A stretch of DNA of 64,000 nt from NCBI RefSeq assembly GCF_014075995.1, contig NZ_CP055153.1:6138001-6202000 (forward strand). The letters run 5' to 3'. The position numbers and the translations under genes were made by a program. The DNA comes from Adhaeribacter radiodurans (lineage in GTDB: Bacteria; Bacteroidota; Bacteroidia; Cytophagales; Hymenobacteraceae). Below are positions 1-64,000 of this stretch, piece by piece. Each line of letters begins with the position of its first letter. Position 1 is the stretch's first letter. The notes under the pieces are model-generated. The model was not told the DNA's origin, did no database searches, and was given only the letters and a program-made list of their open reading frames with translations.

Positions 1-2
1 AG

Positions 3-71
3 AATCACTTTAATGAGCTTGAGAAGCGAATCTCTATTAATGAAAGGCAAAGAAAAAAAATTAAGTTATAA
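3..71 (+). CDS. C-terminal end of an unidentified protein (partial)
   Basis: An open frame enters the window from the left edge and ends with TAA at 69-71, encoding about 22 charged residues ending in KKIKL. It is followed two bases later by a strong hairpin with a T-run, which is where a gene end would be expected. The fragment is too short to identify. A chance open frame cannot be excluded, since the two other plus-strand frames give nothing better to compare with. Confidence 0.35.
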   Translation, partial: NHFNELEKRISINERQRKKIKL

Positions 72-73
72 AC

Positions 74-102
74 AAAAAGGCAGTTATATAACTGCCTTTT
101 TT
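74..102. terminator. Bidirectional intrinsic terminator
   Basis: A perfect 11-bp stem (AAAAAGGCAGT / ACTGCCTTTTT) with a TATATA loop has A-runs on one side and T-runs on the other, so it can terminate transcription from both directions. It serves the partial gene at the left edge and the minus-strand sulfur operon that ends with the PhzF-like gene at 119. Confidence 0.85.
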
Positions 103-118
103 ATGCAGGTGAGTTAAC

Positions 119-1033
119 TTATAAGTAAAAGTAACCTTCTCCTACTAAAACACTTTTACCCCCAACTTTAACTCCGGTAATGGTATCGTTCTCGTGCCCA
201 ATGGTAATATACAATAAACTGGGGCGACCCATTTCAAAGCCTTGTTCACAGATAATTTTAACTTCGGTTGTGTCCGTTTCTGTTGGTACCAAGCCGTGAT
301 GCACCAAGTAACAACCCAAAGGACCGCAAGCACTACCTGTAGCAGGATCTTCCGGAATGCCAAAAGCAGGAGCGAACATGCGACCGTGTACAGTATGTGC
401 CGCTTGCTCTGTTTCTAGGGAGAACAGAAAAATGCTGTCGGTATTTATATAACGTAGCTGATTTTCGAGTACTTCGGTACGCAAACGCGCTTTTTTAACC
501 GCCGCCATACTTTTTAATGGAACATACAAGTAAGGTACACCGCACGAAACTACTTGTGCCGGTTGTTCCGTTACAATATCTGCTACATCAACTGAAAGTA
601 AATCTGCTAAAACCTGCGCATTTGTTACGGTTTGCCCAAACTCCGGTAAGGGTTGCGACATGGTAATTAATCCCAAATCCTGACCATTCTGCTCAAATAC
701 TATTGGTATATCTCCTACTCCTTCTTCAAAAATTAACCGGTTCCGACCTTCCGCCGATAATAATTTTTGTTGTAATAACACGTATGCAGTGCCAATAGTT
801 GGGTGGCCTGCCATTGGCAATTCCTTGCCCGGCGTGAAAATTCGCAATTTTATATCATTCTGCGGATTTTCTGGGGGCAGTACAAAGGTTGTTTCAGAAA
901 GGTTTAATTCTTTCGCGATGCGTTGCATTAAATGTTCGGGCACTTCCTGACCATCCGGAAAAACCGCTAGTTGGTTACCTCCGAATACCTCATCCGTGAA
1001 AACGTCCGCTAAATAATACAATACTTTTTTCAT
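119..1033 (-). CDS. PhzF family isomerase/epimerase-like protein
   Basis: A 304-residue protein of the PhzF (diaminopimelate-epimerase fold) family, at the usual family length. The N-terminal half carries GGNQLAV near residues 18-24 and SETTFV at 46-51; Glu47 corresponds to the catalytic glutamate of PhzF. AGHPTIG follows around residue 76, and the C-terminal half has DPATGSACG. Family members are cytosolic isomerases, but the substrate of most, including this one, is unknown. No phenazine genes are nearby, so a phenazine role is unlikely. Its ATG overlaps the stop codon of the upstream sulfhydrylase gene (ATGA), so the two are almost certainly translated from one mRNA. It is the last gene of the sulfur operon. 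A metabolite-repair or amino-acid-related role is only a guess. Confidence 0.85.
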   Translation of the reverse strand: MKKVLYYLADVFTDEVFGGNQLAVFPDGQEVPEHLMQRIAKELNLSETTFVLPPENPQNDIKLRIFTPGKELPMAGHPTIGTAYVLLQQKLLSAEGRNRLIFEEGVGDIPIVFEQNGQDLGLITMSQPLPEFGQTVTNAQVLADLLSVDVADIVTEQPAQVVSCGVPYLYVPLKSMAAVKKARLRTEVLENQLRYINTDSIFLFSLETEQAAHTVHGRMFAPAFGIPEDPATGSACGPLGCYLVHHGLVPTETDTTEVKIICEQGFEMGRPSLLYITIGHENDTITGVKVGGKSVLVGEGYFYL

Positions 1034-2202
1034 GCTTTAGTAGCTACCAGAGCTTGATCAATATCCGCAATTAAATCGTTCACGTTTTCTAATCCAACGG
1101 ATATCCGGATAAGACCATCAGAAATACCTACTGCCGTCCGTTCAGATTCGGTCAGTTTAGAATGGGTAGTAGAAGCCGGATGCGTAACAGTAGTACGCGT
1201 ATCGCCCAGGTTAGCTGTTTTAGAAGCGATTTGTAAAGCATCCATAAATTGGTGCGCGCGCGCATAACCACCTTTTACCACGAAGGTAACAATGCCACCG
1301 CCTTGTTTCATTTGTTTTTTAGCCAACTCGTATTGCGGGTGCGAGGGTAAAAACGGATACAAAACGCTCTCCAATTCAGGATGATTATCTAAGAACTCTG
1401 CTAAAGTTAAAGCACTCTGACAGTGCCGATCCATCCGGACAGGTAAAGTTTCAAGGCTTTTACTTAAAATCCAGGCATTAAACGGCGATAAAGCCGGCCC
1501 TGTATGGCGCGCAAAAAAACGAATTTCGTCGATTAAATCTTGCCGTCCTACAATTATACCACCTAATACCCGGCCTTGGCCATCAATAAATTTAGTAGCC
1601 GAATGAATAACCAAATCTGCGCCGTAAGATATTGGGGTTTGCAGGTAAGGTGTGGCAAAACAGTTATCAACACTTAAAATTAAATTGTGTTTCTTTTTTA
1701 AGTTGCCCAGCCATTCTAAATCTATCAACTCCAACTGCGGATTTGAAGGAGTTTCGATAAAAATTAATTTAGTATTTGGCTGAATTAGCGCTTCCCATTC
1801 TTCCGGACGAGCTGCATCGGCATAGGTATGCGTAATACCCCACTTAGACAGAACTTTGGTAAGCAATTGGTGCGACGACCCAAACACCGAACGTGAAGCC
1901 AGAATATGATCGCCGGATTGCAAGATGGCTCCAAAACCAGAAAAAACTGCCGCCATACCTGTAGCAAAGGCAAAGCCATCTTCGGCACCTTCTAACAAAC
2001 ACATCTTATCAATGAACTCAGATGTATTCGGATTGGAAAAGCGGGAATAGATATTCCCTTCCAGTTCATCGGCAAATAAGGCACGTCCCTGCTCGGCCGT
2101 TTCGAAAGTGAAACTGGAGGTAAGGTAAAGCGGCGTTGAATGCTCCCGAAATTCGCTACGATTCGGATGAGTACGTATTACTTTGGTTTCGTTATTTTCC
2201 AC
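1030..2202 (-). CDS. metZ: O-succinylhomoserine sulfhydrylase-type PLP enzyme
   Basis: A 390-residue cytosolic enzyme of the Cys/Met metabolism PLP family. The PLP-binding lysine lies in HSATKFIDGQGR (Lys204), preceded by the cofactor-binding SVDN segment near 177-180 and the N-terminal YSRFSNPN motif at 52-59. Family members of this type (MetZ) join sulfide to activated homoserine to make homocysteine; cystathionine gamma-synthase or gamma-lyase activity cannot be excluded from sequence alone. Its position after sulfite reductase and siroheme synthase favours direct sulfhydrylation, because sulfide made upstream would be its substrate. The downstream PhzF-like gene overlaps it by 4 bases. 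The 105 bases upstream show no riboswitch that I recognise. Confidence 0.86.
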   Translation of the reverse strand: MENNETKVIRTHPNRSEFREHSTPLYLTSSFTFETAEQGRALFADELEGNIYSRFSNPNTSEFIDKMCLLEGAEDGFAFATGMAAVFSGFGAILQSGDHILASRSVFGSSHQLLTKVLSKWGITHTYADAARPEEWEALIQPNTKLIFIETPSNPQLELIDLEWLGNLKKKHNLILSVDNCFATPYLQTPISYGADLVIHSATKFIDGQGRVLGGIIVGRQDLIDEIRFFARHTGPALSPFNAWILSKSLETLPVRMDRHCQSALTLAEFLDNHPELESVLYPFLPSHPQYELAKKQMKQGGGIVTFVVKGGYARAHQFMDALQIASKTANLGDTRTTVTHPASTTHSKLTESERTAVGISDGLIRISVGLENVNDLIADIDQALVATKA

Positions 2203-2307
2203 AATTTGTAATTACTAGTTGCAAGTTACAGGCTAAAGAATAAAAGCTAGCTTACTCTTACTGGCTTAATCAGTTGTAAACTAAATTTTACTTTTTCCTA
2301 TCTAAAA

Positions 2308-3864
2308 TTAAAAAAGCATTGTGATGATATTTCGCAAACTTACGAGGATCACAATTAATCCTACTAAGATCATCATGGTTTTTATCGGAAGTTTACGGGC
2401 TAGGATTGCTGCAATGGGGGCTGCCACCACGCCACCGAGTACTAATCCGGCTATTACCTGCCAATGGTTAAAGCCAATAAGGGCAAAGAAAGTAATGGAG
2501 CTTGCCAGTGAAACAAAAAATTCTGCCAGGTTTACGGAGCCAATAGTGTACAAAGGACTACGGCCACTGGCAATTAACGAAGACGACACAATTGGTCCCC
2601 AGCCCCCGCCACCTACCGAATCCAGGAAGCCACCTGCCGTAGCGAGTATGCCTAATTTCCGGATAGGTTTACGCTTAGTAGTTTTCTTTAAAGCTTTCTT
2701 AATGATAACACCCCCTAAAAACAAAGTGTATAATGCTACCAATGGTTTAATGATATACACGTAATTTTCGGCGGAAGAAAGTACGTAAGCTCCTAAGATA
2801 GCGCCTATTACGCCGGGTAATAACAAATTCTTAAATAATTTACTATTTACATTCCGGAAACGCAGGTGCATTAATCCGGATACGCCGCTGGTAAATATTT
2901 CGGAAGCATGCACGCTGGCGCTGGCAAAGGCTGGTGGAACGCCCACCGTAAGCAAAAAAGTAGTGGCACTTACGCCGTAAGCCATACCCAAGGCGCCGTC
3001 AATCATTTGAGCAACGAAACCAGCCAACATAAACCAAAGTATTTTAGAATCAATGTTTTGAGCGGCCTGGCGGGCATAAACGCCAAGAGTATCCATGGGT
3101 AAAAGGCTAAAAAGCAAATGCCCGGAAATCATTAATCCTAAACAGGCAAAGGCAACTATAAACTGATACCTCCGGGAATGTTTAATATGCGGTATTAAAG
3201 GAATGGGAGCAGGTTTAGGTGGTTCAGCTGCAATCACTTCAGTTGAAGTTCCCGGTTTTTCTACCAAAACCGAAGTTATGGTATTTAGTTGTTTTACTTT
3301 TTCCGCGAAATCGCCTTTTAAACTATTCCGGATTTGCTGCAAGTTGTCTAGCACAGCTTCTAATTCGTCCGGGAAAGTTTCGTTTAATACTTCTTTTACT
3401 CGTTTAGCTACCGTTGGGGATTTACCATTAGTAGAAATAGCAATTTTTAGATTGCCTTTCTGCACGATAGAACTCAGGTAAAAATCGCATTCATCTGGCG
3501 TATCGGCTACGTTGGCCAGTAATTTCTGATCTTTTGCTTCTTGTTTAATCTGCCTATTTAGGGCTTTATCATTGGTGGCTACAATTACTAAATCTTTTTC
3601 TTCTAGATCGGTAATAGTATAAGGCCTTTCCAGTAAGGTTACGTGGGGATGCTGTTCGGCCAGTTCTTTTATTTGCGGTAAAATTTGCGTTGCAACCAGC
3701 GTAACCCTAGCTTCCGGACTGTTACGAAGCACTGCTGATATTTTTTCTTCTCCCACTAGCCCCCCGCCCACAATTAAGGTATGCAGTTCGTGTAGTTTCA
3801 GGAAAACCGGAAAAAGATAATTTTCCTGGTCGGTAGCAGTTAAGGAATTAGGTTCAGTTAACAC
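2308..3864 (-). CDS. Siroheme synthase (CysG-N/Met8p) fused to TSUP-family transporter
   Basis: A 518-residue two-part protein. Residues about 15-205 match the precorrin-2 dehydrogenase/sirohydrochlorin ferrochelatase module, with a nucleotide-binding IVGGGLVGEEK at 31-41, VIVATND, and STNGKSPTVAKRVKE. This module makes siroheme, the cofactor of the adjacent sulfite reductase. After a Pro-rich linker, residues about 230-518 form a polytopic membrane domain of the TauE/SafE (TSUP) sulfite/anion exporter family, with two half-repeats containing GALGMAYGVS and SVGGGGWGPIVSS. The fusion ties cofactor synthesis to transport of a sulfur anion, perhaps sulfite, although the substrate and direction are inferred. 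It is the second gene of the operon, 237 bases after sulfite reductase across a long inverted repeat. Confidence 0.88.
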   Translation of the reverse strand: MLTEPNSLTATDQENYLFPVFLKLHELHTLIVGGGLVGEEKISAVLRNSPEARVTLVATQILPQIKELAEQHPHVTLLERPYTITDLEEKDLVIVATNDKALNRQIKQEAKDQKLLANVADTPDECDFYLSSIVQKGNLKIAISTNGKSPTVAKRVKEVLNETFPDELEAVLDNLQQIRNSLKGDFAEKVKQLNTITSVLVEKPGTSTEVIAAEPPKPAPIPLIPHIKHSRRYQFIVAFACLGLMISGHLLFSLLPMDTLGVYARQAAQNIDSKILWFMLAGFVAQMIDGALGMAYGVSATTFLLTVGVPPAFASASVHASEIFTSGVSGLMHLRFRNVNSKLFKNLLLPGVIGAILGAYVLSSAENYVYIIKPLVALYTLFLGGVIIKKALKKTTKRKPIRKLGILATAGGFLDSVGGGGWGPIVSSSLIASGRSPLYTIGSVNLAEFFVSLASSITFFALIGFNHWQVIAGLVLGGVVAAPIAAILARKLPIKTMMILVGLIVILVSLRNIITMLF

Positions 3865-3870
3865 AAATTT

Positions 3871-3946
3871 TAAATCACAGATTAAACGGATTACACAGAT
3901 TTAGCAGATTTATTTCTGATATACAGATTGACGCGGATTCCACGGG
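3871..3946. repeat. REP-like stretch with repeated CAGATT/CGGATT units
   Basis: The intergenic stretch holds at least five spaced copies of CAGATT or CGGATT (for example CACAGATT, CGGATT, CACAGATT, CAGATT, CAGATT, CGGATT). A related piece, CGCGTTAATCCGCG, occurs at about 4085-4098 on the far side of the inverted repeat. I recall similar noncoding text from Bacteroidota intergenic regions, but that is memory rather than a search. No transposase is close by. It may be a dispersed repeat of unknown role. Confidence 0.4.
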
Positions 3947-3997
3947 TTTACCTAAAAACTTGTAAAGTTTAAAGAGACTTTACTTATTTCAAAATAA

Positions 3998-4079
3998 ACT
4001 ACTATGATTAACATATTGAATCAGAATAATTAAGAGGATTAACTTAATTATTCTGATTCAATATGTTAATCATAGTAGT
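3998..4079. repeat. Perfect 37-bp inverted repeat with 8-base loop
   Basis: The arms at 3998-4034 and 4043-4079 are perfectly complementary over 37 bases, with loop AGGATTAA. The repeat lies 22 bases after the sulfite reductase stop codon and before the siroheme synthase-transporter gene. On the minus strand the hairpin is followed by TTTATTTTG, a weak T-rich tract. It is much longer and more AT-rich than an ordinary terminator. It could be a partial terminator or 3' mRNA stabiliser that lowers expression of downstream operon genes, or a small mobile palindrome. Confidence 0.8.
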
Positions 4080-4101
4080 GGAATTCGCGTTAATCCGCGC
4101 T

Positions 4102-6234
4102 TCAAACATTCAGCAAATCGGCTAATACTTCCGGACGTTTTACTTCTTCGCCGCGATAAGTTTTAGCAGCGGTTAAGAAACTATCGGCTTCGGTTAAAAA
4201 TTGCAGGGCAAATTCCTGACTTGGTTCGTTCTGGTTAATTTGCAGCACATGCGTTTTAAAATCCGGATCGAAGGTAAAAGTGCCATTGGCTACAAAATGC
4301 GTATCAAAATCGTTGATAATACCAATTTGCGTATTGCAGGCTATTCCTTTACTCAACAATAATGCTTTGGCGGTACCCACAAAAATGCTGTAGCTATGAT
4401 AGATAGAATCCGCGTACATGCCGTTTTTTAAGGCTTCTACTGACCATTCCAGTTTTTCTTCTACCTCATACAACAAAGTAGCTACCAAATCAATCATTAC
4501 CCCAGCGCATTCTCCTACTCCAATTGCAGTGGCGTATTCTTCTACGTGGCCCCAGTCTTTGTAATCGTCGGGAGCCATGGTACTTAAATCGGCAAGTGGT
4601 TTTAATAACTGATAAAAATAATTTTTACCCTGACGGTCGTAGTACGAGTTAAAATATTCGCCGTCGTAAGCGTTAGTTTCAAAATCGTTGAACAGGAAGC
4701 GCAAAATGTGTGGCCCCCGCTTAGTTGGCACTTTAATTACCCGGTCAGCTACACGGCCTTCGCCGTTACCCAGCGTACCGCCACCCAGCATTACCTGTAA
4801 AGCAGGAACAACGGCATTGCCGTGTTTAATAGAGCTGCCGTGGAAACCAATATTTGCTAAACCGTGCTGCCCGCAAGAGTTCATGCAACCACTAATTTTT
4901 ATTTTAATGTCGTGGTTATATACTAAATCTGGAAACTCTTCGGCAATCATATTTTCCAGCACTTCGGCAATACCCATGCTGTTGGTAATTCCTAAATTAC
5001 AAGTATCGGTACCGGGGCAGGTAGTAATATCGGCGGTACTGTCAAAACCTGGTTTAGCTAACCCTAATTTATTTAATTCCTGAAAAAAGTAAGGTAAAGC
5101 TTCGAGCCGGATATATTTAAACAGTAAGCCTTGGTTAGCCGTTACCCGAATATCATTGGCGGCAAAATCTTTTACTAAATCGGCTATTTTACGGGCAACA
5201 TCGGTTTTGATATCGCCCATTAGCACCCGTGTTCTTACCGAATAAAAACCTTTTTGCTTTTGCTCCACTACGTTGGTTTTCAACCAGGCCTCGTAATGAT
5301 TTTGATTTAAAATTTCTACGGCCGGTATTTCCCGTTCAGGAGCTGGCTCGGGTTGTGGAATAGCGTTGCGATCGATAACGTACGATTTACTTTTATTAGC
5401 CGTACGTTCCTGTGCTACTAAATCTATAAAAGCTTCAAAGCCAATTTTAGCAATCAGGTATTTCAAACGGGCTTTATTGCGGCTGGTACGTTCCCCGTGG
5501 CGGTCAAATACCCGAATAACCGCTTCGATTAACGGAATAACCTGGTCTTCGGGTAAAAATTCATAACCGAGTTTGGCCAACATAGGCTGTGCTCCTAAAC
5601 CTCCGCCTAACACTACCCGGAAACCGCGTACTTCTTCGCCATTCTCCATTTTAACTTTAGGCACAAATCCTACATCGTGCATATAGGCCATGGCCGTATC
5701 TGCTTCTGAAGCGGAAAAACTAATTTTAAACTTCCGGCCCATATCCTGGCAAATAGGATTGCGCACAAAATACCGGAACGTTTCGTAGGCATAAGGCGAT
5801 ACATCAAATGGCTCGTTCGGGTCGATACCGGCGTCGGGGGAAGCGGTTACGTTACGTACAGTATTACCGCAAGCTTCGCGTAAAGTAATATCATCTTCGG
5901 CTAACTTAGACCATAGTTCCGGAGTGCGGTCGAGGCTCACAAAGTGAATCTGAATATCCTGCCGGGTAGTTAAATGCAAGTTTTTGCTAGCGTACTCATC
6001 GGATACATCGGCAATTTTGAGTAATTGCTTTACAGTAAAACGGCCAAAAGGCAATTTAATGCGCACCATTTGCACCCCAGGTTGGCGCTGGCCGTAAATA
6101 CCCCGGGTTAAACGTAAACTCCGGAATTTTTCGTCTGGTAGCTGACCGCCCCGGAATTGGCGTATTTTCTTGTCGAGATCAATTATTTCTTTTGAAACCA
6201 ATGGATTCTCGAATTCTGTCCGAAAACTTAACAT
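4102..6234 (-). CDS. Siroheme sulfite (nitrite) reductase with C-terminal HEPN-like domain
   Basis: A 710-residue cytosolic hemoprotein. Two nitrite/sulfite reductase half-repeats are visible. The siroheme-[4Fe-4S] cluster ligands appear as C-x5-C at Cys406/Cys412 (TTCPGTDTC) and C-x3-C at Cys450/Cys454 (SGCMNSCGQHG). The family reduces sulfite to sulfide, or nitrite to ammonia, by six electrons. Sulfite is favoured here by the siroheme synthase-TSUP fusion and MetZ downstream and by the cysteine-codon leader upstream. Residues about 575-710 are an extra helical region resembling a HEPN domain, which is unusual for the standard enzyme; its role is unknown. It is the first structural gene of the operon, and its ATG lies 38 bases after the second leader terminator. 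Confidence 0.87.
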   Translation of the reverse strand: MLSFRTEFENPLVSKEIIDLDKKIRQFRGGQLPDEKFRSLRLTRGIYGQRQPGVQMVRIKLPFGRFTVKQLLKIADVSDEYASKNLHLTTRQDIQIHFVSLDRTPELWSKLAEDDITLREACGNTVRNVTASPDAGIDPNEPFDVSPYAYETFRYFVRNPICQDMGRKFKISFSASEADTAMAYMHDVGFVPKVKMENGEEVRGFRVVLGGGLGAQPMLAKLGYEFLPEDQVIPLIEAVIRVFDRHGERTSRNKARLKYLIAKIGFEAFIDLVAQERTANKSKSYVIDRNAIPQPEPAPEREIPAVEILNQNHYEAWLKTNVVEQKQKGFYSVRTRVLMGDIKTDVARKIADLVKDFAANDIRVTANQGLLFKYIRLEALPYFFQELNKLGLAKPGFDSTADITTCPGTDTCNLGITNSMGIAEVLENMIAEEFPDLVYNHDIKIKISGCMNSCGQHGLANIGFHGSSIKHGNAVVPALQVMLGGGTLGNGEGRVADRVIKVPTKRGPHILRFLFNDFETNAYDGEYFNSYYDRQGKNYFYQLLKPLADLSTMAPDDYKDWGHVEEYATAIGVGECAGVMIDLVATLLYEVEEKLEWSVEALKNGMYADSIYHSYSIFVGTAKALLLSKGIACNTQIGIINDFDTHFVANGTFTFDPDFKTHVLQINQNEPSQEFALQFLTEADSFLTAAKTYRGEEVKRPEVLADLLNV

Positions 6235-6272
6235 ACTATATTTCTTTATTTTCTTTTATCCAACTTAATACT

Positions 6273-6304
6273 AAAAAGGCCTTTTCTTACTTAAAGAAAG
6301 GCCC
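6273..6304 (-). terminator. Attenuator terminator 2, before the sulfite reductase gene
   Basis: Read on the minus strand, GGCCTTTCTT pairs with AAGAAAAGGCC (one bulged A) around a short TAAGT loop, followed directly by TTTTT. It sits between the second cysteine-rich leader ORF (stop at 6340) and the sulfite reductase ATG at 6234, with no complete gene before it other than the leaders. That is the hallmark of an attenuator rather than a gene-end terminator. A leader segment GCCTTTT at 6327-6333 could pair with AAAAGGC of the 3' arm (6279-6285) and disrupt it. Confidence 0.85.
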
Positions 6305-6339
6305 AACACACAACTATTTACTTTATAAAAGGCAATAGC

Positions 6340-6405
6340 TTATAATGGCCCATCATTCGCAGCACAACAACACATACAACAACAGGAAGCAAGAGTATAT
6401 ACCAT
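6340..6405 (-). CDS. Cysteine-rich leader peptide 2
   Basis: A 21-codon ORF (ATG at 6405-6403, TAA at 6342-6340) encodes a peptide with six cysteines in seven codons: TGT TGT TGT ATG TGT TGT TGT, giving SCCCMCCCAA. The start is preceded by AT-rich sequence without a Shine-Dalgarno motif, as is normal in this phylum. The terminator stem begins 36 bases after the stop. Together they match the layout of amino-acid attenuators, in which ribosome stalling at scarce-Cys codons changes leader folding. The peptide itself probably has no function. It is too short for ordinary gene callers. Confidence 0.85.
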   Translation of the reverse strand: MVYTLASCCCMCCCAANDGPL

Positions 6406-6442
6406 ATTATCTATATCGTTTTAATAGAATTAGCCCGGAATT

Positions 6443-6476
6443 AAAAAGGCCTTTCCTGGTTTGCAGAAAAGGCCTT
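6443..6476 (-). terminator. Attenuator terminator 1
   Basis: On the minus strand AAGGCCTTTTCTG pairs with CAGGAAAGGCCTT (13 bp, one G-U) around a CAAAC loop, then TTTTT. It lies 21 bases after the stop of the first leader ORF and before the second one. An alternative 12-bp pairing is available between the 5' arm (6476-6464) and CAGGGAAGGCTT at 6511-6500, inside the last codons of leader 1, with two G-U pairs and one bulged G. That would be the antiterminator. Confidence 0.88.
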
Positions 6477-6497
6477 AATTAAAAATATATTTTACAA

Positions 6498-6587
6498 TCA
6501 AGCCTTCCCTGCCAAAGCCATACAACAGAAACCACAGCATGCCATGGAATTGCAGAAAATAGCAGAAAAAGCGTTTTGTGTATTCAT
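6498..6587 (-). CDS. Cysteine-rich leader peptide 1
   Basis: A 29-codon ORF (ATG at 6587-6585, TGA at 6500-6498) contains five cysteine codons, four of them clustered in ACCGFCCM. The final codons (GCA GGG AAG GCT TGA) contain the proposed antiterminator strand. A ribosome reaching the stop codon would cover that strand and allow the terminator at 6443-6476 to form, whereas one stalled at the Cys codons would leave it free. This is the textbook logic of his/trp-type attenuation, here read as cysteine sensing. It is the first ORF of the sulfur operon transcript and has no Shine-Dalgarno sequence. Confidence 0.85.
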   Translation of the reverse strand: MNTQNAFSAIFCNSMACCGFCCMALAGKA

Positions 6588-6610
6588 TATTTTATTTAAT
6601 GCCGTAAATA

Positions 6611-6618
6611 TAAAGGTA
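6611..6618 (-). promoter_or_regulatory. Possible -7 element of the sulfur operon
   Basis: The minus strand reads TACCTTTA, one mismatch from the Bacteroidota -7 consensus TAnnTTTG, placing a start site about 20 bases before leader peptide 1. No clear TTG -33 element is at the usual distance. The rest of the 6,619-6,791 stretch up to the protease gene is AT-rich with nothing else I can name. Confidence 0.3.
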
Positions 6619-6791
6619 TGTTACGAACTTCCAGCAGCTTAGATTTATTTTTTTTAAGAAAGCTCCAAAACAATTGCGGCTTATGCAAGCAAATAACATT
6701 TTTATTAGGTAATTGTTCCGTAAAACTTTTAAAATTATAGATTCATAACCTTTACCAGTACCAAACCCCAAAGAATTTTACATTTTAAAAA

Positions 6792-8324
6792 TTACCTTGA
6801 TATTATTAACTTTTTTGTTTCAATTAATTTATTGGCATACCATAACCGACAATAGTACATTCCATTAGCAAGGTTCGGGAGCTTTAAAAGTACAAAGTTA
6901 TCTGTAGCAGCTTGGGTTAAGACTACTTGTCCCACACTATTTACTATTTGAACTTGCTGTAATTCTTTATTCGCGGGAGCTACTATTGAAACTTGCTCTT
7001 GAGCCGGATTAGGAAAAATAACCGGTTCTGTTCCAGTTACGCGGATGTATTGCGTTTTAGTAACCGCATCGGATATAGAACTAAAACTGGCCGTAAACGA
7101 AACGGCGTAAATACCTGGCTGATCGTACCGAACCATTGGGTTCTGTTCTGTAGAAGTAGCGATGTTACCCCCTTCAAACGCCCAGGCCCATCCGTTGGCT
7201 CGTACTCCAATACTAGCATCCTGAAACTGCACCGTTGTTCCAGCTACAATAATAGTATCAGATACTTCGAAATCGGCGGTGAGCGGACTGGTACACACCA
7301 CTGCCGTAGTTAATATATTCTGACGGACAGTACTTAAGATGCTTTGCATGTATTCGGCCTGATCCTGCGTAAACAAATTCATACAGGCATCATCGGTATA
7401 ATCGAGAAAGTTCTGGTACATATTGCCGCCTGCCGAGCCATTGCTACAGGATTCTACTTTGCCCGTTGGGCAACCAGTAGAAGGCTTATCCTGATTAGGG
7501 GTATCATTAATATCATCGGAGTCGTTACAACTACCTGTATCGTTAGTGCCCCAGATATGTTGTAATCCCAACCAATGAGCAATTTCATGCGTACCCGTAC
7601 GGCCTAAATTAAATCTGGAGGCAAACGGATTAGCGGGTGCCCGGCCAATAGTGGTATAATCCAACACTACTCCATCTGTTTCGGCAAGACTACCTGGATA
7701 TTGCGCGTAACCAAGAGTTTTACTTTGAAGGTTACATACCCAAATATTTAAATACCGTTCACTATCCCAAGCATTCTGACCGCCATAAACTGAAAATTTA
7801 ACGGCATCGTCCTGATCAAATTCAGTAGTGGAGGTAAACTTGCGTGTAACACCCGTAGTAGGATTACCTTTGGGGTCACGGGTAGCTAAACAAAATTGAA
7901 TGCGGGAGTCGGCAGCCACGCCTTTAAACTGCGGCAATGTTTGGGAAGAATCCGCATTAAGGCGACGATAATCTTCGTTTAAAATTTCTAATTGCGAGAG
8001 TATCTGCTCGGTAGATATGTTTTCCTGACTAGTGTGATACACCACATGAAATACCACCGGCACTACGGTTACTGGTTGTTGCAACCGCGCCAACTTTTTC
8101 TGCTGCCGATACTTTTGAGCCCGTTTCTTTGCTTTTTGCATTTGATTAAGTAAATCCGGGTGAAGTTGCTGCAAGCGTTGTGTTACTTCGTTGGTGGCGC
8201 AGCGAGGTTTTGGATTTGGTTGTTGCGCCATAACAGTACCCGCTAGTAAAAGTAGCCAGATAATACAAACAGAATTAGTTAAACGCAAGGAGATAATTTT
8301 CAAAACTGGTAGAAGTTTAAGCAT
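6792..8324 (-). CDS. Secreted M43-family zinc metalloprotease with PKD domain and T9SS sorting tail
   Basis: A 510-residue exported protease. An N-terminal signal peptide (hydrophobic IIWLLLLAGTVMA ending near residue 33) is followed by a propeptide and the catalytic domain. Its HEIAHWLGLQH motif carries the zinc ligands His246, His250 and His256 and catalytic Glu247, the extended HExxHxxGxxH of pappalysin/cytophagalysin-type M43 enzymes. A PKD-like domain spans about residues 345-425. The last 80 residues, starting FPNPAQEQVSI, form a type A T9SS C-terminal sorting domain ending in KKLIISR, so it should be exported through the outer membrane and released or anchored. The gene stands alone. 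Its 3' end lies some 170 bases from the putative sulfur operon promoter. Confidence 0.92.
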   Translation of the reverse strand: MLKLLPVLKIISLRLTNSVCIIWLLLLAGTVMAQQPNPKPRCATNEVTQRLQQLHPDLLNQMQKAKKRAQKYRQQKKLARLQQPVTVVPVVFHVVYHTSQENISTEQILSQLEILNEDYRRLNADSSQTLPQFKGVAADSRIQFCLATRDPKGNPTTGVTRKFTSTTEFDQDDAVKFSVYGGQNAWDSERYLNIWVCNLQSKTLGYAQYPGSLAETDGVVLDYTTIGRAPANPFASRFNLGRTGTHEIAHWLGLQHIWGTNDTGSCNDSDDINDTPNQDKPSTGCPTGKVESCSNGSAGGNMYQNFLDYTDDACMNLFTQDQAEYMQSILSTVRQNILTTAVVCTSPLTADFEVSDTIIVAGTTVQFQDASIGVRANGWAWAFEGGNIATSTEQNPMVRYDQPGIYAVSFTASFSSISDAVTKTQYIRVTGTEPVIFPNPAQEQVSIVAPANKELQQVQIVNSVGQVVLTQAATDNFVLLKLPNLANGMYYCRLWYANKLIETKKLIISR

Positions 8325-8443
8325 ACATATGGTAATTCGTTAAAATCATATGCCTGGTTATTAAAACGATAAACTATTTACTTTTCGTTTAATAATTACA
8401 AGAACCATTTACTTCATTATTAATGTAAAAGGTATAATCATAC

Positions 8444-8469
8444 AAAAGCCCGGCATAAAGCCAGGCTTT
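8444..8469 (-). terminator. Terminator of the sugar transporter gene
   Basis: Minus-strand AAAGCCTGGC pairs with GCCGGGCTTT (one G-U) around TTTAT and runs into TTTTG. It is 23 bases beyond the transporter stop codon. Confidence 0.85.
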
Positions 8470-8492
8470 CGTGTAATTTAATTTCTTAAAAA

Positions 8493-9788
8493 CTAGGTTC
8501 TGATTTTGTGACCAGCAACGGCATAATACCATATAAACAGGTAACATGGTACCATAATCCAGTAAGCCTGCTGTAAGTTAATAACATCGCCTAATTTACC
8601 GTAAAGTAAAGGAATAATGGCTCCCCCAGAAATTGCCATAATAATATAAGAAGAACCTATTTTAGTAAAACGGCCTAAATCTGCCAGGGCCAGAGGCCAA
8701 AGCGCCGGCCACATAAGCGAGTTGGCTAAGCCTAATAGCGAAATAAATAATACGGATACATACCCATCTGTAAATATGGCGGCTAAAGATAATATCACCC
8801 CAATAATAGCACATACTTTAAGGGCTTTGTCTTGCGTAAAGTACTTCGGAATACAAATAATTCCCACAATGTAGCCTACAATCATAGCAATAAGCGTATA
8901 CGTGGTAAAAAACTTAGCCACCGTAAGTGGAATCTGATGATAATTATTCGCGTAGCTGATAACAGTATCACCGGCCATTACTTCTACCCCCACGTATAAG
9001 AAAAAGGTGAGCACGCCTATTACTAAATGTGGGAATTGGAATACACTGGTTTTACGTACATTAGCCGCTGCTACTGTTTCATCTTCCTTGTCGGTATCAA
9101 TTTCGGGTAAGCCGGAGAAATAAATCATTATAGCTAAAACAACCAGCACCGCTACCATAATTAAATAAGGCGTAATAACCCGAGCCGCCAGTTCATTTAA
9201 TTCGGCGGCTTTTTGTACGGCATCCATGCTGCTGATACGGGCATTAAGCGCATCGGCATCTTGTAATACAATGGCCCCTAAAATAATAGGAGCTAAAGCC
9301 CCCGCTACTTTATTACAAATACCCATAATACTAATGCGTTTGGCGGCACTTTCTAATGGCCCCAAAATAGTAATGTACGGGTTAGAGGCTGTTTGCAGAA
9401 TGGCTAACCCGGTACCCTGAATAAATAATCCCAGTAAAAACAAGGCATACTGCCGGGTAAGAGCCGCTGGAATAAATATTACGGCGCCTACGGCCATTAT
9501 TAATAACCCAACCGACATCCCTTTCTTAAAACCAGTAACCTTAAGCACCCACGCCGATGGAATAGCCATGACCAGGTAAGAAATATAAAAAGCAAAGGCT
9601 ACTAAATACGATTCAAAATTATTAAGCTCACAAGCAATTTTTAGATAAGGAATTAATACCGAATTTAACCAGGTTACAAACCCGAAAATAAAAAACAGCG
9701 CCCCTATTATTACAATGGAGCGCATATAATGTGCATTTGTGGCGGCCGGACTTGGAACAGGCTTTTGAGATACCGAACTGTTGGTCAT
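8493..9788 (-). CDS. FucP-type sugar:H+ symporter (MFS)
   Basis: A 431-residue inner-membrane transporter of the major facilitator superfamily, FucP/glucose-galactose branch, with about twelve hydrophobic segments. Diagnostic stretches include FFIFGFVTWLNSVLIPYLK in the first helix, LGLFIQGTGLAILQTASNPY after helix 4, and SLMWPALWPLALADLGRFT in the C-terminal half. Members import L-fucose, glucose, galactose or related sugars with protons; the exact sugar cannot be read from sequence. No sugar-metabolism gene or regulator is adjacent, so it appears to be a single-gene unit with its own terminator. Confidence 0.88.
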   Translation of the reverse strand: MTNSSVSQKPVPSPAATNAHYMRSIVIIGALFFIFGFVTWLNSVLIPYLKIACELNNFESYLVAFAFYISYLVMAIPSAWVLKVTGFKKGMSVGLLIMAVGAVIFIPAALTRQYALFLLGLFIQGTGLAILQTASNPYITILGPLESAAKRISIMGICNKVAGALAPIILGAIVLQDADALNARISSMDAVQKAAELNELAARVITPYLIMVAVLVVLAIMIYFSGLPEIDTDKEDETVAAANVRKTSVFQFPHLVIGVLTFFLYVGVEVMAGDTVISYANNYHQIPLTVAKFFTTYTLIAMIVGYIVGIICIPKYFTQDKALKVCAIIGVILSLAAIFTDGYVSVLFISLLGLANSLMWPALWPLALADLGRFTKIGSSYIIMAISGGAIIPLLYGKLGDVINLQQAYWIMVPCYLFIWYYAVAGHKIRT

Positions 9789-10038
9789 GGTTGTTAAAAA
9801 GATGATTTCGTTTTGTACACAAACGTGCTAGCCGAAAGTAATAAATTATTTTGAAATTATAACAAGTAAGATTATTTGAGTTGGGACAACTTGGGTTAGA
9901 AAATAAATAGTAATTGAAAAAAGTAAAATTTATGTTTAACCTGATGCGGCGGCTGATTAAATCTGCTTAAAAACTATTAAGAAAGTAAGCCACAGTTAAA
10001 GTAAAACAAAGCATTTACTAAAATATGCCGCAGGCGTA

Positions 10039-10635
10039 TTATCGGATAGTAGCCTGTACCTGGTAGCGCAGAGGATCAAAGAAAATAGTTTTTTGAGTGC
10101 CACTGATCTGGTAAGTTGCAATCTGGTTTTTACCGTTTACGGGAGCGCAAGTAAGGGAAAAATCTTTTGCCGATGATACCAGATAATTATCTTCCCGGTA
10201 TTTACCGGAAATTTGGATTACCCGCTGCTCAGGCGAAAGACTAACTTCCAGGTATTCCACGGTAGCATCGCGGTAACCGGCGCGTTTGCGGTAAGTAGTT
10301 TTACTCTGACCATCGGAAGTGGTTAATTTTGATATGTCGTAGGCAGCCCGAAGAGCCGGTTTGTTTATATCTGCCTGACTAAAAGTTTCTAATTCCCGCG
10401 CCCAATTTACCTGAGGTAATAAGGTAGTTTCCGGAGAGCCTGGTTGCGTACTTACTTTTTTTTCTACTTGCGCACGGGTTGTTTCTAATTGCTTTACCTG
10501 ACCGGCAATAAATTCATTCAAATTAAAATACGGTGCAGCCACCGTTGTAGAACGTGCCGGTGCAGCAGACTGGTTGTTACAACTAATCAACCAGCCTGCT
10601 CCTATCAGCAAACTATATTTCAGATAACGAATCAA
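10039..10635 (-). CDS. Putative lipoprotein, unknown function
   Basis: A 198-residue protein with a lipoprotein signal: LLIGAGWLISC, with the lipidated cysteine at residue 19. The mature part begins with an Ala/Ser-rich spacer, contains an EFIAGQVKQLETTRAQVEKK helix, and then a beta-rich segment. I do not recognise a named domain. It lies 14 bases downstream of gpmI on the same strand and is probably co-transcribed with it, which is a positional link rather than evidence of shared function. It likely sits at the periplasmic face of a membrane. Confidence 0.72.
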   Translation of the reverse strand: MIRYLKYSLLIGAGWLISCNNQSAAPARSTTVAAPYFNLNEFIAGQVKQLETTRAQVEKKVSTQPGSPETTLLPQVNWARELETFSQADINKPALRAAYDISKLTTSDGQSKTTYRKRAGYRDATVEYLEVSLSPEQRVIQISGKYREDNYLVSSAKDFSLTCAPVNGKNQIATYQISGTQKTIFFDPLRYQVQATIR

Positions 10636-10649
10636 GACAAATAAAATAA

Positions 10650-12179
10650 TTAAACGTGCTGTAATAACGAATTTCCGGTCATATCTGGTGGTTGCGGTAT
10701 GCCCATCAATTCCAGAATAGTAGGAGCTAAATCGCCTAACTTGCCATTCTGTAAAGTTCCCTGATAATCATTAGAAGCCAAAATAAACGGCACCAGGTTA
10801 GTAGTATGAGCAGTATTAGGAGTTCCATCCGGATTAATCATCATTTCGGCATTGCCATGATCGGCAATAACTATACAGGCATAATCGCTGGCTAAAGCAG
10901 TGGTTACTACTGCCTCGGCACACTGGTCTACGGTTTCTACGGCTTTTACGGCTGCTTCAAACACCCCGGTATGGCCTACCATATCCGGATTCGCAAAATT
11001 AAGACAGATAAAATCAGCGGTTTTGTCACGCAGTTCCGGCACAATTGTATCGCGAAGTTCAAAAGCGCTCATTTCTGGTTGCAGGTCGTAAGTAGCTACT
11101 TTAGGCGAAGCACACAATAAACGTTTTTCACCGTTAAAAACGGCTTCGCGGCCACCCGAGAAGAAAAAGGTAACGTGCGGGTATTTTTCGGTTTCAGCAA
11201 TCCGGATTTGCGTTTTTCCGGCATTGGCAACTACTTCGCCCAGCGTATTATTTAAATTATCTTTATCAAAAATAGGCTTTACCCCAACAAAACTATCGTC
11301 GTAATTAGTAAGAGTAAGGTAATACAGGTTGAGCTTGTGCATATTTTGCTCATGAAAATCGCGCTGCGTTAAAGCTTGGGTTATTTCACGGCCCCGGTCG
11401 GTACGGAAGTTAAAACACAAAACTACATCGCCTTCTTCAATAATTGCTACAGGTTTACCGCCCGTATCAACTTTCACAATCGGTTTTACAAACTCATCGG
11501 TAATGCCAGCAACATAAGAATCTTGTAAGGCCGCAATAGGATTAGTAGTGGTTTGCCCGATGCCATGTACCATTAGATCATAGGCCTCTTTTACCCGTTC
11601 CCAGCGGTTATCCCGGTCCATAGCGTAATAGCGACCCACAATAGAGGCTAGTTCACCGGTGGTTTGAGCCATGTGGCTTTCCAAGCTTTGCAAATAACCT
11701 ACCCCACCTTTGGGGTCAGTATCGCGGCCATCGGTAAAAGCGTGCACGTACACGTGCTTTAAGCCTTTATCAGCGGCAATAGAACATAAGGCTTTCAGGT
11801 GGTCTAGGTGCGAGTGTACCCCTCCATCGGAAACAAGGCCCATAAAATGCACTTTTTTATTCTGCGTTTGGGCATATTCCAGAGCTTCGGCTAAAACCGG
11901 CATTGTTTCGAGTTCGTGTTCCCGAATAGAAACGTTTATTTTTACCAAATCCTGGTAAACAACCCGGCCCGCACCAATGTTCATGTGACCTACTTCTGAA
12001 TTCCCCATCTGTCCTTCCGGCAAACCTACCGCTTCGCCCGAGGCTTCAAGTTTAGCGTGCGGGAAACGTTGGTAAAGAGAGTCTACAAAAGGAGTCTGAG
12101 CTTGGTCCACAGCGGATACCCGGGTATCATTAGCAATTCCCCAGCCATCCAGAATTATTAAAATAACCTTTTTGTTCAT
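10650..12179 (-). CDS. gpmI: 2,3-bisphosphoglycerate-independent phosphoglycerate mutase
   Basis: A 509-residue glycolytic enzyme that interconverts 3- and 2-phosphoglycerate using two Mn2+ ions. The N-terminal ILDGWG carries a metal ligand, the phosphoserine nucleophile is Ser61 in GNSEVGHMNIGAG, and the C-terminal metal-binding motifs LNFANPDMVGHTG and IADHGNAE are present. The length is normal for the family (about 510). The start is supported by a TATCTTTG -7 element only a few bases before the ATG, implying a very short 5' leader. A lipoprotein gene of unknown role follows. Confidence 0.96.
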   Translation of the reverse strand: MNKKVILIILDGWGIANDTRVSAVDQAQTPFVDSLYQRFPHAKLEASGEAVGLPEGQMGNSEVGHMNIGAGRVVYQDLVKINVSIREHELETMPVLAEALEYAQTQNKKVHFMGLVSDGGVHSHLDHLKALCSIAADKGLKHVYVHAFTDGRDTDPKGGVGYLQSLESHMAQTTGELASIVGRYYAMDRDNRWERVKEAYDLMVHGIGQTTTNPIAALQDSYVAGITDEFVKPIVKVDTGGKPVAIIEEGDVVLCFNFRTDRGREITQALTQRDFHEQNMHKLNLYYLTLTNYDDSFVGVKPIFDKDNLNNTLGEVVANAGKTQIRIAETEKYPHVTFFFSGGREAVFNGEKRLLCASPKVATYDLQPEMSAFELRDTIVPELRDKTADFICLNFANPDMVGHTGVFEAAVKAVETVDQCAEAVVTTALASDYACIVIADHGNAEMMINPDGTPNTAHTTNLVPFILASNDYQGTLQNGKLGDLAPTILELMGIPQPPDMTGNSLLQHV

Positions 12180-12183
12180 GTTG

Positions 12184-12191
12184 CAAAGATA
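12184..12191 (-). promoter_or_regulatory. -7 promoter element for gpmI
   Basis: Minus-strand TATCTTTG matches TAnnTTTG exactly and lies immediately upstream of the gpmI ATG at 12179. The mRNA would be nearly leaderless. No clear TTG -33 element is seen at the usual spacing. Confidence 0.5.
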
Positions 12192-12318
12192 ATATTCTGC
12201 ATTAAAATGTATAATTTTTGTTAACTTGCTGCATTAAAATCCGAATAATACAATTATTGGTAGCGAACACCTTGGCACAGTTTTAGCACTTAGGCCATCA
12301 GATTACTTTAGGTCACTT

Positions 12319-12726
12319 ATGAAAACGATTAAATTAGTTCTGACAATGCTGACATTTGTCATTACCTCTTGGGTATTTACAGGTCAGGTATATGCTCAGG
12401 ACGATGTGCTGAGTGGTGTTCGGACAGCACTCAGTACCGGAGATTCAAAACAATTAGCGCAATATTTTAATACTTCCGTTGAAATAGGAATTGATGGTAA
12501 TAAATCTACTTACAGCCAAACGCAAGCTGAATTTGTACTCCGTGATTTTTTTAGTAAACAAGCTCCAACAGGTTTAGAACGCTTACACAATGGTTCATCT
12601 GACCAGGGGCTAACGTACGAAATTATGAAATACAAATATAACGGTGGTTCTTATCGGGTAATGGTGTACATTAAACAATTTAGAGGCGCTAATCTGATAG
12701 ACACTATTGAATTTACAAAAGAATAG
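12319..12726 (+). CDS. DUF4783 family exported protein
   Basis: A 135-residue protein with a signal peptide (hydrophobic core to about residue 26, ending VYAQ) and a small domain of the DUF4783 family, recognisable from DVLSGVRTALSTGDSKQLAQ and the FSKQAPTGLERLHNGSSDQG segment. The fold suggests an NTF2/cystatin-like alpha+beta domain (inference). Function is unknown. It precedes nadC, the position it is often found in within Bacteroidota. A strong terminator follows at 12784, so it is separately transcribed from nadC. Confidence 0.82.
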   Translation: MKTIKLVLTMLTFVITSWVFTGQVYAQDDVLSGVRTALSTGDSKQLAQYFNTSVEIGIDGNKSTYSQTQAEFVLRDFFSKQAPTGLERLHNGSSDQGLTYEIMKYKYNGGSYRVMVYIKQFRGANLIDTIEFTKE

Positions 12727-12783
12727 TAATAGTGGGTGTATAGCCTATAGTTGATAGAAATAAATTACCAACTAGTTATTAGT

Positions 12784-12816
12784 AAGCGCAGAACCAAAAA
12801 GTTCTGCGCTTTTTTA
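12784..12816 (+). terminator. Intrinsic terminator after the DUF4783 gene
   Basis: AAGCGCAGAAC pairs perfectly with GTTCTGCGCTT around CAAAAA, followed by a T-run. Confidence 0.92.
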
Positions 12817-12999
12817 TTTTATGGCAAATACCTTTTTCTATTTACTTTTTTGTGTTAAAAAATAAATTCAGCATTAATCTTATGAGGCGTTTTGGCGTAA
12901 TGACGAATAGTTGAGGAATGAAACAGTTGGTGCTTTTAAAGCCTAAAACTAAATTAACCTGTAACTTGCAACCTTTAACGTGTATTAAATAACTGATTT

Positions 13000-13860
13000 G
13001 TGAGACCATCTTATATAACCGACGAAGCCCTGGAACAATTTATTAAGCAAGCATTAGCCGAAGACGTAGGAGATGGTGACCATTCGTCGCTGGCCTCTAT
13101 TCCGGATAGTGCCCAAAATGAAGCCCAGTTGTTAATAAAAGGTACGGGAATATTGGCAGGCGTAGAACTGGCCCAGGAAATTATTCGTTGCGTAGATCCT
13201 GCTTTGCGCGTAAATGTATATTTAACCGATGGCGCTACGGTTAAACCCGGCGATGTCGCCTTTATTGTTTCTGGTAAAGCCCAGTCTATTTTAACCGCCG
13301 AACGTCTGGTTTTAAATTGCATGCAGCGCATGAGTGGCATTGCTACCTATACCCACCAATTAAATCAACTAATTGCCGGTACAAACGCTCGTTTACTGGA
13401 TACCCGCAAAACTACGCCCAACTTCCGGATGATGGAAAAATGGGCGGTATTAATTGGTGGCGGCGTAAACCACCGGTATGGTCTTTTCGACATGATTATT
13501 CTGAAAGATAACCACGTAGATTATGCCGGCGGTATTAAGCAAGCTATTGCGGCCACTAAAGATTACCTGCAACGAACAAACCGGCAATTAAAAATAGTAG
13601 TGGAAACCCGTAATTTACAGGAAGTACAACAAGTATTAGAAACCAGTGGTATAGATCGCATTATGCTGGATAACATGACACCTGATCAGTTGCGGGAAGC
13701 CGTGCAACTTATTGGCGGACGTGTTACTACCGAAGCTTCGGGTGGTATTACAAACGAAACAATTGCGGCCATAGCAGCTACCAGCGTCGATTATATTTCC
13801 GTGGGAGCTCTTACCCATTCGGTACGAAGCATGGATATAAGCCTGAAAGCAAGAAAATAA
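13000..13860 (+). CDS. nadC: Nicotinate-nucleotide pyrophosphorylase (carboxylating)
   Basis: A 286-residue enzyme of de novo NAD synthesis that converts quinolinate and PRPP to nicotinate mononucleotide. It shows the N-terminal AEDVGDGDHSS motif, TAERLVLNCMQRMSGIAT, the substrate-binding LDTRKTTPNFRMMEKWAV loop, GGGVNHRYGL and the C-terminal EASGGI barrel loop. The length is typical. The start is GTG at 13000; no in-frame ATG lies close by that would keep the conserved N-terminus. A 15-base string (CCTGTAACTTGCAAC) at 12958-12972 also occurs before metZ. nadA and nadB are not in the window. A weak hairpin with T-run near 13881-13925 may terminate it. Confidence 0.95.
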   Translation: MRPSYITDEALEQFIKQALAEDVGDGDHSSLASIPDSAQNEAQLLIKGTGILAGVELAQEIIRCVDPALRVNVYLTDGATVKPGDVAFIVSGKAQSILTAERLVLNCMQRMSGIATYTHQLNQLIAGTNARLLDTRKTTPNFRMMEKWAVLIGGGVNHRYGLFDMIILKDNHVDYAGGIKQAIAATKDYLQRTNRQLKIVVETRNLQEVQQVLETSGIDRIMLDNMTPDQLREAVQLIGGRVTTEASGGITNETIAAIAATSVDYISVGALTHSVRSMDISLKARK

Positions 13861-13942
13861 TTTATTTAAACCTCCAAATCAAAAAGCCATTAAGTAAGCG
13901 GCAAAAATCTAATCTGGCTTTTTTAACAAGTTAAATTTTATC

Positions 13943-13950
13943 TACTTTTG
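13943..13950 (+). promoter_or_regulatory. -7 promoter element before the YcxB-like gene
   Basis: TACTTTTG matches TAnnTTTG exactly and is 39 bases upstream of the GTG start at 13989. A TTG -33 element is not evident. Confidence 0.45.
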
Positions 13951-13988
13951 TGCCGCTTTAAATTTATTAATTCCTAATTACCCAACGC

Positions 13989-14462
13989 GTGATTATTAAA
14001 ACCAAAAAGTACAAGTTAGAAACGAGTACGTACATTAAAATGGCCATGTTCGAATTATTGCGCAAGCAATGGTGGTTCATTATTGGGCCAATTGCCGTGG
14101 CTTGCCTGGCCTTTATCTGGCCTTCGTGGTGGTTTATTTCCGGCGCTATTTTAATTGTAGTGCTCTATTTACTGTTCTGGGCCGTACAGTTTACCGGCGT
14201 TACCCAATTAGAACAAAATAAAATAATCTTCGAGAAAATGGCTTACGAGATCGATGGTCGTCAGATTTTAATGAAAATAAACGAAAAGCAAGGAATGCCG
14301 GTAACTTGGGAAATGATCAAAAGTGCCAAGAAAACCAACGATGCCTACCTACTTTCGTTATCAAAAGCTCAGTTTATTCACTTACCTTTCCGGATATTTT
14401 CCGGACCTAACGACCTTAAAATGATGGATGCTTATTTAAAACGTAAGAATCTGATTGCTTAA
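13989..14462 (+). CDS. YcxB-like small membrane protein
   Basis: A 157-residue protein with two closely spaced membrane helices (about residues 28-45 and 48-68, rich in Trp: KQWWFIIGP, WPSWWF) followed by a soluble beta-rich tail resembling the YcxB-like domain, including ITYE-type strands and the ending MDAYLKRKN. Function unknown. Translation starts at GTG 13989; an ATG at residue 18 is possible but would lose the conserved first strand. It probably belongs to the inner membrane and forms a single-gene unit. Confidence 0.65.
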   Translation: MIIKTKKYKLETSTYIKMAMFELLRKQWWFIIGPIAVACLAFIWPSWWFISGAILIVVLYLLFWAVQFTGVTQLEQNKIIFEKMAYEIDGRQILMKINEKQGMPVTWEMIKSAKKTNDAYLLSLSKAQFIHLPFRIFSGPNDLKMMDAYLKRKNLIA

Positions 14463-14594
14463 CTTTAGTAACTAGCCGAAGACAATAATAGCGCTGGATT
14501 TAGTAAATATTCAGCATTAAAGGTATCCATTCTTTTAAAGAATCGTTCTAGCAAATAATAAAATTGCTGTTATACTCAATAGATTAAGAAATAA

Positions 14595-14894
14595 ATGACA
14601 ACAAAAGCTCTTACTTTAGCCCTTGCTTTGGGTACTTCGTGGTTAGTGGCCTGCAGCAGCGAACCTTCAGATTTACGACCAGAGAACAAAGTTTCCGTGG
14701 ATCAAGTACCGCCAGGAACCCGTACTAGCGGTAACCTGGACAACGCGGCCGACAACAGTGCGCATGATAATTCCCGTGAAGATGTTATGCTGAACCACGA
14801 TGAGCACTCCAATCAATCGCTTGATAATACAAAAGAACAAGTAGTTGATTCTACTAAAACTACTCAGAAAGATGCAGTAGAAAACCACGAATAA
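14595..14894 (+). CDS. Small hydrophilic lipoprotein, unknown function
   Basis: A 99-residue protein with a lipobox (SWLVAC, lipidated Cys20) and a low-complexity, Asp/Asn/Ser-rich mature part with no predicted hydrophobic core (DNAADNSAHDNS and similar). It resembles small disordered lipoproteins common in this group; no domain is recognised. It lies 61 bases before another small lipoprotein gene that carries a metal-binding motif, so the pair could be co-expressed. Confidence 0.65.
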   Translation: MTTKALTLALALGTSWLVACSSEPSDLRPENKVSVDQVPPGTRTSGNLDNAADNSAHDNSREDVMLNHDEHSNQSLDNTKEQVVDSTKTTQKDAVENHE

Positions 14895-14955
14895 TCAGTA
14901 AAAAGGAATACGTTTTATTCTTCCGGATTATTTTGCGTTAGACCTATTTTAAAGC

Positions 14956-15234
14956 ATGAAATTAAAAAATATTGCATTTGCCATACTTATTGCAAGCAGC
15001 AGCTTCTTAGGAGCTTGTAATAACACAAATTCTGAAAAGAGTACCGCTACTGAAACGGCCGAAACAAATACGGCTCCGGACTCAGCTAGCACCGCCCAGT
15101 TGGCGTATATCTGCCCGATGCAGTGCGAAGGCAGCGCCAGCAACACGCCGGGTAAATGCCCGGTTTGTACCATGGATTTGGTAAAGAACCCTGATTTTAA
15201 AGGTACTACTGTTGCAGACTCAACAGCTTTATAG
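14956..15234 (+). CDS. Lipoprotein with heavy-metal-binding domain (HMBD)
   Basis: A 92-residue lipoprotein with lipobox FLGAC (Cys21). After a Thr/Ala/Glu-rich spacer comes the short heavy-metal-binding module YICPMQCEGSAS...CPVCTMDL, the pattern often attached to CusA/CusB-like and copper ATPase proteins. In CxMxC-type modules Cys and Met bind Cu or related metals. Here it stands alone as a lipoprotein, perhaps a periplasmic metal chaperone or buffer (inference). A ZIP-family metal transporter is encoded 1.1 kb downstream. A terminator directly follows. Confidence 0.8.
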   Translation: MKLKNIAFAILIASSSFLGACNNTNSEKSTATETAETNTAPDSASTAQLAYICPMQCEGSASNTPGKCPVCTMDLVKNPDFKGTTVADSTAL

Positions 15235-15258
15235 ATGATTAAAATTATTACATACAGT

Positions 15259-15289
15259 AAAAAGACAGGTAGAAATATCTGTCTTTTTT
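15259..15289 (+). terminator. Intrinsic terminator after the HMBD lipoprotein
   Basis: AAAAAGACAG pairs with CTGTCTTTTT around a 10-base loop, ending in a T-run. The remaining bases up to 15,540 contain no gene that I can see. Confidence 0.88.
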
Positions 15290-15540
15290 ATTGAATACAT
15301 GTTGGTTTACTATTATCTGTCCAGTTTTCAGGTCTGTTTTCCAAAGAAGCGTTTTAAATGCAGAAAGAGAGTTTCGCTGTGGTAAATAAAACTATTTTTA
15401 AATAGATAAAAGCGGATACCAATGTGCATTTAGGCGGTTTGATTCTTTATTTAAATAAAGTCTACTTGAAATTTTTTCTAAAACCGTGCGTCTTACTTTC
15501 CCTAAAAGAACATAACTAGTAAAATTAATTTTTCATGAGC

Positions 15541-15568
15541 TTGATTTGTAAAATAACCCTTACCTTTG
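15541..15568 (+). promoter_or_regulatory. Bacteroidota-type promoter of the methyltransferase gene
   Basis: A TTG at 15541-15543 and a perfect -7 TACCTTTG at 15561-15568 are separated by 17 bases, within the accepted spacing for this phylum. Transcription would start about 15573-15576, before the ATG at 15587 but after an upstream in-frame TTG at 15566. This rules out the TTG as the start codon. Confidence 0.65.
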
Positions 15569-15586
15569 CGGCCATTTACTAAAATT

Positions 15587-16330
15587 ATGCCCATGCACCA
15601 GCAAGAAGAGGAGTGGTTCAGCACCTGGCTCAATTCCCCGTACTACGACCTTCTATATAAAAACAACGATGTACTAGAAGCCCAAACGTTTATTACTAAT
15701 TTAATTGGGCATCTGCAAACCAAACTCACCTATAGGCTATTAGAAATGGGGTGCGGTAAAGGCCAGCACGCTCTTTTTCTGAATAAGAAAGGATTTAATG
15801 TTACCGGCCTCGATATATCGGAACAGAATATTGCTTTTGCGCAGCAGTTTGAGAACGAAAAACTGCATTTTTATCAGCACGATATGCGCGATATTTTCCG
15901 GACGGCTTACTACGATTTAATTTTAAACTTATTTACTAACTTTGGCCATTTTAACTCCGAAACGGAAAACGTGGTTGCTTTACGTTCTACGGTAGCGGCT
16001 ATAAAACCCGGCGGAAAACTGGTGTTAGATTTCATGAATACCAATTATGCCATCCGGCACTTAGTTCATACCGAAGAAAAAGAAACAGAGGGTGTCCACT
16101 TCAACATTAGTCGCAAGGTAGAAAAAGGTTATATCGTAAAAACCATTTCTATTAAAGATGCCGATCAGTCGCATACGTTTCACGAAAAAGTACGCGCGCT
16201 CACGTACGATCATTTTATGGAGTACTTCCGGATGACCAGTTTACGAATGGTAAATGTATTTGGGTCGTACAGCCTGGAACCTTATCATCCGGAAACCAGC
16301 GAACGGATGATTTTTATTCTTAAAAAATAA
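15587..16330 (+). CDS. Class I SAM-dependent methyltransferase
   Basis: A 247-residue cytosolic protein with the Rossmann-type SAM-binding core: motif I LLEMGCGKGQHALFLNKKG, an acidic residue after the next strand (VTGLDIS), and NLFTNFGHF as motif IV region. The substrate is unknown. I place the start at ATG 15587 (or ATG 15593) rather than the in-frame TTG at 15566, because the TTG lies inside the -7 promoter box. The ZIP transporter gene starts 5 bases after the stop, so the two are probably one transcript. Confidence 0.82.
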   Translation: MPMHQQEEEWFSTWLNSPYYDLLYKNNDVLEAQTFITNLIGHLQTKLTYRLLEMGCGKGQHALFLNKKGFNVTGLDISEQNIAFAQQFENEKLHFYQHDMRDIFRTAYYDLILNLFTNFGHFNSETENVVALRSTVAAIKPGGKLVLDFMNTNYAIRHLVHTEEKETEGVHFNISRKVEKGYIVKTISIKDADQSHTFHEKVRALTYDHFMEYFRMTSLRMVNVFGSYSLEPYHPETSERMIFILKK

Positions 16331-16335
16331 CCGGC

Positions 16336-17085
16336 ATGTTTCTGGCCAGTATTATTTTATTTCTTACCGTTTTATTTTCGGGTAGCTTGGTGCATTTTTT
16401 TCCGCAGCAAAACCAAAAATGGCTTAAATTAATTTTAGCTTTTAGCGGAGCGTACTTATTTACCTTAACCATAATCCATGTATTACCCGATGTACTGGTA
16501 GAAGCTCCTAATCCGCACGCAGTAGGGTATTATATATTGGCCGGCTTTTTTCTACAACTCATTTTAGAGATGTTCTCCCATGGTATTGAGCACGGCCACA
16601 TGCACCACCACGAGCAGCAAACCGATACTATCCCGTATTTGCTCTTATTCTCGTTAATGGTTCATTCTTTTCTGGAGGGTAGTATTCTTGTGCAAGGAGG
16701 GGAACAACCTGGGCATCATCACCATGTTAGTTCAGGTAACTTTTACCGGATTTTAGCGGGTATTGCCATTCATCATATTCCGGCCGCTTTTGCCCTGATG
16801 TCTATTTTAGTTTCGCGGTTACGTAACTTCCGGAAAGCTTTCTTTTATTTAAGCTTTTTTGCTATAGCATCTCCGTTGGGTTTATGGTTTAGTAATTATG
16901 TACTCCACGATCAGGTGCAAACGGGCACTGTTTATACTGTTTTAACCGGTTTGGTAGCCGGAAACTTCCTGCATATCTCTACCACTATTCTTTTTGAAAC
17001 CAGTCCTGAACACCAATTTAATCGGCGTAAATTATTAGCTACTCTGGCGGGTGTGTTGCTCTCACTACTTAGCGATTGGTTGTAG
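16336..17085 (+). CDS. ZIP family metal transporter
   Basis: A 249-residue integral membrane protein with about eight hydrophobic segments. It has the family's His-rich loop (EHGHMHHHEQQ, then GHHHHVSSG) between helices III and IV, and the metal-path motif HHIPAAFALMS in helix IV plus MVHSFLEGS. ZIP proteins move Zn2+, Fe2+ or other divalent cations toward the cytosol. The gene follows the methyltransferase by 5 bases. An IS5-type element is inserted just downstream, at 17135. Confidence 0.85.
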   Translation: MFLASIILFLTVLFSGSLVHFFPQQNQKWLKLILAFSGAYLFTLTIIHVLPDVLVEAPNPHAVGYYILAGFFLQLILEMFSHGIEHGHMHHHEQQTDTIPYLLLFSLMVHSFLEGSILVQGGEQPGHHHHVSSGNFYRILAGIAIHHIPAAFALMSILVSRLRNFRKAFFYLSFFAIASPLGLWFSNYVLHDQVQTGTVYTVLTGLVAGNFLHISTTILFETSPEHQFNRRKLLATLAGVLLSLLSDWL

Positions 17086-17134
17086 AAGGCTTTAGGTCTT
17101 AGGTTGTAAGTTCTTAGTAATATTTACTTTGAAG

Positions 17135-18043
17135 CTGTTTAGAATATAAGAACTTCCAAAGAATTAGGAGGTAAAAGTGTTTGCAGACATTTTCTACCTA
17201 GTCCTAATTCAATGGAAGTAATAAGCAAAGATAGCATAAAGGAGTGGATAGTTCCTTTTTTAAGCACCGGAAAGAGGGGCAGAAAGCCCCAAGTAGAGTT
17301 ATCGGAAATTGTAGGAGCCATTTTGTATAAGCTCAAAAGTGGCTGCCAGTGGCGGCAGCTACCCGTCAAGCAATTCTTTGGAGAGAAAAGCTTAAGCTGG
17401 CAAGGAGTGTATCATCACTTTCGGAAATGGGTAAGTGCCGGGAGCATCAGAAAAGTGTGGGTAGAACTACTCAAACAACAACGCGGGCTGCTGGATTTAT
17501 CTTGTGTGCAGTTGGATGGCAGCCAAACTATTTGTAAGAATGGGGGCGATTGTATTGGCTATCAAAACAGAAAAGCGGCTAAAAGTTGTAACAGCTTGTT
17601 TTTAGCCGATAATCAAGGCTTAATGCTGGCTGGTAGCTATCCGGTAGCGGGACAACATCATGATCTGTATCAGATCAGGCAGGTGTTTGAAGAACTAGGT
17701 GCCTTGTTAAAAGAGGCGGACATTGACATAGCCGGATTGTTCTTAAACGCCGATGCGGGCTTTGACAGCCAAGTGTTTCGACAACAATGTTCGGAAATGA
17801 AGATAGAAGCCAATATTGCCTTTAACCCCAGAAAGGGAGAACCATCAGAAGAATATGTGTACTTTGATGCAGAACTCTTCAAAAGAAGAAACGTCATTGA
17901 ACGAGCGAATGCCTGGCTCGAAAGCTTCAAGACTTTGCTCATCCGCTTTGAAACGAAAGCCCAGCATTGGAGGGCTTTTCACTTTTTAGCTTTTACCGTC
18001 CAACTCATTCGTAAAATCAATAAAAGTCCAAAACTCTAAACAG
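17135..18043 (+). mobile_element. IS5-family insertion sequence
   Basis: About 909 bp bounded by imperfect inverted repeats: CTGTTTAGAATAT at the left and the complement CTGTTTAGAGTTT at the right (11 of 13 match). It carries one intact transposase. A target-site duplication is not obvious in the immediate flanks. It sits between the ZIP gene and the convergent end of the giant surface-protein gene, interrupting no recognisable gene. Confidence 0.78.
17212..18039 (+). CDS. IS5-family transposase
   Basis: A 275-residue single-frame DDE transposase. The N-terminal part has the DUF4096-like helix-turn-helix region (IVGAILYKLKSGCQWRQLP), followed by the RNase-H-like catalytic core. Candidate catalytic residues are Asp in VQLDGSQT, Asp in FLNADAGFDS and Glu in RRNVIERANAWLE. 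It appears full length and intact, so the element could be active. The gene almost fills the space between the terminal repeats. Confidence 0.9.
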   Translation: MEVISKDSIKEWIVPFLSTGKRGRKPQVELSEIVGAILYKLKSGCQWRQLPVKQFFGEKSLSWQGVYHHFRKWVSAGSIRKVWVELLKQQRGLLDLSCVQLDGSQTICKNGGDCIGYQNRKAAKSCNSLFLADNQGLMLAGSYPVAGQHHDLYQIRQVFEELGALLKEADIDIAGLFLNADAGFDSQVFRQQCSEMKIEANIAFNPRKGEPSEEYVYFDAELFKRRNVIERANAWLESFKTLLIRFETKAQHWRAFHFLAFTVQLIRKINKSPKL

Positions 18044-18164
18044 GTTCTAATTCAACTGAAGCTTTCAGGCTTTTTGATAAAACGCTTTACAATTTTTATT
18101 AACAATGTTATTATTGTTAATAACATTGGAAGTACATGCAACCTCAAACGTACATCTCCAACCC

Positions 18165-21100
18165 TTACCGCACAATCTCTACCCAGCCTTTCCAGTTATT
18201 GCCTTTGCTATTGGTTAAATGATAATAGTAAATGCCTTCGGGTAAGCTGTTGCCATCCCAGGTATTCTGGTAATTCTTTTGGTTGTATACCACCTGTCCC
18301 CAACGGTTAAATACTTTTAAATCGGTGGGCAAGCAAGTAACGCGCGGCGCAAAAGTGTCGTTTTTACCGTCTCCGTTAGGAGTAAAAATATTGGGAATAA
18401 GTTGATTTTTATCGGTGAGTACTGAAACCACTTCGCGGGTAGTCTGGCAACCATCGCCAAAATAAACAGTAAGTGTTACCTGATAATTACCATCGTTAGT
18501 ATATACGTGGCTGGGAGAAACTTCCGTAGAAGTAGTACCATCGCCAAAGTTCCAGAGATAGCCAGTAGCGCCCGTTGTAGTATTGGTAAATTTGGCCGTA
18601 AAAGGTGCGTAGCCTTGAATAGCTGTAGCTGTACCGCATTCGGTAGGTTCTGCACCGGCTTTTATTTCGGGAGCGGGCACTACCGTAATTGTTTTGGTGC
18701 TAATGCCGCTGCAAGCCCCTACTGTAACGGTATATGTAAGTACATTCGTACCAATTACTTGTGGCCCCGGCGTAAATAAGCCAGCAGGACTAACTCCATT
18801 ACCAGACCAGGTGCCACCGAGTGGCATGGCATCGGTAATCATAAAAGGGGCACTATCGGCACAAACTAGTTGATCAGGTCCTTGAGTAAACGCACTTGTA
18901 GGATCAATAATAATAGTTTTGGTAGCCGAAGCAGTACAATTATTAGCCGTAACGGTGTAAGTAAGCACGTAAGTGCCCGACATAGATTCAGTGGGAGTAA
19001 AAAGCCCCGTTGAGCTTACGCCCGTTCCGGACCAGGTGCCTCCCGCCGGGGAAAAACCAGTTAATTGAATGGGAGAAGAGCCAGAACAAATACGCGCATC
19101 CGGACCAGCAACCACCACCGGTGTTTCGCCAACTACTACTTGTTGGGTACTAATAGAAGCACAACCGGTTGCATTACCTATGGTGTACGTAATGGTGTGG
19201 GTGCCTATACCTGCCACGGCTGGGTCAAATACATCGCCGGTAATACCCGGTCCGGTAAAAGTGCCGCCCGCTGGTGTTGGAATTAAAGTAACAGGGCTAT
19301 TTGGTAAGCAAATTTTGGGTGGCAAATTACTAAAAGTAGCTTCGGGTACCGCAACTACGGTAATGGTTTTAGTGCCGGTACTAACGCAGCTACCATTGGC
19401 TACGGTATAGTTTATGGTTTGCACCCCAATTAACTCTTTACTGGGCGTAAAAACCCCTTCGGAAGTTACGCCTGGTCCCGACCAAACACCACCAGCCGGA
19501 GAAAACCCGGTTAATTGAATAGGAGCGGAATTAGCGCATACTGATTCACTATCGCCGGCTCGGGCTTGAACAATGTTAAAATCAAACTTAAAAGCAGCAT
19601 TATTGCAATTAGTAGTCGATTGATTGGTATTGGACCATACGTTAGGAGTAGTCGGAAACAAAGAATTAGCACCGCAACCCCCACAAACCGCTTGATATAC
19701 AAAACCCCGTTTATCAAACCGGCTGGTACCACCGTCTACGTGTTCGCCGGAAAGGTTGGCTCCCTGCGCGCCTCCCATAAATGTAGCATATTCTAAGGTG
19801 GCCGCATCGCGCGATAATAACATTAAATAAAAGTCCTGGCCATCTGTGGTGCGTTGGTAAGCATTAGCTGTTACTGGTAAACCATCCGTAGTGCCATTGC
19901 CATAGGGTGCGTTAGCACCACCGCCCCAACCGCAAACGTAAATTCTATTACAATCATCCACCAGAAAAGCCGTTGGCGATATATTGGGCACAACGGGGTT
20001 GTCGTTACTTCCAAAAACCGTCGAAAAAATGGAAGCAGTTAAATTATTATTTAATTTCTGAATAAACTGGCGGCCACTACGCGCAGTATAAACGCCCCGG
20101 GTAACCGGGTAATTGCCTAAAGTTTGACCTAGTAAGTACACATCCCCAGCGCCATCTAGCTGCACAAAATACGCCAGATCAAAATCATTCGTACCCAAAT
20201 ACGATACCCGTTGTAACTGTTGCCCATCATTACTAATTTTCGCCACAAACCCATCGGCGGAGCCTCCCAGAAAAACTGGCCGGTAAGCGCCCGATACACC
20301 CGGTAAAGTAGAACTATTAGTACCGCCGCAAATAAATATAGTGTTGGTTGTTGGTTCGAGTTGAATAGAATAAGCGGCGTCGGCTCCGGAACCACCCAGG
20401 TACGAACTCCAGGCTACGTTACTTAAATTAGCATCTATTTTAAAAATAACAGCATCTGTTTGACCACCGGTACTGGTTTGAAAAGCATTTTTAACCGGGA
20501 AATCAGTAGAGGCTGTGGAAGAAACTACATATACATTGTCAGCCGTATCGGTGATAATATCGCTCCGGAACTGATCGCCGTAATTACGGGTAAGCTCGGA
20601 CGTACGTTCCAGCAAGCCATCGTTTTGCGAGCCGCCCATAAACGTGGAAGCCAGTAAGGCGGTGCCATCGGCGCTCAAGCGACTAATTACTAAATCGGAG
20701 CCCTGGCTGTAAGTAATACCTCGTCCTTCCCCCAAAGGGCTTATTTGCCCCCCACCTTTATACGAAGGTCCTACCACTCCCGACGTTATTGGGTAATCTA
20801 AGGAACTGGTAGTACCTAAAATCATTAATTCGTTTTTGGTGTTTACTACCAAACTACTGGGAATATCTGCCCGGCTACCTCCTAAATAAGTAGCATACAC
20901 CAGCGAGGCCTCTCCATTAGCGGCAGGATCAAATTTAAGAATGGCCATATCCCAGCCTCCATCCGGTGCATCGCTGCCATCGAGGTTGCCGTTCCACGTG
21001 GAATCGTAAGCGCCCATTTTAGTTGGGAAACCTACTTCATTCGTAATTCCGCCGGAATACATATTACCCGCATTATCATAAGTAGCGGTAAAACCCCAGT

Positions 21101-21932
21101 TATCGGCTGTTGAACCGCTATACGACGAAAAAATTAGCTCCGGATCAATCAGTAAAGGTACGTCCTGGTTATAACCTTCGGGAAACTCAAATGAAAGCAC
21201 CTTATTAATTAATTTAAACCGGCAGGCAACTTCGCGTTGCTGACCATTTATGGTTTGGAAAGCGATTGGTTTTCGTTCCAGAATAGTAGTAACAGTTGTT
21301 TTAATTTGCAAGTCGCCGGTGTTTAGCAGTACAACTTCGGCTCCATCGTATTGTAGCTGAATCTGGTCAGGATTGGCACGGGGCTGAAGCAGAAACTCGT
21401 ATTTTAAATGACTACCTTTCTGATACAGGTGCATATTTACCCCAGGATACAAACTCTGGTACGTTACCTCGCCGTAACTTTTAACTCCGGAAGCCCATTT
21501 TTTTGGATCTTTTCCCAGATAGTAATTTCGGATGCCGGGCCGTTCGTCGGCACCTATTGTTTGAAGGTTTGATTTAGCAGCATGCAAAAAATTTACTTGG
21601 TACGCATGGCCTTTAGCTTTACCCGGAACAGCGCTGCTTTTTATTGCCACCTGCTCGCCGTGGTGCTGCGGTATTTGGGAACCATCTACAAAATTATAAA
21701 CCAAACCATTTTCTTTCAGGAAAAGACGGCCATTTGGTAAGTTAGCTGCGAACCGTACAGCCGCTGGCCACTGGTTTTTATTTTGAACAAATTGCAGGCT
21801 TTTATCGGTTACGGGCTGGTTGCTTACCCGTGCCGGTAGAGCCAAGGGTTTTGTTATCTGCGCTTGTGAAACTGAAATAAAGAAAAGCCAGCTAAATACC
21901 AAGCTGCTAAAAAGTGAGAAAAGTCGCTTCAT
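18165..21932 (-). CDS. Giant secreted surface protein: DUF7948/SBBP repeats, PKD domain, T9SS type B tail
   Basis: A 1255-residue exported protein. A signal peptide (SWLFFISVSQA near residue 24) precedes a beta-rich N-terminal domain of the DUF7948 type (LQFVQNKNQWPAAVRF), then a beta-propeller-like region with SBBP-type repeats (YLGGSRADIPSS, FMGGSQNDG, YLGGSGADAAYS), several PKD/Ig-like modules with repeated GTWSGTGVS units, one PKD domain with FGDGTTST near residue 1120, and a type B T9SS tail (PNIFTPNGDGKNDTF to the terminal VEIVR). Type B tails are typical of gliding-motility and adhesion proteins such as SprB-like adhesins. The role is inferred as cell-surface adhesion or matrix. A TATCTTTG element lies upstream at 22008. 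Confidence 0.88.
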   Translation of the reverse strand: MKRLFSLFSSLVFSWLFFISVSQAQITKPLALPARVSNQPVTDKSLQFVQNKNQWPAAVRFAANLPNGRLFLKENGLVYNFVDGSQIPQHHGEQVAIKSSAVPGKAKGHAYQVNFLHAAKSNLQTIGADERPGIRNYYLGKDPKKWASGVKSYGEVTYQSLYPGVNMHLYQKGSHLKYEFLLQPRANPDQIQLQYDGAEVVLLNTGDLQIKTTVTTILERKPIAFQTINGQQREVACRFKLINKVLSFEFPEGYNQDVPLLIDPELIFSSYSGSTADNWGFTATYDNAGNMYSGGITNEVGFPTKMGAYDSTWNGNLDGSDAPDGGWDMAILKFDPAANGEASLVYATYLGGSRADIPSSLVVNTKNELMILGTTSSLDYPITSGVVGPSYKGGGQISPLGEGRGITYSQGSDLVISRLSADGTALLASTFMGGSQNDGLLERTSELTRNYGDQFRSDIITDTADNVYVVSSTASTDFPVKNAFQTSTGGQTDAVIFKIDANLSNVAWSSYLGGSGADAAYSIQLEPTTNTIFICGGTNSSTLPGVSGAYRPVFLGGSADGFVAKISNDGQQLQRVSYLGTNDFDLAYFVQLDGAGDVYLLGQTLGNYPVTRGVYTARSGRQFIQKLNNNLTASIFSTVFGSNDNPVVPNISPTAFLVDDCNRIYVCGWGGGANAPYGNGTTDGLPVTANAYQRTTDGQDFYLMLLSRDAATLEYATFMGGAQGANLSGEHVDGGTSRFDKRGFVYQAVCGGCGANSLFPTTPNVWSNTNQSTTNCNNAAFKFDFNIVQARAGDSESVCANSAPIQLTGFSPAGGVWSGPGVTSEGVFTPSKELIGVQTINYTVANGSCVSTGTKTITVVAVPEATFSNLPPKICLPNSPVTLIPTPAGGTFTGPGITGDVFDPAVAGIGTHTITYTIGNATGCASISTQQVVVGETPVVVAGPDARICSGSSPIQLTGFSPAGGTWSGTGVSSTGLFTPTESMSGTYVLTYTVTANNCTASATKTIIIDPTSAFTQGPDQLVCADSAPFMITDAMPLGGTWSGNGVSPAGLFTPGPQVIGTNVLTYTVTVGACSGISTKTITVVPAPEIKAGAEPTECGTATAIQGYAPFTAKFTNTTTGATGYLWNFGDGTTSTEVSPSHVYTNDGNYQVTLTVYFGDGCQTTREVVSVLTDKNQLIPNIFTPNGDGKNDTFAPRVTCLPTDLKVFNRWGQVVYNQKNYQNTWDGNSLPEGIYYYHLTNSKGNNWKGWVEIVR

Positions 21933-22007
21933 ACCCGCTAATTCTGAACTCTAATATATTAAGAAGTTTCGAGACCTGATTGCTTTGCTGTTATTTTCAG
22001 CTTTGGC

Positions 22008-22015
22008 CAAAGATA
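22008..22015 (-). promoter_or_regulatory. -7 promoter element for the giant surface protein
   Basis: Minus-strand TATCTTTG is an exact TAnnTTTG match 76 bases upstream of the ATG at 21932. The -33 region is not convincing. Confidence 0.45.
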
Positions 22016-22088
22016 GCATAGCAACCTATTACTTTTAGAGAGTAAGTTTCAGGTGTAATTCGTTGCAAATCAGAAAAAACTTTTCTCG

Positions 22089-22544
22089 TTACTTAGTGGA
22101 ACTAGCTTGAGCTTTGCTTTTTTTAGGTTTAAGTACTTTAATTTTTACCGGAACTACTCCCGCCTGAATCATTCCGACTTTTTTAGCGGCCGCCCGCGAT
22201 AAATCAATAGATCGGTTGCGGCTATGCGGTCCCCGATCGGTAATTTTTACTTTTACCGACCGATGGGTTTTAAGATTAGTAACTTTTACCCGGGAACCTA
22301 ACGGTATTTTCTTATGAGCGGCCGTTAACTTTCCTTTACGGTAAGGCTGGCCATTAGCCATTTTTTTACCCTGAAATTTATCTGAATAAAATGAAGCATT
22401 GCCTTTTTCGGTGTAGCCTTTCCAGGTACCAGTACTGCTGGCACAGCCGCTTAAAAGCCCAATTAAAATTAGCGCCCAAAATAAAATTTGAAAATAAGCA
22501 GCTAATGGCGCCCTCCTTAAAGTTCCATAATATCCTCGAACCAT
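22089..22544 (-). CDS. RlpA-like septal-ring lytic transglycosylase family lipoprotein
   Basis: A double-psi beta-barrel protein with GNASFYSDKFQGKKMANGQPY, LPLG-type IPLGSRVKVTNL and the conserved ITDRGPHSRNRSIDLSRAAA. RlpA proteins cleave glycan strands lacking peptide stems and act in the periplasm or at the septum. A lipobox LLSGC gives outer-membrane anchoring. An upstream ATG at 22589 is possible, but ATG 22544 gives a normal signal peptide (151 residues). Either start overlaps the end of the cytosine deaminase gene, so translation may be coupled. The C-terminal tail is Lys-rich. Confidence 0.84.
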   Translation of the reverse strand: MVRGYYGTLRRAPLAAYFQILFWALILIGLLSGCASSTGTWKGYTEKGNASFYSDKFQGKKMANGQPYRKGKLTAAHKKIPLGSRVKVTNLKTHRSVKVKITDRGPHSRNRSIDLSRAAAKKVGMIQAGVVPVKIKVLKPKKSKAQASSTK

Positions 22545-22951
22545 AATTGGGGTTTCTCCTGAATAAATTGCTGCATCATTTCTACGCATTCGGGCAAGTT
22601 TAAATCAATAACTTCAACTCCGTGGGCTTCCAAAAAGGCGCGGGCACCACTAAAGGTTTGCGATTCTCCCACTATTACCTTGGGTATTTTAAACTGAACA
22701 ATAGTACCGGCACACATGTAACAAGGCATTAAAGTAGAATAAATAACGGTATTGCGGTAACTTCCAATGCGCCCGGCATTGTTCAAACAATCCATTTCGC
22801 CGTGCAGAATGGGGTTATTTTCCTGCACGCGTTTGTTGTGGCCGCGAGCTACTAATTGCCCATCTTTTACTAATACCGAGCCAATCGGAATACCTCCTTC
22901 TGCTAAACCTTGTTGCGCTTCGGCAATGGCCATTTGCATAAATTCATCCAT
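22517..22951 (-). CDS. Cytosine deaminase-like nucleoside/base deaminase (yeast FCY1 type)
   Basis: A 144-residue zinc deaminase with HGEMDCL (His zinc ligand and catalytic Glu) and PCYMCAG (two Cys ligands). Several features match the yeast cytosine deaminase Fcy1 rather than TadA or guanine deaminase: EGGIPIGSVLV near the N-terminus, the GRIGSYRNTVIYSTL stretch, and the C-terminal QFIQEKPQLWFEDI, which closely resembles the Fcy1 end. The expected reaction is cytosine to uracil in pyrimidine salvage. The gene ends inside the start region of the RlpA-like gene. Substrate assignment is from family resemblance. Confidence 0.82.
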   Translation of the reverse strand: MDEFMQMAIAEAQQGLAEGGIPIGSVLVKDGQLVARGHNKRVQENNPILHGEMDCLNNAGRIGSYRNTVIYSTLMPCYMCAGTIVQFKIPKVIVGESQTFSGARAFLEAHGVEVIDLNLPECVEMMQQFIQEKPQLWFEDIMEL

Positions 22952-23085
22952 TCTATTTTATAAATTAATAGTGAGAGAGTCAATTAAATTGACCCGTACA
23001 AGTACCTGATTTAGTTTAAAATATTTTTCGTTAAGTGAGGATTTTCCTCTACCAATTCATAGAAGCTTACCCAAACCCTATCCTA

Positions 23086-23847
23086 TTAGCGAGGTGCCGA
23101 TGGTTGTTGGGCTAGGTCGTAATTATACAGCTCAATGGCTTCGCTTAAATGATCTTTGCGGAAAAAGTGCATTACCCACGGAATAGCCGCTAAACCTAGA
23201 CCTACAAACATAGTAGGATCGGCCCGCTGCACCACACCCGTCGCAGGGGCTTTTAAAGAATTAATTAAACCATAAATAAAAACGCCGGACCCAGCCACCG
23301 TTAAACCGGTTTCAACGCGTTTGCTGCGGCGGTACTTCTCCAGAACTTCTACGCTGCCGGCATTGTCGCTGAGGGCTTGTCGTAAGTTCTGGTAATTTAA
23401 ATCAGCTAACGGACCACCATCTTTCGAGAAATAATATACCCTACGCGTAGAAGGCATGCCATAGCCGTAACCCCCGTAGCCGTAAGGACCATACATGCCC
23501 GGATAATAATTATCGTAGGAAGTTTTAGAAGTGTAAAATTTAGAAATTTTGCCAGCGGATACTCTTTTAGCAAAATCAGAACGTTTGTTATTGCTTATCC
23601 GGGTATAAAAACCTTCCTCATCCTGAAAGTATTGCACGGCTGTCATGTCGTACTGCGCCGAATCGTTTATAAGAAAAAAGCTTTTTTTAAATATGGGCGA
23701 TTTAATTTGCAGCTTACGGGCATATACTCGCTGGCCATTGTTTAAGCCAATAAACAAGCCAGGTTCCTGAATATTAGTCTGTACGGTCTGCCCCCAGGAA
23801 AAAGGAGAGAACAGACCGAGTAAAAGAATTAAAAAGTAATTTTTCAT
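23086..23847 (-). CDS. Exported protein of unknown function
   Basis: A 253-residue protein with a clear signal peptide (LILLLGLFSPFSWG, cleaved near residue 19). The middle contains a Gly/Tyr-rich stretch (YGPYGYGGYGYGMP) and the C-terminal part has a possible membrane-spanning segment (VAGSGVFIYGLINSL) and a second hydrophobic stretch (MFVGLGLAAIPWVMHFF). No family is recognised. It is a monocistronic gene ending 134 bases from the deaminase start; that gap holds nothing notable. It probably resides in the cell envelope. Confidence 0.65.
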   Translation of the reverse strand: MKNYFLILLLGLFSPFSWGQTVQTNIQEPGLFIGLNNGQRVYARKLQIKSPIFKKSFFLINDSAQYDMTAVQYFQDEEGFYTRISNNKRSDFAKRVSAGKISKFYTSKTSYDNYYPGMYGPYGYGGYGYGMPSTRRVYYFSKDGGPLADLNYQNLRQALSDNAGSVEVLEKYRRSKRVETGLTVAGSGVFIYGLINSLKAPATGVVQRADPTMFVGLGLAAIPWVMHFFRKDHLSEAIELYNYDLAQQPSAPR

Positions 23848-24030
23848 TTGAAAGAAACGAATCTAACCCAAGTTAGCGTATTGGGCAATGTAAGCGTTTT
23901 TCATAAAGTTTATAAACAATGCACGTAAACTTTCTGCTGAATACCCGCTTTAGAAAGTAAATATTAGTGGAGAGCTATTCACGAACAACTAACCGTATTG
24001 CAGATTATTCTATCTGGTAAGCTATAAAAT

Positions 24031-24057
24031 AAAAAAGGATACCTTTTGAGTATCCTT
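24031..24057 (-). terminator. Terminator of the Hsp20-like gene
   Basis: Minus-strand AAGGATAC pairs with GTATCCTT around TCAAAAG, followed by TTTT, 28 bases after the stop at 24085. Confidence 0.85.
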
Positions 24058-24084
24058 CATTGTTACTTTTATATAGTTTGTTGT

Positions 24085-24468
24085 TTAGTATTTAATATCA
24101 ATACTACGCGTTTGGTAAACCGAGGTATGATACGGCAAACGTACCTGTAATTCCTGGTCAGCGAACACGGCGTCGATCCGCGATAAATCTACTTGCGGCG
24201 GCAGCATAAAATGCTGGCTGAACAACGGAATAGCCTCCTCTGAGTCAGCGTCAGATTGGTGAGTAGCCATAATGGTTAATTGGTTGTGATTTAAAGCAAT
24301 CTGATAAGCTTCTGGACTTACCGAAGGAATGGCTACCCAGATAATTGCCCCTTTTTCGAGTTTATCTACCTTTACCTGAGGCAGACTAATTCCGCCACCC
24401 AGAGTATTTAACACGTCAATTTGATGGGCAATTTGCTGTAAGAATTCTTTATTTTTTATTAGCTTCAT
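24085..24468 (-). CDS. Hsp20/alpha-crystallin-like protein
   Basis: A protein of 127 residues from the preferred ATG at 24468 (an upstream in-frame ATG at 24507 would add 13). The alpha-crystallin-type beta sandwich is suggested by VKVDKLEKGAIIWVAIPSV, then YQIALNHNQLTIMA, a variable loop, FSQHFMLPPQVDLSRIDAVF and QELQVRLPY, the order of strands in small heat-shock proteins. The match is divergent, so holdase activity is inference. It is encoded alone, divergent from msrA, an oxidative-damage repair gene. Confidence 0.62.
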   Translation of the reverse strand: MKLIKNKEFLQQIAHQIDVLNTLGGGISLPQVKVDKLEKGAIIWVAIPSVSPEAYQIALNHNQLTIMATHQSDADSEEAIPLFSQHFMLPPQVDLSRIDAVFADQELQVRLPYHTSVYQTRSIDIKY

Positions 24469-24507
24469 CTCTATCTCCAAGGTAATGTTGTACTGGGTAT
24501 TATACAA

Positions 24508-24907
24508 ATGCTGTACCAGCTACCGTAAGACTATCAACAGGCTAAATTAGAGCTATAAAATAGCCATATTGTCGTTGTTAAAGAAATAAACAGACAGTTT
24601 GACGTAATTACTAAAGAATTCCTTAAGAATTTAGGTAATTGTTTCCGATAGTAGATTTATTAGGATTGTCTAATTTATTTAAATAGAATCGGACAGTTTT
24701 TTGCTTTCTATTTTTATTGCTTTCACCTGCGTAAAGCTGACAGTAATTTTATTTCGTACGTTAAGTAAATTAGCCACCTGCCAGAGTTATAATGCTACTA
24801 ATAATTTACTAAATTCATCCTAAAATTAAATCAAGATTCATTTTTTATTGTTATAAAGTTGTTCTTATAAATTCCAGTAGACTTACCACATAAAATTTAT
24901 TTATAAC
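24508..24907. other. Divergent intergenic region, no gene seen
   Basis: These 400 AT-rich bases separate the divergent Hsp20-like and msrA genes and must hold both promoters, but I see no convincing TTG/TAnnTTTG pair, no riboswitch and no open frame worth calling. Confidence 0.5.
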
Positions 24908-25579
24908 ATGAACCGGATATATTTTAGTTTATTAACCTTTTTGGTACTGCTGCTACAAGCTTGTACCGAAGGCAAAACCAAACCAGTAACCGCGCCAGCG
25001 TTACCAGCTTTTTCTGCGGCAGAAGTAAAAGCAAAAGGATTGGAGATAGCTACCTTTGCTGGTGGTTGTTTTTGGTGTACCGAAGCGGTATTTGAGCGTT
25101 TGCGGGGAGTTGATCGGGTAATTTCGGGTTACACCGGCGGCCCTGAAAAGAATCCTACGTACGAGCAAGTTGGCTCGGGTGAGACTGGGCACGCTGAATC
25201 AGTACAAATTTACTTTGATCCAAAACAAGTTACTTACCCCGAATTACTGGAAGTATTTTTCGCTACCCATGACCCTACCACCTTAAACCGGCAAGGGCCA
25301 GATGTGGGCAAGCAATACCGGTCTGCCATATTTTACCACAACGAGGAGCAGAAACAGCAAGCCGCCGCTTACTTGAAAGAACTGGAAGCAAAAAAAGCAT
25401 TTCCTAACCGGATAGTTACCCAGTTACAACCCTATAAAATATTTTATCCTGCCGAAGATTACCACCAGGATTACTACGAACATAACCCTAACAACCCTTA
25501 CGTTCAATCGGTAACAGCGCCTAAAGTGCATAAATTTGAAAAACAGTTTAAGGCTAAATTAAAAACTACTACTAGTTAA
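24908..25579 (+). CDS. msrA: Peptide methionine sulfoxide reductase A, lipoprotein form
   Basis: A 223-residue enzyme that reduces methionine-S-sulfoxide in proteins. The catalytic motif GGCFWCTEAVFERL places the nucleophile at Cys54. Downstream, SGYTGGPEKNPTYEQVGSGETGHAE and EDYHQDYYEHNPNNPY are the substrate-binding stretches. An N-terminal lipobox (LLLQAC, Cys19) means this copy acts in the periplasm, protecting envelope proteins. A terminator follows. It stands alone and is not fused to MsrB. Confidence 0.94.
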   Translation: MNRIYFSLLTFLVLLLQACTEGKTKPVTAPALPAFSAAEVKAKGLEIATFAGGCFWCTEAVFERLRGVDRVISGYTGGPEKNPTYEQVGSGETGHAESVQIYFDPKQVTYPELLEVFFATHDPTTLNRQGPDVGKQYRSAIFYHNEEQKQQAAAYLKELEAKKAFPNRIVTQLQPYKIFYPAEDYHQDYYEHNPNNPYVQSVTAPKVHKFEKQFKAKLKTTTS

Positions 25580-25602
25580 TCTGGTTTATTAAATTCTTAC
25601 AG

Positions 25603-25632
25603 AAGGCTGCCCAAATAGGGCAGCCTTTTTTT
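25603..25632 (+). terminator. Terminator of msrA
   Basis: AAGGCTGCCC pairs perfectly with GGGCAGCCTT around AAATA, followed by a T-run. Confidence 0.93.
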
Positions 25633-25690
25633 ATTTAAATTGATTTCAAAAAAAATCACCAAGGTACCTTGCAATACATAATACTATGTT

Positions 25691-25698
25691 TATCTTTG
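25691..25698 (+). promoter_or_regulatory. -7 promoter element
   Basis: TATCTTTG matches TAnnTTTG exactly and lies 35 bases upstream of the ATG at 25733. Confidence 0.45.
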
Positions 25699-25732
25699 TA
25701 CCGTTAGATGTGCTATTTTAAGTCTTAATGTC

Positions 25733-26059
25733 ATGAAGCCAGCAAAATCACTCTTATTAGCTTTCCAGTGGAAGAAATGGAGTACAACCCTTATTATTGT
25801 TGTGGCTCTTCTTTTGCCGGTATTCTCCAGTTCAGGACAAACGAATGGTTACGAGAAAGGCCAGGTAAAAGAAAAATCTATAAAAGGTATGGTGCTGGTA
25901 GCAGATAATATGACTAACTGGTTAAGTAAAGCGAACAGAACTACTGGTATTTCTAAGAAAATAAATACTCAGACTTATAGTAAGCCCGTTTCGTATTCCT
26001 GCCTGATAGTATATAAAGTAAAAAATCAATCAGTAAGTAAAGCAATTAAACGCTCCTGA
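25733..26059 (+). CDS. Small exported protein, unknown function
   Basis: A 108-residue protein with a long N-terminal signal-like segment (TTLIIVVALLLPVFSSSGQ). The mature part is basic and Lys/Ser-rich, without a recognisable domain. The exact -7 promoter element upstream and the plausible signal peptide support it as a real gene. It is convergent with the following oxidoreductase gene. Confidence 0.5.
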   Translation: MKPAKSLLLAFQWKKWSTTLIIVVALLLPVFSSSGQTNGYEKGQVKEKSIKGMVLVADNMTNWLSKANRTTGISKKINTQTYSKPVSYSCLIVYKVKNQSVSKAIKRS

Positions 26060-26092
26060 TGGGAGCAGATGTCTTTTAAATAGCTTAAATAG

Positions 26093-27133
26093 CTAAATAC
26101 TTAGTACAACATCTCCCTTTATGGGATAACCTACACAGGTAAGCGTTAATCCATTTGCTAAATTTCGATCTGTTAATACTTCGTTGTACGACAACCATAC
26201 TTCCCCTTTAATACACTGGGCTACACAATTGCCGCACCTACCCGCCTCGCAACTATAAGGTAAAACAATACTTGCATCTTTAGCCGTTTGCAAAATGGTT
26301 TTCGGGTATTGTACTACCAACGAATAGGTTTGTTCTTGATAAGTAATATTTACTACGTGCGGTTCTGTGTCCGGCGGTTCGTTTCGGGTTATAGGTTTCT
26401 CAGTACTAAAATTTTCTTTGCGAATATTATCACCAGAGATACCCACCTCACGCAAGGCATAGGTACACATGCGCATGTAATTTAACGGCCCACATATATA
26501 GCTTAGCACCTGCTCCGGCGGAACGGCCACGTATTGTTGCCAGAAGGTATGCAGTAAAGATTTATGCAGCCTAGCCCGATTTAAATTACGATTATTACTA
26601 TATAAAAACTCAATTTGCAACTTATCCGGATAGCGCTGCGCTAATTCCTCAAGTTCTTCCCGGAAAATAGTATCTCCTAAGGAATGATTACTGTAGATTA
26701 AGGTTACTTTTAAAGTAGGCTGCGCGTGTAAAATTGTTTTCAGCAAAGAGTAAATGGGGGTAATGCCGCTTCCTGCAGCACAAAATAAAACATGCTGGTA
26801 CCCGTTGACATTTGGCGGTAAGGTAAAAAAACCAGCCGCGCCCGTGGTGCATACCTGATCGCCGGGTTGGGCATGATCTACTAAATACCGGGAAAAAAAA
26901 CCGTTTTCAATTCGTTTCACGCCAATAGCCAACGGCTCAAATAACACCGGCGACGAAGTGATAGAATAAGAACGCCGGATTTCGCCGGTAGAGGTTTGCC
27001 GCACCAGTGTTAAATATTGTCCTGCCTGATAATTTACTTTATTAGCAGAGTCTTCCTCAAAATAAAATATTTTTACCCCTCTTGCTTCTTCCCGAATCTC
27101 CCGGATAGTAAGTTTTTGATACAAAGAATCCAT
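26093..27133 (-). CDS. Ferredoxin-NAD(P)H reductase-like flavoprotein with C-terminal [2Fe-2S] domain
   Basis: A 346-residue cytosolic oxidoreductase. Residues about 1-105 form an FAD-binding barrel with RRSYSITSSP. Residues 110-240 are the NAD(P)-binding domain, with AAGSGITPIYSLLKT and YICGPLNYM. Residues about 260-346 are a plant-type [2Fe-2S] ferredoxin domain with ligands Cys295, Cys300, Cys303 and Cys333. This layout is shared with PaaE/Hmp-like reductases that feed electrons to oxygenases. No oxygenase gene is next to it, so its partner is unknown. It is a single-gene unit on the minus strand. Confidence 0.87.
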   Translation of the reverse strand: MDSLYQKLTIREIREEARGVKIFYFEEDSANKVNYQAGQYLTLVRQTSTGEIRRSYSITSSPVLFEPLAIGVKRIENGFFSRYLVDHAQPGDQVCTTGAAGFFTLPPNVNGYQHVLFCAAGSGITPIYSLLKTILHAQPTLKVTLIYSNHSLGDTIFREELEELAQRYPDKLQIEFLYSNNRNLNRARLHKSLLHTFWQQYVAVPPEQVLSYICGPLNYMRMCTYALREVGISGDNIRKENFSTEKPITRNEPPDTEPHVVNITYQEQTYSLVVQYPKTILQTAKDASIVLPYSCEAGRCGNCVAQCIKGEVWLSYNEVLTDRNLANGLTLTCVGYPIKGDVVLSI

Positions 27134-27446
27134 AAGGTAATGGTGCGTAATTAACCGTCAAAATTCTGCTTACGCAATTATTTGTAATATAGCTTAAGCT
27201 GGTTTTGCCGGTCTATAGTCCTGCTAAAAAATTTATGAATTAATAAGCTTAGTATTAATTAGATGCATGAAACTTTTAGAGGTAAATATGTTATCTAACA
27301 AGGCAAAACATTAAAGCGACAGAAAGTTCTAATTAAAATGCATAAATTATTAATATGTAAAAATAGTACGTAAAGCTAATTGCTTTCTATTTTCGTATGT
27401 TCTTTTACTAATTTCCTGTTCTCTTAACTTATTTGGTTGTTATATC
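27134..27446. other. Divergent intergenic region, no gene seen
   Basis: This AT-rich spacer separates the minus-strand oxidoreductase from the plus-strand small gene at 27447. I see no terminator, riboswitch or convincing promoter pair in it. Confidence 0.45.
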
Positions 27447-27725
27447 ATGACACTTTCTAATTTTATTACTACTGTTTGCGGCCAAACTTTTAAGATTGAT
27501 CGATTTGAGCAAGTAGCTGTAGGAGTTATTGAGTCCGAAAAATTTATAAAGGATCAAACCTATATACCCGATACTTTCGCTGTTTACCGCACCGGTTCCG
27601 GGATGTATCTGTTAGAAACAACAACTTTTAGGTTAGTTGATATGTCGCTGCAAACCACCTACGAAATATTAACGGAAAAAGAAGCAATGAAATACCTCAA
27701 TAATTGCATGCTCGATATAAGTTAA
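27447..27725 (+). CDS. Small protein of unknown function
   Basis: A 92-residue soluble protein, with no signal peptide and no membrane segment. The sequence is of ordinary composition (FKIDRFEQVAVGVIESEKFI, TYIPDTFAVYRTGSGMYL) and looks like a compact alpha/beta domain, but I recognise no family. It starts with a clear ATG after AT-rich sequence and lies 97 bases before the alginate-lyase-family gene. Confidence 0.55.
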   Translation: MTLSNFITTVCGQTFKIDRFEQVAVGVIESEKFIKDQTYIPDTFAVYRTGSGMYLLETTTFRLVDMSLQTTYEILTEKEAMKYLNNCMLDIS

Positions 27726-27822
27726 ACTACCCTCAGGCACCCTATTACCATACTCCTTTAAAGGAACCGACTATTTATTTTAGGTTGGGCTGTCATTTAT
27801 TGTCTTTATTTTCGTTTAAAGA

Positions 27823-29085
27823 ATGTTTATAGTAAAAGAGCTCATGAGATTTATTTATAAAGTTTGCTTATTTGGTTTAATTGCAACAACTATTCCCTTG
27901 TTATTCACCCAAGCTAAAACCAAGAAAAATCCATTAGAATCATCCCTGCGCGTATTTATTTTAAAGCCTGAGTTGCTGGCTAAAACCAGGCAAGAAATTT
28001 CAGTAAATAATCCGGCGATTATGCCAGCGGCCAAAAGCTTACGCGGAGCAGCCGATAAAGTAGTAGCCGGACCGCTTTACTCGGTAGTAAATAAACAATT
28101 TTTACCTCCCAGCGGCGATAAGCATGATTATATGAGCATGGGCACGTACTGGTGGCCGAATCCGCTTACCCCAAATGGCTTACCGTATGTTCGTCGCGAT
28201 GGACAAGCAAACCCAGAAATAAAACTCCTGAAGAATGATAAGGATTTAGATAATATGATAAAAGGGGTAGAAAATACTGCCTTGGCTTATTATTTCTTCG
28301 GCGACGAGAAATACGCCGAAAAAGCCGCTCAATTATTGCGTACCTGGTTTCTAGAGGAAGATACCCGGATGAATCCTAACTTAAACTTTGGGCAAGCAAT
28401 TCCGGGCGTAAGCCACGGACGCGGAATTGGAATTATTGATACGCACAAGTTTCCTTCTTTAATAGATGACATCGGCCTGTTAGAAGAATCGCCCAATTGG
28501 TCTAAAGCTGATCAGCAAGGCCTGCAGGATTGGTTTAGCGAGTACTTAGCATGGTTGCAGGATAACCAGAATGGCCGCGAAGCGGCGAAAGAAAAAAATA
28601 ATCATGGCACCTGGTACGATGTGCAGGCTGCCTCCATTGCCTTGTTCGTAAATAAAAATGGGGTAGCTAAAAATATTCTGCAAGCGGCTTTAAAAAAACG
28701 TTTGGCAACGCAAATTAATCCGGATGGCCGCCAGCCCTTTGAGCTTTCCCGTACTCTTTCCTATACGTATAGTGTCATGAACCTGAATGCCTTTTTTGCC
28801 TTAGCCTCTTTAGCCGATAATGTAGGCCTTGACTATTGGCATTATACAACTTCTGATGGGCGTAGTATTCAACAAGCTTTAGATTATTTGCTTCCATTTG
28901 CCCGGGGCGAGAAAGTGTGGGAAAAAGAACAAATAAAAAGCATGGAGTCTGCATCGGTATATCCGCTTTTACGGCAGGCCGCTTACGAATATCCGGAAGC
29001 TAATTACGGGCAACTAGCCGAGCAGTTAGTAGATAAAAAAAAGATGACGAGTAAAAGTAATTTGTACTGGCCACCTGTACAATAA
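27823..29085 (+). CDS. Alginate lyase family (PL5-like) secreted protein
   Basis: A 420-residue exported protein with a signal peptide (FGLIATTIPLLFTQAKT); translation may begin at ATG 27844, which gives a cleaner signal. The mature part shows the alpha/alpha-barrel polysaccharide-lyase fold of the alginate lyase domain: DYMSMGTYWWPNP, VRRDGQANPE, the KNNHGTWYDVQ stretch bearing candidate catalytic Asn/His, and QPFELSRTLSYTYS. Family members cleave mannuronate/guluronate polymers by beta-elimination in the periplasm. No other polysaccharide-utilisation genes (SusC/SusD) are adjacent, so the substrate is uncertain and it may act on self-made exopolysaccharide. Confidence 0.85.
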   Translation: MFIVKELMRFIYKVCLFGLIATTIPLLFTQAKTKKNPLESSLRVFILKPELLAKTRQEISVNNPAIMPAAKSLRGAADKVVAGPLYSVVNKQFLPPSGDKHDYMSMGTYWWPNPLTPNGLPYVRRDGQANPEIKLLKNDKDLDNMIKGVENTALAYYFFGDEKYAEKAAQLLRTWFLEEDTRMNPNLNFGQAIPGVSHGRGIGIIDTHKFPSLIDDIGLLEESPNWSKADQQGLQDWFSEYLAWLQDNQNGREAAKEKNNHGTWYDVQAASIALFVNKNGVAKNILQAALKKRLATQINPDGRQPFELSRTLSYTYSVMNLNAFFALASLADNVGLDYWHYTTSDGRSIQQALDYLLPFARGEKVWEKEQIKSMESASVYPLLRQAAYEYPEANYGQLAEQLVDKKKMTSKSNLYWPPVQ

Positions 29086-29205
29086 TGCGTTTATCCGTAA
29101 TACTTTTTTAGTAAATAAAAGCTGTTTAATAGATTTAAATTTTAATTAAAAGTAAATTTTAAAAGCAAAGCCCGGCATTATTATTAGACTTCTGCTTTAA
29201 TTATA

Positions 29206-29213
29206 TAATTTTG
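29206..29213 (+). promoter_or_regulatory. -7 promoter element for lptB
   Basis: TAATTTTG matches TAnnTTTG and ends 5 bases before the lptB ATG at 29219, suggesting a leaderless or nearly leaderless transcript. Confidence 0.42.
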
Positions 29214-29218
29214 AATGA

Positions 29219-29950
29219 ATGATACTAAGAGCGGAGCACCTTATTAAAAAATATAAATCCCGAACAGTTGTAAACGACGTATCGGTGGAGGTAAAACAAG
29301 GCGAAATTGTAGGATTACTTGGCCCAAATGGAGCCGGCAAAACCACTTCATTTTATATGATTGTGGGTCTGGTAAAACCTAATTCCGGTAAAATTTATTT
29401 AGAGAACGAAGAAATTACTTTATTGCCCATGTACCGGCGGGCCAAAAAGGGAGTAGGTTATCTGGCGCAGGAAGCTTCGGTGTTTCGGGACCTTACCGTA
29501 GAAGAAAATATCCTGGCGGTGCTCGAAATGACCAATAAGCCCAAGCAAGAGCAGCGAGATAAAGTAGAAGCCTTACTCGAAGAATTCTCCCTAACGCATG
29601 TGCGCCATAATAAAGGTATTGTATTATCCGGGGGCGAACGCCGCCGCACCGAAATTGCCCGTGCCTTGGCCGTAGATCCTAAATTTGTTTTACTGGATGA
29701 GCCTTTTGCCGGCGTAGACCCAATAGCTGTTGAAGAAATCCAATCTATTGTAGCTAAATTAAAAACCAAAAATATTGGTATCCTCATTACCGACCACAAC
29801 GTAAACGAAACACTTTCTATCGTGGACCGGGCTTACTTACTTTTTGAAGGTAAAATTCTAAAATCGGGCACTGCCGAAGAGTTAGCTGCCGATGAACAAG
29901 TGCGCCGGGTTTACCTGGGCAAGCATTTCGAATTAAAAAGAAAGGTTTAG
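29219..29950 (+). CDS. lptB: LPS export ABC transporter ATP-binding protein
   Basis: A 243-residue ATPase that drives extraction of lipopolysaccharide from the inner membrane in the LptB2FG complex. Walker A is GPNGAGKTT, the Q-loop is in [12 protein letters not shown], the ABC signature is [16 protein letters not shown], and Walker B is [13 protein letters not shown], followed by [12 protein letters not shown] with the switch His. The [16 protein letters not shown] region is diagnostic for LptB over other small ABC ATPases. lptF/G are not in the window. A short hairpin (TCTGAAAG/CTTTCAGA, 29966-29986) after the gene lacks a T-run. Confidence 0.94.
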
Positions 29951-30033
29951 CGGATTGTATCCAAGTCTGAAAGTAAATCTTTCAGATTATATTAAGTGCT
30001 CTTGAATATCAACTAACTACAAATAAAACTTGA

Positions 30034-31551
30034 ATGGAAATAATAAATTCGATCATGACTTGGGTCATGAAAAAGCGTATACACCAAATTGACCTTTTTC
30101 GTAAATACCCACACGATGTTCAGAATGAATTATTTTCAAACTTACTGGATACCGCCAAGAATACCGAATGGGGAAAAAAATATGGATACGCTGAAATTAC
30201 TTCCGTAGAAGAATTTAAACGGCGCGTACCCATATCTACTTACGAAGATTTGTTCCCTTGTATCGAACGGGTAATGAAAGGCGAACAAAATGTGCTGTGG
30301 CCTTCTACTATTTCCTGGTTTGCTAAATCGTCAGGCACAACTAATGCCCGTAGTAAGTACATCCCGGTATCGCCGGAGTCGTTGGAAGATTGTCATTATA
30401 AAGGTGGGAAAGACATGCTTTCCATCTATACCAATCTGTACCCGGATACCCGTGTATTTAACGGTAAAAGTTTATCAATTGGAGGCAGTTTACGCGAAAA
30501 CGAGTACAATCCAAACACCTATTGCGGCGATGTCTCGGCGGTTATCATGCAAAACTTACCTATTTGGGCCGAAGCTATTCGTACTCCGCCCCTTAAAGTT
30601 GCCTTAATGGACAAATGGGAAGAAAAAATTGAAGCCATGTCCGATATTACCATTAAGGAAAATGTAACCAGTATAACGGGCGTACCCACCTGGACCTATG
30701 TGCTACTAAACCGCATTCTGGAACTTACCGGCAAAAGTAATATTCTGGAAGTTTGGCCTAATTTAGAATTATTTGCGCACGGAGCGGTTGCTTTTGGGCC
30801 TTATCGCGAGTTATTCAAGCAACTTATTCCGTCGGACCAAATGCATTACCTCGAAATTTACAATGCTTCCGAAGGCTTTTTTGGTATTCAGGACCAGGCC
30901 GGTACTCACGACGAAATGCTGCTTATGTTGGATTATGGCGTGTATTACGAGTTTATTCCAATGGAAGAAATTGATTCGGATAACCCCAAAGTTCTTACTT
31001 TAGACCAGGTAGAATTAAATAAAAATTACGCCTTAGTTATTTCTACTAATGCCGGTTTATGGCGCTATAAAATTGGCGATACTATTAAATTTACGAACCT
31101 GGAGCCTTTCCGCATTAAAATTTCAGGTCGTACAAAGCACTTTATTAATGCATTCGGAGAAGAGTTAATTATAGAGAACGCCGAATCCGCTATTATTAAA
31201 GCCTGCCAGAAAACTAATGCTATTATTTCTAATTTTACGGCGGCACCCGTGTACTTCGAAGGCAAAAACCGGGGCGGGCACGAGTGGGTAATTGAATTTT
31301 CGCAACAGCCTGATAACTTGGAAACTTTCCGCGAAGTATTAGACCAAACGCTACGCACCGTAAACTCCGATTATGATGCCAAACGCCAGAATGATTTAGC
31401 TTTACAACCTCCTATTGTTCAGCTTGCCCCAGCGGGCACTTTTCACCAATGGCTCCAGCAAAAAGGTAAATTAGGCGGGCAGAATAAAGTACCTCGTTTA
31501 AGTAATTCCCGCGAGTACATAGAAGAAATTTTAGCATTGCTTGCCCAATAG
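30034..31551 (+). CDS. GH3 auxin-responsive promoter family (acyl-adenylating enzyme-like) protein
   Basis: A 505-residue protein of the bacterial GH3-like family, in the ANL adenylating superfamily. Recognisable pieces are the phosphate-binding SWFAKSSGTTNARSKYIPVS, EIYNASEGFFGIQ, GLWRYKIGDTIKFTNLEPFRIKISGRTKHFINAFGEEL and a C-terminal KLGGQNKVPRLSNSREY. Plant GH3 enzymes link amino acids to hormone carboxylates; the bacterial substrate is unknown. The protein is cytosolic, with no signal peptide. It lies 83 bases after lptB on the same strand, which may be fortuitous. Confidence 0.88.
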   Translation: MEIINSIMTWVMKKRIHQIDLFRKYPHDVQNELFSNLLDTAKNTEWGKKYGYAEITSVEEFKRRVPISTYEDLFPCIERVMKGEQNVLWPSTISWFAKSSGTTNARSKYIPVSPESLEDCHYKGGKDMLSIYTNLYPDTRVFNGKSLSIGGSLRENEYNPNTYCGDVSAVIMQNLPIWAEAIRTPPLKVALMDKWEEKIEAMSDITIKENVTSITGVPTWTYVLLNRILELTGKSNILEVWPNLELFAHGAVAFGPYRELFKQLIPSDQMHYLEIYNASEGFFGIQDQAGTHDEMLLMLDYGVYYEFIPMEEIDSDNPKVLTLDQVELNKNYALVISTNAGLWRYKIGDTIKFTNLEPFRIKISGRTKHFINAFGEELIIENAESAIIKACQKTNAIISNFTAAPVYFEGKNRGGHEWVIEFSQQPDNLETFREVLDQTLRTVNSDYDAKRQNDLALQPPIVQLAPAGTFHQWLQQKGKLGGQNKVPRLSNSREYIEEILALLAQ

Positions 31552-31759
31552 TTGTTCCCTAGTACTATAATTTATTTTTTGCTTACAGGTTAGGTAATAA
31601 TTTGGTGTTCGTTTCAAAGTTCAACAGCCTAATGGTGTTGGGCGTTTATGGAGGAAGCCTGAATTTACTAAAAGATGGCTATTTGCAAATTTAGTTTTAG
31701 GCTTTGCAACTCTATTAACAAGTTAAGGGTCATGAATAAAACTAACTTAAGTAAAGCCT

Positions 31760-32140
31760 ATGAAAAAATTACTTCTACTAGCCGGAGTGATAAGTTTAAT
31801 GGCTTTTTCCTGTGAGAAGGAAGAACCGGAATGTGGTACCAGTGCTTGCGGGGTAACCGAGCCCCTACAAAATTTACCGTGGCTGAAAGCAGAGGTAGAG
31901 AGTCTAGAGAAGAATTCGTCCGATATTTCTGAATACTTATATATTGTTCAGGCAAATTATAAAGGTGAAACTGTATTTTTTACCGGAACCTGCTGCCCTT
32001 ATTGTAATACGGCACCACCAACTGTCTTTAATTGTAAAGGCCAAGAACTGTTTACCTTAGGCCAAAACGCGAAGCAAGATAATAGCATTAAGAATAAAAA
32101 GGTTATCTGGAAAGGCCCCAATTATGCCTGCACTTTATAA
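31760..32140 (+). CDS. Cysteine-rich small lipoprotein, unknown function
   Basis: A 126-residue lipoprotein (SLMAFSC, Cys18). The mature domain is rich in Cys: CGTSACG near the N-terminus, GTCCPYCNTAPPTVFNC in the middle and a terminal YACTL, which could form disulfides or bind metal. I recognise no family with certainty. It probably lies in the periplasm, facing the outer membrane. A shared terminator separates it from the convergent AIM24-like gene. Confidence 0.65.
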   Translation: MKKLLLLAGVISLMAFSCEKEEPECGTSACGVTEPLQNLPWLKAEVESLEKNSSDISEYLYIVQANYKGETVFFTGTCCPYCNTAPPTVFNCKGQELFTLGQNAKQDNSIKNKKVIWKGPNYACTL

Positions 32141-32168
32141 TTGATAAAGCTTTAATTTAATAATTAAC

Positions 32169-32206
32169 AAAGCCGTCAAGCGTATAAACTTGGCGGCTTT
32201 GTTTTA
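32169..32206. terminator. Terminator between convergent genes
   Basis: AAAGCCGTCAAG pairs with CTTGGCGGCTTT (one G-U) around CGTATAAA. The plus strand continues into GTTTTAAC, making it the better-supported direction; the minus strand ends TTTGTTAATT. Confidence 0.75.
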
Positions 32207-32223
32207 ACAAAAATAGTAAATTC

Positions 32224-32988
32224 TTACTCCAAGAAAGAACTTAAAATGCTGCCTTCTTTATTCGTGTTCTGCCCTCGGGGCATTAAGGCTTCGATGAGCT
32301 TTTTAATTGGCATAGATTGTAGCCACACCCGCCCCGTACCGCGTAGGGTAGCCAGAAAAATACCTTCGCCCCCAAATATCATTGATTTTAAGCCGCCCGA
32401 ACGTTCAATACTAAAATCAATACCGTTTTCAAAAGCTACTACGCAGCCAGTATCTACCCGTAAAGTTTCGTTGTTCAGTTGTCTTTCTATAACAGTACCG
32501 CCCGCGTGAATAAAAGCTAACCCATCGCCAGTTAATCGCTGCAGAATAAAACCTTCGCCACCAAAAAAGCCGGACCCTAATTTTTGATTAAAGTGAACCT
32601 GAATTTTTGTTCCCAAAGCGGCGGCCAAAAAACCATCTTTCTGCACAATAATACCGTTATACGAACGGCTTAAATCAATAGGAATAATAGTACCCGGATA
32701 AGGCGCCGAGAATCCTACCCGGGTTTTTGGATTACGCCCCCGGTGCGTAAAATGAGTCATAAACAGCGATTCGCCGGTAATTAAACGCGAACCAGCCGAT
32801 AGGAGTTTGCCAAAAAAGCCTTGGTCTGGCTCCGATCCGTCGCCCATTTTCGTTTCGAAGGTAATGCCCTCTTCCATAAATACCATGGCGCCCGCTTCGG
32901 CAATAACTGTTTCATTCTGGTCAAGTTCTACTTCCAGAACCTGAATATCCGTACCAAAAATGCGATAATCTATTTCGTGCGATCTCAT
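32224..32988 (-). CDS. TIGR00266/AIM24 family protein
   Basis: A 254-residue protein of the AIM24-like family, a trimeric beta-prism-type fold. Diagnostic stretches are [40 protein letters not shown], the [19 protein letters not shown] segment and the final [21 protein letters not shown]. There is no signal peptide. The molecular role in bacteria is unknown; the yeast relative helps mitochondrial membrane organisation. It has its own -7 promoter element (33046-33053), so it is probably independent of the small upstream gene. Confidence 0.88.
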
Positions 32989-33045
32989 AATTACTTTGTT
33001 TAAAGTAGTTTGAGTCGTTAAATAACTATTTTAATTTTGATTTCG

Positions 33046-33053
33046 CAAAAGTA
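33046..33053 (-). promoter_or_regulatory. -7 promoter element for the AIM24-like gene
   Basis: Minus-strand TACTTTTG is an exact TAnnTTTG match 58 bases before the ATG at 32988, and lies in the short gap after the preceding gene. Confidence 0.5.
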
Positions 33054-33068
33054 CTGCTATCCTATATT

Positions 33069-33386
33069 TTATCTTTTACGTTTTGGCTTTATCGGCTTCT
33101 CTCCTTCGTCTATATCCTCCTCATCTGACGAAGCACTTGGTAAAAAGTCCTCTTCATTTTCTTCGTTTTCATCCTCCGATTGCTCAATAGGATATAAATC
33201 ATCTTCTTCTTTTCCTTGGGTATGAACCAGTTTTTTATCCCGCACATTTTTGTCCAGAAAATCATTAATCCGGTCGATATCGTAGTTAGAGCTAATTTCG
33301 CCGAGCGGATTTATTTTTATTTCGAAGCCTTCGAGATCTTTGTGTACGCGGGCTTTTTTTTCCGTTGATTTTTTCTTTTTTCCCAT
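33069..33386 (-). CDS. Small highly charged protein, unknown function
   Basis: A 105-residue cytosolic protein with a basic N-terminus (GKKKKSTEKKARVHKDLEG), a middle part with DRINDFLDKNVRDKKL, and a strongly acidic tail (SEDENEENEEDFLPSASSDEEDIDEG) ending in PKRKR. The layout suggests an intrinsically disordered protein. I recognise no family. It may be involved in nucleic-acid or ribosome binding because of the basic ends, but that is only a suggestion. Confidence 0.6.
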   Translation of the reverse strand: MGKKKKSTEKKARVHKDLEGFEIKINPLGEISSNYDIDRINDFLDKNVRDKKLVHTQGKEEDDLYPIEQSEDENEENEEDFLPSASSDEEDIDEGEKPIKPKRKR

Positions 33387-33745
33387 GACTGTAAGTAAGT
33401 TATTGTGGCTGATGAAATCAGTTATCTCCTAAAACGGAAAAACCGAAAGAAGGGATATTTTTTAACAATTCGTTTTCGGGTTTAAAGGCAAGATTACGCG
33501 AATTTTCAGGTGCGATTAAGGAGCAAAAAAGCTATTAAGCAGGTTTAACGGTAATAATTTAGAAAGATGAATAGAATAGTAGTACTTACCAATAAGGTAA
33601 ACGGGTGAGAATAGCGAACGTTAAAATTAAATAAGAACAGCAAGAAATTACCATAATAAAAACGCCCGATAAGTTAAGACAACTTACCAGGCGTTAATAA
33701 TAATTATAATGAAAAATCTAAAAAATTATCTGATTAAATAAAAGC
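33387..33745. other. Intergenic region; only the gltX terminator recognised
   Basis: Besides the terminator at 33658-33695, this 359-base gap has no open frame or RNA gene that I can support. It must contain the promoter of the small charged-protein gene, but no clear TAnnTTTG is seen. Confidence 0.45.
33658..33695 (-). terminator. Terminator of gltX
   Basis: On the minus strand AACGCC-TGG-TAAGTT pairs with AACTTA-TCG-GGCGTT (small internal loop) and runs into TTTTT, about 50 bases past the gltX stop. Confidence 0.8.
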
Positions 33746-35284
33746 TTATACCGTATATGGTTGCAGTTTGGCAATGGCAGCATTAATGCGGGCGGCCGTT
33801 TCGTCGGGACCAATAACTTCAATAATCGCCATTAAATCCGGACCAGCCTCTAAACCGGTAATTGCTAAACGAAGCGCTTGCATAACTTGCCCGATCTTTT
33901 TACCATGTTGCTCTAAAATTTGCATTAAAAGGGCTTTTACATTATCGGCAGTAAAATCACTTACAGAAGAAAGTTGATTTTTAAAATCTTCGAAAACGGC
34001 GGCTGCCTCACTATTCCATTTTTTGCTGGCAACTTGTTCATTATACTGTTCCGGAGCTACGAAAAAGTAAGAAGCTTCGCGCCAGAAATCCTGCGGAAAT
34101 GTTACTCGTTCTTTCATTACACTGGAAATTTTAGTTGCTTTTTCCAGGGAGCATTCAATGTTGTGTTCGGTTAAAGCAGAAATTAAATATTGGGCTAGTT
34201 CTTCGTCGGGTTTGGCGCGTAGGTACTGCTCGTTAAACCAACGTGCTTTGTTAATGTCGAAACGGGTGCCAGATTTACCAATCCGTTCAACGGAAAAGGC
34301 CTCTACGAGTTCCTCCATGGTAAATAGCTCTTGTTGCGTGCCTGGGTTCCAACCCAAAAAAGCTAAAAAGTTAACAAATGCCTCCGGCAAATACCCACTT
34401 TCGCGGTAACCGCTGGATTTCTCCCCTGTAAATGGATCTATCCACTGCAACGGAAATACCGGAAACCCTAATTTATCGCCATCGCGTTTACTTAATTTGC
34501 CATTCCCATCTGGTTTAAGTAATAAAGGCAAATGCGCAAACTCTGGCATGGTACTTTCCCAACCCAAATACCGGTAGAGCAACACGTGTAATGGCGCAGA
34601 AGGCAACCATTCTTCGCCCCGGATAACGTGGGTAATTTCCATTAAATGATCATCTACAATATTAGCTAAGTGGTACGTAGGCATTCCATCCGATTTCATC
34701 AGCACTTTATCATCTATGGCCGAAGAATGAACAACTACCCAACCCCGGATTAAATCTTTTAAACGGATCTCTTCTTTATGAGGAACCTTTAACCGGATTA
34801 CATAAGGCTCATTACTGGCTAGCCGCTGTGCTACCTCGTCTTTAGGTAAGGTAATGGAGTTTTTCATGGAATTACGGGTAATAGCATTGTACTGGGGCGT
34901 TGCTACTTTTGCCGCTTTTAAGCGTTCCCGCATGGCATCTAATTCTTCGGCTGTATCAAATGCATAATACGCGTGACCCGCTTCTATTAACTGCTGGGCA
35001 TATTGCATATACATAGCCTTCCGCTCCGATTGCCGGTAAGGGGCATGCGGTCCACCCGTTAAAGGGCTTTCATCTAATTGAATGCCGCACCAGGCCAAAG
35101 ATTCGAAAATATAGTTTTCGGCACCAGGTACAAATCGGTTCTGGTCGGTATCCTCTATGCGTAACAGCATCTTTCCGCCCATCTTCTTGGCAAATAAATA
35201 ATTGTATAAAGCCGTCCGGACACCACCAATGTGCAGCGGCCCCGTTGGGCTGGGAGCAAATCGTACTCTTACTTCTCTTTCCAT
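33746..35284 (-). CDS. gltX: Glutamate-tRNA ligase
   Basis: A 512-residue class I aminoacyl-tRNA synthetase that charges tRNA-Glu. The HIGH-type motif appears as PSPTGPLHIGGVRTALYN at residues 11-28, ATP-binding is completed by the KMSKS equivalent KLSKRDGD near 250, and the intervening GMPTYHLANIVDDHLMEITHVIRGEEWLPS stretch is typical. Length and domain order fit non-discriminating or discriminating GluRS alike; I cannot tell which. The gene is transcribed alone, divergently from the YihY gene. Confidence 0.97.
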   Translation of the reverse strand: MEREVRVRFAPSPTGPLHIGGVRTALYNYLFAKKMGGKMLLRIEDTDQNRFVPGAENYIFESLAWCGIQLDESPLTGGPHAPYRQSERKAMYMQYAQQLIEAGHAYYAFDTAEELDAMRERLKAAKVATPQYNAITRNSMKNSITLPKDEVAQRLASNEPYVIRLKVPHKEEIRLKDLIRGWVVVHSSAIDDKVLMKSDGMPTYHLANIVDDHLMEITHVIRGEEWLPSAPLHVLLYRYLGWESTMPEFAHLPLLLKPDGNGKLSKRDGDKLGFPVFPLQWIDPFTGEKSSGYRESGYLPEAFVNFLAFLGWNPGTQQELFTMEELVEAFSVERIGKSGTRFDINKARWFNEQYLRAKPDEELAQYLISALTEHNIECSLEKATKISSVMKERVTFPQDFWREASYFFVAPEQYNEQVASKKWNSEAAAVFEDFKNQLSSVSDFTADNVKALLMQILEQHGKKIGQVMQALRLAITGLEAGPDLMAIIEVIGPDETAARINAAIAKLQPYTV

Positions 35285-35503
35285 AATTAACTTATGCGCT
35301 GTTTAACAAGCGCTTAAAAACTGCTGCAATTTACTAAACAGATTGCGGATTTTTAAGTTTGCCCATTCTTATTATTAAAGCAGGTTCCTGCATAATTTTC
35401 GATTATTTACAAAATTGTAAGAACAAACTAATTCAGGCTCATTAGTTTAAAGTATAGGAGCATAATGTAAAAATGCTTATAATTATAATCCTAAAATAAA
35501 AGT

Positions 35504-36466
35504 GTGAAGCTCCCTTACCATAACATATTTAAGAGCATCTGGCATTTGCTCCGTGAGACTTTTTTAGAATTTCTGGATAATAATTCTTTTGATCGGGGCG
35601 CTGCGCTGGCGTACTACACTGTTTTTGCCTTACCTCCTATTTTAATTATAATGATTAATTCGGTGGGAGCCTTATTCGGGAAGGATGCTGTAAGCGGCGA
35701 AATTTATTACGAAATAAAAGAATTAATTGGTTCGCAGGGTGCTTACGAAGTGCAAAAAATGGTAGAAAATATCAGCCGCTCCGGAAAGCTTACTTTTACT
35801 ACCATAGTTGGAATTATAACTTTATTGTTGGCTGCTACCGGGTTGTTTATTTCCATGCAAGACGCTTTAAATGTTATTTGGGGCGTGAAGCCCAAACCCA
35901 GAAATCATTACTTTAAAATGTTACTTAACCGGGTATTGTCGTTTGCCATGATTCTAAGTTTCACCTTTATTTTGTTGGTGTCTTTAGTAGCGCAAGCAAT
36001 TTTAGCAAAAGTCAGCAATTACCTTATGGCACTTCTAGATCAAACAGCTGTAATTTTGCTGCAGATGTTTAACGAAATGTTTTCGCTGGCGGTAGTCGCT
36101 TTTATTTTCGCCATGATCTTTAAACTCCTTCCCGATGCAAAAATTCAATGGCGCGATGTGTGGATTGGAGCTATTGTTACTTCTATTTTATTTACCCTTG
36201 GTAGATTTTTAATTGGATTTTACCTGGGTAACAGTAATTACACCAATGTTTATGGCGCGGCAGGCACAGTAGTTGTTATTTTAGTTTGGGTATTCTATTC
36301 TTCTCAGATTTTGTTTTTTGGTGCTGTTTTTACGCTGGTCTTTTCGCGAAAATATGGTTCTAACATCTATCCTTCGCCATACGCTGTCCGGGTAGTTAGG
36401 CAAGAAGTAGAAGTAGGAAAAACGGCAGTAAATGCCGAACCCGGTAAGTTCGAAAGTATAGAGTAA
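35504..36466 (+). CDS. YihY/BrkB family inner-membrane protein
   Basis: A 320-residue membrane protein with six or so hydrophobic helices: ALAYYTVFALPPILIIMINSVGALFG, FTTIVGIITLLLAATGLFISMQDALN, and a later TNVYGAAGTVVVILVWVFYSSQILFFGAVFT, the family's characteristic last pair. The start codon is GTG at 35504; no ATG is nearby in frame. The old name 'ribonuclease BN' for this family is not correct. Function is unknown; some members affect lipid or surface properties. Confidence 0.87.
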   Translation: MKLPYHNIFKSIWHLLRETFLEFLDNNSFDRGAALAYYTVFALPPILIIMINSVGALFGKDAVSGEIYYEIKELIGSQGAYEVQKMVENISRSGKLTFTTIVGIITLLLAATGLFISMQDALNVIWGVKPKPRNHYFKMLLNRVLSFAMILSFTFILLVSLVAQAILAKVSNYLMALLDQTAVILLQMFNEMFSLAVVAFIFAMIFKLLPDAKIQWRDVWIGAIVTSILFTLGRFLIGFYLGNSNYTNVYGAAGTVVVILVWVFYSSQILFFGAVFTLVFSRKYGSNIYPSPYAVRVVRQEVEVGKTAVNAEPGKFESIE

Positions 36467-36516
36467 TAACTGCTGCTAATAGCACCCTGTACCATAGAAA
36501 GCTTTCATCATTTCTC

Positions 36517-36903
36517 TTAAGTAGATTTTACGGCTATACACGAAATTTCTACGTTTACATCTTTTGGCAGACGGCTTACTTCTACGGTTTCGCGGGCAGG
36601 CGGCGCTTGATTAAAATAACTGCCGTAAATGGTGTTAATACGCCCGAAGTTATTTAAGTCTTTCACAAATATGGTGCACTTTACCACATCCGTAAAATTT
36701 AAACCTGCTTCTGATAATATAGCCTGTAAATTCTGCATTACCCGGTGGGTTTCTGTTTCAATATCGTTGAGTACCATATTGTTAGTTACCGAATTAATAG
36801 CAACTTGGCCGGATACGTATAAAACATTGTTGGCTAGCACTGCCTGACTATAAGGGCCAATGGGAGCAGGAGCGTTAATTGAATTTATAATACTATTTGC
36901 CAT
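36517..36903 (-). CDS. ridA: RidA family reactive-imine deaminase
   Basis: A 128-residue protein of the YjgF/YER057c/UK114 family. It shows the N-terminal APAPIGPYSQAVLANNVLYVSGQ, DIETETHRVMQNLQAILSEAGLNFTDVVKCTIFVKD, the PARETVEVSRLPKDVNVEISCIA end with the conserved active-site Arg and Glu. RidA proteins hydrolyse 2-aminoacrylate-type enamines made by PLP enzymes, preventing damage. It is divergent from the gene at 36937, with only 33 bases between. Confidence 0.93.
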   Translation of the reverse strand: MANSIINSINAPAPIGPYSQAVLANNVLYVSGQVAINSVTNNMVLNDIETETHRVMQNLQAILSEAGLNFTDVVKCTIFVKDLNNFGRINTIYGSYFNQAPPARETVEVSRLPKDVNVEISCIAVKST

Positions 36904-36936
36904 AAAGCGCAGTTAAATTTCTGTATTTTGGCCTAA

Positions 36937-37623
36937 ATGTACGAAAATATGGAAATAGTGGTGTTAGCTTCGCCCGAAACTGAACCAGAGTTTCGGCAAA
37001 AGTTTCCGAGTCCCCCTTTACTATATCAAGTAGTGTTTTCTTATGAGGCATTGCTCCCCCTGTTAGATAATGCAGATGTAGTTTTTGATTATTTTTTAGC
37101 AGATGAACCGCAGCAATTACGCTTGTATGCGCACCGGACTAATTTAATTGTATTTTGCCAAGCAGCCAAGATTCAGTTAGCTGCATTAGCTTCTACCCTA
37201 CCAACTCTTAATTGTGTTCTATTAGGCTTTAATGGCCTACCGGGCTTCTTAAATCGTCCCATCTTAGAGGTTTCTGTTTTATATCCAGCTTCTATTCCGA
37301 AATTACAAACAGTTTGTGCGTACCTGAACACAGAGTACTTATTAGTTGGGGACCGGGTTGGTATGGTAACCCCGCGCGTTATTGCCATGATAATTAACGA
37401 AGCCTGCTATACTCTACAGGAAAATACCGCCCAAATACAAGATATTGAGGTAAGTATGAAATTAGGCACCAATTACCCGTATGGTCCGTTTGAATGGGCA
37501 AACCGGATAGGTATTCGCCATGTATACAAATTATTAACCGCTCTTTATGCAGATACAAAAGATGAACGTTATAAGATTTGTCCGCTATTAAAAACCAAGT
37601 ATTTACGAGGAGAGATGTTTTAA
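36937..37623 (+). CDS. 3-hydroxyacyl-CoA dehydrogenase C-terminal-domain-like protein
   Basis: A 228-residue cytosolic protein. The C-terminal third (about residues 145-225) resembles the substrate domain of 3-hydroxyacyl-CoA dehydrogenases: PRVIAMIINEACYTLQENTA, then IEVSMKLGTNYPYGPFEWAN. The N-terminal part is shorter than an NAD-binding Rossmann domain and lacks a recognisable GxGxxG, so normal dehydrogenase activity is doubtful. It may be a non-catalytic or repurposed relative. A second ATG at residue 5 could be the real start. The stop codon forms the first base pairs of a 32-bp terminator stem. Confidence 0.68.
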   Translation: MYENMEIVVLASPETEPEFRQKFPSPPLLYQVVFSYEALLPLLDNADVVFDYFLADEPQQLRLYAHRTNLIVFCQAAKIQLAALASTLPTLNCVLLGFNGLPGFLNRPILEVSVLYPASIPKLQTVCAYLNTEYLLVGDRVGMVTPRVIAMIINEACYTLQENTAQIQDIEVSMKLGTNYPYGPFEWANRIGIRHVYKLLTALYADTKDERYKICPLLKTKYLRGEMF

Positions 37624-37690
37624 AATTTAGCTGCTAGAAACAAAAAAGAGCCTTTAGAGGCTCTTTTTTGTTTCTAGCAGCTAAATTTTA
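37621..37690. terminator. Perfect 32-bp-stem bidirectional terminator
   Basis: Arms at 37621-37652 and 37659-37690 are perfectly complementary, with loop TTTAGA. The core reads AAAAAAGAGCC / GGCTCTTTTTT, a conventional bidirectional terminator, extended outward by another 20 or so paired bases that begin with the TAA stop of the plus-strand gene. It ends 5 bases before the glmS stop on the other strand. Confidence 0.93.
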
Positions 37691-37694
37691 AAAA

Positions 37695-39530
37695 TTATTC
37701 AACCGTTACCGATTTAGCTAAGTTACGTGGCTGATCTACGTTGCAACCACGCATAACAGCAATATGATAAGAAAGTAACTGCAACGGAATTACAGAAAGC
37801 AAGGGAGTTAAGGCTTCGTGTGTATCCGGAACTTCAATAACAAACTCAGCCATATCCGGAATAATAGAGTCCCCTTCAGTAACAATAGCAATTATCCGAC
37901 CTTTGCGAGCTTTCACTTCTTGAATGTTGGAAACAATTTTTTCGTAAGAAGAATCTTTTGTAGCAATTACTACTACCGGCATATTAGCATCGATAAGAGC
38001 AATTGGCCCGTGTTTCATTTCGGCTGCCGGATATCCTTCGGCGTGGATGTAGGAAATTTCTTTTAGCTTTAAAGCTCCTTCCAGGGCTACCGGGAAATTA
38101 TATCCCCGACCTAGGTATAAGAAATTAGCCGCATCTTTAAATATTTCCGAAATAACTTTTATCTCAGTATCTAATTGTAAAGCTTTCTCTACTTTAGATG
38201 GAATTTGTTCCATTTCCATCATTATTTGCTTTAAAACAGAGGTTTCAATGGTACCGCGTTTTTCCGCAATCATCATTGCAAGCAAGGTTAAAACAGTTAC
38301 TTGCGCGGTAAAGGCTTTTGTACTAGCTACTCCAATTTCCGGACCAGCATGGGTATAAGCACCCGCATCGGTAGCACGAGCAATGGAAGAACCAACTACG
38401 TTACAAACACCAAAAATCATGGCGCCCTTAGATTTAGCCAGTTCTAGCGCGGCTAAAGTATCAGCCGTTTCGCCAGATTGGGAAATAGCAATTACTATAT
38501 CGCCTTCTTTAATTATAGGATTACGGTACCGGAACTCCGAAGCATATTCTACTTCTACAGGAACACGGGCAAATTCTTCAATTAAATATTCAGCTACTAA
38601 GCCAGCGTGCCACGAAGTACCACAAGCTACAATAATAATCCGGTCAGCATTTTTAAATTTATTCTCGAATTCAATTACGCTGGCCATTACTAAATGGCTG
38701 TTTTCCGCTACCAATCTACCGCGCATGCTATCTAAAATAGAACGGGGCTGCTCAAAAATTTCTTTCAGCATGAAGTGCGGATAACCGCCTTTTTCAATGG
38801 ATTCAAGCTCGAGTTCTAACTTTTGAATGTAAGGGGTTTGCGATACATCTTCGCGCGTACGAATGTCTAACTGTCCATCCTTAATTACGGCTAATTCATA
38901 ATCGTTCAGGTACACTACCTCGTTGGTATACTCAATAATGGGAGTAGCATCTGAGGCCAGGAAGAACTCATCTTTACCTATCCCAATTACTAGCGGGCTT
39001 CCCTTACGGGCCGCAATTAATTGATTTGGTGAATCGTGCGAAATAACCACAATGGCGTACGCACCTACTACTTCATGCAGGGCTAAACGAACTGCTTCTG
39101 CTAACGAAATATGGTTATTTTCACGAATATCCTCAATTAGATTAATGAATACTTCCGAATCGGTATCACTATGGAATTCATAGCCTTTATTTACTAAATG
39201 CTGTTTTAAAGACCCGTAATTTTCAATAATGCCGTTATGGATAATGGCAATTTTTTTAGAACTGGAATAATGGGGATGCGCATTAGCATCATTAGGTTCA
39301 CCGTGAGTAGCCCAACGGGTGTGGCCCATTCCAATATGACTATGAGTATTTTTATCAGAGATAAAGCTTTCGAGTTCGCTTACTTTTCCTTTTTTCTTAT
39401 AAACGTTTAAGTTGCCGTTCAGTAAAGCAATACCAGCACTATCGTAGCCGCGGTATTCTAAACGTTTTAAACCTTTGATGATAATAGGGCAGGCCTCTCG
39501 GTGCCCTACATATGCTACAATGCCGCACAT
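37695..39530 (-). CDS. glmS: Glutamine-fructose-6-phosphate aminotransferase (isomerizing)
   Basis: A 611-residue enzyme making glucosamine-6-phosphate, the first step to UDP-GlcNAc for peptidoglycan and LPS. The catalytic N-terminal Cys is in MCGIVAYVGH; the glutaminase domain has THTRWATHG-type GHTRWATHGEPND, and residues about 285-611 are two SIS sugar-isomerase domains with ISQSGETADT and the C-terminal PRNLAKSVTVE. It is full length. It is the last gene of a minus-strand unit with a DUF4270 lipoprotein and a glycogen-synthase-type gene. Confidence 0.97.
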   Translation of the reverse strand: MCGIVAYVGHREACPIIIKGLKRLEYRGYDSAGIALLNGNLNVYKKKGKVSELESFISDKNTHSHIGMGHTRWATHGEPNDANAHPHYSSSKKIAIIHNGIIENYGSLKQHLVNKGYEFHSDTDSEVFINLIEDIRENNHISLAEAVRLALHEVVGAYAIVVISHDSPNQLIAARKGSPLVIGIGKDEFFLASDATPIIEYTNEVVYLNDYELAVIKDGQLDIRTREDVSQTPYIQKLELELESIEKGGYPHFMLKEIFEQPRSILDSMRGRLVAENSHLVMASVIEFENKFKNADRIIIVACGTSWHAGLVAEYLIEEFARVPVEVEYASEFRYRNPIIKEGDIVIAISQSGETADTLAALELAKSKGAMIFGVCNVVGSSIARATDAGAYTHAGPEIGVASTKAFTAQVTVLTLLAMMIAEKRGTIETSVLKQIMMEMEQIPSKVEKALQLDTEIKVISEIFKDAANFLYLGRGYNFPVALEGALKLKEISYIHAEGYPAAEMKHGPIALIDANMPVVVIATKDSSYEKIVSNIQEVKARKGRIIAIVTEGDSIIPDMAEFVIEVPDTHEALTPLLSVIPLQLLSYHIAVMRGCNVDQPRNLAKSVTVE

Positions 39531-39586
39531 AAAATTTTAATTAAATGAGTTAATAATTATATCATTAGTTGATTTGGTTGAACAGA

Positions 39587-40993
39587 TTAGTTGGTTTTGG
39601 AGAAATAAAGGCGCAGCTTTATTTGATTTGAGCCACCTATTTGCAGAATAGAGGAATAAAGACCAGTAGCTTCCAATACAGTTTTTCCGGTAACATCTAA
39701 AAGTCCGGTTCGGGAAGTGGGTACTAGTAATAAACTGTTGCTGGTTAATGTACCGTAGATGGATTGTTTATTATAGATTAAATCCTGCACGTACTTAGTA
39801 ACATTAACAATATAAGCTTTTTTATCTTTATTATAACGCAGTGCCGCCGCTTGTTGAGTGCCACCGCTCGTGGCTGTTTCTAATGCATCTTCTCTTAATA
39901 CCCGCGGCAAACCAGCATTTTTTAAGATTCTGTTAGATTTATTTGTTTCTACCAGATAAGCTGCCGGTGATGGTAAATAAGAAGGATTTTCTTTTACCGG
40001 TATAATTAATTCTGCCCGGTTAATAGCTAAATCCGATAAACTAAGCTTCTCTTTAAAATGATTAAGGTAAGGAAAAGTAATTTTAGTAACAATGCCAGTG
40101 CTTTCCTGCAAATAGGCTTCGTTGTTTGTGGCTTCCGAAGCAATTGAATCTCCCGACTTATTGAGCGCAGCAAGGATGCTACCTGCTAAACTACTTGTAA
40201 TTTGATTTAACCGGTCGTTGCTACCACTAATAGCTAAATCATATTTCTGCTTTTTATTATCCGATGAAGTATAGTAAATTCGTAAATAGGTACTATCTGC
40301 ATCCGGCGCAAAACCTAGTGCGGCATTAGTATTTGCGTCAGAGCTCAGAACAATCCCTTTAAACGATTTAGCAAACTCTGTTGGGTTACTCAAGGTAGCA
40401 CTTGGCAAGGCCATTATGCGCTGCCCTAATTCATTATTAAGTCTAATCCGAACCGGTATAGAAGTTTTAGTTACCGTACCGGTAGAAGCAGTTTGCGAAT
40501 TAGTACGTTTAGGTTTAGGCACAAAATTGGTAGTACCTATAAGTGTAGGTAAGGCTTCTAGATTATTGTTATTATTAGTATAATACGTAGCATCTGTCCG
40601 GAAAAGCGTACCTAATTCCCGAGCTTCTAAAGCAAAGTTCTTGGTAGTATCTCCGTAATATTCGTCATAATCTAAGGAGAGCACTACCGAATCTGGAATA
40701 CCCGCACTGGCAGCAAAACTGCCACCTGTAGGTCCAACAACTAAATACGATTGAGCAGTAGTAGTACCAAACTTTTCAGTGGTGAAGTTACCAATTAATA
40801 AATTACCTCTTTGATAACCAACAATTGAATCGTTTGCTAAAACAGTGGAAGCTTTAATACTTATAGTATCTGTATAAACAGCATCTATCAGGCTACCTTC
40901 AAAAGCAGTACCTAAATCATTCGAGTCATCGCAGGCAAAAAGAGAAACAAGAGATAAAACAAAAAAAACAGGTCGCTTAATTGGCCAATTCAT
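39587..40993 (-). CDS. DUF4270 family lipoprotein
   Basis: A 468-residue outer-envelope lipoprotein with lipobox VSLFAC (Cys21). The mature protein is beta-rich and belongs to the DUF4270 family restricted to Bacteroidota, with motifs DLGTAFEGSLIDAVYTDTISI near the N-terminus and VTKYVQDLIYNK near the C-terminus. Function is unknown. Its start overlaps the end of the glycogen-synthase-type gene by 17 bases, so the two are translationally linked, and glmS follows 56 bases later. The conserved linkage hints at an envelope-polysaccharide role, which is inference. Confidence 0.85.
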   Translation of the reverse strand: MNWPIKRPVFFVLSLVSLFACDDSNDLGTAFEGSLIDAVYTDTISIKASTVLANDSIVGYQRGNLLIGNFTTEKFGTTTAQSYLVVGPTGGSFAASAGIPDSVVLSLDYDEYYGDTTKNFALEARELGTLFRTDATYYTNNNNNLEALPTLIGTTNFVPKPKRTNSQTASTGTVTKTSIPVRIRLNNELGQRIMALPSATLSNPTEFAKSFKGIVLSSDANTNAALGFAPDADSTYLRIYYTSSDNKKQKYDLAISGSNDRLNQITSSLAGSILAALNKSGDSIASEATNNEAYLQESTGIVTKITFPYLNHFKEKLSLSDLAINRAELIIPVKENPSYLPSPAAYLVETNKSNRILKNAGLPRVLREDALETATSGGTQQAAALRYNKDKKAYIVNVTKYVQDLIYNKQSIYGTLTSNSLLLVPTSRTGLLDVTGKTVLEATGLYSSILQIGGSNQIKLRLYFSKTN

Positions 40994-41795
40994 TATAAAG
41001 ATTGTAGTAAGAATCTAAAAAGTTTTCGTCCGAAGAATCAATTTGGTTAATAGGTTTAGTAGAGCAAAATTCTTTAAATAAAGCATTAATGTTCTCACTA
41101 AAATTTTCTTCGTGCGATTTAGAAACTAAGTCAGCATATTCCATACCAACTTTTACGAATCCTTCAAAATCAGCCGTCTTTAAATGAGTCAACATATCAT
41201 CTTCAATGTCCAACATTTTTACTTTTTCAAGCAAATCACCTTCAAATTTGTAATCGAACTCATTATTGTACACTGTAAAGATAGATTTGGCATCTTTAAA
41301 GATTGGATCTTTTTTATAAGTAGTTTTCAGGTACATAGGGATTAAACCAGTCATCCAATCGTTACAATGCACAATATCCGGCGACCAGCCTAATTTTTTA
41401 ACAGTTTCTAATACTCCTTTACAGAAAAAGATAGCTCTTTCATCGTTATCTGTATAAAATTTATTGTCTTTATCTACTAAAACTGATTTCCGATGGAAAT
41501 AGTCTTCGTTATCTATAAAATATACCTGTAGCTTTGCATTTGGAATAGAGGCAACTTTTATAATAAGCGGTTTTTCTTCTTCACCTACGGCAATGTTAAT
41601 ACCAGATAATCTTACTACTTCGTGTAAACGATTTTTACGCTCGTTAATCAAACCAAACCTCGGAACAAAAATTCGGATTTCCATTCCGCGTTCCTGCATA
41701 CCTTGGGGAAGCATCCTTAAAAACTCGGAAACCTGGGTGGTTTGCAAAAACGGATTAATTTCAGTTGCAGCGTATAAAATGCGAAGTTTTGACAT
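40977..41795 (-). CDS. Stand-alone GT5 N-terminal (starch/glycogen synthase catalytic) domain protein
   Basis: A 272-residue cytosolic protein that matches only the N-terminal half of ADP-glucose-type glycogen synthase: LYAATEINPFLQTTQVSEFLRMLPQ at the start, VHCNDWMTGLIPMYLKTTY in the middle and SIFTVYNNEFDYKF. In place of the usual KVGGLADV loop, the loop reads TTQVSEF, and the second GT-B half that binds the nucleotide sugar is missing. Short versions like this are found in Bacteroidota before DUF4270 and glmS. Whether it is enzymatically active is doubtful; a regulatory or partner role is possible. Confidence 0.8.
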   Translation of the reverse strand: MSKLRILYAATEINPFLQTTQVSEFLRMLPQGMQERGMEIRIFVPRFGLINERKNRLHEVVRLSGINIAVGEEEKPLIIKVASIPNAKLQVYFIDNEDYFHRKSVLVDKDNKFYTDNDERAIFFCKGVLETVKKLGWSPDIVHCNDWMTGLIPMYLKTTYKKDPIFKDAKSIFTVYNNEFDYKFEGDLLEKVKMLDIEDDMLTHLKTADFEGFVKVGMEYADLVSKSHEENFSENINALFKEFCSTKPINQIDSSDENFLDSYYNLYNELAN

Positions 41796-41850
41796 AGGTT
41801 TTTAACTAAGTTAAATGATGAGTAATAATAGGCAACACTATTCGGCAGCA

Positions 41851-41881
41851 CAAAATTACAAAAATTTTATCATATTTTCAA
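41851..41881 (-). promoter_or_regulatory. Promoter of the GT5-DUF4270-glmS unit
   Basis: On the minus strand TTG (41881-41879), 20 bases, then TAATTTTG (41858-41851) fits the Bacteroidota consensus in both boxes and spacing. Transcription would start near 41845, about 50 bases before the ATG at 41795. Confidence 0.65.
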
Positions 41882-41938
41882 TTTATTTATCTAAAACTTA
41901 AGCTTACTTCTTTTTAGGCTAAACATTCTCAAAAATTA

Positions 41939-42787
41939 ATGCAAGTAATTACGCATCTATCAGACATTAAACTACTCACCGAAAAAATACGGGCGACCGG
42001 GAAAACGATTGGATTTGTGCCTACTATGGGAGCCTTGCACTTGGGGCATTTAGAACTGTTACGTACTGCTTCCCGCAATACCGACGTAACCGTTTGCAGC
42101 ATTTTTGTTAACCCTATACAATTTAATAATGCAGAAGATTACCGTTTATATCCTAAAACTATCGAGAAAGATGTAGCCTTATTGCAGGAAAATAACTGCG
42201 ATATTGTGTTTATACCGGAAGCAGCGGAAATGTACGAGCAACCAGCTTTATTAAAGTTTAATTTTGGAGCATTAGAACAAGTAATGGAGGGTTTTTACCG
42301 GCCCGGGCATTTTAATGGGGTTGCTACCGTAGTAAGTAAGCTATTTCATTTAGTAAAGCCCCATAAAGCTTATTTTGGCCAAAAAGACCTACAGCAATTT
42401 ACTATTATCCGGCAATTAGTCCGGGACCTTAATTTTGATTTAGAGTTAATTTGCCACGAGGTAGTACGTGAAGCCGACGGATTAGCTTTATCGTCCAGGA
42501 ACCAGCGATTAACACCCGCAGGACGACAGGTAGCGCCTCGCCTTTATGAAGCGCTGCAACTAGGAACGCAACTATCCGAACACAGGATACCTACAGTTCA
42601 GGAAATTAAATTTAAAGTTGAAATGTTCTTACAGCTGTACCCGCAAATTACTCTGGAATATTTTGAGATAGTAGATGCAGAAACGCTACAGCCAGCTTTG
42701 GATTTTACTAAATCGGTTGCTTTGTGCCTGGCCGCTTACCTGGATAATGTTCGCTTAATTGATAACGTTATACTAAAGCCATTATAA
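41939..42787 (+). CDS. panC: Pantothenate synthetase
   Basis: A 282-residue cytosolic enzyme that joins pantoate and beta-alanine with ATP. The nucleotide-binding motif GFVPTMGALHLGHLELL is at residues 26-42, with FVNPIQFNNAEDYRLYPKT, VVSKLFHLVKPHKAYFGQKDLQQ and ALSSRNQRLTP following. The length is normal. It is divergent from the GT5-type gene and followed, after a separate promoter, by panD, which supplies beta-alanine. panB is outside the window. Confidence 0.96.
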   Translation: MQVITHLSDIKLLTEKIRATGKTIGFVPTMGALHLGHLELLRTASRNTDVTVCSIFVNPIQFNNAEDYRLYPKTIEKDVALLQENNCDIVFIPEAAEMYEQPALLKFNFGALEQVMEGFYRPGHFNGVATVVSKLFHLVKPHKAYFGQKDLQQFTIIRQLVRDLNFDLELICHEVVREADGLALSSRNQRLTPAGRQVAPRLYEALQLGTQLSEHRIPTVQEIKFKVEMFLQLYPQITLEYFEIVDAETLQPALDFTKSVALCLAAYLDNVRLIDNVILKPL

Positions 42788-42870
42788 AGGCAAATAGCTG
42801 CTTTTCTGCTCACCAATTAAAGGTAAAATCCAGCGATTGGTTGTTCCTTATCGGATAAAACAAAAATACG

Positions 42871-42878
42871 TACCTTTG
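42871..42878 (+). promoter_or_regulatory. -7 promoter element for panD operon
   Basis: TACCTTTG, part of the 13-mer TACCTTTGCGGCC also present at 15561, is an exact TAnnTTTG match 29 bases before the panD ATG. A -33 TTG at normal spacing is not seen. Confidence 0.5.
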
Positions 42879-42907
42879 CGGCCAATTTTAAGTGAAAGAG
42901 AAAAAAC

Positions 42908-43255
42908 ATGCAAATAGAAGTTTTAAAATCAAAGATTCATCGGGTAAAAGTTACCCAGGCTGAACTGCATTATGTGGGCAGTATAACTATTGATGAAGAC
43001 TTGATGGATGCCGCTAATCTGGTAGAAAACGAAAAAGTACAGATCGTTAATATTAACAATGGCGAACGTTTTGAAACGTACGTAATTAAAGGAGAACGGG
43101 GAACGGGTGTTGTCTGCTTAAATGGTCCGGCTGCCCGAAAAGTACAGGTGGGCGATATAGTAATTGTTATCTCGTACTGCTTAATTGATTTTAACGAAGC
43201 TAAAACGCATCAACCTACTCTTATCTTTCCTGACCAAAACAATCGGCTGATTTAG
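42908..43255 (+). CDS. panD: Aspartate 1-decarboxylase precursor
   Basis: A 115-residue pyruvoyl enzyme that makes beta-alanine from aspartate. The self-cleavage site is HYVGSITID, with Gly24-Ser25 giving the pyruvoyl group at the new N-terminus of the alpha chain. [20 protein letters not shown] is the other conserved block. It starts the run panD - flippase-like - rfaE2 - YugP-type peptidase, all on the plus strand with short gaps or overlaps. Confidence 0.96.
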
Positions 43256-43273
43256 GCAGCAATAGTATCGTTT

Positions 43274-44329
43274 ATGAAAAAGCTGCTTACTATTAGTAAA
43301 TATATTCTTTTAGCAGGGCTATCCATTTTTCTGATGTGGTTTGCTCTTAAGGGAATTGATTTTACTTTGGTTTGGAAACAATTACAACACGTTAATTATT
43401 TCTGGATAGGGGTTTCGCTCTTACTTGGAATAGCTGGTTATCTTAGTCGGGCTTACCGCTGGAAAATGCAATTAGAGCCATTGGGCTACCAGCTCCCTGC
43501 TTTTAAAACGTACCATGCCATGATGGTAGGGTACCTGGCTAATTTAGTGCTGCCGCGGGCCGGCGAAGTAATAAGATGCAGTATTTTAAGTAAAACAAGT
43601 AACGTTGCAGTAAAAGCTTCATTTGGTACCGTGATTACCGAGCGACTAATTGATATGTTAATGTTGCTGTTACTAACCGGAGCGGCATTCTTAATAGAAT
43701 TTGACCGGATTCATACTTTCTTCTGGAATTTGTTCTCGGCAAAAGTAGCTAATTACAAAACCAATAGTGTTCTTCTATATCGGGTGGGAGGTGCTGCTAT
43801 TTTAGTTTTTGCCTTGGCCTTGATCTTATTGTATGCTTTTCGGAAAAAGTTAAAAGAGAATTCTTTGTACTTGAAAATACACGATTTCTTGAAAGGCGTA
43901 GCCGAAGGTGTGCTTAGTATTGCCAAACTTAAAAACAAGTTTGCTTTTGTAGCGCACACTGTATTTGTATGGTTTACGTACTATTTAACCGGTTATATTG
44001 GTTTTCTGGCCTTGCCTGCTACCGAGAACTTAAGTCCGGGAGCGGCCTTGTCGGTTTTAGTGGTTGGTAGTTTGGGCATGAGCGCTCCGGTACAAGGTGG
44101 TATTGGGGTGTTTCATATTATGGTTCGTTCTACGCTGTTGCTTTATAGTTTATCTAAAGAAACGGGTATGGCTTATGCGTTAGTAACACATACTTCTCAA
44201 ACCCTTTTAGTAGTTATACTGGGTGGTATTAGTTTTATTTTCAGCATGCTCCATCCGGCTTCAGCTAAACCAGTACCTTTGGTTCCGGCAGAATTAAATC
44301 CTGTTATTTATGACGAACACGCAAAGTAA
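43274..44329 (+). CDS. Lysylphosphatidylglycerol-synthase-TM/UPF0104 family membrane protein
   Basis: A 351-residue polytopic inner-membrane protein with about eight hydrophobic segments. The family motif RAYRWKMQLEPLG lies after the second helix, with GYLANLVLPRAGEVIRCSIL and FGTVITERLIDMLMLLLL following; late in the protein, SLGMSAPVQGGIGVFH is typical. It lacks the soluble MprF synthase domain, so it is more likely a lipid flippase-type or unassigned transporter. It overlaps rfaE2 by 20 bases and lies 18 bases after panD. Confidence 0.85.
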   Translation: MKKLLTISKYILLAGLSIFLMWFALKGIDFTLVWKQLQHVNYFWIGVSLLLGIAGYLSRAYRWKMQLEPLGYQLPAFKTYHAMMVGYLANLVLPRAGEVIRCSILSKTSNVAVKASFGTVITERLIDMLMLLLLTGAAFLIEFDRIHTFFWNLFSAKVANYKTNSVLLYRVGGAAILVFALALILLYAFRKKLKENSLYLKIHDFLKGVAEGVLSIAKLKNKFAFVAHTVFVWFTYYLTGYIGFLALPATENLSPGAALSVLVVGSLGMSAPVQGGIGVFHIMVRSTLLLYSLSKETGMAYALVTHTSQTLLVVILGGISFIFSMLHPASAKPVPLVPAELNPVIYDEHAK

Positions 44330-44798
44330 AATATTTAAAGATGTAACCGCTGCTTTACCTACCATTCAGCAGTGGCAAACAGCCGGAGATACCATTGTAT
44401 TTACCAATGGTTGTTTTGATATTTTACATTTAGGCCATGTAGATTACCTGGAAAAAGCCCGCCATTTAGGCAATAAATTAATACTAGGTTTAAACACCGA
44501 TGCTTCGGTAAGCAACTTAAAAGGCCCGGAAAGACCACTTCAGGACGAAATGTCACGAGCCAGGGTTATGGCATCCTTGTTGTTTGTGGATATGGTAATA
44601 TTGTTTGCAGAAGATACTCCATACGAGTTAATTGCGGCGGTAAAACCAGATATTCTGGTAAAAGGCGATGATTATGCTATTGAAAATATTGTAGGGCACG
44701 ATCTCGTTCAGAATAATGGAGGAACCGTAAAAACCATTACGCTCGTAAAAGGATATTCTACTACAAATATTGTCGAGAAGATTAAACAACAAATTTAA
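44310..44798 (+). CDS. rfaE2: D-glycero-beta-D-manno-heptose 1-phosphate adenylyltransferase-type protein
   Basis: A 162-residue nucleotidyltransferase of the cytidylyltransferase fold. TNGCFDILHLGHVDYLEKARHLG holds the HxGH-type signature, LILGLNTDASVSNLKGPERPLQDE follows, and the C-terminal end YSTTNIVEKI matches the ISSTxI-type motif. It corresponds to the HldE C-terminal domain as a separate protein, making ADP-heptose for the LPS core. No heptose kinase domain is attached. It overlaps the upstream membrane gene by 20 bases. Confidence 0.92.
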   Translation: MTNTQSKIFKDVTAALPTIQQWQTAGDTIVFTNGCFDILHLGHVDYLEKARHLGNKLILGLNTDASVSNLKGPERPLQDEMSRARVMASLLFVDMVILFAEDTPYELIAAVKPDILVKGDDYAIENIVGHDLVQNNGGTVKTITLVKGYSTTNIVEKIKQQI

Positions 44799-44812
44799 AC
44801 ACGTAAAAGAAA

Positions 44813-45493
44813 ATGGGTGGAGTATATTTAATAGCCATATTGGTAATGCTGGTTAGCTTATTTGTAAGCTGGCGGCTAAAAAGTAAATTCGCACAGTATT
44901 CGCAAATAGGATTACATTCTGGTTTAAGTGGCCGGGAAATTGCCGAGATGATGCTGGCTGATCATAATATCCGGGACGTTCGGGTTATTTCTACCGAAGG
45001 TCAATTAACCGACCATTATAATCCGGCTGATAAAACAGTTAACCTAAGTGAAGGCGTTTACGCTTCGCGGAGTGCGGCGGCGGCGGCAGTTGCTGCGCAC
45101 GAATGTGGGCACGCAGTACAACACGCTACCGCTTACAGCATGCTTAAATTCCGGTCCGCTATGGTGCCAGCATTAAGTGTTGCTTCGCGGTATATGCAAT
45201 GGATTATATTAATTGGTATTTTCATGATTAATACCAGTATCATCCCTTTAACTATTGGAGTAGCTTTATTTGCTTTAACTACTTTATTTAGTTTTGTTAC
45301 TTTACCGGTAGAGTTTGATGCGAGCCGTAGAGCTTTGGCGTGGATGGACCGTAGGGGAGTAGTAACCACCCAGGAACACGCTATGGCCAAAGATTCCCTT
45401 AAATGGGCGGCTTTAACTTACGTAGTTGCAGCAATTGGTTCGTTAGCCACATTATTATATTATGTTTCTCTGTTAATGGGGCGCCGCGATTAA
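44813..45493 (+). CDS. YugP-type zinc metallopeptidase, membrane-bound
   Basis: A 226-residue membrane protein with an N-terminal hydrophobic helix, a zinc-binding HEC-GH motif (AAHECGHAVQHATAY near residues 97-111), and a pair of hydrophobic helices in the C-terminal half (IILIGIFMINTSIIPLTIGVALFALTTL). It fits the neutral zinc metallopeptidase YugP family, whose substrates are unknown. It sits 14 bases after rfaE2 and is the last gene of the unit, followed by a terminator. Confidence 0.88.
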   Translation: MGGVYLIAILVMLVSLFVSWRLKSKFAQYSQIGLHSGLSGREIAEMMLADHNIRDVRVISTEGQLTDHYNPADKTVNLSEGVYASRSAAAAAVAAHECGHAVQHATAYSMLKFRSAMVPALSVASRYMQWIILIGIFMINTSIIPLTIGVALFALTTLFSFVTLPVEFDASRRALAWMDRRGVVTTQEHAMAKDSLKWAALTYVVAAIGSLATLLYYVSLLMGRRD

Positions 45494-45874
45494 TTAACCT
45501 AATAGAGTAATAAGTTTTACTACGCCACTGCTTCTCTAAGCAGTGGTGTTTTTGTTTATACAGAAATATTCTTCTGCCTGATTATAATGGTAAGCTGCCT
45601 GCGTGCCTTTGCCTGTTACAGTATAATATAACTCTTAAAAAGTTTTTTAGTAGCAACTGGCGAGTAATAATAAATCAGTTAAAATAATACTAAATCAATA
45701 AAGTATGCATGCATATTATTTATTTAGTATTCGTATATTCACTATAAAAATTGCTGGCACTGTGTTCAAGCAATATTATTCAGAACATAGTAAGGCAAAT
45801 TGATTTAGAATAGGAACTAGCTGTTCTAAAAGATTAAATCTTGAGAATTATTATTTACATAATACTGAAATAAT
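45494..45874. other. Intergenic region; only a terminator recognised
   Basis: Apart from the terminator at 45522-45553, the 381-base gap is AT-rich with TGCATGCATATTATTT-like text near 45704 and no open frame, riboswitch or clear promoter box for the acyl-CoA dehydrogenase gene. Confidence 0.45.
45522..45553 (+). terminator. Terminator after the YugP-type gene
   Basis: ACGCCACTGCTT pairs with AAGCAGTGGTGT (one G-U) around CTCT and ends in TTTTG. Confidence 0.88.
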
Positions 45875-47014
45875 ATGGATTTTAGACTAACCGAAGAACA
45901 CCTGGCCGTACAAGAAGCGGCTCGTGATTTTGCCCAGACAGAATTACTGCCCGGAGTGATCGAACGCGACGAACACCAGCTATTTCCTGCGGAACAAATC
46001 AAAAAGATGGGGGAACTTGGTTTTCTGGGCATGATGGTAGACCCTAAATATGGTGGAGGCGGCATGGATACAATTTCGTACGTGCTAGCCATGGAAGAAA
46101 TCTCGAAGGTAGATGCTTCGGCTTCGGTAGTAATGTCGGTAAATAATTCGCTGGTGTGTTGGGGAGTAGAAAGATACGGCACCGAAGAACAAAAGCAGAA
46201 ATACCTGACCCGCTTAGCAACCGGCGAAATTATTGGCGCTTTTTGTTTATCTGAGCCCGAAGCTGGTTCCGATGCTACCATGCAACGCACAACAGCGGTA
46301 GATCAAGACAACCACAATATAATTAACGGCACTAAAAACTGGATTACAAATGGTAGCACAGCTTCCGTTTACTTGGTTATTGCGCAAACCTACCCAGAAA
46401 AGCGCCACAAAGGTATAAACGCTTTTATTGTGGAGCGCGATACTCCTGGCTTTGTAATAGGTAAAAAAGAAAATAAACTAGGCATTAGAGGCTCCGATAC
46501 GCACTCGCTTATGTTTACCGACGTGAAAGTACCCAAAGAGAACCGCATAGGCGAAGATGGCTTTGGGTTTAAGTTTGCCATGAGTGTACTAAACGGCGGA
46601 CGCATAGGTATTGCGGCACAAGCTTTAGGTATTGCTTCGGGTGCCTATGAGTTATCGGTTAAATACGCGAAAGAACGTAAAACCTTTGGGGTAGAAATAG
46701 CAAAACATCAAGCCATTCAATTTAAATTGGCCGAAATGGCTACCAATATAGATGCGGCACGCTTACTTTGCCTGCAAGCGGCCGCCGATAAAGATGCTGG
46801 CCACGATTATACCAAGTCCGGAGCCATGGCTAAATTGTTTTCCTCTAAAGTAGCCATGGACACTACTATAGAAGCGGTGCAAGTACATGGCGGATACGGA
46901 TTTGTGAAAGAATACCACGTAGAAAGGCTAATGCGCGATGCAAAAATTACGCAAATTTATGAAGGCACCTCTGAGATTCAGAAAATAGTAATATCAAGAG
47001 AGTTATTGAAATAA
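45875..47014 (+). CDS. Acyl-CoA dehydrogenase
   Basis: A 379-residue flavoenzyme of beta-oxidation or branched-chain acid breakdown. Blocks typical of the short/medium-chain group are GAFCLSEPEAGSDA, KNWITNGSTASVYLVIAQT, AQALGIASGAYELSVKYAKERKTFG, and the C-terminal VQVHGGYGFVKEYHVERLMRDAKITQIYEGTSEIQ. The Glu of YEGTSEIQ is the catalytic base. It is cytosolic and FAD-linked, delivering electrons to ETF. Chain-length preference cannot be assigned with confidence, though it is butyryl-CoA-dehydrogenase-like. It lies just before an AraC-type regulator. Confidence 0.93.
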   Translation: MDFRLTEEHLAVQEAARDFAQTELLPGVIERDEHQLFPAEQIKKMGELGFLGMMVDPKYGGGGMDTISYVLAMEEISKVDASASVVMSVNNSLVCWGVERYGTEEQKQKYLTRLATGEIIGAFCLSEPEAGSDATMQRTTAVDQDNHNIINGTKNWITNGSTASVYLVIAQTYPEKRHKGINAFIVERDTPGFVIGKKENKLGIRGSDTHSLMFTDVKVPKENRIGEDGFGFKFAMSVLNGGRIGIAAQALGIASGAYELSVKYAKERKTFGVEIAKHQAIQFKLAEMATNIDAARLLCLQAAADKDAGHDYTKSGAMAKLFSSKVAMDTTIEAVQVHGGYGFVKEYHVERLMRDAKITQIYEGTSEIQKIVISRELLK

Positions 47015-47171
47015 TAGAATAGTTCTATGTTGAAATAATGCTGTTCAAAAATAATATATTTGTTAATTGGTGTATAATTATTTTTCAATTATTTTTGTGT
47101 TATTGAAAGATTAATAGTAATTTTAAACACTATAATCTAAATATCAAAAAAATAAAGATAAAATACCAATC

Positions 47172-48095
47172 ATGGAAGATTACAATAAGGTTATTGAGTC
47201 CCTGGGGGTGCGATATATTAAATCTAAGAATTATGTGTTGCAGCAACCATTTGGTGTACGGAACTTTTATGATGTAGGCAATAACCTGTATTTGCTCCAT
47301 AGAGGGGTTATTGCTTTCGGTGATGAGAAACAGATAGTAGAAGAAGGCGAGATGTTGTTTGTGCCGGGTGGCCGCAGCACGAAGATCTATTTTGGTGATC
47401 CGGACAGCCGGATGATTTCAAATGATGATTTAATTAGTAATAAAGAAAAGTTCTTCCGGAGTAACAATGACCTGGATTTAATAGGTGATGCTGAAGAAAG
47501 CCACAGCTTCGTAAGCTTTGAAGCTAAAGTTTTTGACTCGGTTAACTTTTTTGCCTCGTTAGATGTACCTGCTTTCTTAATTTCTGGCAATTCTAAGTTA
47601 GCTAACTTAATTATTAAGGTAATTGAGGAAAGCATGCAGGAGTTACCGGGTAAAGAAAGGCTGATAAATATTTACACCGAAAATATTGTAGTAGAAATTA
47701 TCCGCTATATTCTTAAAAATAAGATGTTTGTGGAGCAGTTGGCTACTAACAGCACTTACTTTAAAGATCCACGGTTGATTGATCTCTTTAACTATATTAA
47801 AGAAAATATCGGCGGTGATTTATCCAATAAAGTTCTTTCTAATGTTGCTAACGTATCGGAAGATTATGTTGGGCAGTATTTCAAGATGCTTACTGGTATT
47901 AATCCACAAGATTATATTGAATACCAACGGATGGAACGGGCGGTTTTCTTATTACGTACCACTAAGAAAAGCATTCGCGAAATTGGTAAAGAAGTAGGCT
48001 ATAAAGACACTGCTTATTTCTGCCGTCGCTTTAAAATGATGTTTGGCATTCCGGCTGGTAAAATGCGCCGCCGCGAATCGGCTATGAATATCTAA
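47172..48095 (+). CDS. AraC-type helix-turn-helix transcriptional regulator
   Basis: A 307-residue regulator. The C-terminal 95 residues form the two-HTH AraC domain (SNVANVSEDYVGQYFKMLTG and SIREIGKEVGYKDTAYFCRR). The N-terminal 200 residues carry a cupin-like opening (LLHRGVIAFGDEKQIVEEGE, PGGRSTKIYFGD) resembling a ligand-sensing or redox-sensing domain. No effector is known. It stands alone, sharing a bidirectional terminator with the GGGP synthase gene. It may control the acyl-CoA dehydrogenase before it, but nothing in the sequence proves this. Confidence 0.87.
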   Translation: MEDYNKVIESLGVRYIKSKNYVLQQPFGVRNFYDVGNNLYLLHRGVIAFGDEKQIVEEGEMLFVPGGRSTKIYFGDPDSRMISNDDLISNKEKFFRSNNDLDLIGDAEESHSFVSFEAKVFDSVNFFASLDVPAFLISGNSKLANLIIKVIEESMQELPGKERLINIYTENIVVEIIRYILKNKMFVEQLATNSTYFKDPRLIDLFNYIKENIGGDLSNKVLSNVANVSEDYVGQYFKMLTGINPQDYIEYQRMERAVFLLRTTKKSIREIGKEVGYKDTAYFCRRFKMMFGIPAGKMRRRESAMNI

Positions 48096-48109
48096 AAAGT
48101 AAATTTCTA

Positions 48110-48157
48110 TAAAACAAAAGAGCCTACAATATAAACCGTAGGCTCTTTTGTTTTATA
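48110..48157. terminator. Bidirectional terminator, perfect 19-bp stem
   Basis: Arms 48110-48128 and 48139-48157 (ATAAAACAAAAGAGCCTAC and its complement) are perfectly paired around AATATAAACC. A- and T-rich flanks allow use by both convergent genes. Confidence 0.92.
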
Positions 48158-48176
48158 ATCAAGTAGCTAAAAAGTT

Positions 48177-48974
48177 TTAATAAGAATTAGATAAAGTTGC
48201 GGAGTTAAATTGATTTACAGCAACAGCAACTGTACTAATAAAATCCGGGTTCTTTTCTATTTCGTTTCCAATAACAATCATATCTGCCCCGGCTTCTAAA
48301 GCGGCAACTACTTTTTGAGCGGTATTTAATCCCCCACCCACAATTAGCGGAACCTCTACTGCCTGCTGTACCGCTTGAATAAGAGCAGCCGGTACCGGAT
48401 TTTTTGCGCCGCTGCCCGCATCTAAAAACATTAAATGTAACCCTAGTAACTCGCCGGCCAAAGCTGTACTAGCTGCAATATTAGGCTTATCACGCGGTAA
48501 AGGCATACTACCACTCATGTACGAAGCAGTGGTTGGCTGACCAGAATCTACCAGAATATAACCGGTAGGTAAAATCTGGAGCTTACTGGCTTTAAGAAGG
48601 GGCGCCGCTATAACATGCTGACCAATTAAAAAATCAGGATTACGGCCCGATATAAGGGAGAGCAATAAAATTCCGTCGGCTTGTAAGTCTATGTGCAGGC
48701 TACTGCTAGGAAATAAAATTACCGGTATTTGGCTTTGTTGTTTAAGCAAAGAAATAAGCGGCGCCTGATTTTGAGTGGTAATCAAGCTGCCGCCTACTAA
48801 AAAGTAATCAATAGAATAGGTATGGCTAAGTTCAATAAGTTGCTCACAGGCCGCTGTTGTTAAGTTATCAGGGTCGAGCAGTACAGCAAATAATCTTTGT
48901 CTCTGTTGTTTTTTAAGTATTATTTGTTCGTAAATCCGGCTAAACGGCATCCTCTTCGTGATATGAAAAATCAA
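48177..48974 (-). CDS. Geranylgeranylglyceryl/heptaprenylglyceryl phosphate synthase (PcrB type)
   Basis: A TIM-barrel prenyltransferase of 265 residues, or 257 from the ATG at 48950 that reduces overlap with the gene before it. Family signatures are the N-terminal LLDPDNL, GGSLIT, VILFPSSS, the GYILVDSGQPTTASYMSG segment, LDAGSGAKNPV and IVGGGLNTAQ with ADMIVIGNEIE. These enzymes attach a polyprenyl chain to glycerol-1-phosphate to form an ether lipid, a reaction best known from archaea. Bacteroidota have their own group; the chain length here is not readable. It follows two small membrane-linked genes in an overlapping unit. Confidence 0.9.
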   Translation of the reverse strand: MIFHITKRMPFSRIYEQIILKKQQRQRLFAVLLDPDNLTTAACEQLIELSHTYSIDYFLVGGSLITTQNQAPLISLLKQQSQIPVILFPSSSLHIDLQADGILLLSLISGRNPDFLIGQHVIAAPLLKASKLQILPTGYILVDSGQPTTASYMSGSMPLPRDKPNIAASTALAGELLGLHLMFLDAGSGAKNPVPAALIQAVQQAVEVPLIVGGGLNTAQKVVAALEAGADMIVIGNEIEKNPDFISTVAVAVNQFNSATLSNSY

Positions 48975-49539
48975 TATCTTTGGTTACGGGTTCTTTCGTG
49001 ACCACAATATCGGGATTTTTAGGCACATGCAGATACTCTTCTAACTTTTTGGTTACATACACCAGCAAAAAAGCAGTTACCTGAGTAGATAAGGCCTTTG
49101 CCATTTCCGATTCCATAAAAGCTTTGCCTAAATCCGACATAAGAGAAGTTTGAGCCGGCTGCGCTGCTTGGTGAAACGAAGAAATGGGAGGAAGCTGACC
49201 GGAACCATATTGCAAAGCCGGATCGGAATAATTAGCTCCCTCTGTGCTTGCCTGGGTTGTAGACGATGGGGCTGCATACGTGCTGGTAGCTGCCAATTGT
49301 TTTTGTAAACCGGTTTTTAAGGCTTTAGTTTTTTTTTTACTTTTTCCTCCTCCAATTAGCTTACTTATTAACCAAACACCTACTAAAGCACCACCGCCAA
49401 TAAGCACCTTTTTGCCTATTTCCTGCGATTGGTTTTTTAATTCGGCAACATCGCCTAGCAGGGCGTTTTTATATTCTTGTTTCTGTCTTTCTAAAAATTC
49501 TTTTCTGTCTTCGAAAAGCGGATTATTGAGTTCGTTCAT
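48940..49539 (-). CDS. Small membrane-anchored protein, unknown function
   Basis: A 199-residue protein with a polar N-terminal helix (ERQKQEYKNALLGDVAELKNQ), one membrane segment (VLIGGGALVGVWLISKLIGGG), a Lys-rich stop-transfer stretch, a Ser/Thr/Ala/Gln-rich central spacer and a helical C-terminal part. It begins with ATG overlapping the holin-like gene's stop, and its end overlaps the GGGP synthase gene. I recognise no named domain. The overlaps suggest one translational unit of three genes. Confidence 0.66.
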   Translation of the reverse strand: MNELNNPLFEDRKEFLERQKQEYKNALLGDVAELKNQSQEIGKKVLIGGGALVGVWLISKLIGGGKSKKKTKALKTGLQKQLAATSTYAAPSSTTQASTEGANYSDPALQYGSGQLPPISSFHQAAQPAQTSLMSDLGKAFMESEMAKALSTQVTAFLLVYVTKKLEEYLHVPKNPDIVVTKEPVTKDIDFSYHEEDAV

Positions 49540-49910
49540 AACGGTTGATTTCTTTTATCGTCTTTGTATACAGTGTTTTCGAATGTTTTATCGGCCATAT
49601 TAGTAAATAGTTTCTTATCTACTCCTAATATTACTATTACTAATAAAATAACATAGAACAAAGTAACTATACCAAATCCCCAGAAATGGCTATCCAGGAG
49701 ATCATTTAAGAGCAATCCTATAAAGATATTAAAAAAGATTAAAGCCATAAAGCCGGCAAAGCCTAACACAATAGCGCGTAGCAAGCCTACAAAACCTTCT
49801 TTCAGCTTTGTTTGTATTTCTAATTTTATCAGATCGATGCGGGTATCAATATAACCCATTAAGTTGCTGATCAGGCTTTCCGTTTTAGAACCTTTGTCGT
49901 CGTTATTCAT
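49536..49910 (-). CDS. Phage-holin-superfamily (DUF1469-like) membrane protein
   Basis: A 124-residue protein with an amphipathic N-terminal helix (YIDTRIDLIKLEIQTKLKEG) and two hydrophobic helices (AIVLGFAGFMALIFFNIFIGLLL, FGIVTLFYVILLVIVILG). It matches the DUF1469/holin-3-6 pattern. Despite the holin name, such genes are chromosomal and paired with a YtxH- or DUF883-like gene in many bacteria; nothing phage-like surrounds this one. It is the first gene of the three-gene unit ending with GGGP synthase. Confidence 0.78.
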   Translation of the reverse strand: MNNDDKGSKTESLISNLMGYIDTRIDLIKLEIQTKLKEGFVGLLRAIVLGFAGFMALIFFNIFIGLLLNDLLDSHFWGFGIVTLFYVILLVIVILGVDKKLFTNMADKTFENTVYKDDKRNQPL

Positions 49911-50069
49911 AGTTTTCGTTTAGTTAGATCAAGTACGTGTACGATAAAAAATCAAAAAAATATTAAGGAACCTCTATTATACAAAAATTGTATTACGGAT
50001 TTTAGAATAATATTGTCTAAAAAAAGCGTTATTTTTAAAATAGCTTCTTGATATAACTGGCAGGCATCT

Positions 50070-51164
50070 TTGAATCAGAATTATTATACCATTTTAGAAG
50101 TAAATCCATCGGCTACGGCCGCCGAAATAAAAGCTGCTTATAAAAGGCTAGCCCGGCAATACCATCCGGATAAACACCAGGGGAACCAGTTATTCGAAGA
50201 AAAGTTTAAAATAGTAAACGAGGCATACCAGGTTTTATCTGACGAAAGAAAACGGGCGCTATACGATTTACGCTTACGATACATGGTGCTGCAATTACAA
50301 GCCATGCAGCAGGCGCAGTACCAAGCGCCCATTGTTACCCGCGAACCAGCTTCGTACGCCGAACGCCATTACCGTAATATTCCAAAAAGAGAGTTTCAGC
50401 GCAAGGACATTAAAATAATAATTGGCATTTTCATCGGAATAATTATAGCCAGTTTATTAGTAAAGCTGTTAATGGATCATATTACGGGAATGAGCAATTA
50501 CCGCGCGGCTCTGCAATATACAAAAACGGAGCAATGGAGCCTGGCGCATAGCTTGCTTACCAAAACTATTTACTTTAAACCTAACTTTGTCGATGCTTAC
50601 TCGCGGCGGGCACGCATTGAAATGAATGTTTATCAGAATTATCCGGCGGCTATCTCGGACTTTAATGAAGCCATAAAGCGAACCAAGCAACCAAGTGCCG
50701 ATTTATTCTACGATAAAGGCAGGTGCTACGAAAAACTGCGGCGCGACACCTTAGCCGAAACTCAAATGACCAAAGCTTTGCAGGCAAACCAGGTATTTAC
50801 CCCAGCTTACTTTGAACGGGGCATGATCCGGGCGACCTTGTTGAATACCTACCCGCAGGCAATTCAGGATTTTGATTCTTTTTTAAAGTTTCCGGGCACT
50901 AATGCCAAAATGCGCAATGAGGCTTTGCTGTACCGCGGTTATTGTTATTACTTGCTGGGGAAACCAGATAAATCTATTCCGGATTATGAACAAGCTTTGA
51001 CCATGGATAGCCAAAGTGGTCGTTTGCTGTACTTACTAGGCAAAGCGTACTACGATTTAGATAGAAAAGACGAAGCCTGTACTAATTTTTTAAAAGCTTA
51101 TAAGCGCGGCTATGGTTCGGCGGCGTACGATTTATATCAGTATTGTAAAATTAATGTAGATTAA
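50070..51164 (+). CDS. J-domain protein with transmembrane helix and TPR repeats
   Basis: A 364-residue protein. Residues 3-66 form a J domain with the HPD motif (RLARQYHPDKHQG), which stimulates DnaK ATPase. A membrane helix (IKIIIGIFIGIIIASLLVKLL) follows, then about 230 residues of TPR-like repeats (LTKTIYFKPNFVDAYSRRAR, YRGYCYYLLGKPDKSIPDYEQAL). The start codon is TTG at 50070; there is no in-frame ATG that keeps the J domain. It probably recruits DnaK to the membrane, with TPRs binding a partner. Confidence 0.87.
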   Translation: MNQNYYTILEVNPSATAAEIKAAYKRLARQYHPDKHQGNQLFEEKFKIVNEAYQVLSDERKRALYDLRLRYMVLQLQAMQQAQYQAPIVTREPASYAERHYRNIPKREFQRKDIKIIIGIFIGIIIASLLVKLLMDHITGMSNYRAALQYTKTEQWSLAHSLLTKTIYFKPNFVDAYSRRARIEMNVYQNYPAAISDFNEAIKRTKQPSADLFYDKGRCYEKLRRDTLAETQMTKALQANQVFTPAYFERGMIRATLLNTYPQAIQDFDSFLKFPGTNAKMRNEALLYRGYCYYLLGKPDKSIPDYEQALTMDSQSGRLLYLLGKAYYDLDRKDEACTNFLKAYKRGYGSAAYDLYQYCKINVD

Positions 51165-51456
51165 CTTGTTTAAATAAGCCTTGTTGATTTTGCTTTAGCG
51201 CTTCGTTGAAAAAGTAAAAAGAAACGTAACAAAAATTAAATCAGGGATGCTGCCCAGAGCACTTACCTCAGGTGAAACACAATAGTCTAGAGAGCCCCCT
51301 TACAGCAGTCTCTCTTTGTTACAGTCTTCAATTTTCGTTAGGAAAAGCCCGGTGTGGTTGTTAATATTGCGGATAAACTGAAAAGATAAGTTTCTAAAAC
51401 GAAACTTGGCTATTTGTTTACCGGTAAAATAAAGTTATACTTAAAATTTATTTTTA

Positions 51457-53094
51457 ATGATGCAACAAGAAAACGGAACTCACAAACCCGCCGGGGAGAA
51501 CGGATCGGCCAGTAATGGTTTAATGGGGGCAGAAAACGAACCTCGAATTCTTACTACTCGTCAGGGGCATCCGGTAACTGATAATCAGAACATCCGCACC
51601 GTTGGTAACCGGGGTCCTGCTACCATGGAAAACTATCACTTCATCGAGAAAATCTCGCACTTCGACCGGGAACGGGTTCCGGAGCGCGTAGTGCACGCTC
51701 GGGGAGCAGGTGCCCATGGTGTTTTTGAAGCTTACGGAACCGTAGGGGATCAGCCAATAGCAAAATATACCAGAGCTAAATTATTTCAGGAAAAAGGAAA
51801 ACAAACGCCGGTTTTTGTTCGGTTCTCTACCGTAGGTCATGGCGGCCATTCGCCGGAAACATTGCGTGACCCGCGCGGTTTTGCCGTTAAATTCTATACC
51901 GAAGATGGTAACTGGGATTTAGTAGGAAATAACCTGAAGATTTTCTTTATCCGGGATGCTATGAAATTTCCGGATTTAATTCACTCGCAAAAGCCAGATC
52001 CGGTTACTAACATCCAAAGCGGCGAGCGGATCTTTGATTTTATTGCCAATACTCCCGAAGCTACCCACATGGCAACGTTCCTGTTTTCGCCCTATGGCAT
52101 TCCGGCCAACTACCGCCAAATGCAAGGTTCCGGCGTTAACACGTATAAATGGGTAAATGCCGACGGCGAAGCAGTAATAGTAAAATACCACTGGGAACCG
52201 CTGCAAGGCATACGTAACTTAACTCAAGCCGAGGCCGAATCTATCCAGGCCAAAAACTTTAACCACGCAACTCAGGATTTGTTTGAAGCTATTAAAGACG
52301 GTAATTTCCCTCAATGGGAATTGTTCGTGCAAATAATGAGCGATGACGAACATCCGGAACTGGATTTTGACCCATTGGATGATACTAAAATTTGGCCGAA
52401 AGACCAATTCCCTTGGTTGCCAGTTGGTAAAATGACCCTTAACCGGAACCCGGTTGATTACTTTAACGAAGTAGAACTTTCGGCTTTTGGTACCGGTGTT
52501 TTAGTAGACGGTTTGGATTTCTCGGATGACAAAATGTTGCAGGGCCGTACCTTCTCTTATTCGGATACCCAGCGTTACCGCGTAGGAGCTAACTATTTGC
52601 AGTTGCCAATTAATGCTCCACTTGTAAAAGTGGCAACAAACCAGCGTGGTGGACAAATGTCGTATAAAACAGATTTTGCCGAAGGGCAGAACCCACACAT
52701 TAATTACGAGCCTTCTTTCTTAGGTGGTTTGCAGGAAGCTCCTAAAGCAGGTAAAGATTATACTCCACGCTACGAAGCCAACCTGTTACGTCAGAAAATT
52801 GACCGTACCAATGACTTTAAGCAAGCCGGCGAAACGTACCGCAACTTTGAGGATTGGGAACGCGATGACCTGATTTCTAACCTGGTAAGCACTCTGAGCA
52901 CCTGCGATAAGCGCATCCAGGACAAGATGGTAGAGCACTTTACGCTGGCCGATGAAGAGTATGGCCGCCGTGTAGCCGAAGGTCTGCAACTTAAATTGAA
53001 AGACCAAAGCGACAAAGGACCAATCGGTGCTACTTCACCCAAAGAAGGGGTGGAAGAAGCCCAACGCGTTTCTCACGAATCTAAACCGTATTAA
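51457..53094 (+). CDS. katA: Catalase, heme-dependent (monofunctional)
   Basis: A 545-residue heme enzyme that dismutates hydrogen peroxide. The distal catalytic His80 is in [14 protein letters not shown], the distal Asn is in the DLVGNN-type block, and the proximal heme-ligand region is [41 protein letters not shown] is the clade signature. No signal peptide is seen, so it acts in the cytosol. The length suits a small-subunit catalase with a short extra C-terminal tail. It has its own strong terminator. The 292 bases before it show no OxyR-like site that I can point to. Confidence 0.96.
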
Positions 53095-53112
53095 TAAAAA
53101 TTATAAATGTAT

Positions 53113-53161
53113 TAAAAAAAGGGACCCATCCATCAAAAGATAAGGATGGGTCCCTTTTTAA
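53113..53161 (+). terminator. Terminator of katA
   Basis: AAAAAGGGACCCATCC pairs with GGATGGGTCCCTTTTT around a 12-base loop, with a T-run on the plus strand; it also works in reverse. Confidence 0.93.
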
Positions 53162-53291
53162 TGGGAGTAAGTCAGTCCTTATAAGTATGCTGTTGAACAA
53201 AAATTCATGAATTTTGAATAAATAGTTCTGATTAATTTGGGGTAGCAAATTTTACCAGGATAAAACTAATGTTTTGGTGGTACAATTTTAT

Positions 53292-54224
53292 TAATTAACT
53301 TAAGTTGCGCGACATTAAATAACTTGGTTTAGGGTATAGGCGAAGATAAAGAGGATAATTTTAAGGATGAACCCTTTCGGGGTAACCGCATGGATTTTCT
53401 TGGGAAAGAAGCTGGTGATACCAGAAAAGGTAGTTTCAATCAGCTTTCGGTAATAGTTTTTTAAGAAAACCTGGTGCGGCAGATCCTTTCTTTGGCTGTT
53501 AGTCTTACGGCAGATCTGTAACTTGACCTGTTCACATTGGTAGAACAGGTCTTCTAGTTCATAGCAGGTATAAGCACTATCACCATAAAGCTGACTCTGT
53601 TCCGGTAAGTCCACAGTCATCGTCTGAAAAGCTTTTACATCGGCGAAAGAACCCGCATGAATATAGAATTGTACCGGCAGGCCATCTTCCGTGGTAATGA
53701 TTTGAACTTTGAAGCCATAGAAATAACGCCTTTTACTAGCATTCTTTCCCCGATAGGCTTCTCCTTGCAGTAAACGGCAGCGAGGAATACGAATGTTATC
53801 ACAAACCGCCACCGGAAAGGAATCAATTAAGTAGCGGCAAGAAGTATTCAGCTCTTTAAGCGTGTTACCTAAAGCGAGAAATAGAGTGGTTAATTGATCC
53901 TGGAGTTGGTGCAAGCGACGGGTAAAGCCGGATTTATCAATCATCTTAACGCCATGGTGCTCTTGCATGTATCCACAAGCGGAATGAAGATTGCCATAGA
54001 AATAGCGAGCCGCCAGAAGAGCCGTCGTGAGGAGCTCGGCATCGGAAAGCTTACAGTGGATATCCTCTTTTCGCCCGATGCTATGAAAGAAATCATCGAT
54101 AAAGCAGTATATTGCTATAGTCTGTTCGGTCCTGGCTTCTACATTTTAGAGTGTGGTAACTTCAAAACGTATTTTGACCAAAAACTGAACAGACTTTTTT
54201 ATAGCGCGCAACTTGAGTTAATTA
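53292..54224 (-). mobile_element. IS982-family insertion sequence
   Basis: About 933 bp bounded by 20-bp inverted repeats, TAATTAACTTAAGTTGCGCG at the left and its complement with one difference at the right (54205-54224). One transposase frame lies inside, on the minus strand. A target duplication is not clear in the flanks, though CAATTTTAT and CAATCAATA on the two sides look vaguely similar. It marks the border between core genes and the IS-rich accessory region. Confidence 0.82.
53315..54145 (-). pseudogene. IS982-family transposase frame lacking a start codon
   Basis: The open frame runs 277 codons, from just after an in-frame TAA (54148-54146) to the stop at 53315. Its translation is IS982-like throughout: IAIYCFIDDFFHSI near the N-terminus, DSFPVAVCDNIRIPRC with a catalytic Asp, LYGDSAYTCYELEDLF with another, and a terminal IETTFSGI block with Glu. 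The conserved N-terminal region extends upstream of the first in-frame ATG (53968), yet no ATG, GTG or TTG precedes it in frame. Either a start mutation has silenced it or an unusual codon (ATA/ATT) is used. From ATG 53968 only 217 residues would be made. Confidence 0.75.
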
Positions 54225-54918
54225 CAATCAATATCCAAAATTGCTAGGTTTTGGTATATTATAATGGAGAAATTATGGTGTTCCATCGACTACACACATT
54301 TTAATTATTATTGTTTAACTCTAAATTTTATTGGTGTTAACTGCAGCAGATTATGCAAAATTTATCTGACAACTAGAAGAAAATTAAAAATAAGGTAGCA
54401 TTATTTTCATGCAAGCAAGTCAGATAAAGCTTAACAATGTTCTGCTTTTTACTTAGATCTTGTTTCTGGTTATAGCATTGCGAAGCAAAAAGATGAGAAT
54501 GAACAGTTCGCTTTTCACCTTCTCTTATATCTTTTAAGCATGTAACCAACTGATACATTTTTTCCTATGCAGAGCACCCATCTTTATTTAGAAGGCAGAG
54601 TCAAAGGGCCCCCATCCCCAATCATATATCCTAAAGGCACTACTAATCTTACTTCGTGTGGAAGTGCTAATCCGATAAGGTCAGATAAAACAATATAGTA
54701 ACGGCCTCTCTTATTAGAATTGAGATACTTATGCCTTCTTCAGTCTTAATAACCTCATTCCTTCTTTTTTAACTATGCTGAAAAAGCTATTAGCCAAATA
54801 CTCCTCAAATTATCAATGCATCTTACCACTAGAATTTTAGGAAAGGGTTTAACACTTTCCGCATCACGCATTGTACTTTTTTGCTAAAACTGATGGAGAC
54901 AGATGTGAAAAGTGCCAA
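54225..54918. other. Spacer between two insertion sequences, possible gene remnant
   Basis: Nearly 700 bases between IS982 and IS3 elements contain no convincing gene. One minus-strand open frame (54584-54739, about 51 codons) reads like protein (RGRYYIVLSDLIGLALP, then PLGYMIGDGGPLTLPSK) but has no suitable start; it may be a fragment of an older gene cut off by IS activity. The rest is AT-rich and featureless. Confidence 0.35.
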
Positions 54919-55022
54919 TGTAAGTACCCCATTTTTGGGACAGTTTGAATGAGACCATTCTCATTATTATTACTATTACTAGGAAGTGGTAATGTGGTAA
55001 ACTTGGTGGGCTGATTTTGAGT

Positions 55023-55862
55023 TCAGGGATAAGTTTTCCATATTTCCACTTCTTTTTTCAAGAGCCATTCCCTTGGGGTCAGATTTCCTAAAGCTTCATG
55101 CGGCCTACGGGTATTATATTCTTCTAGCCAATTTTCTGTCAGTTGCCGGACTTCCGCCAGTTCAAAAAACAGATAAGCATCTAATATTTCCCGGCGATAA
55201 CTGCCGTTAAAGCGTTCGATAAAGCCATTCTGCATGGGTTTACCCGGCTGAATATAATGGATGTTAATTTCTTTTTCTTTACACCAGTTCGTAAAATCAA
55301 CACTAGTAAACTCCGGGCCATTATCTACCCGGATGGCCGTTGGCTTACCGCGCCAGTCAATCAGCTGCTCCAGAGTGCGAATCACTCTTTTGGCGGCAAT
55401 TGAAGTTGCTATCTCAATGACCAGTGCTTCCCGGTTACAATCATCTAGCACATTCAAGGTCCGAAACTTATTACCTGATGCTAAGCTATCACTCATAAAA
55501 TCCATGCTCCAGCTACTGTTAATCTCTACCGGCTGCAGCAATGGTTGCTTTACTCGGGTTGGTAGCCTACGTTTTCCTTTTCTCTTTTTGTTGAACTTTA
55601 ACAGTTTATAGATCCGGTATACCCGTTTGTGATTCCACGGCTGACCGGCTCTTTTCAGATAAGCTAACAGCTTCCGAAAACCATAAGCTGGATGAGCAGC
55701 AGCTAACTCCTGCAAGGCGGTAATCACTTCGGAATCATCTTTACAGCTCTTGTAATAAAATTGAGAACGGGTCAGACCAGTTAAGTGGCAGGCCCTGACA
55801 ACGGGTAAGTCGTAGTCCGAGATGATTTCATCGGTTAACTGCTTTTGCTGCCAGAGCCCCAA
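55023..55862 (-). CDS. IS3-family transposase OrfB (integrase core)
   Basis: The 279-residue catalytic half. An HTH_21-like segment (AAHPAYGFRKLLAYLKRAG) precedes the rve core with DDE residues: Asp in SMDFMSD, Asp in IRVDNGPEFTS and Glu in NGFIERFNGSYRRE. The C-terminal LEEYNTRRPHEALGNLTPREW is characteristic. As an independent frame it would start at TTG 55862, but it is normally expressed by -1 frameshifting from OrfA. The likely slip site is a run of seven A on the minus strand (55871-55865) followed by GG. Confidence 0.92.
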   Translation of the reverse strand: MGLWQQKQLTDEIISDYDLPVVRACHLTGLTRSQFYYKSCKDDSEVITALQELAAAHPAYGFRKLLAYLKRAGQPWNHKRVYRIYKLLKFNKKRKGKRRLPTRVKQPLLQPVEINSSWSMDFMSDSLASGNKFRTLNVLDDCNREALVIEIATSIAAKRVIRTLEQLIDWRGKPTAIRVDNGPEFTSVDFTNWCKEKEINIHYIQPGKPMQNGFIERFNGSYRREILDAYLFFELAEVRQLTENWLEEYNTRRPHEALGNLTPREWLLKKEVEIWKTYP

Positions 55863-56125
55863 CCTTTTTTTGTGATAACTTCTTTCAGAATCGAATGATC
55901 CAAGCTTAAATCAGCATACATTTTCTTTAATCGGGCATTCTCCTCTTCTAACTCTTTGAGCCGCTTTACATCCGAAGCTTCCATACCTCCGTATTGGCTC
56001 TTCCACCGGTAAAAGGTAGCCCGGCTAACTTCTAATTCCCGGCAAATGTCTTCTGTCTTCTGACCCGACTCATTCTCCTGCAGTGCTTTGATAATCTGAC
56101 TCTCGGTAATCCTTGTCTTTTTCAT
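55835..56125 (-). CDS. IS3-family transposase OrfA (DNA-binding)
   Basis: A 96-residue protein with a helix-turn-helix (ESQIIKALQENESGQKTEDICRELEVS-type region, then SRATFYRWKSQYGG) and a leucine-zipper-like segment (RLKELEEENARLKKMYADLSL). It binds the element ends and forms OrfAB after a frameshift near its 3' end, in the A7 run shared with OrfB. OrfA and OrfB overlap by 28 bases. Confidence 0.92.
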   Translation of the reverse strand: MKKTRITESQIIKALQENESGQKTEDICRELEVSRATFYRWKSQYGGMEASDVKRLKELEEENARLKKMYADLSLDHSILKEVITKKGWGSGSKSS

Positions 56126-56192
56126 TTGTTCAGTTTTAAGGTATCCATTTTCTGTCTCCTTTCAAACTGTCCGATTTTTTGGGGTACTTACA

Positions 56193-57837
56193 CAAGGAGG
56201 TCCATAACTTAATATGATTACCAATTTTCCTTTCCCGTTATCTCAGTTAGGTATACCCTTTTTATCTGCTTGCTAAGATTGATTTCATAAGTTGCTTTTT
56301 TAATGTTCATGCTTTCAACCCAACTGTGCGAATAATAGTAAACTCAAAATTTGTATGGAGTTAAATAATGCTATAACATATTTGATTTATGGAATTCATA
56401 AATCAATTTTTAGTAAAGAAAATTTGAATAAAATTAAGCTAACTGCTTTCATAAGACACTCTTTTAAGATAGATTGAAACTCTAATCAATCATTTGATAG
56501 AATTTACTTATAAGTATAAGACCCTTTAATTATAATAAATTCCCTTTATTAAACAGCTTAATTCGGTAAGTATAACTTCGTTTTAGTAAGTAGGCGAAAT
56601 GATAATCCTTTTGTTTATTACTACCTAGTTCCACATCGTCATCAACTAATATAGTCTTAATATTTTAACAATTCTTTTTCTTATCTGCTCCTTTTAGTTG
56701 TATGTAATAATTAATAATATTTAAACCCGATCTGAAATATATTATTTAACTTTTCTTTAAAATTATAAACAACCTAATACTTTAGTAAAGAAATATAATG
56801 TATTAATTTTCTACTTTTAAATATGTTTATCTTAAATAAAAATTAAAAATAAAGTTGGTATTATTAAAAAACAATTAACTTTATACTTATAAAATATTAA
56901 GAAATAGAGCCTATTAATTGTGGTATTAAGTTAAAGGTGTTTTTAAGTAGTTTAACTAAATAATTCTGAAGATTCAGCAAAGATAATTAACTACAATTAT
57001 CTTTATTATTGGAAACTGTATATTTTAGCTCTTTATTAAAGATCATGATGTAGTTAAAAAATTTATTCTCTTATAGAACTTATTTATAATTTTAAAATAG
57101 ACAAAATATAATATAAAACTACTATATAATCTTTTTTAAAGTAATATTTTAGGCAACAAAAAGTGAGCCTTAATTTTAGTTGTTTGTTCTTGTTAAATTC
57201 ATTTGTGATAATTCAAGATTGTATAACCAAAAAGGTTTAACTATCTTTTTATATTTTAATTGTTCAGGTAGCTAGCTTCAAAGATCAACCTGAATTAGTT
57301 ATTTACTCTCAACTAGTGCCAAGTTAACGTGTACTAACTTTTCTATTAAAAACATTATAGAAATCATTCAAGATTAATTTAAATTTAGTTAAGAATACAT
57401 AAAACGTAAGCAGTATTTATAAAATATATGCATGCGATTTTATTTATATACTGAGTTTAAATAATAGACCAAACTTATTGTTCTTAGGTTAAAAAGCTAA
57501 AAGATATTATGGTGCTTATAACCTTATTAACTTTCAAGGACATCTTTAATACTTAGCTTGTTTGTTAGACAATATAGTCTAATAAAAGCTTTCCTCAAGA
57601 GCTTATTTAGTGTATGTCTAAAATAGAAAGCTTTAACAACAAATTTATTAATTAGTCTCTACTACTAAGCGTTGTTGAAGTTAAGTTTGAGCATAGTAGA
57701 TGTTTCATTCTATGTTCATAAGCCATATTATTCTACGATTACTCCACGGTTGTATTCAATTAACATACAGCAATATTCTCACATAAGCGAGTACCTAATA
57801 TAAGATATTATAACTATTAAAATATTTATTATCAATC
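56193..57837. other. 1.6-kb very AT-rich region without a recognisable gene
   Basis: No frame of useful length and no RNA gene, riboswitch or repeat is evident between the IS3 element and the 1402-residue secreted protein. The composition is visibly more AT-rich than the rest of the window. It may hold the promoter of the secreted-protein gene and perhaps an untranslated RNA, but I see no specific signal. Confidence 0.5.
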
Positions 57838-60800
57838 ATGAATAAGTCCTTTACATATTTTATAATGAGAAAGGAATTTTCTCTTTTGTTAACTAGTCTA
57901 CTTTTATTCTTTTTTGCAGCTGCTCAAGGGTATATTACGCCAGTTGTAAATGGATTATTAACAAAAGCAATAAGTCCTAAGGATTTAATAAATACTAATT
58001 TTTATTCAAATCAAACAACAAATACAAAGGTTTCTCCAAAAAGAAAAGAAGAATTAACAAGCAATAAGGAGACTGAAGGAGCTCAGATTAAGTCATTTTC
58101 AACATCTTCTGCTTCCTTGTTGGCTACCTTACCAGGACCTGGTGGGCCAATACTGATAATTACCTCAGCTACAAATCCTTTTAGTTCCTATACCGCCGAG
58201 ATATTACAGGCCGAGGGTTTAAACGAGTATTCTACCTTTGATATAACATCAGTATCCTCTACCATGCTAAACAGTTATGATGTAGTAATAGTAGGTGATA
58301 TACCTTTAACAGATGCGCAAGTTACTATGCTAAGTAATTGGGCTAATGCTGGAGGTATGTTAATTACTTTTAGCCCAGACACTAAGCTAGCATCATTATT
58401 AGGTATTAACCCTACTGGTAGCACAATGGCCAATAAATACATTCTGGTAAACACTGCAACCGGACCTGGGAAAGGCATTGTGAACCAAACAATACAGTAT
58501 CAGGGCACAGCCGACCTTTATACTTTGAATGGAGCAACAAGTCTAGCAACTTTATACTCAGGTGCTACCACTGCAACATCTAACCCAGCAGTAACCATGC
58601 GAACTGTGGGTACAGGCACAGTAGTAGCGTTTACTTACGACTTAGCACGCTCGGTGGTGTATATACGCCAAGGAAATCCAGCTTGGGCTGGTACCGAAAG
58701 GGATGGTGAGGCAGGGCCCATCCGCTCAGATGACCAATATTTTCCGGATTGGATGAATTTGTCTAAAGTAGCTATTCCGGCAGCTGATGAGCAGCAACGG
58801 CTGTTAGTTAATATTATATTGGAAAACTCTCGCAAACCTTTACCCCGGTTCTGGTTTCTGCCTAGAGGCCTTAAAGCTGTGGTGGTAATGACCGGCGATG
58901 ATCATGGCAATGGGGGAACAAAGGCACGATTTGATCAGTACATGCAGAAGAGTGCCGACAATAGCGCGGAAGCGGTGGCGGACTGGCGCGCGATACGCGG
59001 GTCTTCCTACGTTTTTCCGGGTACGCCTATTACAGATGCACAGGCTCGGACTTATGAGCAACAGGGTTTTGAGATTGGATTGCACGTAAATACAGATTGT
59101 GCCAACTACACGGCAGCTTCACTGGAACAGAATCTTACAACCCAGCTCGCCCAATTTAAATCTATTTTTCCAAGTGTTACCGCACCGGTAACTAACCGGA
59201 CACACTGTATTGCCTGGAGCGACTGGCATACCCAAGCCAAATTAGAAGTCCCTAAGGGAATCAGGTTGGATGCAAACTATTACTACTGGCCAGCTAAATG
59301 GGTGCAGAACCGTCCGGGTATGTTTTCTGGTTCTGGTATGCCGATGCGCTTCGCTGAGCTTAATGGGACCATTATTGATTGTTATCAGCTGGTCACCCAA
59401 ATGACCGATGAATCGGATCAGGCTTTCCCCTTTACTGTTGATCAATTGCTGGATAGAGCCTTAGGACCAGAGGGCTATTATGGTGCTTTCTGTGCCAATA
59501 TGCATACCGATTTCAATCCATCTGATGGGTCAGATAAAATTATTGCTTCAGCCATAGCCCGCAATGTGCCGGTAATATCGGCTAAACAATTACTCACTTG
59601 GCTTGATGGACGGAATGGGTCATCTTTCGGAGCTATGAGTTGGAATGGCGAAAAACTGAACTTTTCCATTAGCGTAGCGAGTGGTGCCCGCAGCCTGCAA
59701 GGGATGCTGCCTATTACTGATAAAACAGGGCAGTTAGAGGGACTAACTGTAAACGGAACTGCCGTATCCTACAGAATAGAAAAGATCAAGGGAATAGACT
59801 ATGCTTTGTTTAATTGTACCCCGGGTAATTATGTGGCAGATTATAATTCCACTTCCCCCCCAAACCAGTCACCAATAGTTGCTCTTACTGCACCGACTAA
59901 TGGGGCTATCTTCAACGCGCCCGCTTCTATTACTATTACGGCTAATGCATCGGATACTGGTGGCTCGATCAGCAAGGTAGATTTCTATAGCGGTACCACC
60001 CTGCTGGGCACGGATACAAGCAGCCCATATAGCTTTACCTGGAGCAATGTGGCGGCGGGTACTTACTCGCTGATAGCGAAAGCCACTGATAACGGGGGCG
60101 CTACCACTGCTTCTACTTCGGTGAATGTAACGGTAAATGGTGTTTGTCCCTGCACTGTATTTCAGCCTTCTGAAGCTCCTTCTGGCAGTGCATATAATGA
60201 TGGAAGTCAAATTGTGGTAGGCATGAAATTCCGCGCCTCAATTAACGGTTCCGCAACTGGTGTACGGTTTTACAAGCAGACCAACAATACCGGCACCCAC
60301 ACCGGGCAGCTTTACAATAGCACCGGCACGCTACTAGCGCAGGCTACGTTTATTAATGAAACAGCTTCGGGTTGGCAGGAGGTAAATTTCAGCTCACCAG
60401 TAACTATTACTGCTAATACTACTTACATAGTGGCTTACCATAGTGTTAATGGTTTTTATGGTGGCACTAATTCATACTTTGGATCAACAATTGACCGGCC
60501 CCCGTTGCGCGCATTAGGAAGTAGTGAAGAAGCCGGGAACGGGGTGTACGCATACGGCTCGGGATTCCCTAATCAAACTTTTGGGGCAAGTAACTATTGG
60601 GTCGACGTGGTATTTAACAATGGTGCTCCACCTTCTAATCCAGCCCCAACAGTGGCGATTACCTCACCGGCAAATGGGGCTACGTTTACGGCGCCCGCTT
60701 CCATTACCATCAATGCCAATGCGGCGGATACGAGTCCGGGCACAGTAAGCAAGGTAGATTTCTATAATGGTACCACCCTGTTGGGCACGGATGTCAGCAG

Positions 60801-62046
60801 CCCTTATAGCTTTGCTTGGAGCAATGTCGCGGCCGGCACTTACTCGCTCACGGCCCGGGCAACGGATAATGGCGGGACTACCACCACTTCAGCGGTCGTG
60901 AGTATAACGGTTAATGGAGTGGCTAACCAACCACCTACTGTTAGTATCACCTCACCGGCAAATGGGGCTACGTTTACGGCACCCGCTTCCATTACCATCA
61001 ATGCCAATGCGGCGGATACGAGTCCGGGCACAGTAAGCAAGGTAGATTTCTATAATGGTACCACCCTGTTGGGCACGGATGTCAGTAGCCCTTATAGCTT
61101 TGCTTGGAGCAATGTCGCGGCCGGCACTTACTCGCTCACGGCCCGGGCAACGGATAATGGCGGGACTACCACCACTTCAGCGGCCGTGAGTATAACGGTT
61201 AATGGAAGTAACCCGCCCTCAACGTGCCCCTGCACGGTATTCCGGCCTACGGATGTGCCGGGTGGTACTATCCAGAATGATGGGCAGAGCGTGCAGTTGG
61301 GCATGAAGTTTCGTTCCTCGGTCAATGGAAATGTAACCGCTGTGCGCTTTTACAAGCAGACAGGCAATACCGGTACCCACATTGGGCAACTCTACAGCAG
61401 CACCGGCACACTGCTAGCGCAGGCTACGTTTATTAATGAGACAGCCTCAGGTTGGCAGGAGGTAAATTTCAGCTCACCAGTATCTATTACCGCTAATACC
61501 ACCTATGTCATTACTTACCACAGTAGTGAGGGCCATTATTCTGTCAATGATTTTGGCTTTACTAGTTCCATTGTCAACGGGCCACTTACTGGCTTACAAA
61601 ATGGGTTTGATGGCCGCAATGGAGTTTACCTGTATACAGCCACACCAGCCTACCCTACCGAGAACTACGAGGCCAGTAACTATTATGTGGACGCGGTATT
61701 TAACACTGTGAGTTCGGCGGCTAGTACCGCCTCCCGCCTAAACATTGCTACCCCAGAAGTAGGAGCACAAGTAAAGTTAACGCAAGCAGAAGGAATGATG
61801 GTTTATCCTAACCCGGTTACTCATAAGGCGAAGGTGCAGTTTGTGCTGGTGGAAGGTGGAGCTTACACCCTAGACCTCTACGATGCGCAAGGCAGGCTGG
61901 TCAAGGTGCTTAGGCAGGGAAAGGTCAACGCGGGAGAACTGAATATAATAGAAGTAGACGGAGCTAAACTGGCTAAAGGATTGTACCTGGTGCGGCTGCA
62001 GACTAACACTGGTGCTCAAACAGCTAAGCTTTTACTAGATCGGTAA
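57838..62046 (+). CDS. Large secreted multidomain protein: deacetylase-like, Ig-like, DUF4082, T9SS tail
   Basis: A 1402-residue exported protein; ATG 57865 is an alternative start giving a neater signal peptide (SLLLTSLLLFFFAAAQG). Residues about 100-260 look like an amidotransferase/ThuA-like fold (ILIITSATNPFSSY, SYDVVIVGDIPLTDAQ). Residues about 345-600 resemble a polysaccharide-deacetylase (NodB-like) domain, with VVVMTGDDHGNGG metal-site Asp pair and GFEIGLHVNTDC. Ig-like repeats begin near 677, 936 and 1032; two DUF4082 domains (CPCTVFQPSEAP and CPCTVFRPTDVP) lie near 770-925 and 1130-1285; the last 85 residues (MVYPNPVTHKAKVQF to the C-terminal KLLLDR) are a T9SS type A tail. It probably acts on or binds extracellular polysaccharide. 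Confidence 0.87.
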   Translation: MNKSFTYFIMRKEFSLLLTSLLLFFFAAAQGYITPVVNGLLTKAISPKDLINTNFYSNQTTNTKVSPKRKEELTSNKETEGAQIKSFSTSSASLLATLPGPGGPILIITSATNPFSSYTAEILQAEGLNEYSTFDITSVSSTMLNSYDVVIVGDIPLTDAQVTMLSNWANAGGMLITFSPDTKLASLLGINPTGSTMANKYILVNTATGPGKGIVNQTIQYQGTADLYTLNGATSLATLYSGATTATSNPAVTMRTVGTGTVVAFTYDLARSVVYIRQGNPAWAGTERDGEAGPIRSDDQYFPDWMNLSKVAIPAADEQQRLLVNIILENSRKPLPRFWFLPRGLKAVVVMTGDDHGNGGTKARFDQYMQKSADNSAEAVADWRAIRGSSYVFPGTPITDAQARTYEQQGFEIGLHVNTDCANYTAASLEQNLTTQLAQFKSIFPSVTAPVTNRTHCIAWSDWHTQAKLEVPKGIRLDANYYYWPAKWVQNRPGMFSGSGMPMRFAELNGTIIDCYQLVTQMTDESDQAFPFTVDQLLDRALGPEGYYGAFCANMHTDFNPSDGSDKIIASAIARNVPVISAKQLLTWLDGRNGSSFGAMSWNGEKLNFSISVASGARSLQGMLPITDKTGQLEGLTVNGTAVSYRIEKIKGIDYALFNCTPGNYVADYNSTSPPNQSPIVALTAPTNGAIFNAPASITITANASDTGGSISKVDFYSGTTLLGTDTSSPYSFTWSNVAAGTYSLIAKATDNGGATTASTSVNVTVNGVCPCTVFQPSEAPSGSAYNDGSQIVVGMKFRASINGSATGVRFYKQTNNTGTHTGQLYNSTGTLLAQATFINETASGWQEVNFSSPVTITANTTYIVAYHSVNGFYGGTNSYFGSTIDRPPLRALGSSEEAGNGVYAYGSGFPNQTFGASNYWVDVVFNNGAPPSNPAPTVAITSPANGATFTAPASITINANAADTSPGTVSKVDFYNGTTLLGTDVSSPYSFAWSNVAAGTYSLTARATDNGGTTTTSAVVSITVNGVANQPPTVSITSPANGATFTAPASITINANAADTSPGTVSKVDFYNGTTLLGTDVSSPYSFAWSNVAAGTYSLTARATDNGGTTTTSAAVSITVNGSNPPSTCPCTVFRPTDVPGGTIQNDGQSVQLGMKFRSSVNGNVTAVRFYKQTGNTGTHIGQLYSSTGTLLAQATFINETASGWQEVNFSSPVSITANTTYVITYHSSEGHYSVNDFGFTSSIVNGPLTGLQNGFDGRNGVYLYTATPAYPTENYEASNYYVDAVFNTVSSAASTASRLNIATPEVGAQVKLTQAEGMMVYPNPVTHKAKVQFVLVEGGAYTLDLYDAQGRLVKVLRQGKVNAGELNIIEVDGAKLAKGLYLVRLQTNTGAQTAKLLLDR
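60661..61206 (+). repeat. Near-identical 258-bp tandem repeat (288-bp period) inside the secreted-protein gene
   Basis: The segments 60661-60918 and 60949-61206 differ at only three positions by eye. Each encodes one Ig-like module (ITSPANGATFTAPASITIN onward), with a period of 96 codons. A third, more diverged copy lies at about 59869-60140. The flanking DUF4082-coding segments also share long similar DNA (about 60288-60423 and 61366-61500). Confidence 0.93.
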
Positions 62047-62133
62047 ATTCTATGTTCTTAAGTTTAAAAGAGAACTACTTAATTAAAATAGAATCTATAT
62101 CAATTTTGAAGTTTAATTATAAAAAGTATAACC

Positions 62134-62496
62134 ATGAGATTTATCATTATAGCATTGTTCATCACTCTTCCATACTTTTCCTTTTCACAGGGACAAGGCA
62201 AGGGGAAATTCAAAATAAAAATAAATGAAAAAGAATATGACACTGATAAAAGCCCTGATATCGTTGACGAATTTTTTCCCCAACGAATAGCTAAGTTTAA
62301 GATTAAGAAAGAAAAAAATGGAGATCCTACCGGCCGCTATGTCGTGCTAATAGGAGAAGAAGAACGCACTTTTCAATCTGATGGCGAGTACCATGATGTT
62401 GAATTCTCCCATGATATTAAAGAGTTAGGAATCTATATTTTGAACGAGAAACGAGCCTTAGCCGGTAAGCCTTTTCGACTCAAAAAGCGCAAATAA
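62134..62496 (+). CDS. Small secreted protein, unknown function
   Basis: A 120-residue protein with a signal peptide (FIIIALFITLPYFSFSQ, cleavage near residue 19). The mature part is strongly charged (GKGKFKIKINEKEYDTDKSP, EKNGDPTGRYVVLIGEEERT) and ends with LKKRK. It looks like a small beta domain, but I recognise no family. It lies between two large secreted-protein genes on the same strand and is likely part of the same locus. Confidence 0.62.
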   Translation: MRFIIIALFITLPYFSFSQGQGKGKFKIKINEKEYDTDKSPDIVDEFFPQRIAKFKIKKEKNGDPTGRYVVLIGEEERTFQSDGEYHDVEFSHDIKELGIYILNEKRALAGKPFRLKKRK

Positions 62497-62704
62497 CAAT
62501 CGCCAGCTTGGTTAGAGTTGTAAAATTCCCCAATCAATGAAGCAGACTTTCCGGCAACCTATGAATCGCTTGTGCAGCTTTAGCAGGCTGTATCAATAGT
62601 GAATAAATTGCTAGAAAGCTCTGCTGTCTTTCATGTAATTCACCAGCTTACAATTATAGAAAGTATCAAAAAGATAAAAACCTTCATTTAAAAACTAGTT
62701 ACAT

Positions 62705-64000
62705 ATGAATACAACGCTTACTTGCAAAAGCCTGTTATTGGCTGGTGAATGTACTAAGGGAGAATCATGTATCAATTCTGCTAAAGCTTTCCTTAAAAAT
62801 TATTCTTCAGGGAATGCTGCTTTTGTATTTCTGGTAATTCTTTCTTTGCTATTGAGTTTAGGCACCTTTAAGTTATCTGCCCAAAATGCTATTGTAACTG
62901 AGAATGCCAAATCCGGAAATCCGAGTTCCGAATGGCAAATAAGCGGGGCGGGGGATATGTCCATACAAGGATTTGCTACAGACATTAGTTACAACAAAGG
63001 TACAACAGCACGATTCAAGATAAAAACCAATGCCAGGGCATATACCGTTAAAATTTACCGTCTGGGTTATTATCAAGGCAATGGCGCTAGATTGCAAGGC
63101 ACAGCTACCGTGACGGCTACCTTACCCCAGACTCAGCCAAGCTGCAGCACTAACTCAAGTACTGGGTTGCTTGACTGTGGTAATTGGGCTACTTCTGCCC
63201 AATGGGTTATTCCAAGCAACGCTGTATCGGGGGTTTATATTGCTAAGCTAACCCGAACTGATACACAAGGTTCAAGTCATATTGTGTTTATTGTTCGCGA
63301 TGATGCAAGTACTTCTAATTTGCTTTTCCAAACTTCTGATGCTACGTGGCAGGCATACAACATTTATGGTGATAACAATAATGGCAGAAGCCTTTACACC
63401 GGTACAGGTGGCAAAGCTGTAAAGGTAAGTTATAATAGACCATTCGTTACCCGTAGCGGCGGCGGTGGCGGCGGTGCAGAAGAAGACTGGATATTCAATG
63501 CTGAGTACCCCATGATCCGGTGGATTGAGTCAAATGGTTATGATGTAAGTTATACTACAGATGTGGATAGCGACCGCCGGGGAAATCTTATTGCTAATCA
63601 TAAAGTGTTTATGTCGGTTGGGCATGATGAGTACTGGTCAGGAGCCCAACGGGCTAATGTAACCGCTGCCCGTAACTCCGGAACAAACCTTGCCTTTTTT
63701 AGTGGTAATGAGGTATATTGGAAGACGCGTTGGGAAAACAGTATTGATGGCAGTGGTACTTCCCATCGCACTTTGGTCTGCTACAAAGAAGGTACCCAAG
63801 GTGAAAATGTTTGCGGGAACAACTGTGATCCTAGTCCAGAATGGACGGGTTTGTGGCGAAGTGGTTGTGAGATTGTAACAGGTAGCCAAATTAATGATGG
63901 TTGCCATCCGGAAAATGCTTTAACTGGGCAAATCAGTTGGGCCGAAAATACCGCCGCCCTAACGGTACCAAGTACTTTTAAAACTTTCCGTTTCTGGCGC
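62705..64000 (+). CDS. N,N-dimethylformamidase-beta-like secreted protein (partial, runs off the end)
   Basis: An open frame from ATG 62705 continues to the last base of the window (432 codons, no stop). A long N-terminal region contains a hydrophobic signal segment (AFVFLVILSLLLSLGTFKLSAQ). The mature part matches the N,N-dimethylformamidase beta-subunit-like domain: an Ig-like strand pattern (GTTARFKIKTNARAYTVKIY), RLGYYQGNGARLQG, then SDATWQAYNIYGDNNNGRSL, MIRWIESNGYDVSYTTDVD and HKVFMSVGHDEYWSGAQRAN. Members of this domain family are often extracellular and attached to Ig-like or DUF4082 domains. The next part of the protein, and any T9SS tail, is outside the window. Confidence 0.82.
   Translation, partial: MNTTLTCKSLLLAGECTKGESCINSAKAFLKNYSSGNAAFVFLVILSLLLSLGTFKLSAQNAIVTENAKSGNPSSEWQISGAGDMSIQGFATDISYNKGTTARFKIKTNARAYTVKIYRLGYYQGNGARLQGTATVTATLPQTQPSCSTNSSTGLLDCGNWATSAQWVIPSNAVSGVYIAKLTRTDTQGSSHIVFIVRDDASTSNLLFQTSDATWQAYNIYGDNNNGRSLYTGTGGKAVKVSYNRPFVTRSGGGGGGAEEDWIFNAEYPMIRWIESNGYDVSYTTDVDSDRRGNLIANHKVFMSVGHDEYWSGAQRANVTAARNSGTNLAFFSGNEVYWKTRWENSIDGSGTSHRTLVCYKEGTQGENVCGNNCDPSPEWTGLWRSGCEIVTGSQINDGCHPENALTGQISWAENTAALTVPSTFKTFRFWR

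Follow-up and report, generated by a model that had tools for sequence, protein, structure and literature searches.

Leader-peptide attenuation has long been known as a mechanism in which a short leader ORF carrying regulatory codons is followed by mutually exclusive antiterminator and terminator structures, such that a ribosome stalled on those codons frees the antiterminator. Poly-Cys leaders of cys operons in Mycobacterium were reportedly described by Canestrari in 2020. For poly-Cys leaders of sulfur operons in Mycobacterium and other Actinobacteria, the available excerpt of PMC1262725 gives a Cys run near the stop codon and no conserved terminators. According to the excerpt of PMC8632094, the uORFC-8-2 motif, which lies before cysS in Rhodobacterales, consists of a Cys-codon uORF and an intrinsic terminator, and transcription attenuation has been proposed for it. 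Two leader ORFs with attenuators within a single leader are described for Salmonella mgtCBR, where they answer ATP and proline (PMC3641672, in excerpt). In the phylum considered here, the Bacteroidota, leader-peptide attenuators of amino acid operons are reported in the excerpted parts of PMC9723704 (Flavobacterium) and PMC2864571 (the Bacteroid-trp RNA).

Here we describe a leader in which, judging from its sequence and from comparison with relatives, two ribosome-mediated transcription attenuators in series most likely control a sulfur assimilation operon, with Cys-tRNA probably being the signal sensed. The tandem switch design is very probably real, because relatives keep it. Leader translation and the response to Cys-tRNA are predicted to work as follows. 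Transcription would begin just before the first leader ORF. With ample Cys-tRNA, the leading ribosome would reach the stop codon and cover the antiterminator strand, and the terminator would form; when Cys-tRNA is short, the ribosome would halt on the Cys codons, the antiterminator strand would capture the 5′ arm of the terminator, and polymerase would read on. Because the same decision would be taken again at the second unit, readthrough into the operon would be roughly the product of the two individual readthroughs.

The tandem leader and its operon

The leader lies on the minus strand of the window (the whole 64-kb stretch of DNA that was analyzed), between the end of a Pfam M43-type peptidase gene at 6792 and the ATG of a siroheme reductase gene at 6234, and consists of ORF1, terminator 1, ORF2, and terminator 2, in that order, followed by the reductase gene. 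Leader ORF1 (6587-6498; MNTQNAFSAIFCNSMACCGFCCMALAGKA) has 29 codons and carries the Cys cluster CCGFCC at 6539-6522, and leader ORF2 (6405-6340; MVYTLASCCCMCCCAANDGPL) has 21 codons and carries CCCMCCC at 6384-6364; in each of them, 7 codons separate the last Cys from the leader end. Terminator 1 (6476-6443) comprises a hairpin at 6476-6446 (−18.4 kcal/mol) and a U tract running to 6443. Terminator 2 (6304-6273), which is also present in 3 of 3 close congeners, comprises a hairpin at 6304-6277 (−12.3 kcal/mol) and a U tract running to 6273, with 38 nt between the U tract and the reductase ATG. The two Cys mini-ORFs with their terminators were thus found where the original prediction had placed them, and, apart from ORF1 and ORF2, no ATG mini-ORF (8 to 45 amino acids, both strands) of the 64-kb window has 4 or more Cys within 8 codons. 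Two hallmarks of trp/his-type attenuators are therefore present: codons for the pathway product are clustered in a short leader ORF of a sulfur assimilation operon, and an intrinsic terminator stands between the leader ORF and the first gene in both units.

A hairpin scanner listed terminator 1 and not terminator 2, and over 14 kb it returned 15 hairpins against a shuffle mean of 15.1; the fold of the whole leader was moderately better than that of shuffled sequences (z = −1.94; 4 of 100 shuffles were as good). The hairpins of the window consequently matter through their place and conservation and not through their number. An Rfam scan of the window gave no family at the gathering score, Bacteroid-trp (RF01692) and SAM-I (RF00162) included; at an E value of ≤5, only weak, unrelated families and no SAM-I appeared in 6200-6800. 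A tRNA scan of the window found none.

A putative −7 promoter box (TATATTTA, 6612-6605) lies 17 nt before ORF1 and fits the consensus TAnnTTTG taken from the excerpt of PMC9723704. Across the genus, all 12 leaders have a TAnnTTTR box that begins 23 to 28 nt upstream of their first Cys ATG. Additional TAnnTTTR boxes occur elsewhere within several leaders; L004 and L005 have a TAnnTTTG match immediately ahead of terminator 2, and L003 has a box behind its terminator 2. We place the likely transcription start just before ORF1.

The first gene of the operon (6234-4102, minus strand) encodes a siroheme nitrite/sulfite reductase-family protein (Pfam NIR_SIR and NIR_SIR_ferr), for which every NCBIfam match was below the cutoff. 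It is followed on the same strand by a gene for a single protein in which siroheme synthase (the CysG N-terminal part) is fused to a TauE-type sulfite exporter (3864-2308) and by a gene for O-succinylhomoserine sulfhydrylase (2202-1030; NCBIfam NF006003, above the cutoff), and a PhzF-like gene lies further downstream. Because the neighbors are the siroheme synthase-TauE fusion and the sulfhydrylase, we favor sulfite over nitrite as the substrate. The original prediction had named the gene a sulfite reductase outright; Pfam confirms the family, no NCBIfam model at its cutoff confirms the substrate, and it is the neighbors that point to sulfite.

Predicted competing RNA structures in the two units

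For each of 22 ORF-plus-terminator units of the genus, we tested the stretch of RNA from the last Cys codon up to the hairpin for pairing with the 5′ arm of the terminator. The antiterminator duplex was better than that of shuffled sequences (P ≤ 0.04) in 18 of the 22 units, and the four failures (P = 0.10 to 0.28) were unit 2 of the window (P = 0.13) and unit 2 of its three closest relatives. In unit 1 of the window, the antiterminator strand (13 nt, 6512-6500), assigned from duplex energy and covariation, forms 13 contiguous pairs with 6475-6463, the 5′ arm of terminator 1. Three of these pairs are G-U, there is no bulge, and the energy is −21.2 kcal/mol (P = 0.003, the lowest value attainable with 300 shuffles). 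This is slightly better than the duplex of 12 bp with two G-U pairs and one bulge that had been predicted. The strand sits directly behind the Cys codons, and in unit 1 antiterminator and terminator are mutually exclusive, as in attenuators of the trp/his type.

The relatives also provided the covariation of terminator and antiterminator on which the prediction could be judged. At one position of unit 1, the bases in the antiterminator, the 5′ arm, and the 3′ arm read G-C-G, G-U-A, G-U-G, and A-U-A, and triplets that change together in this way fit two mutually exclusive helices sharing one strand. The pair tables were made unit by unit because MAFFT alignments shift the terminator arms between groups.

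We then modeled the switch in all 22 units by folding the full-length RNA at equilibrium with ribosome masks. A ribosome at the stop codon favored the terminator in all 22 units. Only 11 of them had a Cys codon at which a ribosome brought the terminator probability below 0.5, and in 4 of the 22 the terminator was not favored when no ribosome was present. In window unit 1, the terminator probability was 0.01 to 0.03 with the ribosome on the first three codons of the cluster, 0.89 on the fourth, and 0.98 at the stop codon. In a kinetic version of the model, folding under the ribosome mask was halted before the 3′ arm of the terminator; because this version was devised after the outcome of 11 of 22 at equilibrium had been seen, it re-examines the same question and does not count as an independent test. 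In this version, a ribosome placed on the first Cys codon gave every one of the 22 units an antiterminator probability of 0.54 to 1.00, and placing it at the stop codon instead lowered the value to 0.31 or less in all but one of them (21 of 22). The one that stood apart was window unit 2, in which stall and stop were hardly separated (0.66 versus 0.59); the corresponding values for window unit 1 were 0.92 and 0.01.

The second antiterminator of the original prediction, a pairing of GCCTTTT (6333-6327) with AAAAGGC, can be drawn in the window but lacks conservation, since three close congeners have GCATTTT, GCGTTCT, and ACATTCT in place of GCCTTTT.

A different structure can be proposed for unit 2. 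A 53-nt hairpin at 6352-6300 closes GGGCC on the GGGCC of the 5′ arm of terminator 2 around a helper stem, so that it overlaps that arm, and at −15.4 kcal/mol it compares well with the −12.3 kcal/mol of terminator 2; in three relatives, too, terminator 2 does not exceed the alternative hairpin in strength. An RNAalifold consensus of just four sequences kept the helper stem (with one double-sided change) together with terminator 2, lacked the closing pairs, and paired GGGCC with terminator 2. That unit 2 might act through this candidate hairpin is thinly supported, and the case for the attenuation mechanism is good in unit 1 and weaker in unit 2.

These observations bear on the alternative that unit 1 alone works, the second ORF and its terminator being, in the clade of the window, a copy that is decaying or has been put to another use. 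It would account for the nonsignificant duplexes of unit 2 in the window and its three close congeners, for the poor separation of stall from stop in the window, and for a consensus fold that retains terminator 2 and not the closing pairs of the alternative. However, all four genomes retain an ORF2 with 5 to 6 Cys codons and an intact terminator 2, and each can also form an alternative hairpin at least equal in strength to that terminator; the unit 2 antiterminator is strong in both genomes scored from the other subclade (L007 and L031); and the tandem leaders at a second locus, before a cysM-like gene (described below), passed the antiterminator test in 8 of 8 units. We therefore regard a working unit 1 with a defunct or repurposed unit 2 as unlikely, if far from negligible, and prefer two attenuators in series.

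Cysteine leaders in relatives and at other loci

Regions upstream of homologues of the reductase gene were collected from 195 loci (sets of 30, 25, and 60 loci, and 80 kept out of 591 relatives), of which 184 were used after 11 that were duplicates, truncated, or contained N had been dropped. Dense-Cys mini-ORFs (at least 4 Cys in 8 codons) were present in 44 of 184 loci, compared with 1 of 184 for the reverse complement and 0 to 1 of 184 for five dinucleotide shuffles, although these counts are not independent, since close relatives and near-duplicates (e.g., L108 and L109) are included. At 3 in 8 codons, the corresponding figures were 59 loci, 13 for the reverse complement, and 0 to 11 for the shuffles; 125 of 184 loci had no Cys leader at this looser threshold, among them L015, whose leader slightly exceeds the length limit. 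When amino acids were compared against the reverse strand at 4 in 8, the excess for Cys (44 versus 1) was approached by no other amino acid, those for Val (10 versus 1) and Lys (10 versus 2) being small; the amino acid shuffles covered C, W, H, F, Y, and M.

Within the genus of the window, at least one Cys leader precedes the reductase gene in 8 of 8 genomes (its own genome counted) and two do so in 7 of 8, with a single leader in G029 (L008); in L006, the T tract of the second hairpin was too poor to pass the terminator scan. The conservation of Cys-rich mini-ORFs before reductase genes in Bacteroidota, without which the original prediction would have failed, is thus borne out by 44 of 184 loci and by all 8 genomes of the genus that were compared. 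The Cys codons of the leaders are TGT (78) and TGC (33). Because the two are mixed and the peptides differ outside the Cys clusters, it is cysteine and not the RNA letters that is conserved. Cys leaders before the reductase gene also occur elsewhere in the phylum, for example in Pedobacter, Mucilaginibacter, and Chitinophaga. Outside the genus of the window and a related genus, g3, the raw count of Cys-leader loci with a terminator-like hairpin behind the Cys run is 24 of 30, and two of these loci (L094 and L258) have tandem Cys leaders with a terminator at each unit.

A second way in which such leaders could work is through translation of the downstream gene, as in the mycobacterial poly-Cys type, the hairpins being incidental. 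Mycobacterial poly-Cys uORFs are cited as translation attenuators in the excerpt of PMC13236596 and are without conserved terminators as far as the excerpt of PMC1262725 goes, and the poly-Cys leaders of g3 likewise have poorly supported terminators. In the genus of the window, however, hairpins that end in U tracts come after the Cys ORFs, the antiterminators covary with both arms of these hairpins, and terminator 2 ends 38 nt before the reductase ATG, all of which makes purely translational control quite improbable there.

Six loci outside the genus (L100, L108, L109, L124, L168, and L216) share the leader motif R-C-[AE]-C-W-[FH]-W-C-C before the reductase gene (RRACWFWCC in L216). The peptides of these Cys/Trp-motif leaders are more conserved than leader peptides elsewhere, and such leaders could also sense Trp or act as peptides. 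Small Cys-rich peptides are able to bind metals, and a shared CxCWxWCC motif in some leaders of other families is what one would expect if the mini-ORFs encoded functional Cys-rich peptides (binding metal or sulfide, or modified). Such a role of the mini-ORFs is very improbable, there being little likeness between loci outside the Cys run, while the residues after the run track the antiterminator RNA.

Searches of the genome of the window for runs of Cys codons gave 45 and 54 matches, and among the 30 loci of each that were read there was one new tandem leader (L041, G000:C2:1381600-1381925), again with two Cys leaders, each with a terminator. It precedes a cysM-like gene (NCBIfam match below the cutoff), which is followed by JAB, ThiF/MoeB-rhodanese, and cysH genes; cysQ lies upstream of this cluster and cysC lies on the other strand. 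The tandem arrangement is conserved in the three congeners in which the cysM-like gene was found. In three other congeners, a single Cys leader stands behind a cysQ-like gene and before a moeB-like gene or a rhodanese-cysH-like pair (genes named by eye). The eighth genome of the genus, fragmented into 680 contigs, yielded no Cys leader associated with cysQ, moeB, or cysH by the covariance model described next.

This model was built from 18 units, the RNAalifold consensus of which consisted of a 7-pair antiterminator only. In the genome of the window, it matched, at E < 0.01, only unit 1 of the reductase leader and the two units of the cysM locus; window unit 2 was not matched at E ≤ 10 (best 150 of 9169 candidates scored). 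Across the 8 genomes of the genus, there were 7 matches at E < 0.001 outside the training set. Five were Cys leaders before sulfur genes (L293, L302, L294, L299, and L300), L293 and L302 being second units before the reductase gene, and the other two were gene-end terminators (L298 and L303). Terminators of the GGAAAGGC type also occur at ordinary gene ends in genomes of the genus. Because terminators with this arm are generic in these genomes, likeness between terminators is no proof of the mechanism and no evidence of duplication.

The weakest alternative, that the hairpins are transcription ends of the peptidase gene, which does end upstream (6792) on the same strand, and that the Cys ORFs arose by chance, is hardly credible given the conservation, covariation, and enrichment of the Cys leaders, the promoter-like box between the peptidase gene and ORF1, and the same anatomy at the cysM-like locus.

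Set against these alternatives, the proposal that Cys-tRNA governs the operon by attenuation has gained from the conserved Cys runs and terminators, the covarying antiterminator, the second locus, and the model matches. Its account of unit 2 has fared less well, the antiterminator there being weak and not the one originally drawn.

In g3 (L009 to L030), a poly-Cys leader ORF precedes the reductase gene in 22 of 22 loci, and in all 22 a SAM-I aptamer ends 2 to 9 nt (mostly 8) before the ATG of that ORF, so that SAM could decide whether the Cys leader is translated. The same order of aptamer and leader, with a spacing of 8 to 12 nt, was found at L177, L178, and L179, from two further families, and in most SAM-linked leaders the Cys run is at the end of the leader ORF. 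Some g3 loci, including L026 and L029, contain a second mini-ORF with a CCCC run and a GMRAC end between the poly-Cys ORF and the reductase gene; it is possibly a degenerate second unit.

The genome of the window has two SAM-I aptamers, one of which (L308, G000:C2:601941-602046, minus strand) is closely followed by a 36-codon ORF ending in GCCSC and then by a gene for a PLP enzyme of Cys/Met metabolism; the terminator scan found no terminator at L308. Four other leaders of the genus scanned before the reductase gene (L003, L005, L008, and L031) lack a SAM-I aptamer. RF00162 was matched in 127 of 148 genomes of a phylum sample, and a dense-Cys ORF lay behind the aptamer in 0 of the best 30 RF00162 loci of that sample; the pairing of SAM with Cys is therefore not general.

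The two units of the window may also communicate. A duplex at −16.4 kcal/mol can be drawn between the 3′ arm of terminator 1 and the 5′ arm of terminator 2. Of 10 tandem leaders, 9 gave −10.5 to −16.4 kcal/mol for this duplex and L031 gave −3.8 kcal/mol; these are raw energies from genomes whose terminators share sequence. Antitermination at unit 1 would free the 3′ arm of terminator 1 to pair with the 5′ arm of terminator 2, and one stall could then open both units. We offer, tentatively and as a possibility that may well prove wrong, that the leader before the reductase gene is, in this bacterial family, a modular sensor of two sulfur signals, with a SAM-gated Cys leader in g3 and a relay between units in the genus of the window. 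The aptamer and poly-Cys leader found side by side across g3 could reveal how a single RNA integrates two sulfur signals.

Relation to known attenuators

The analysis provides a concrete candidate RNA mechanism for the control of sulfur assimilation in Bacteroidota. Two units in series may steepen the response, and the presence of a homotypic tandem at two loci of one genome offers a natural test of whether a doubled switch does so.

No Bacteroidota Cys attenuator and no homotypic Cys tandem was named among the matches listed from the open-licence PMC literature, the excerpts of PMC7366714 and PMC2965389 naming no Bacteroidota Cys attenuator either. Within those matches, the original view that the double form had not been described in this phylum stands. 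The leaders of Flavobacterium and the Bacteroid-trp RNA share leader attenuation with the window, but the excerpts of PMC9723704 and PMC2864571 name no Cys attenuator.

The mycobacterial poly-Cys leaders are like those of the window in that they precede sulfur operons and their ORFs contain Cys codons in runs. Their translational uORF type was considered for the window and did not match, as the window units have terminators and 7 codons after the last Cys. The uORFC-8-2 motif, as presented in the excerpt of PMC8632094, differs from the window in having two Cys codons and one unit, in preceding a tRNA synthetase gene, and in belonging to Alphaproteobacteria. The units of mgtCBR answer different signals (PMC3641672, in excerpt), whereas both units of the window carry Cys codons.

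With trp/his-type attenuators, the window shares a regulatory-codon ORF and a competing antiterminator and intrinsic terminator. It differs from them in that cysteine would be sensed, in that two units stand in series, in that it belongs to the Bacteroidota, and in that the last part of the leader ORF itself supplies the strand of antiterminator 1. Taken together, these comparisons suggest that leader attenuation, Cys leaders elsewhere, and heterotypic tandems are known and that what appears to be new here is a homotypic Cys tandem in Bacteroidota.
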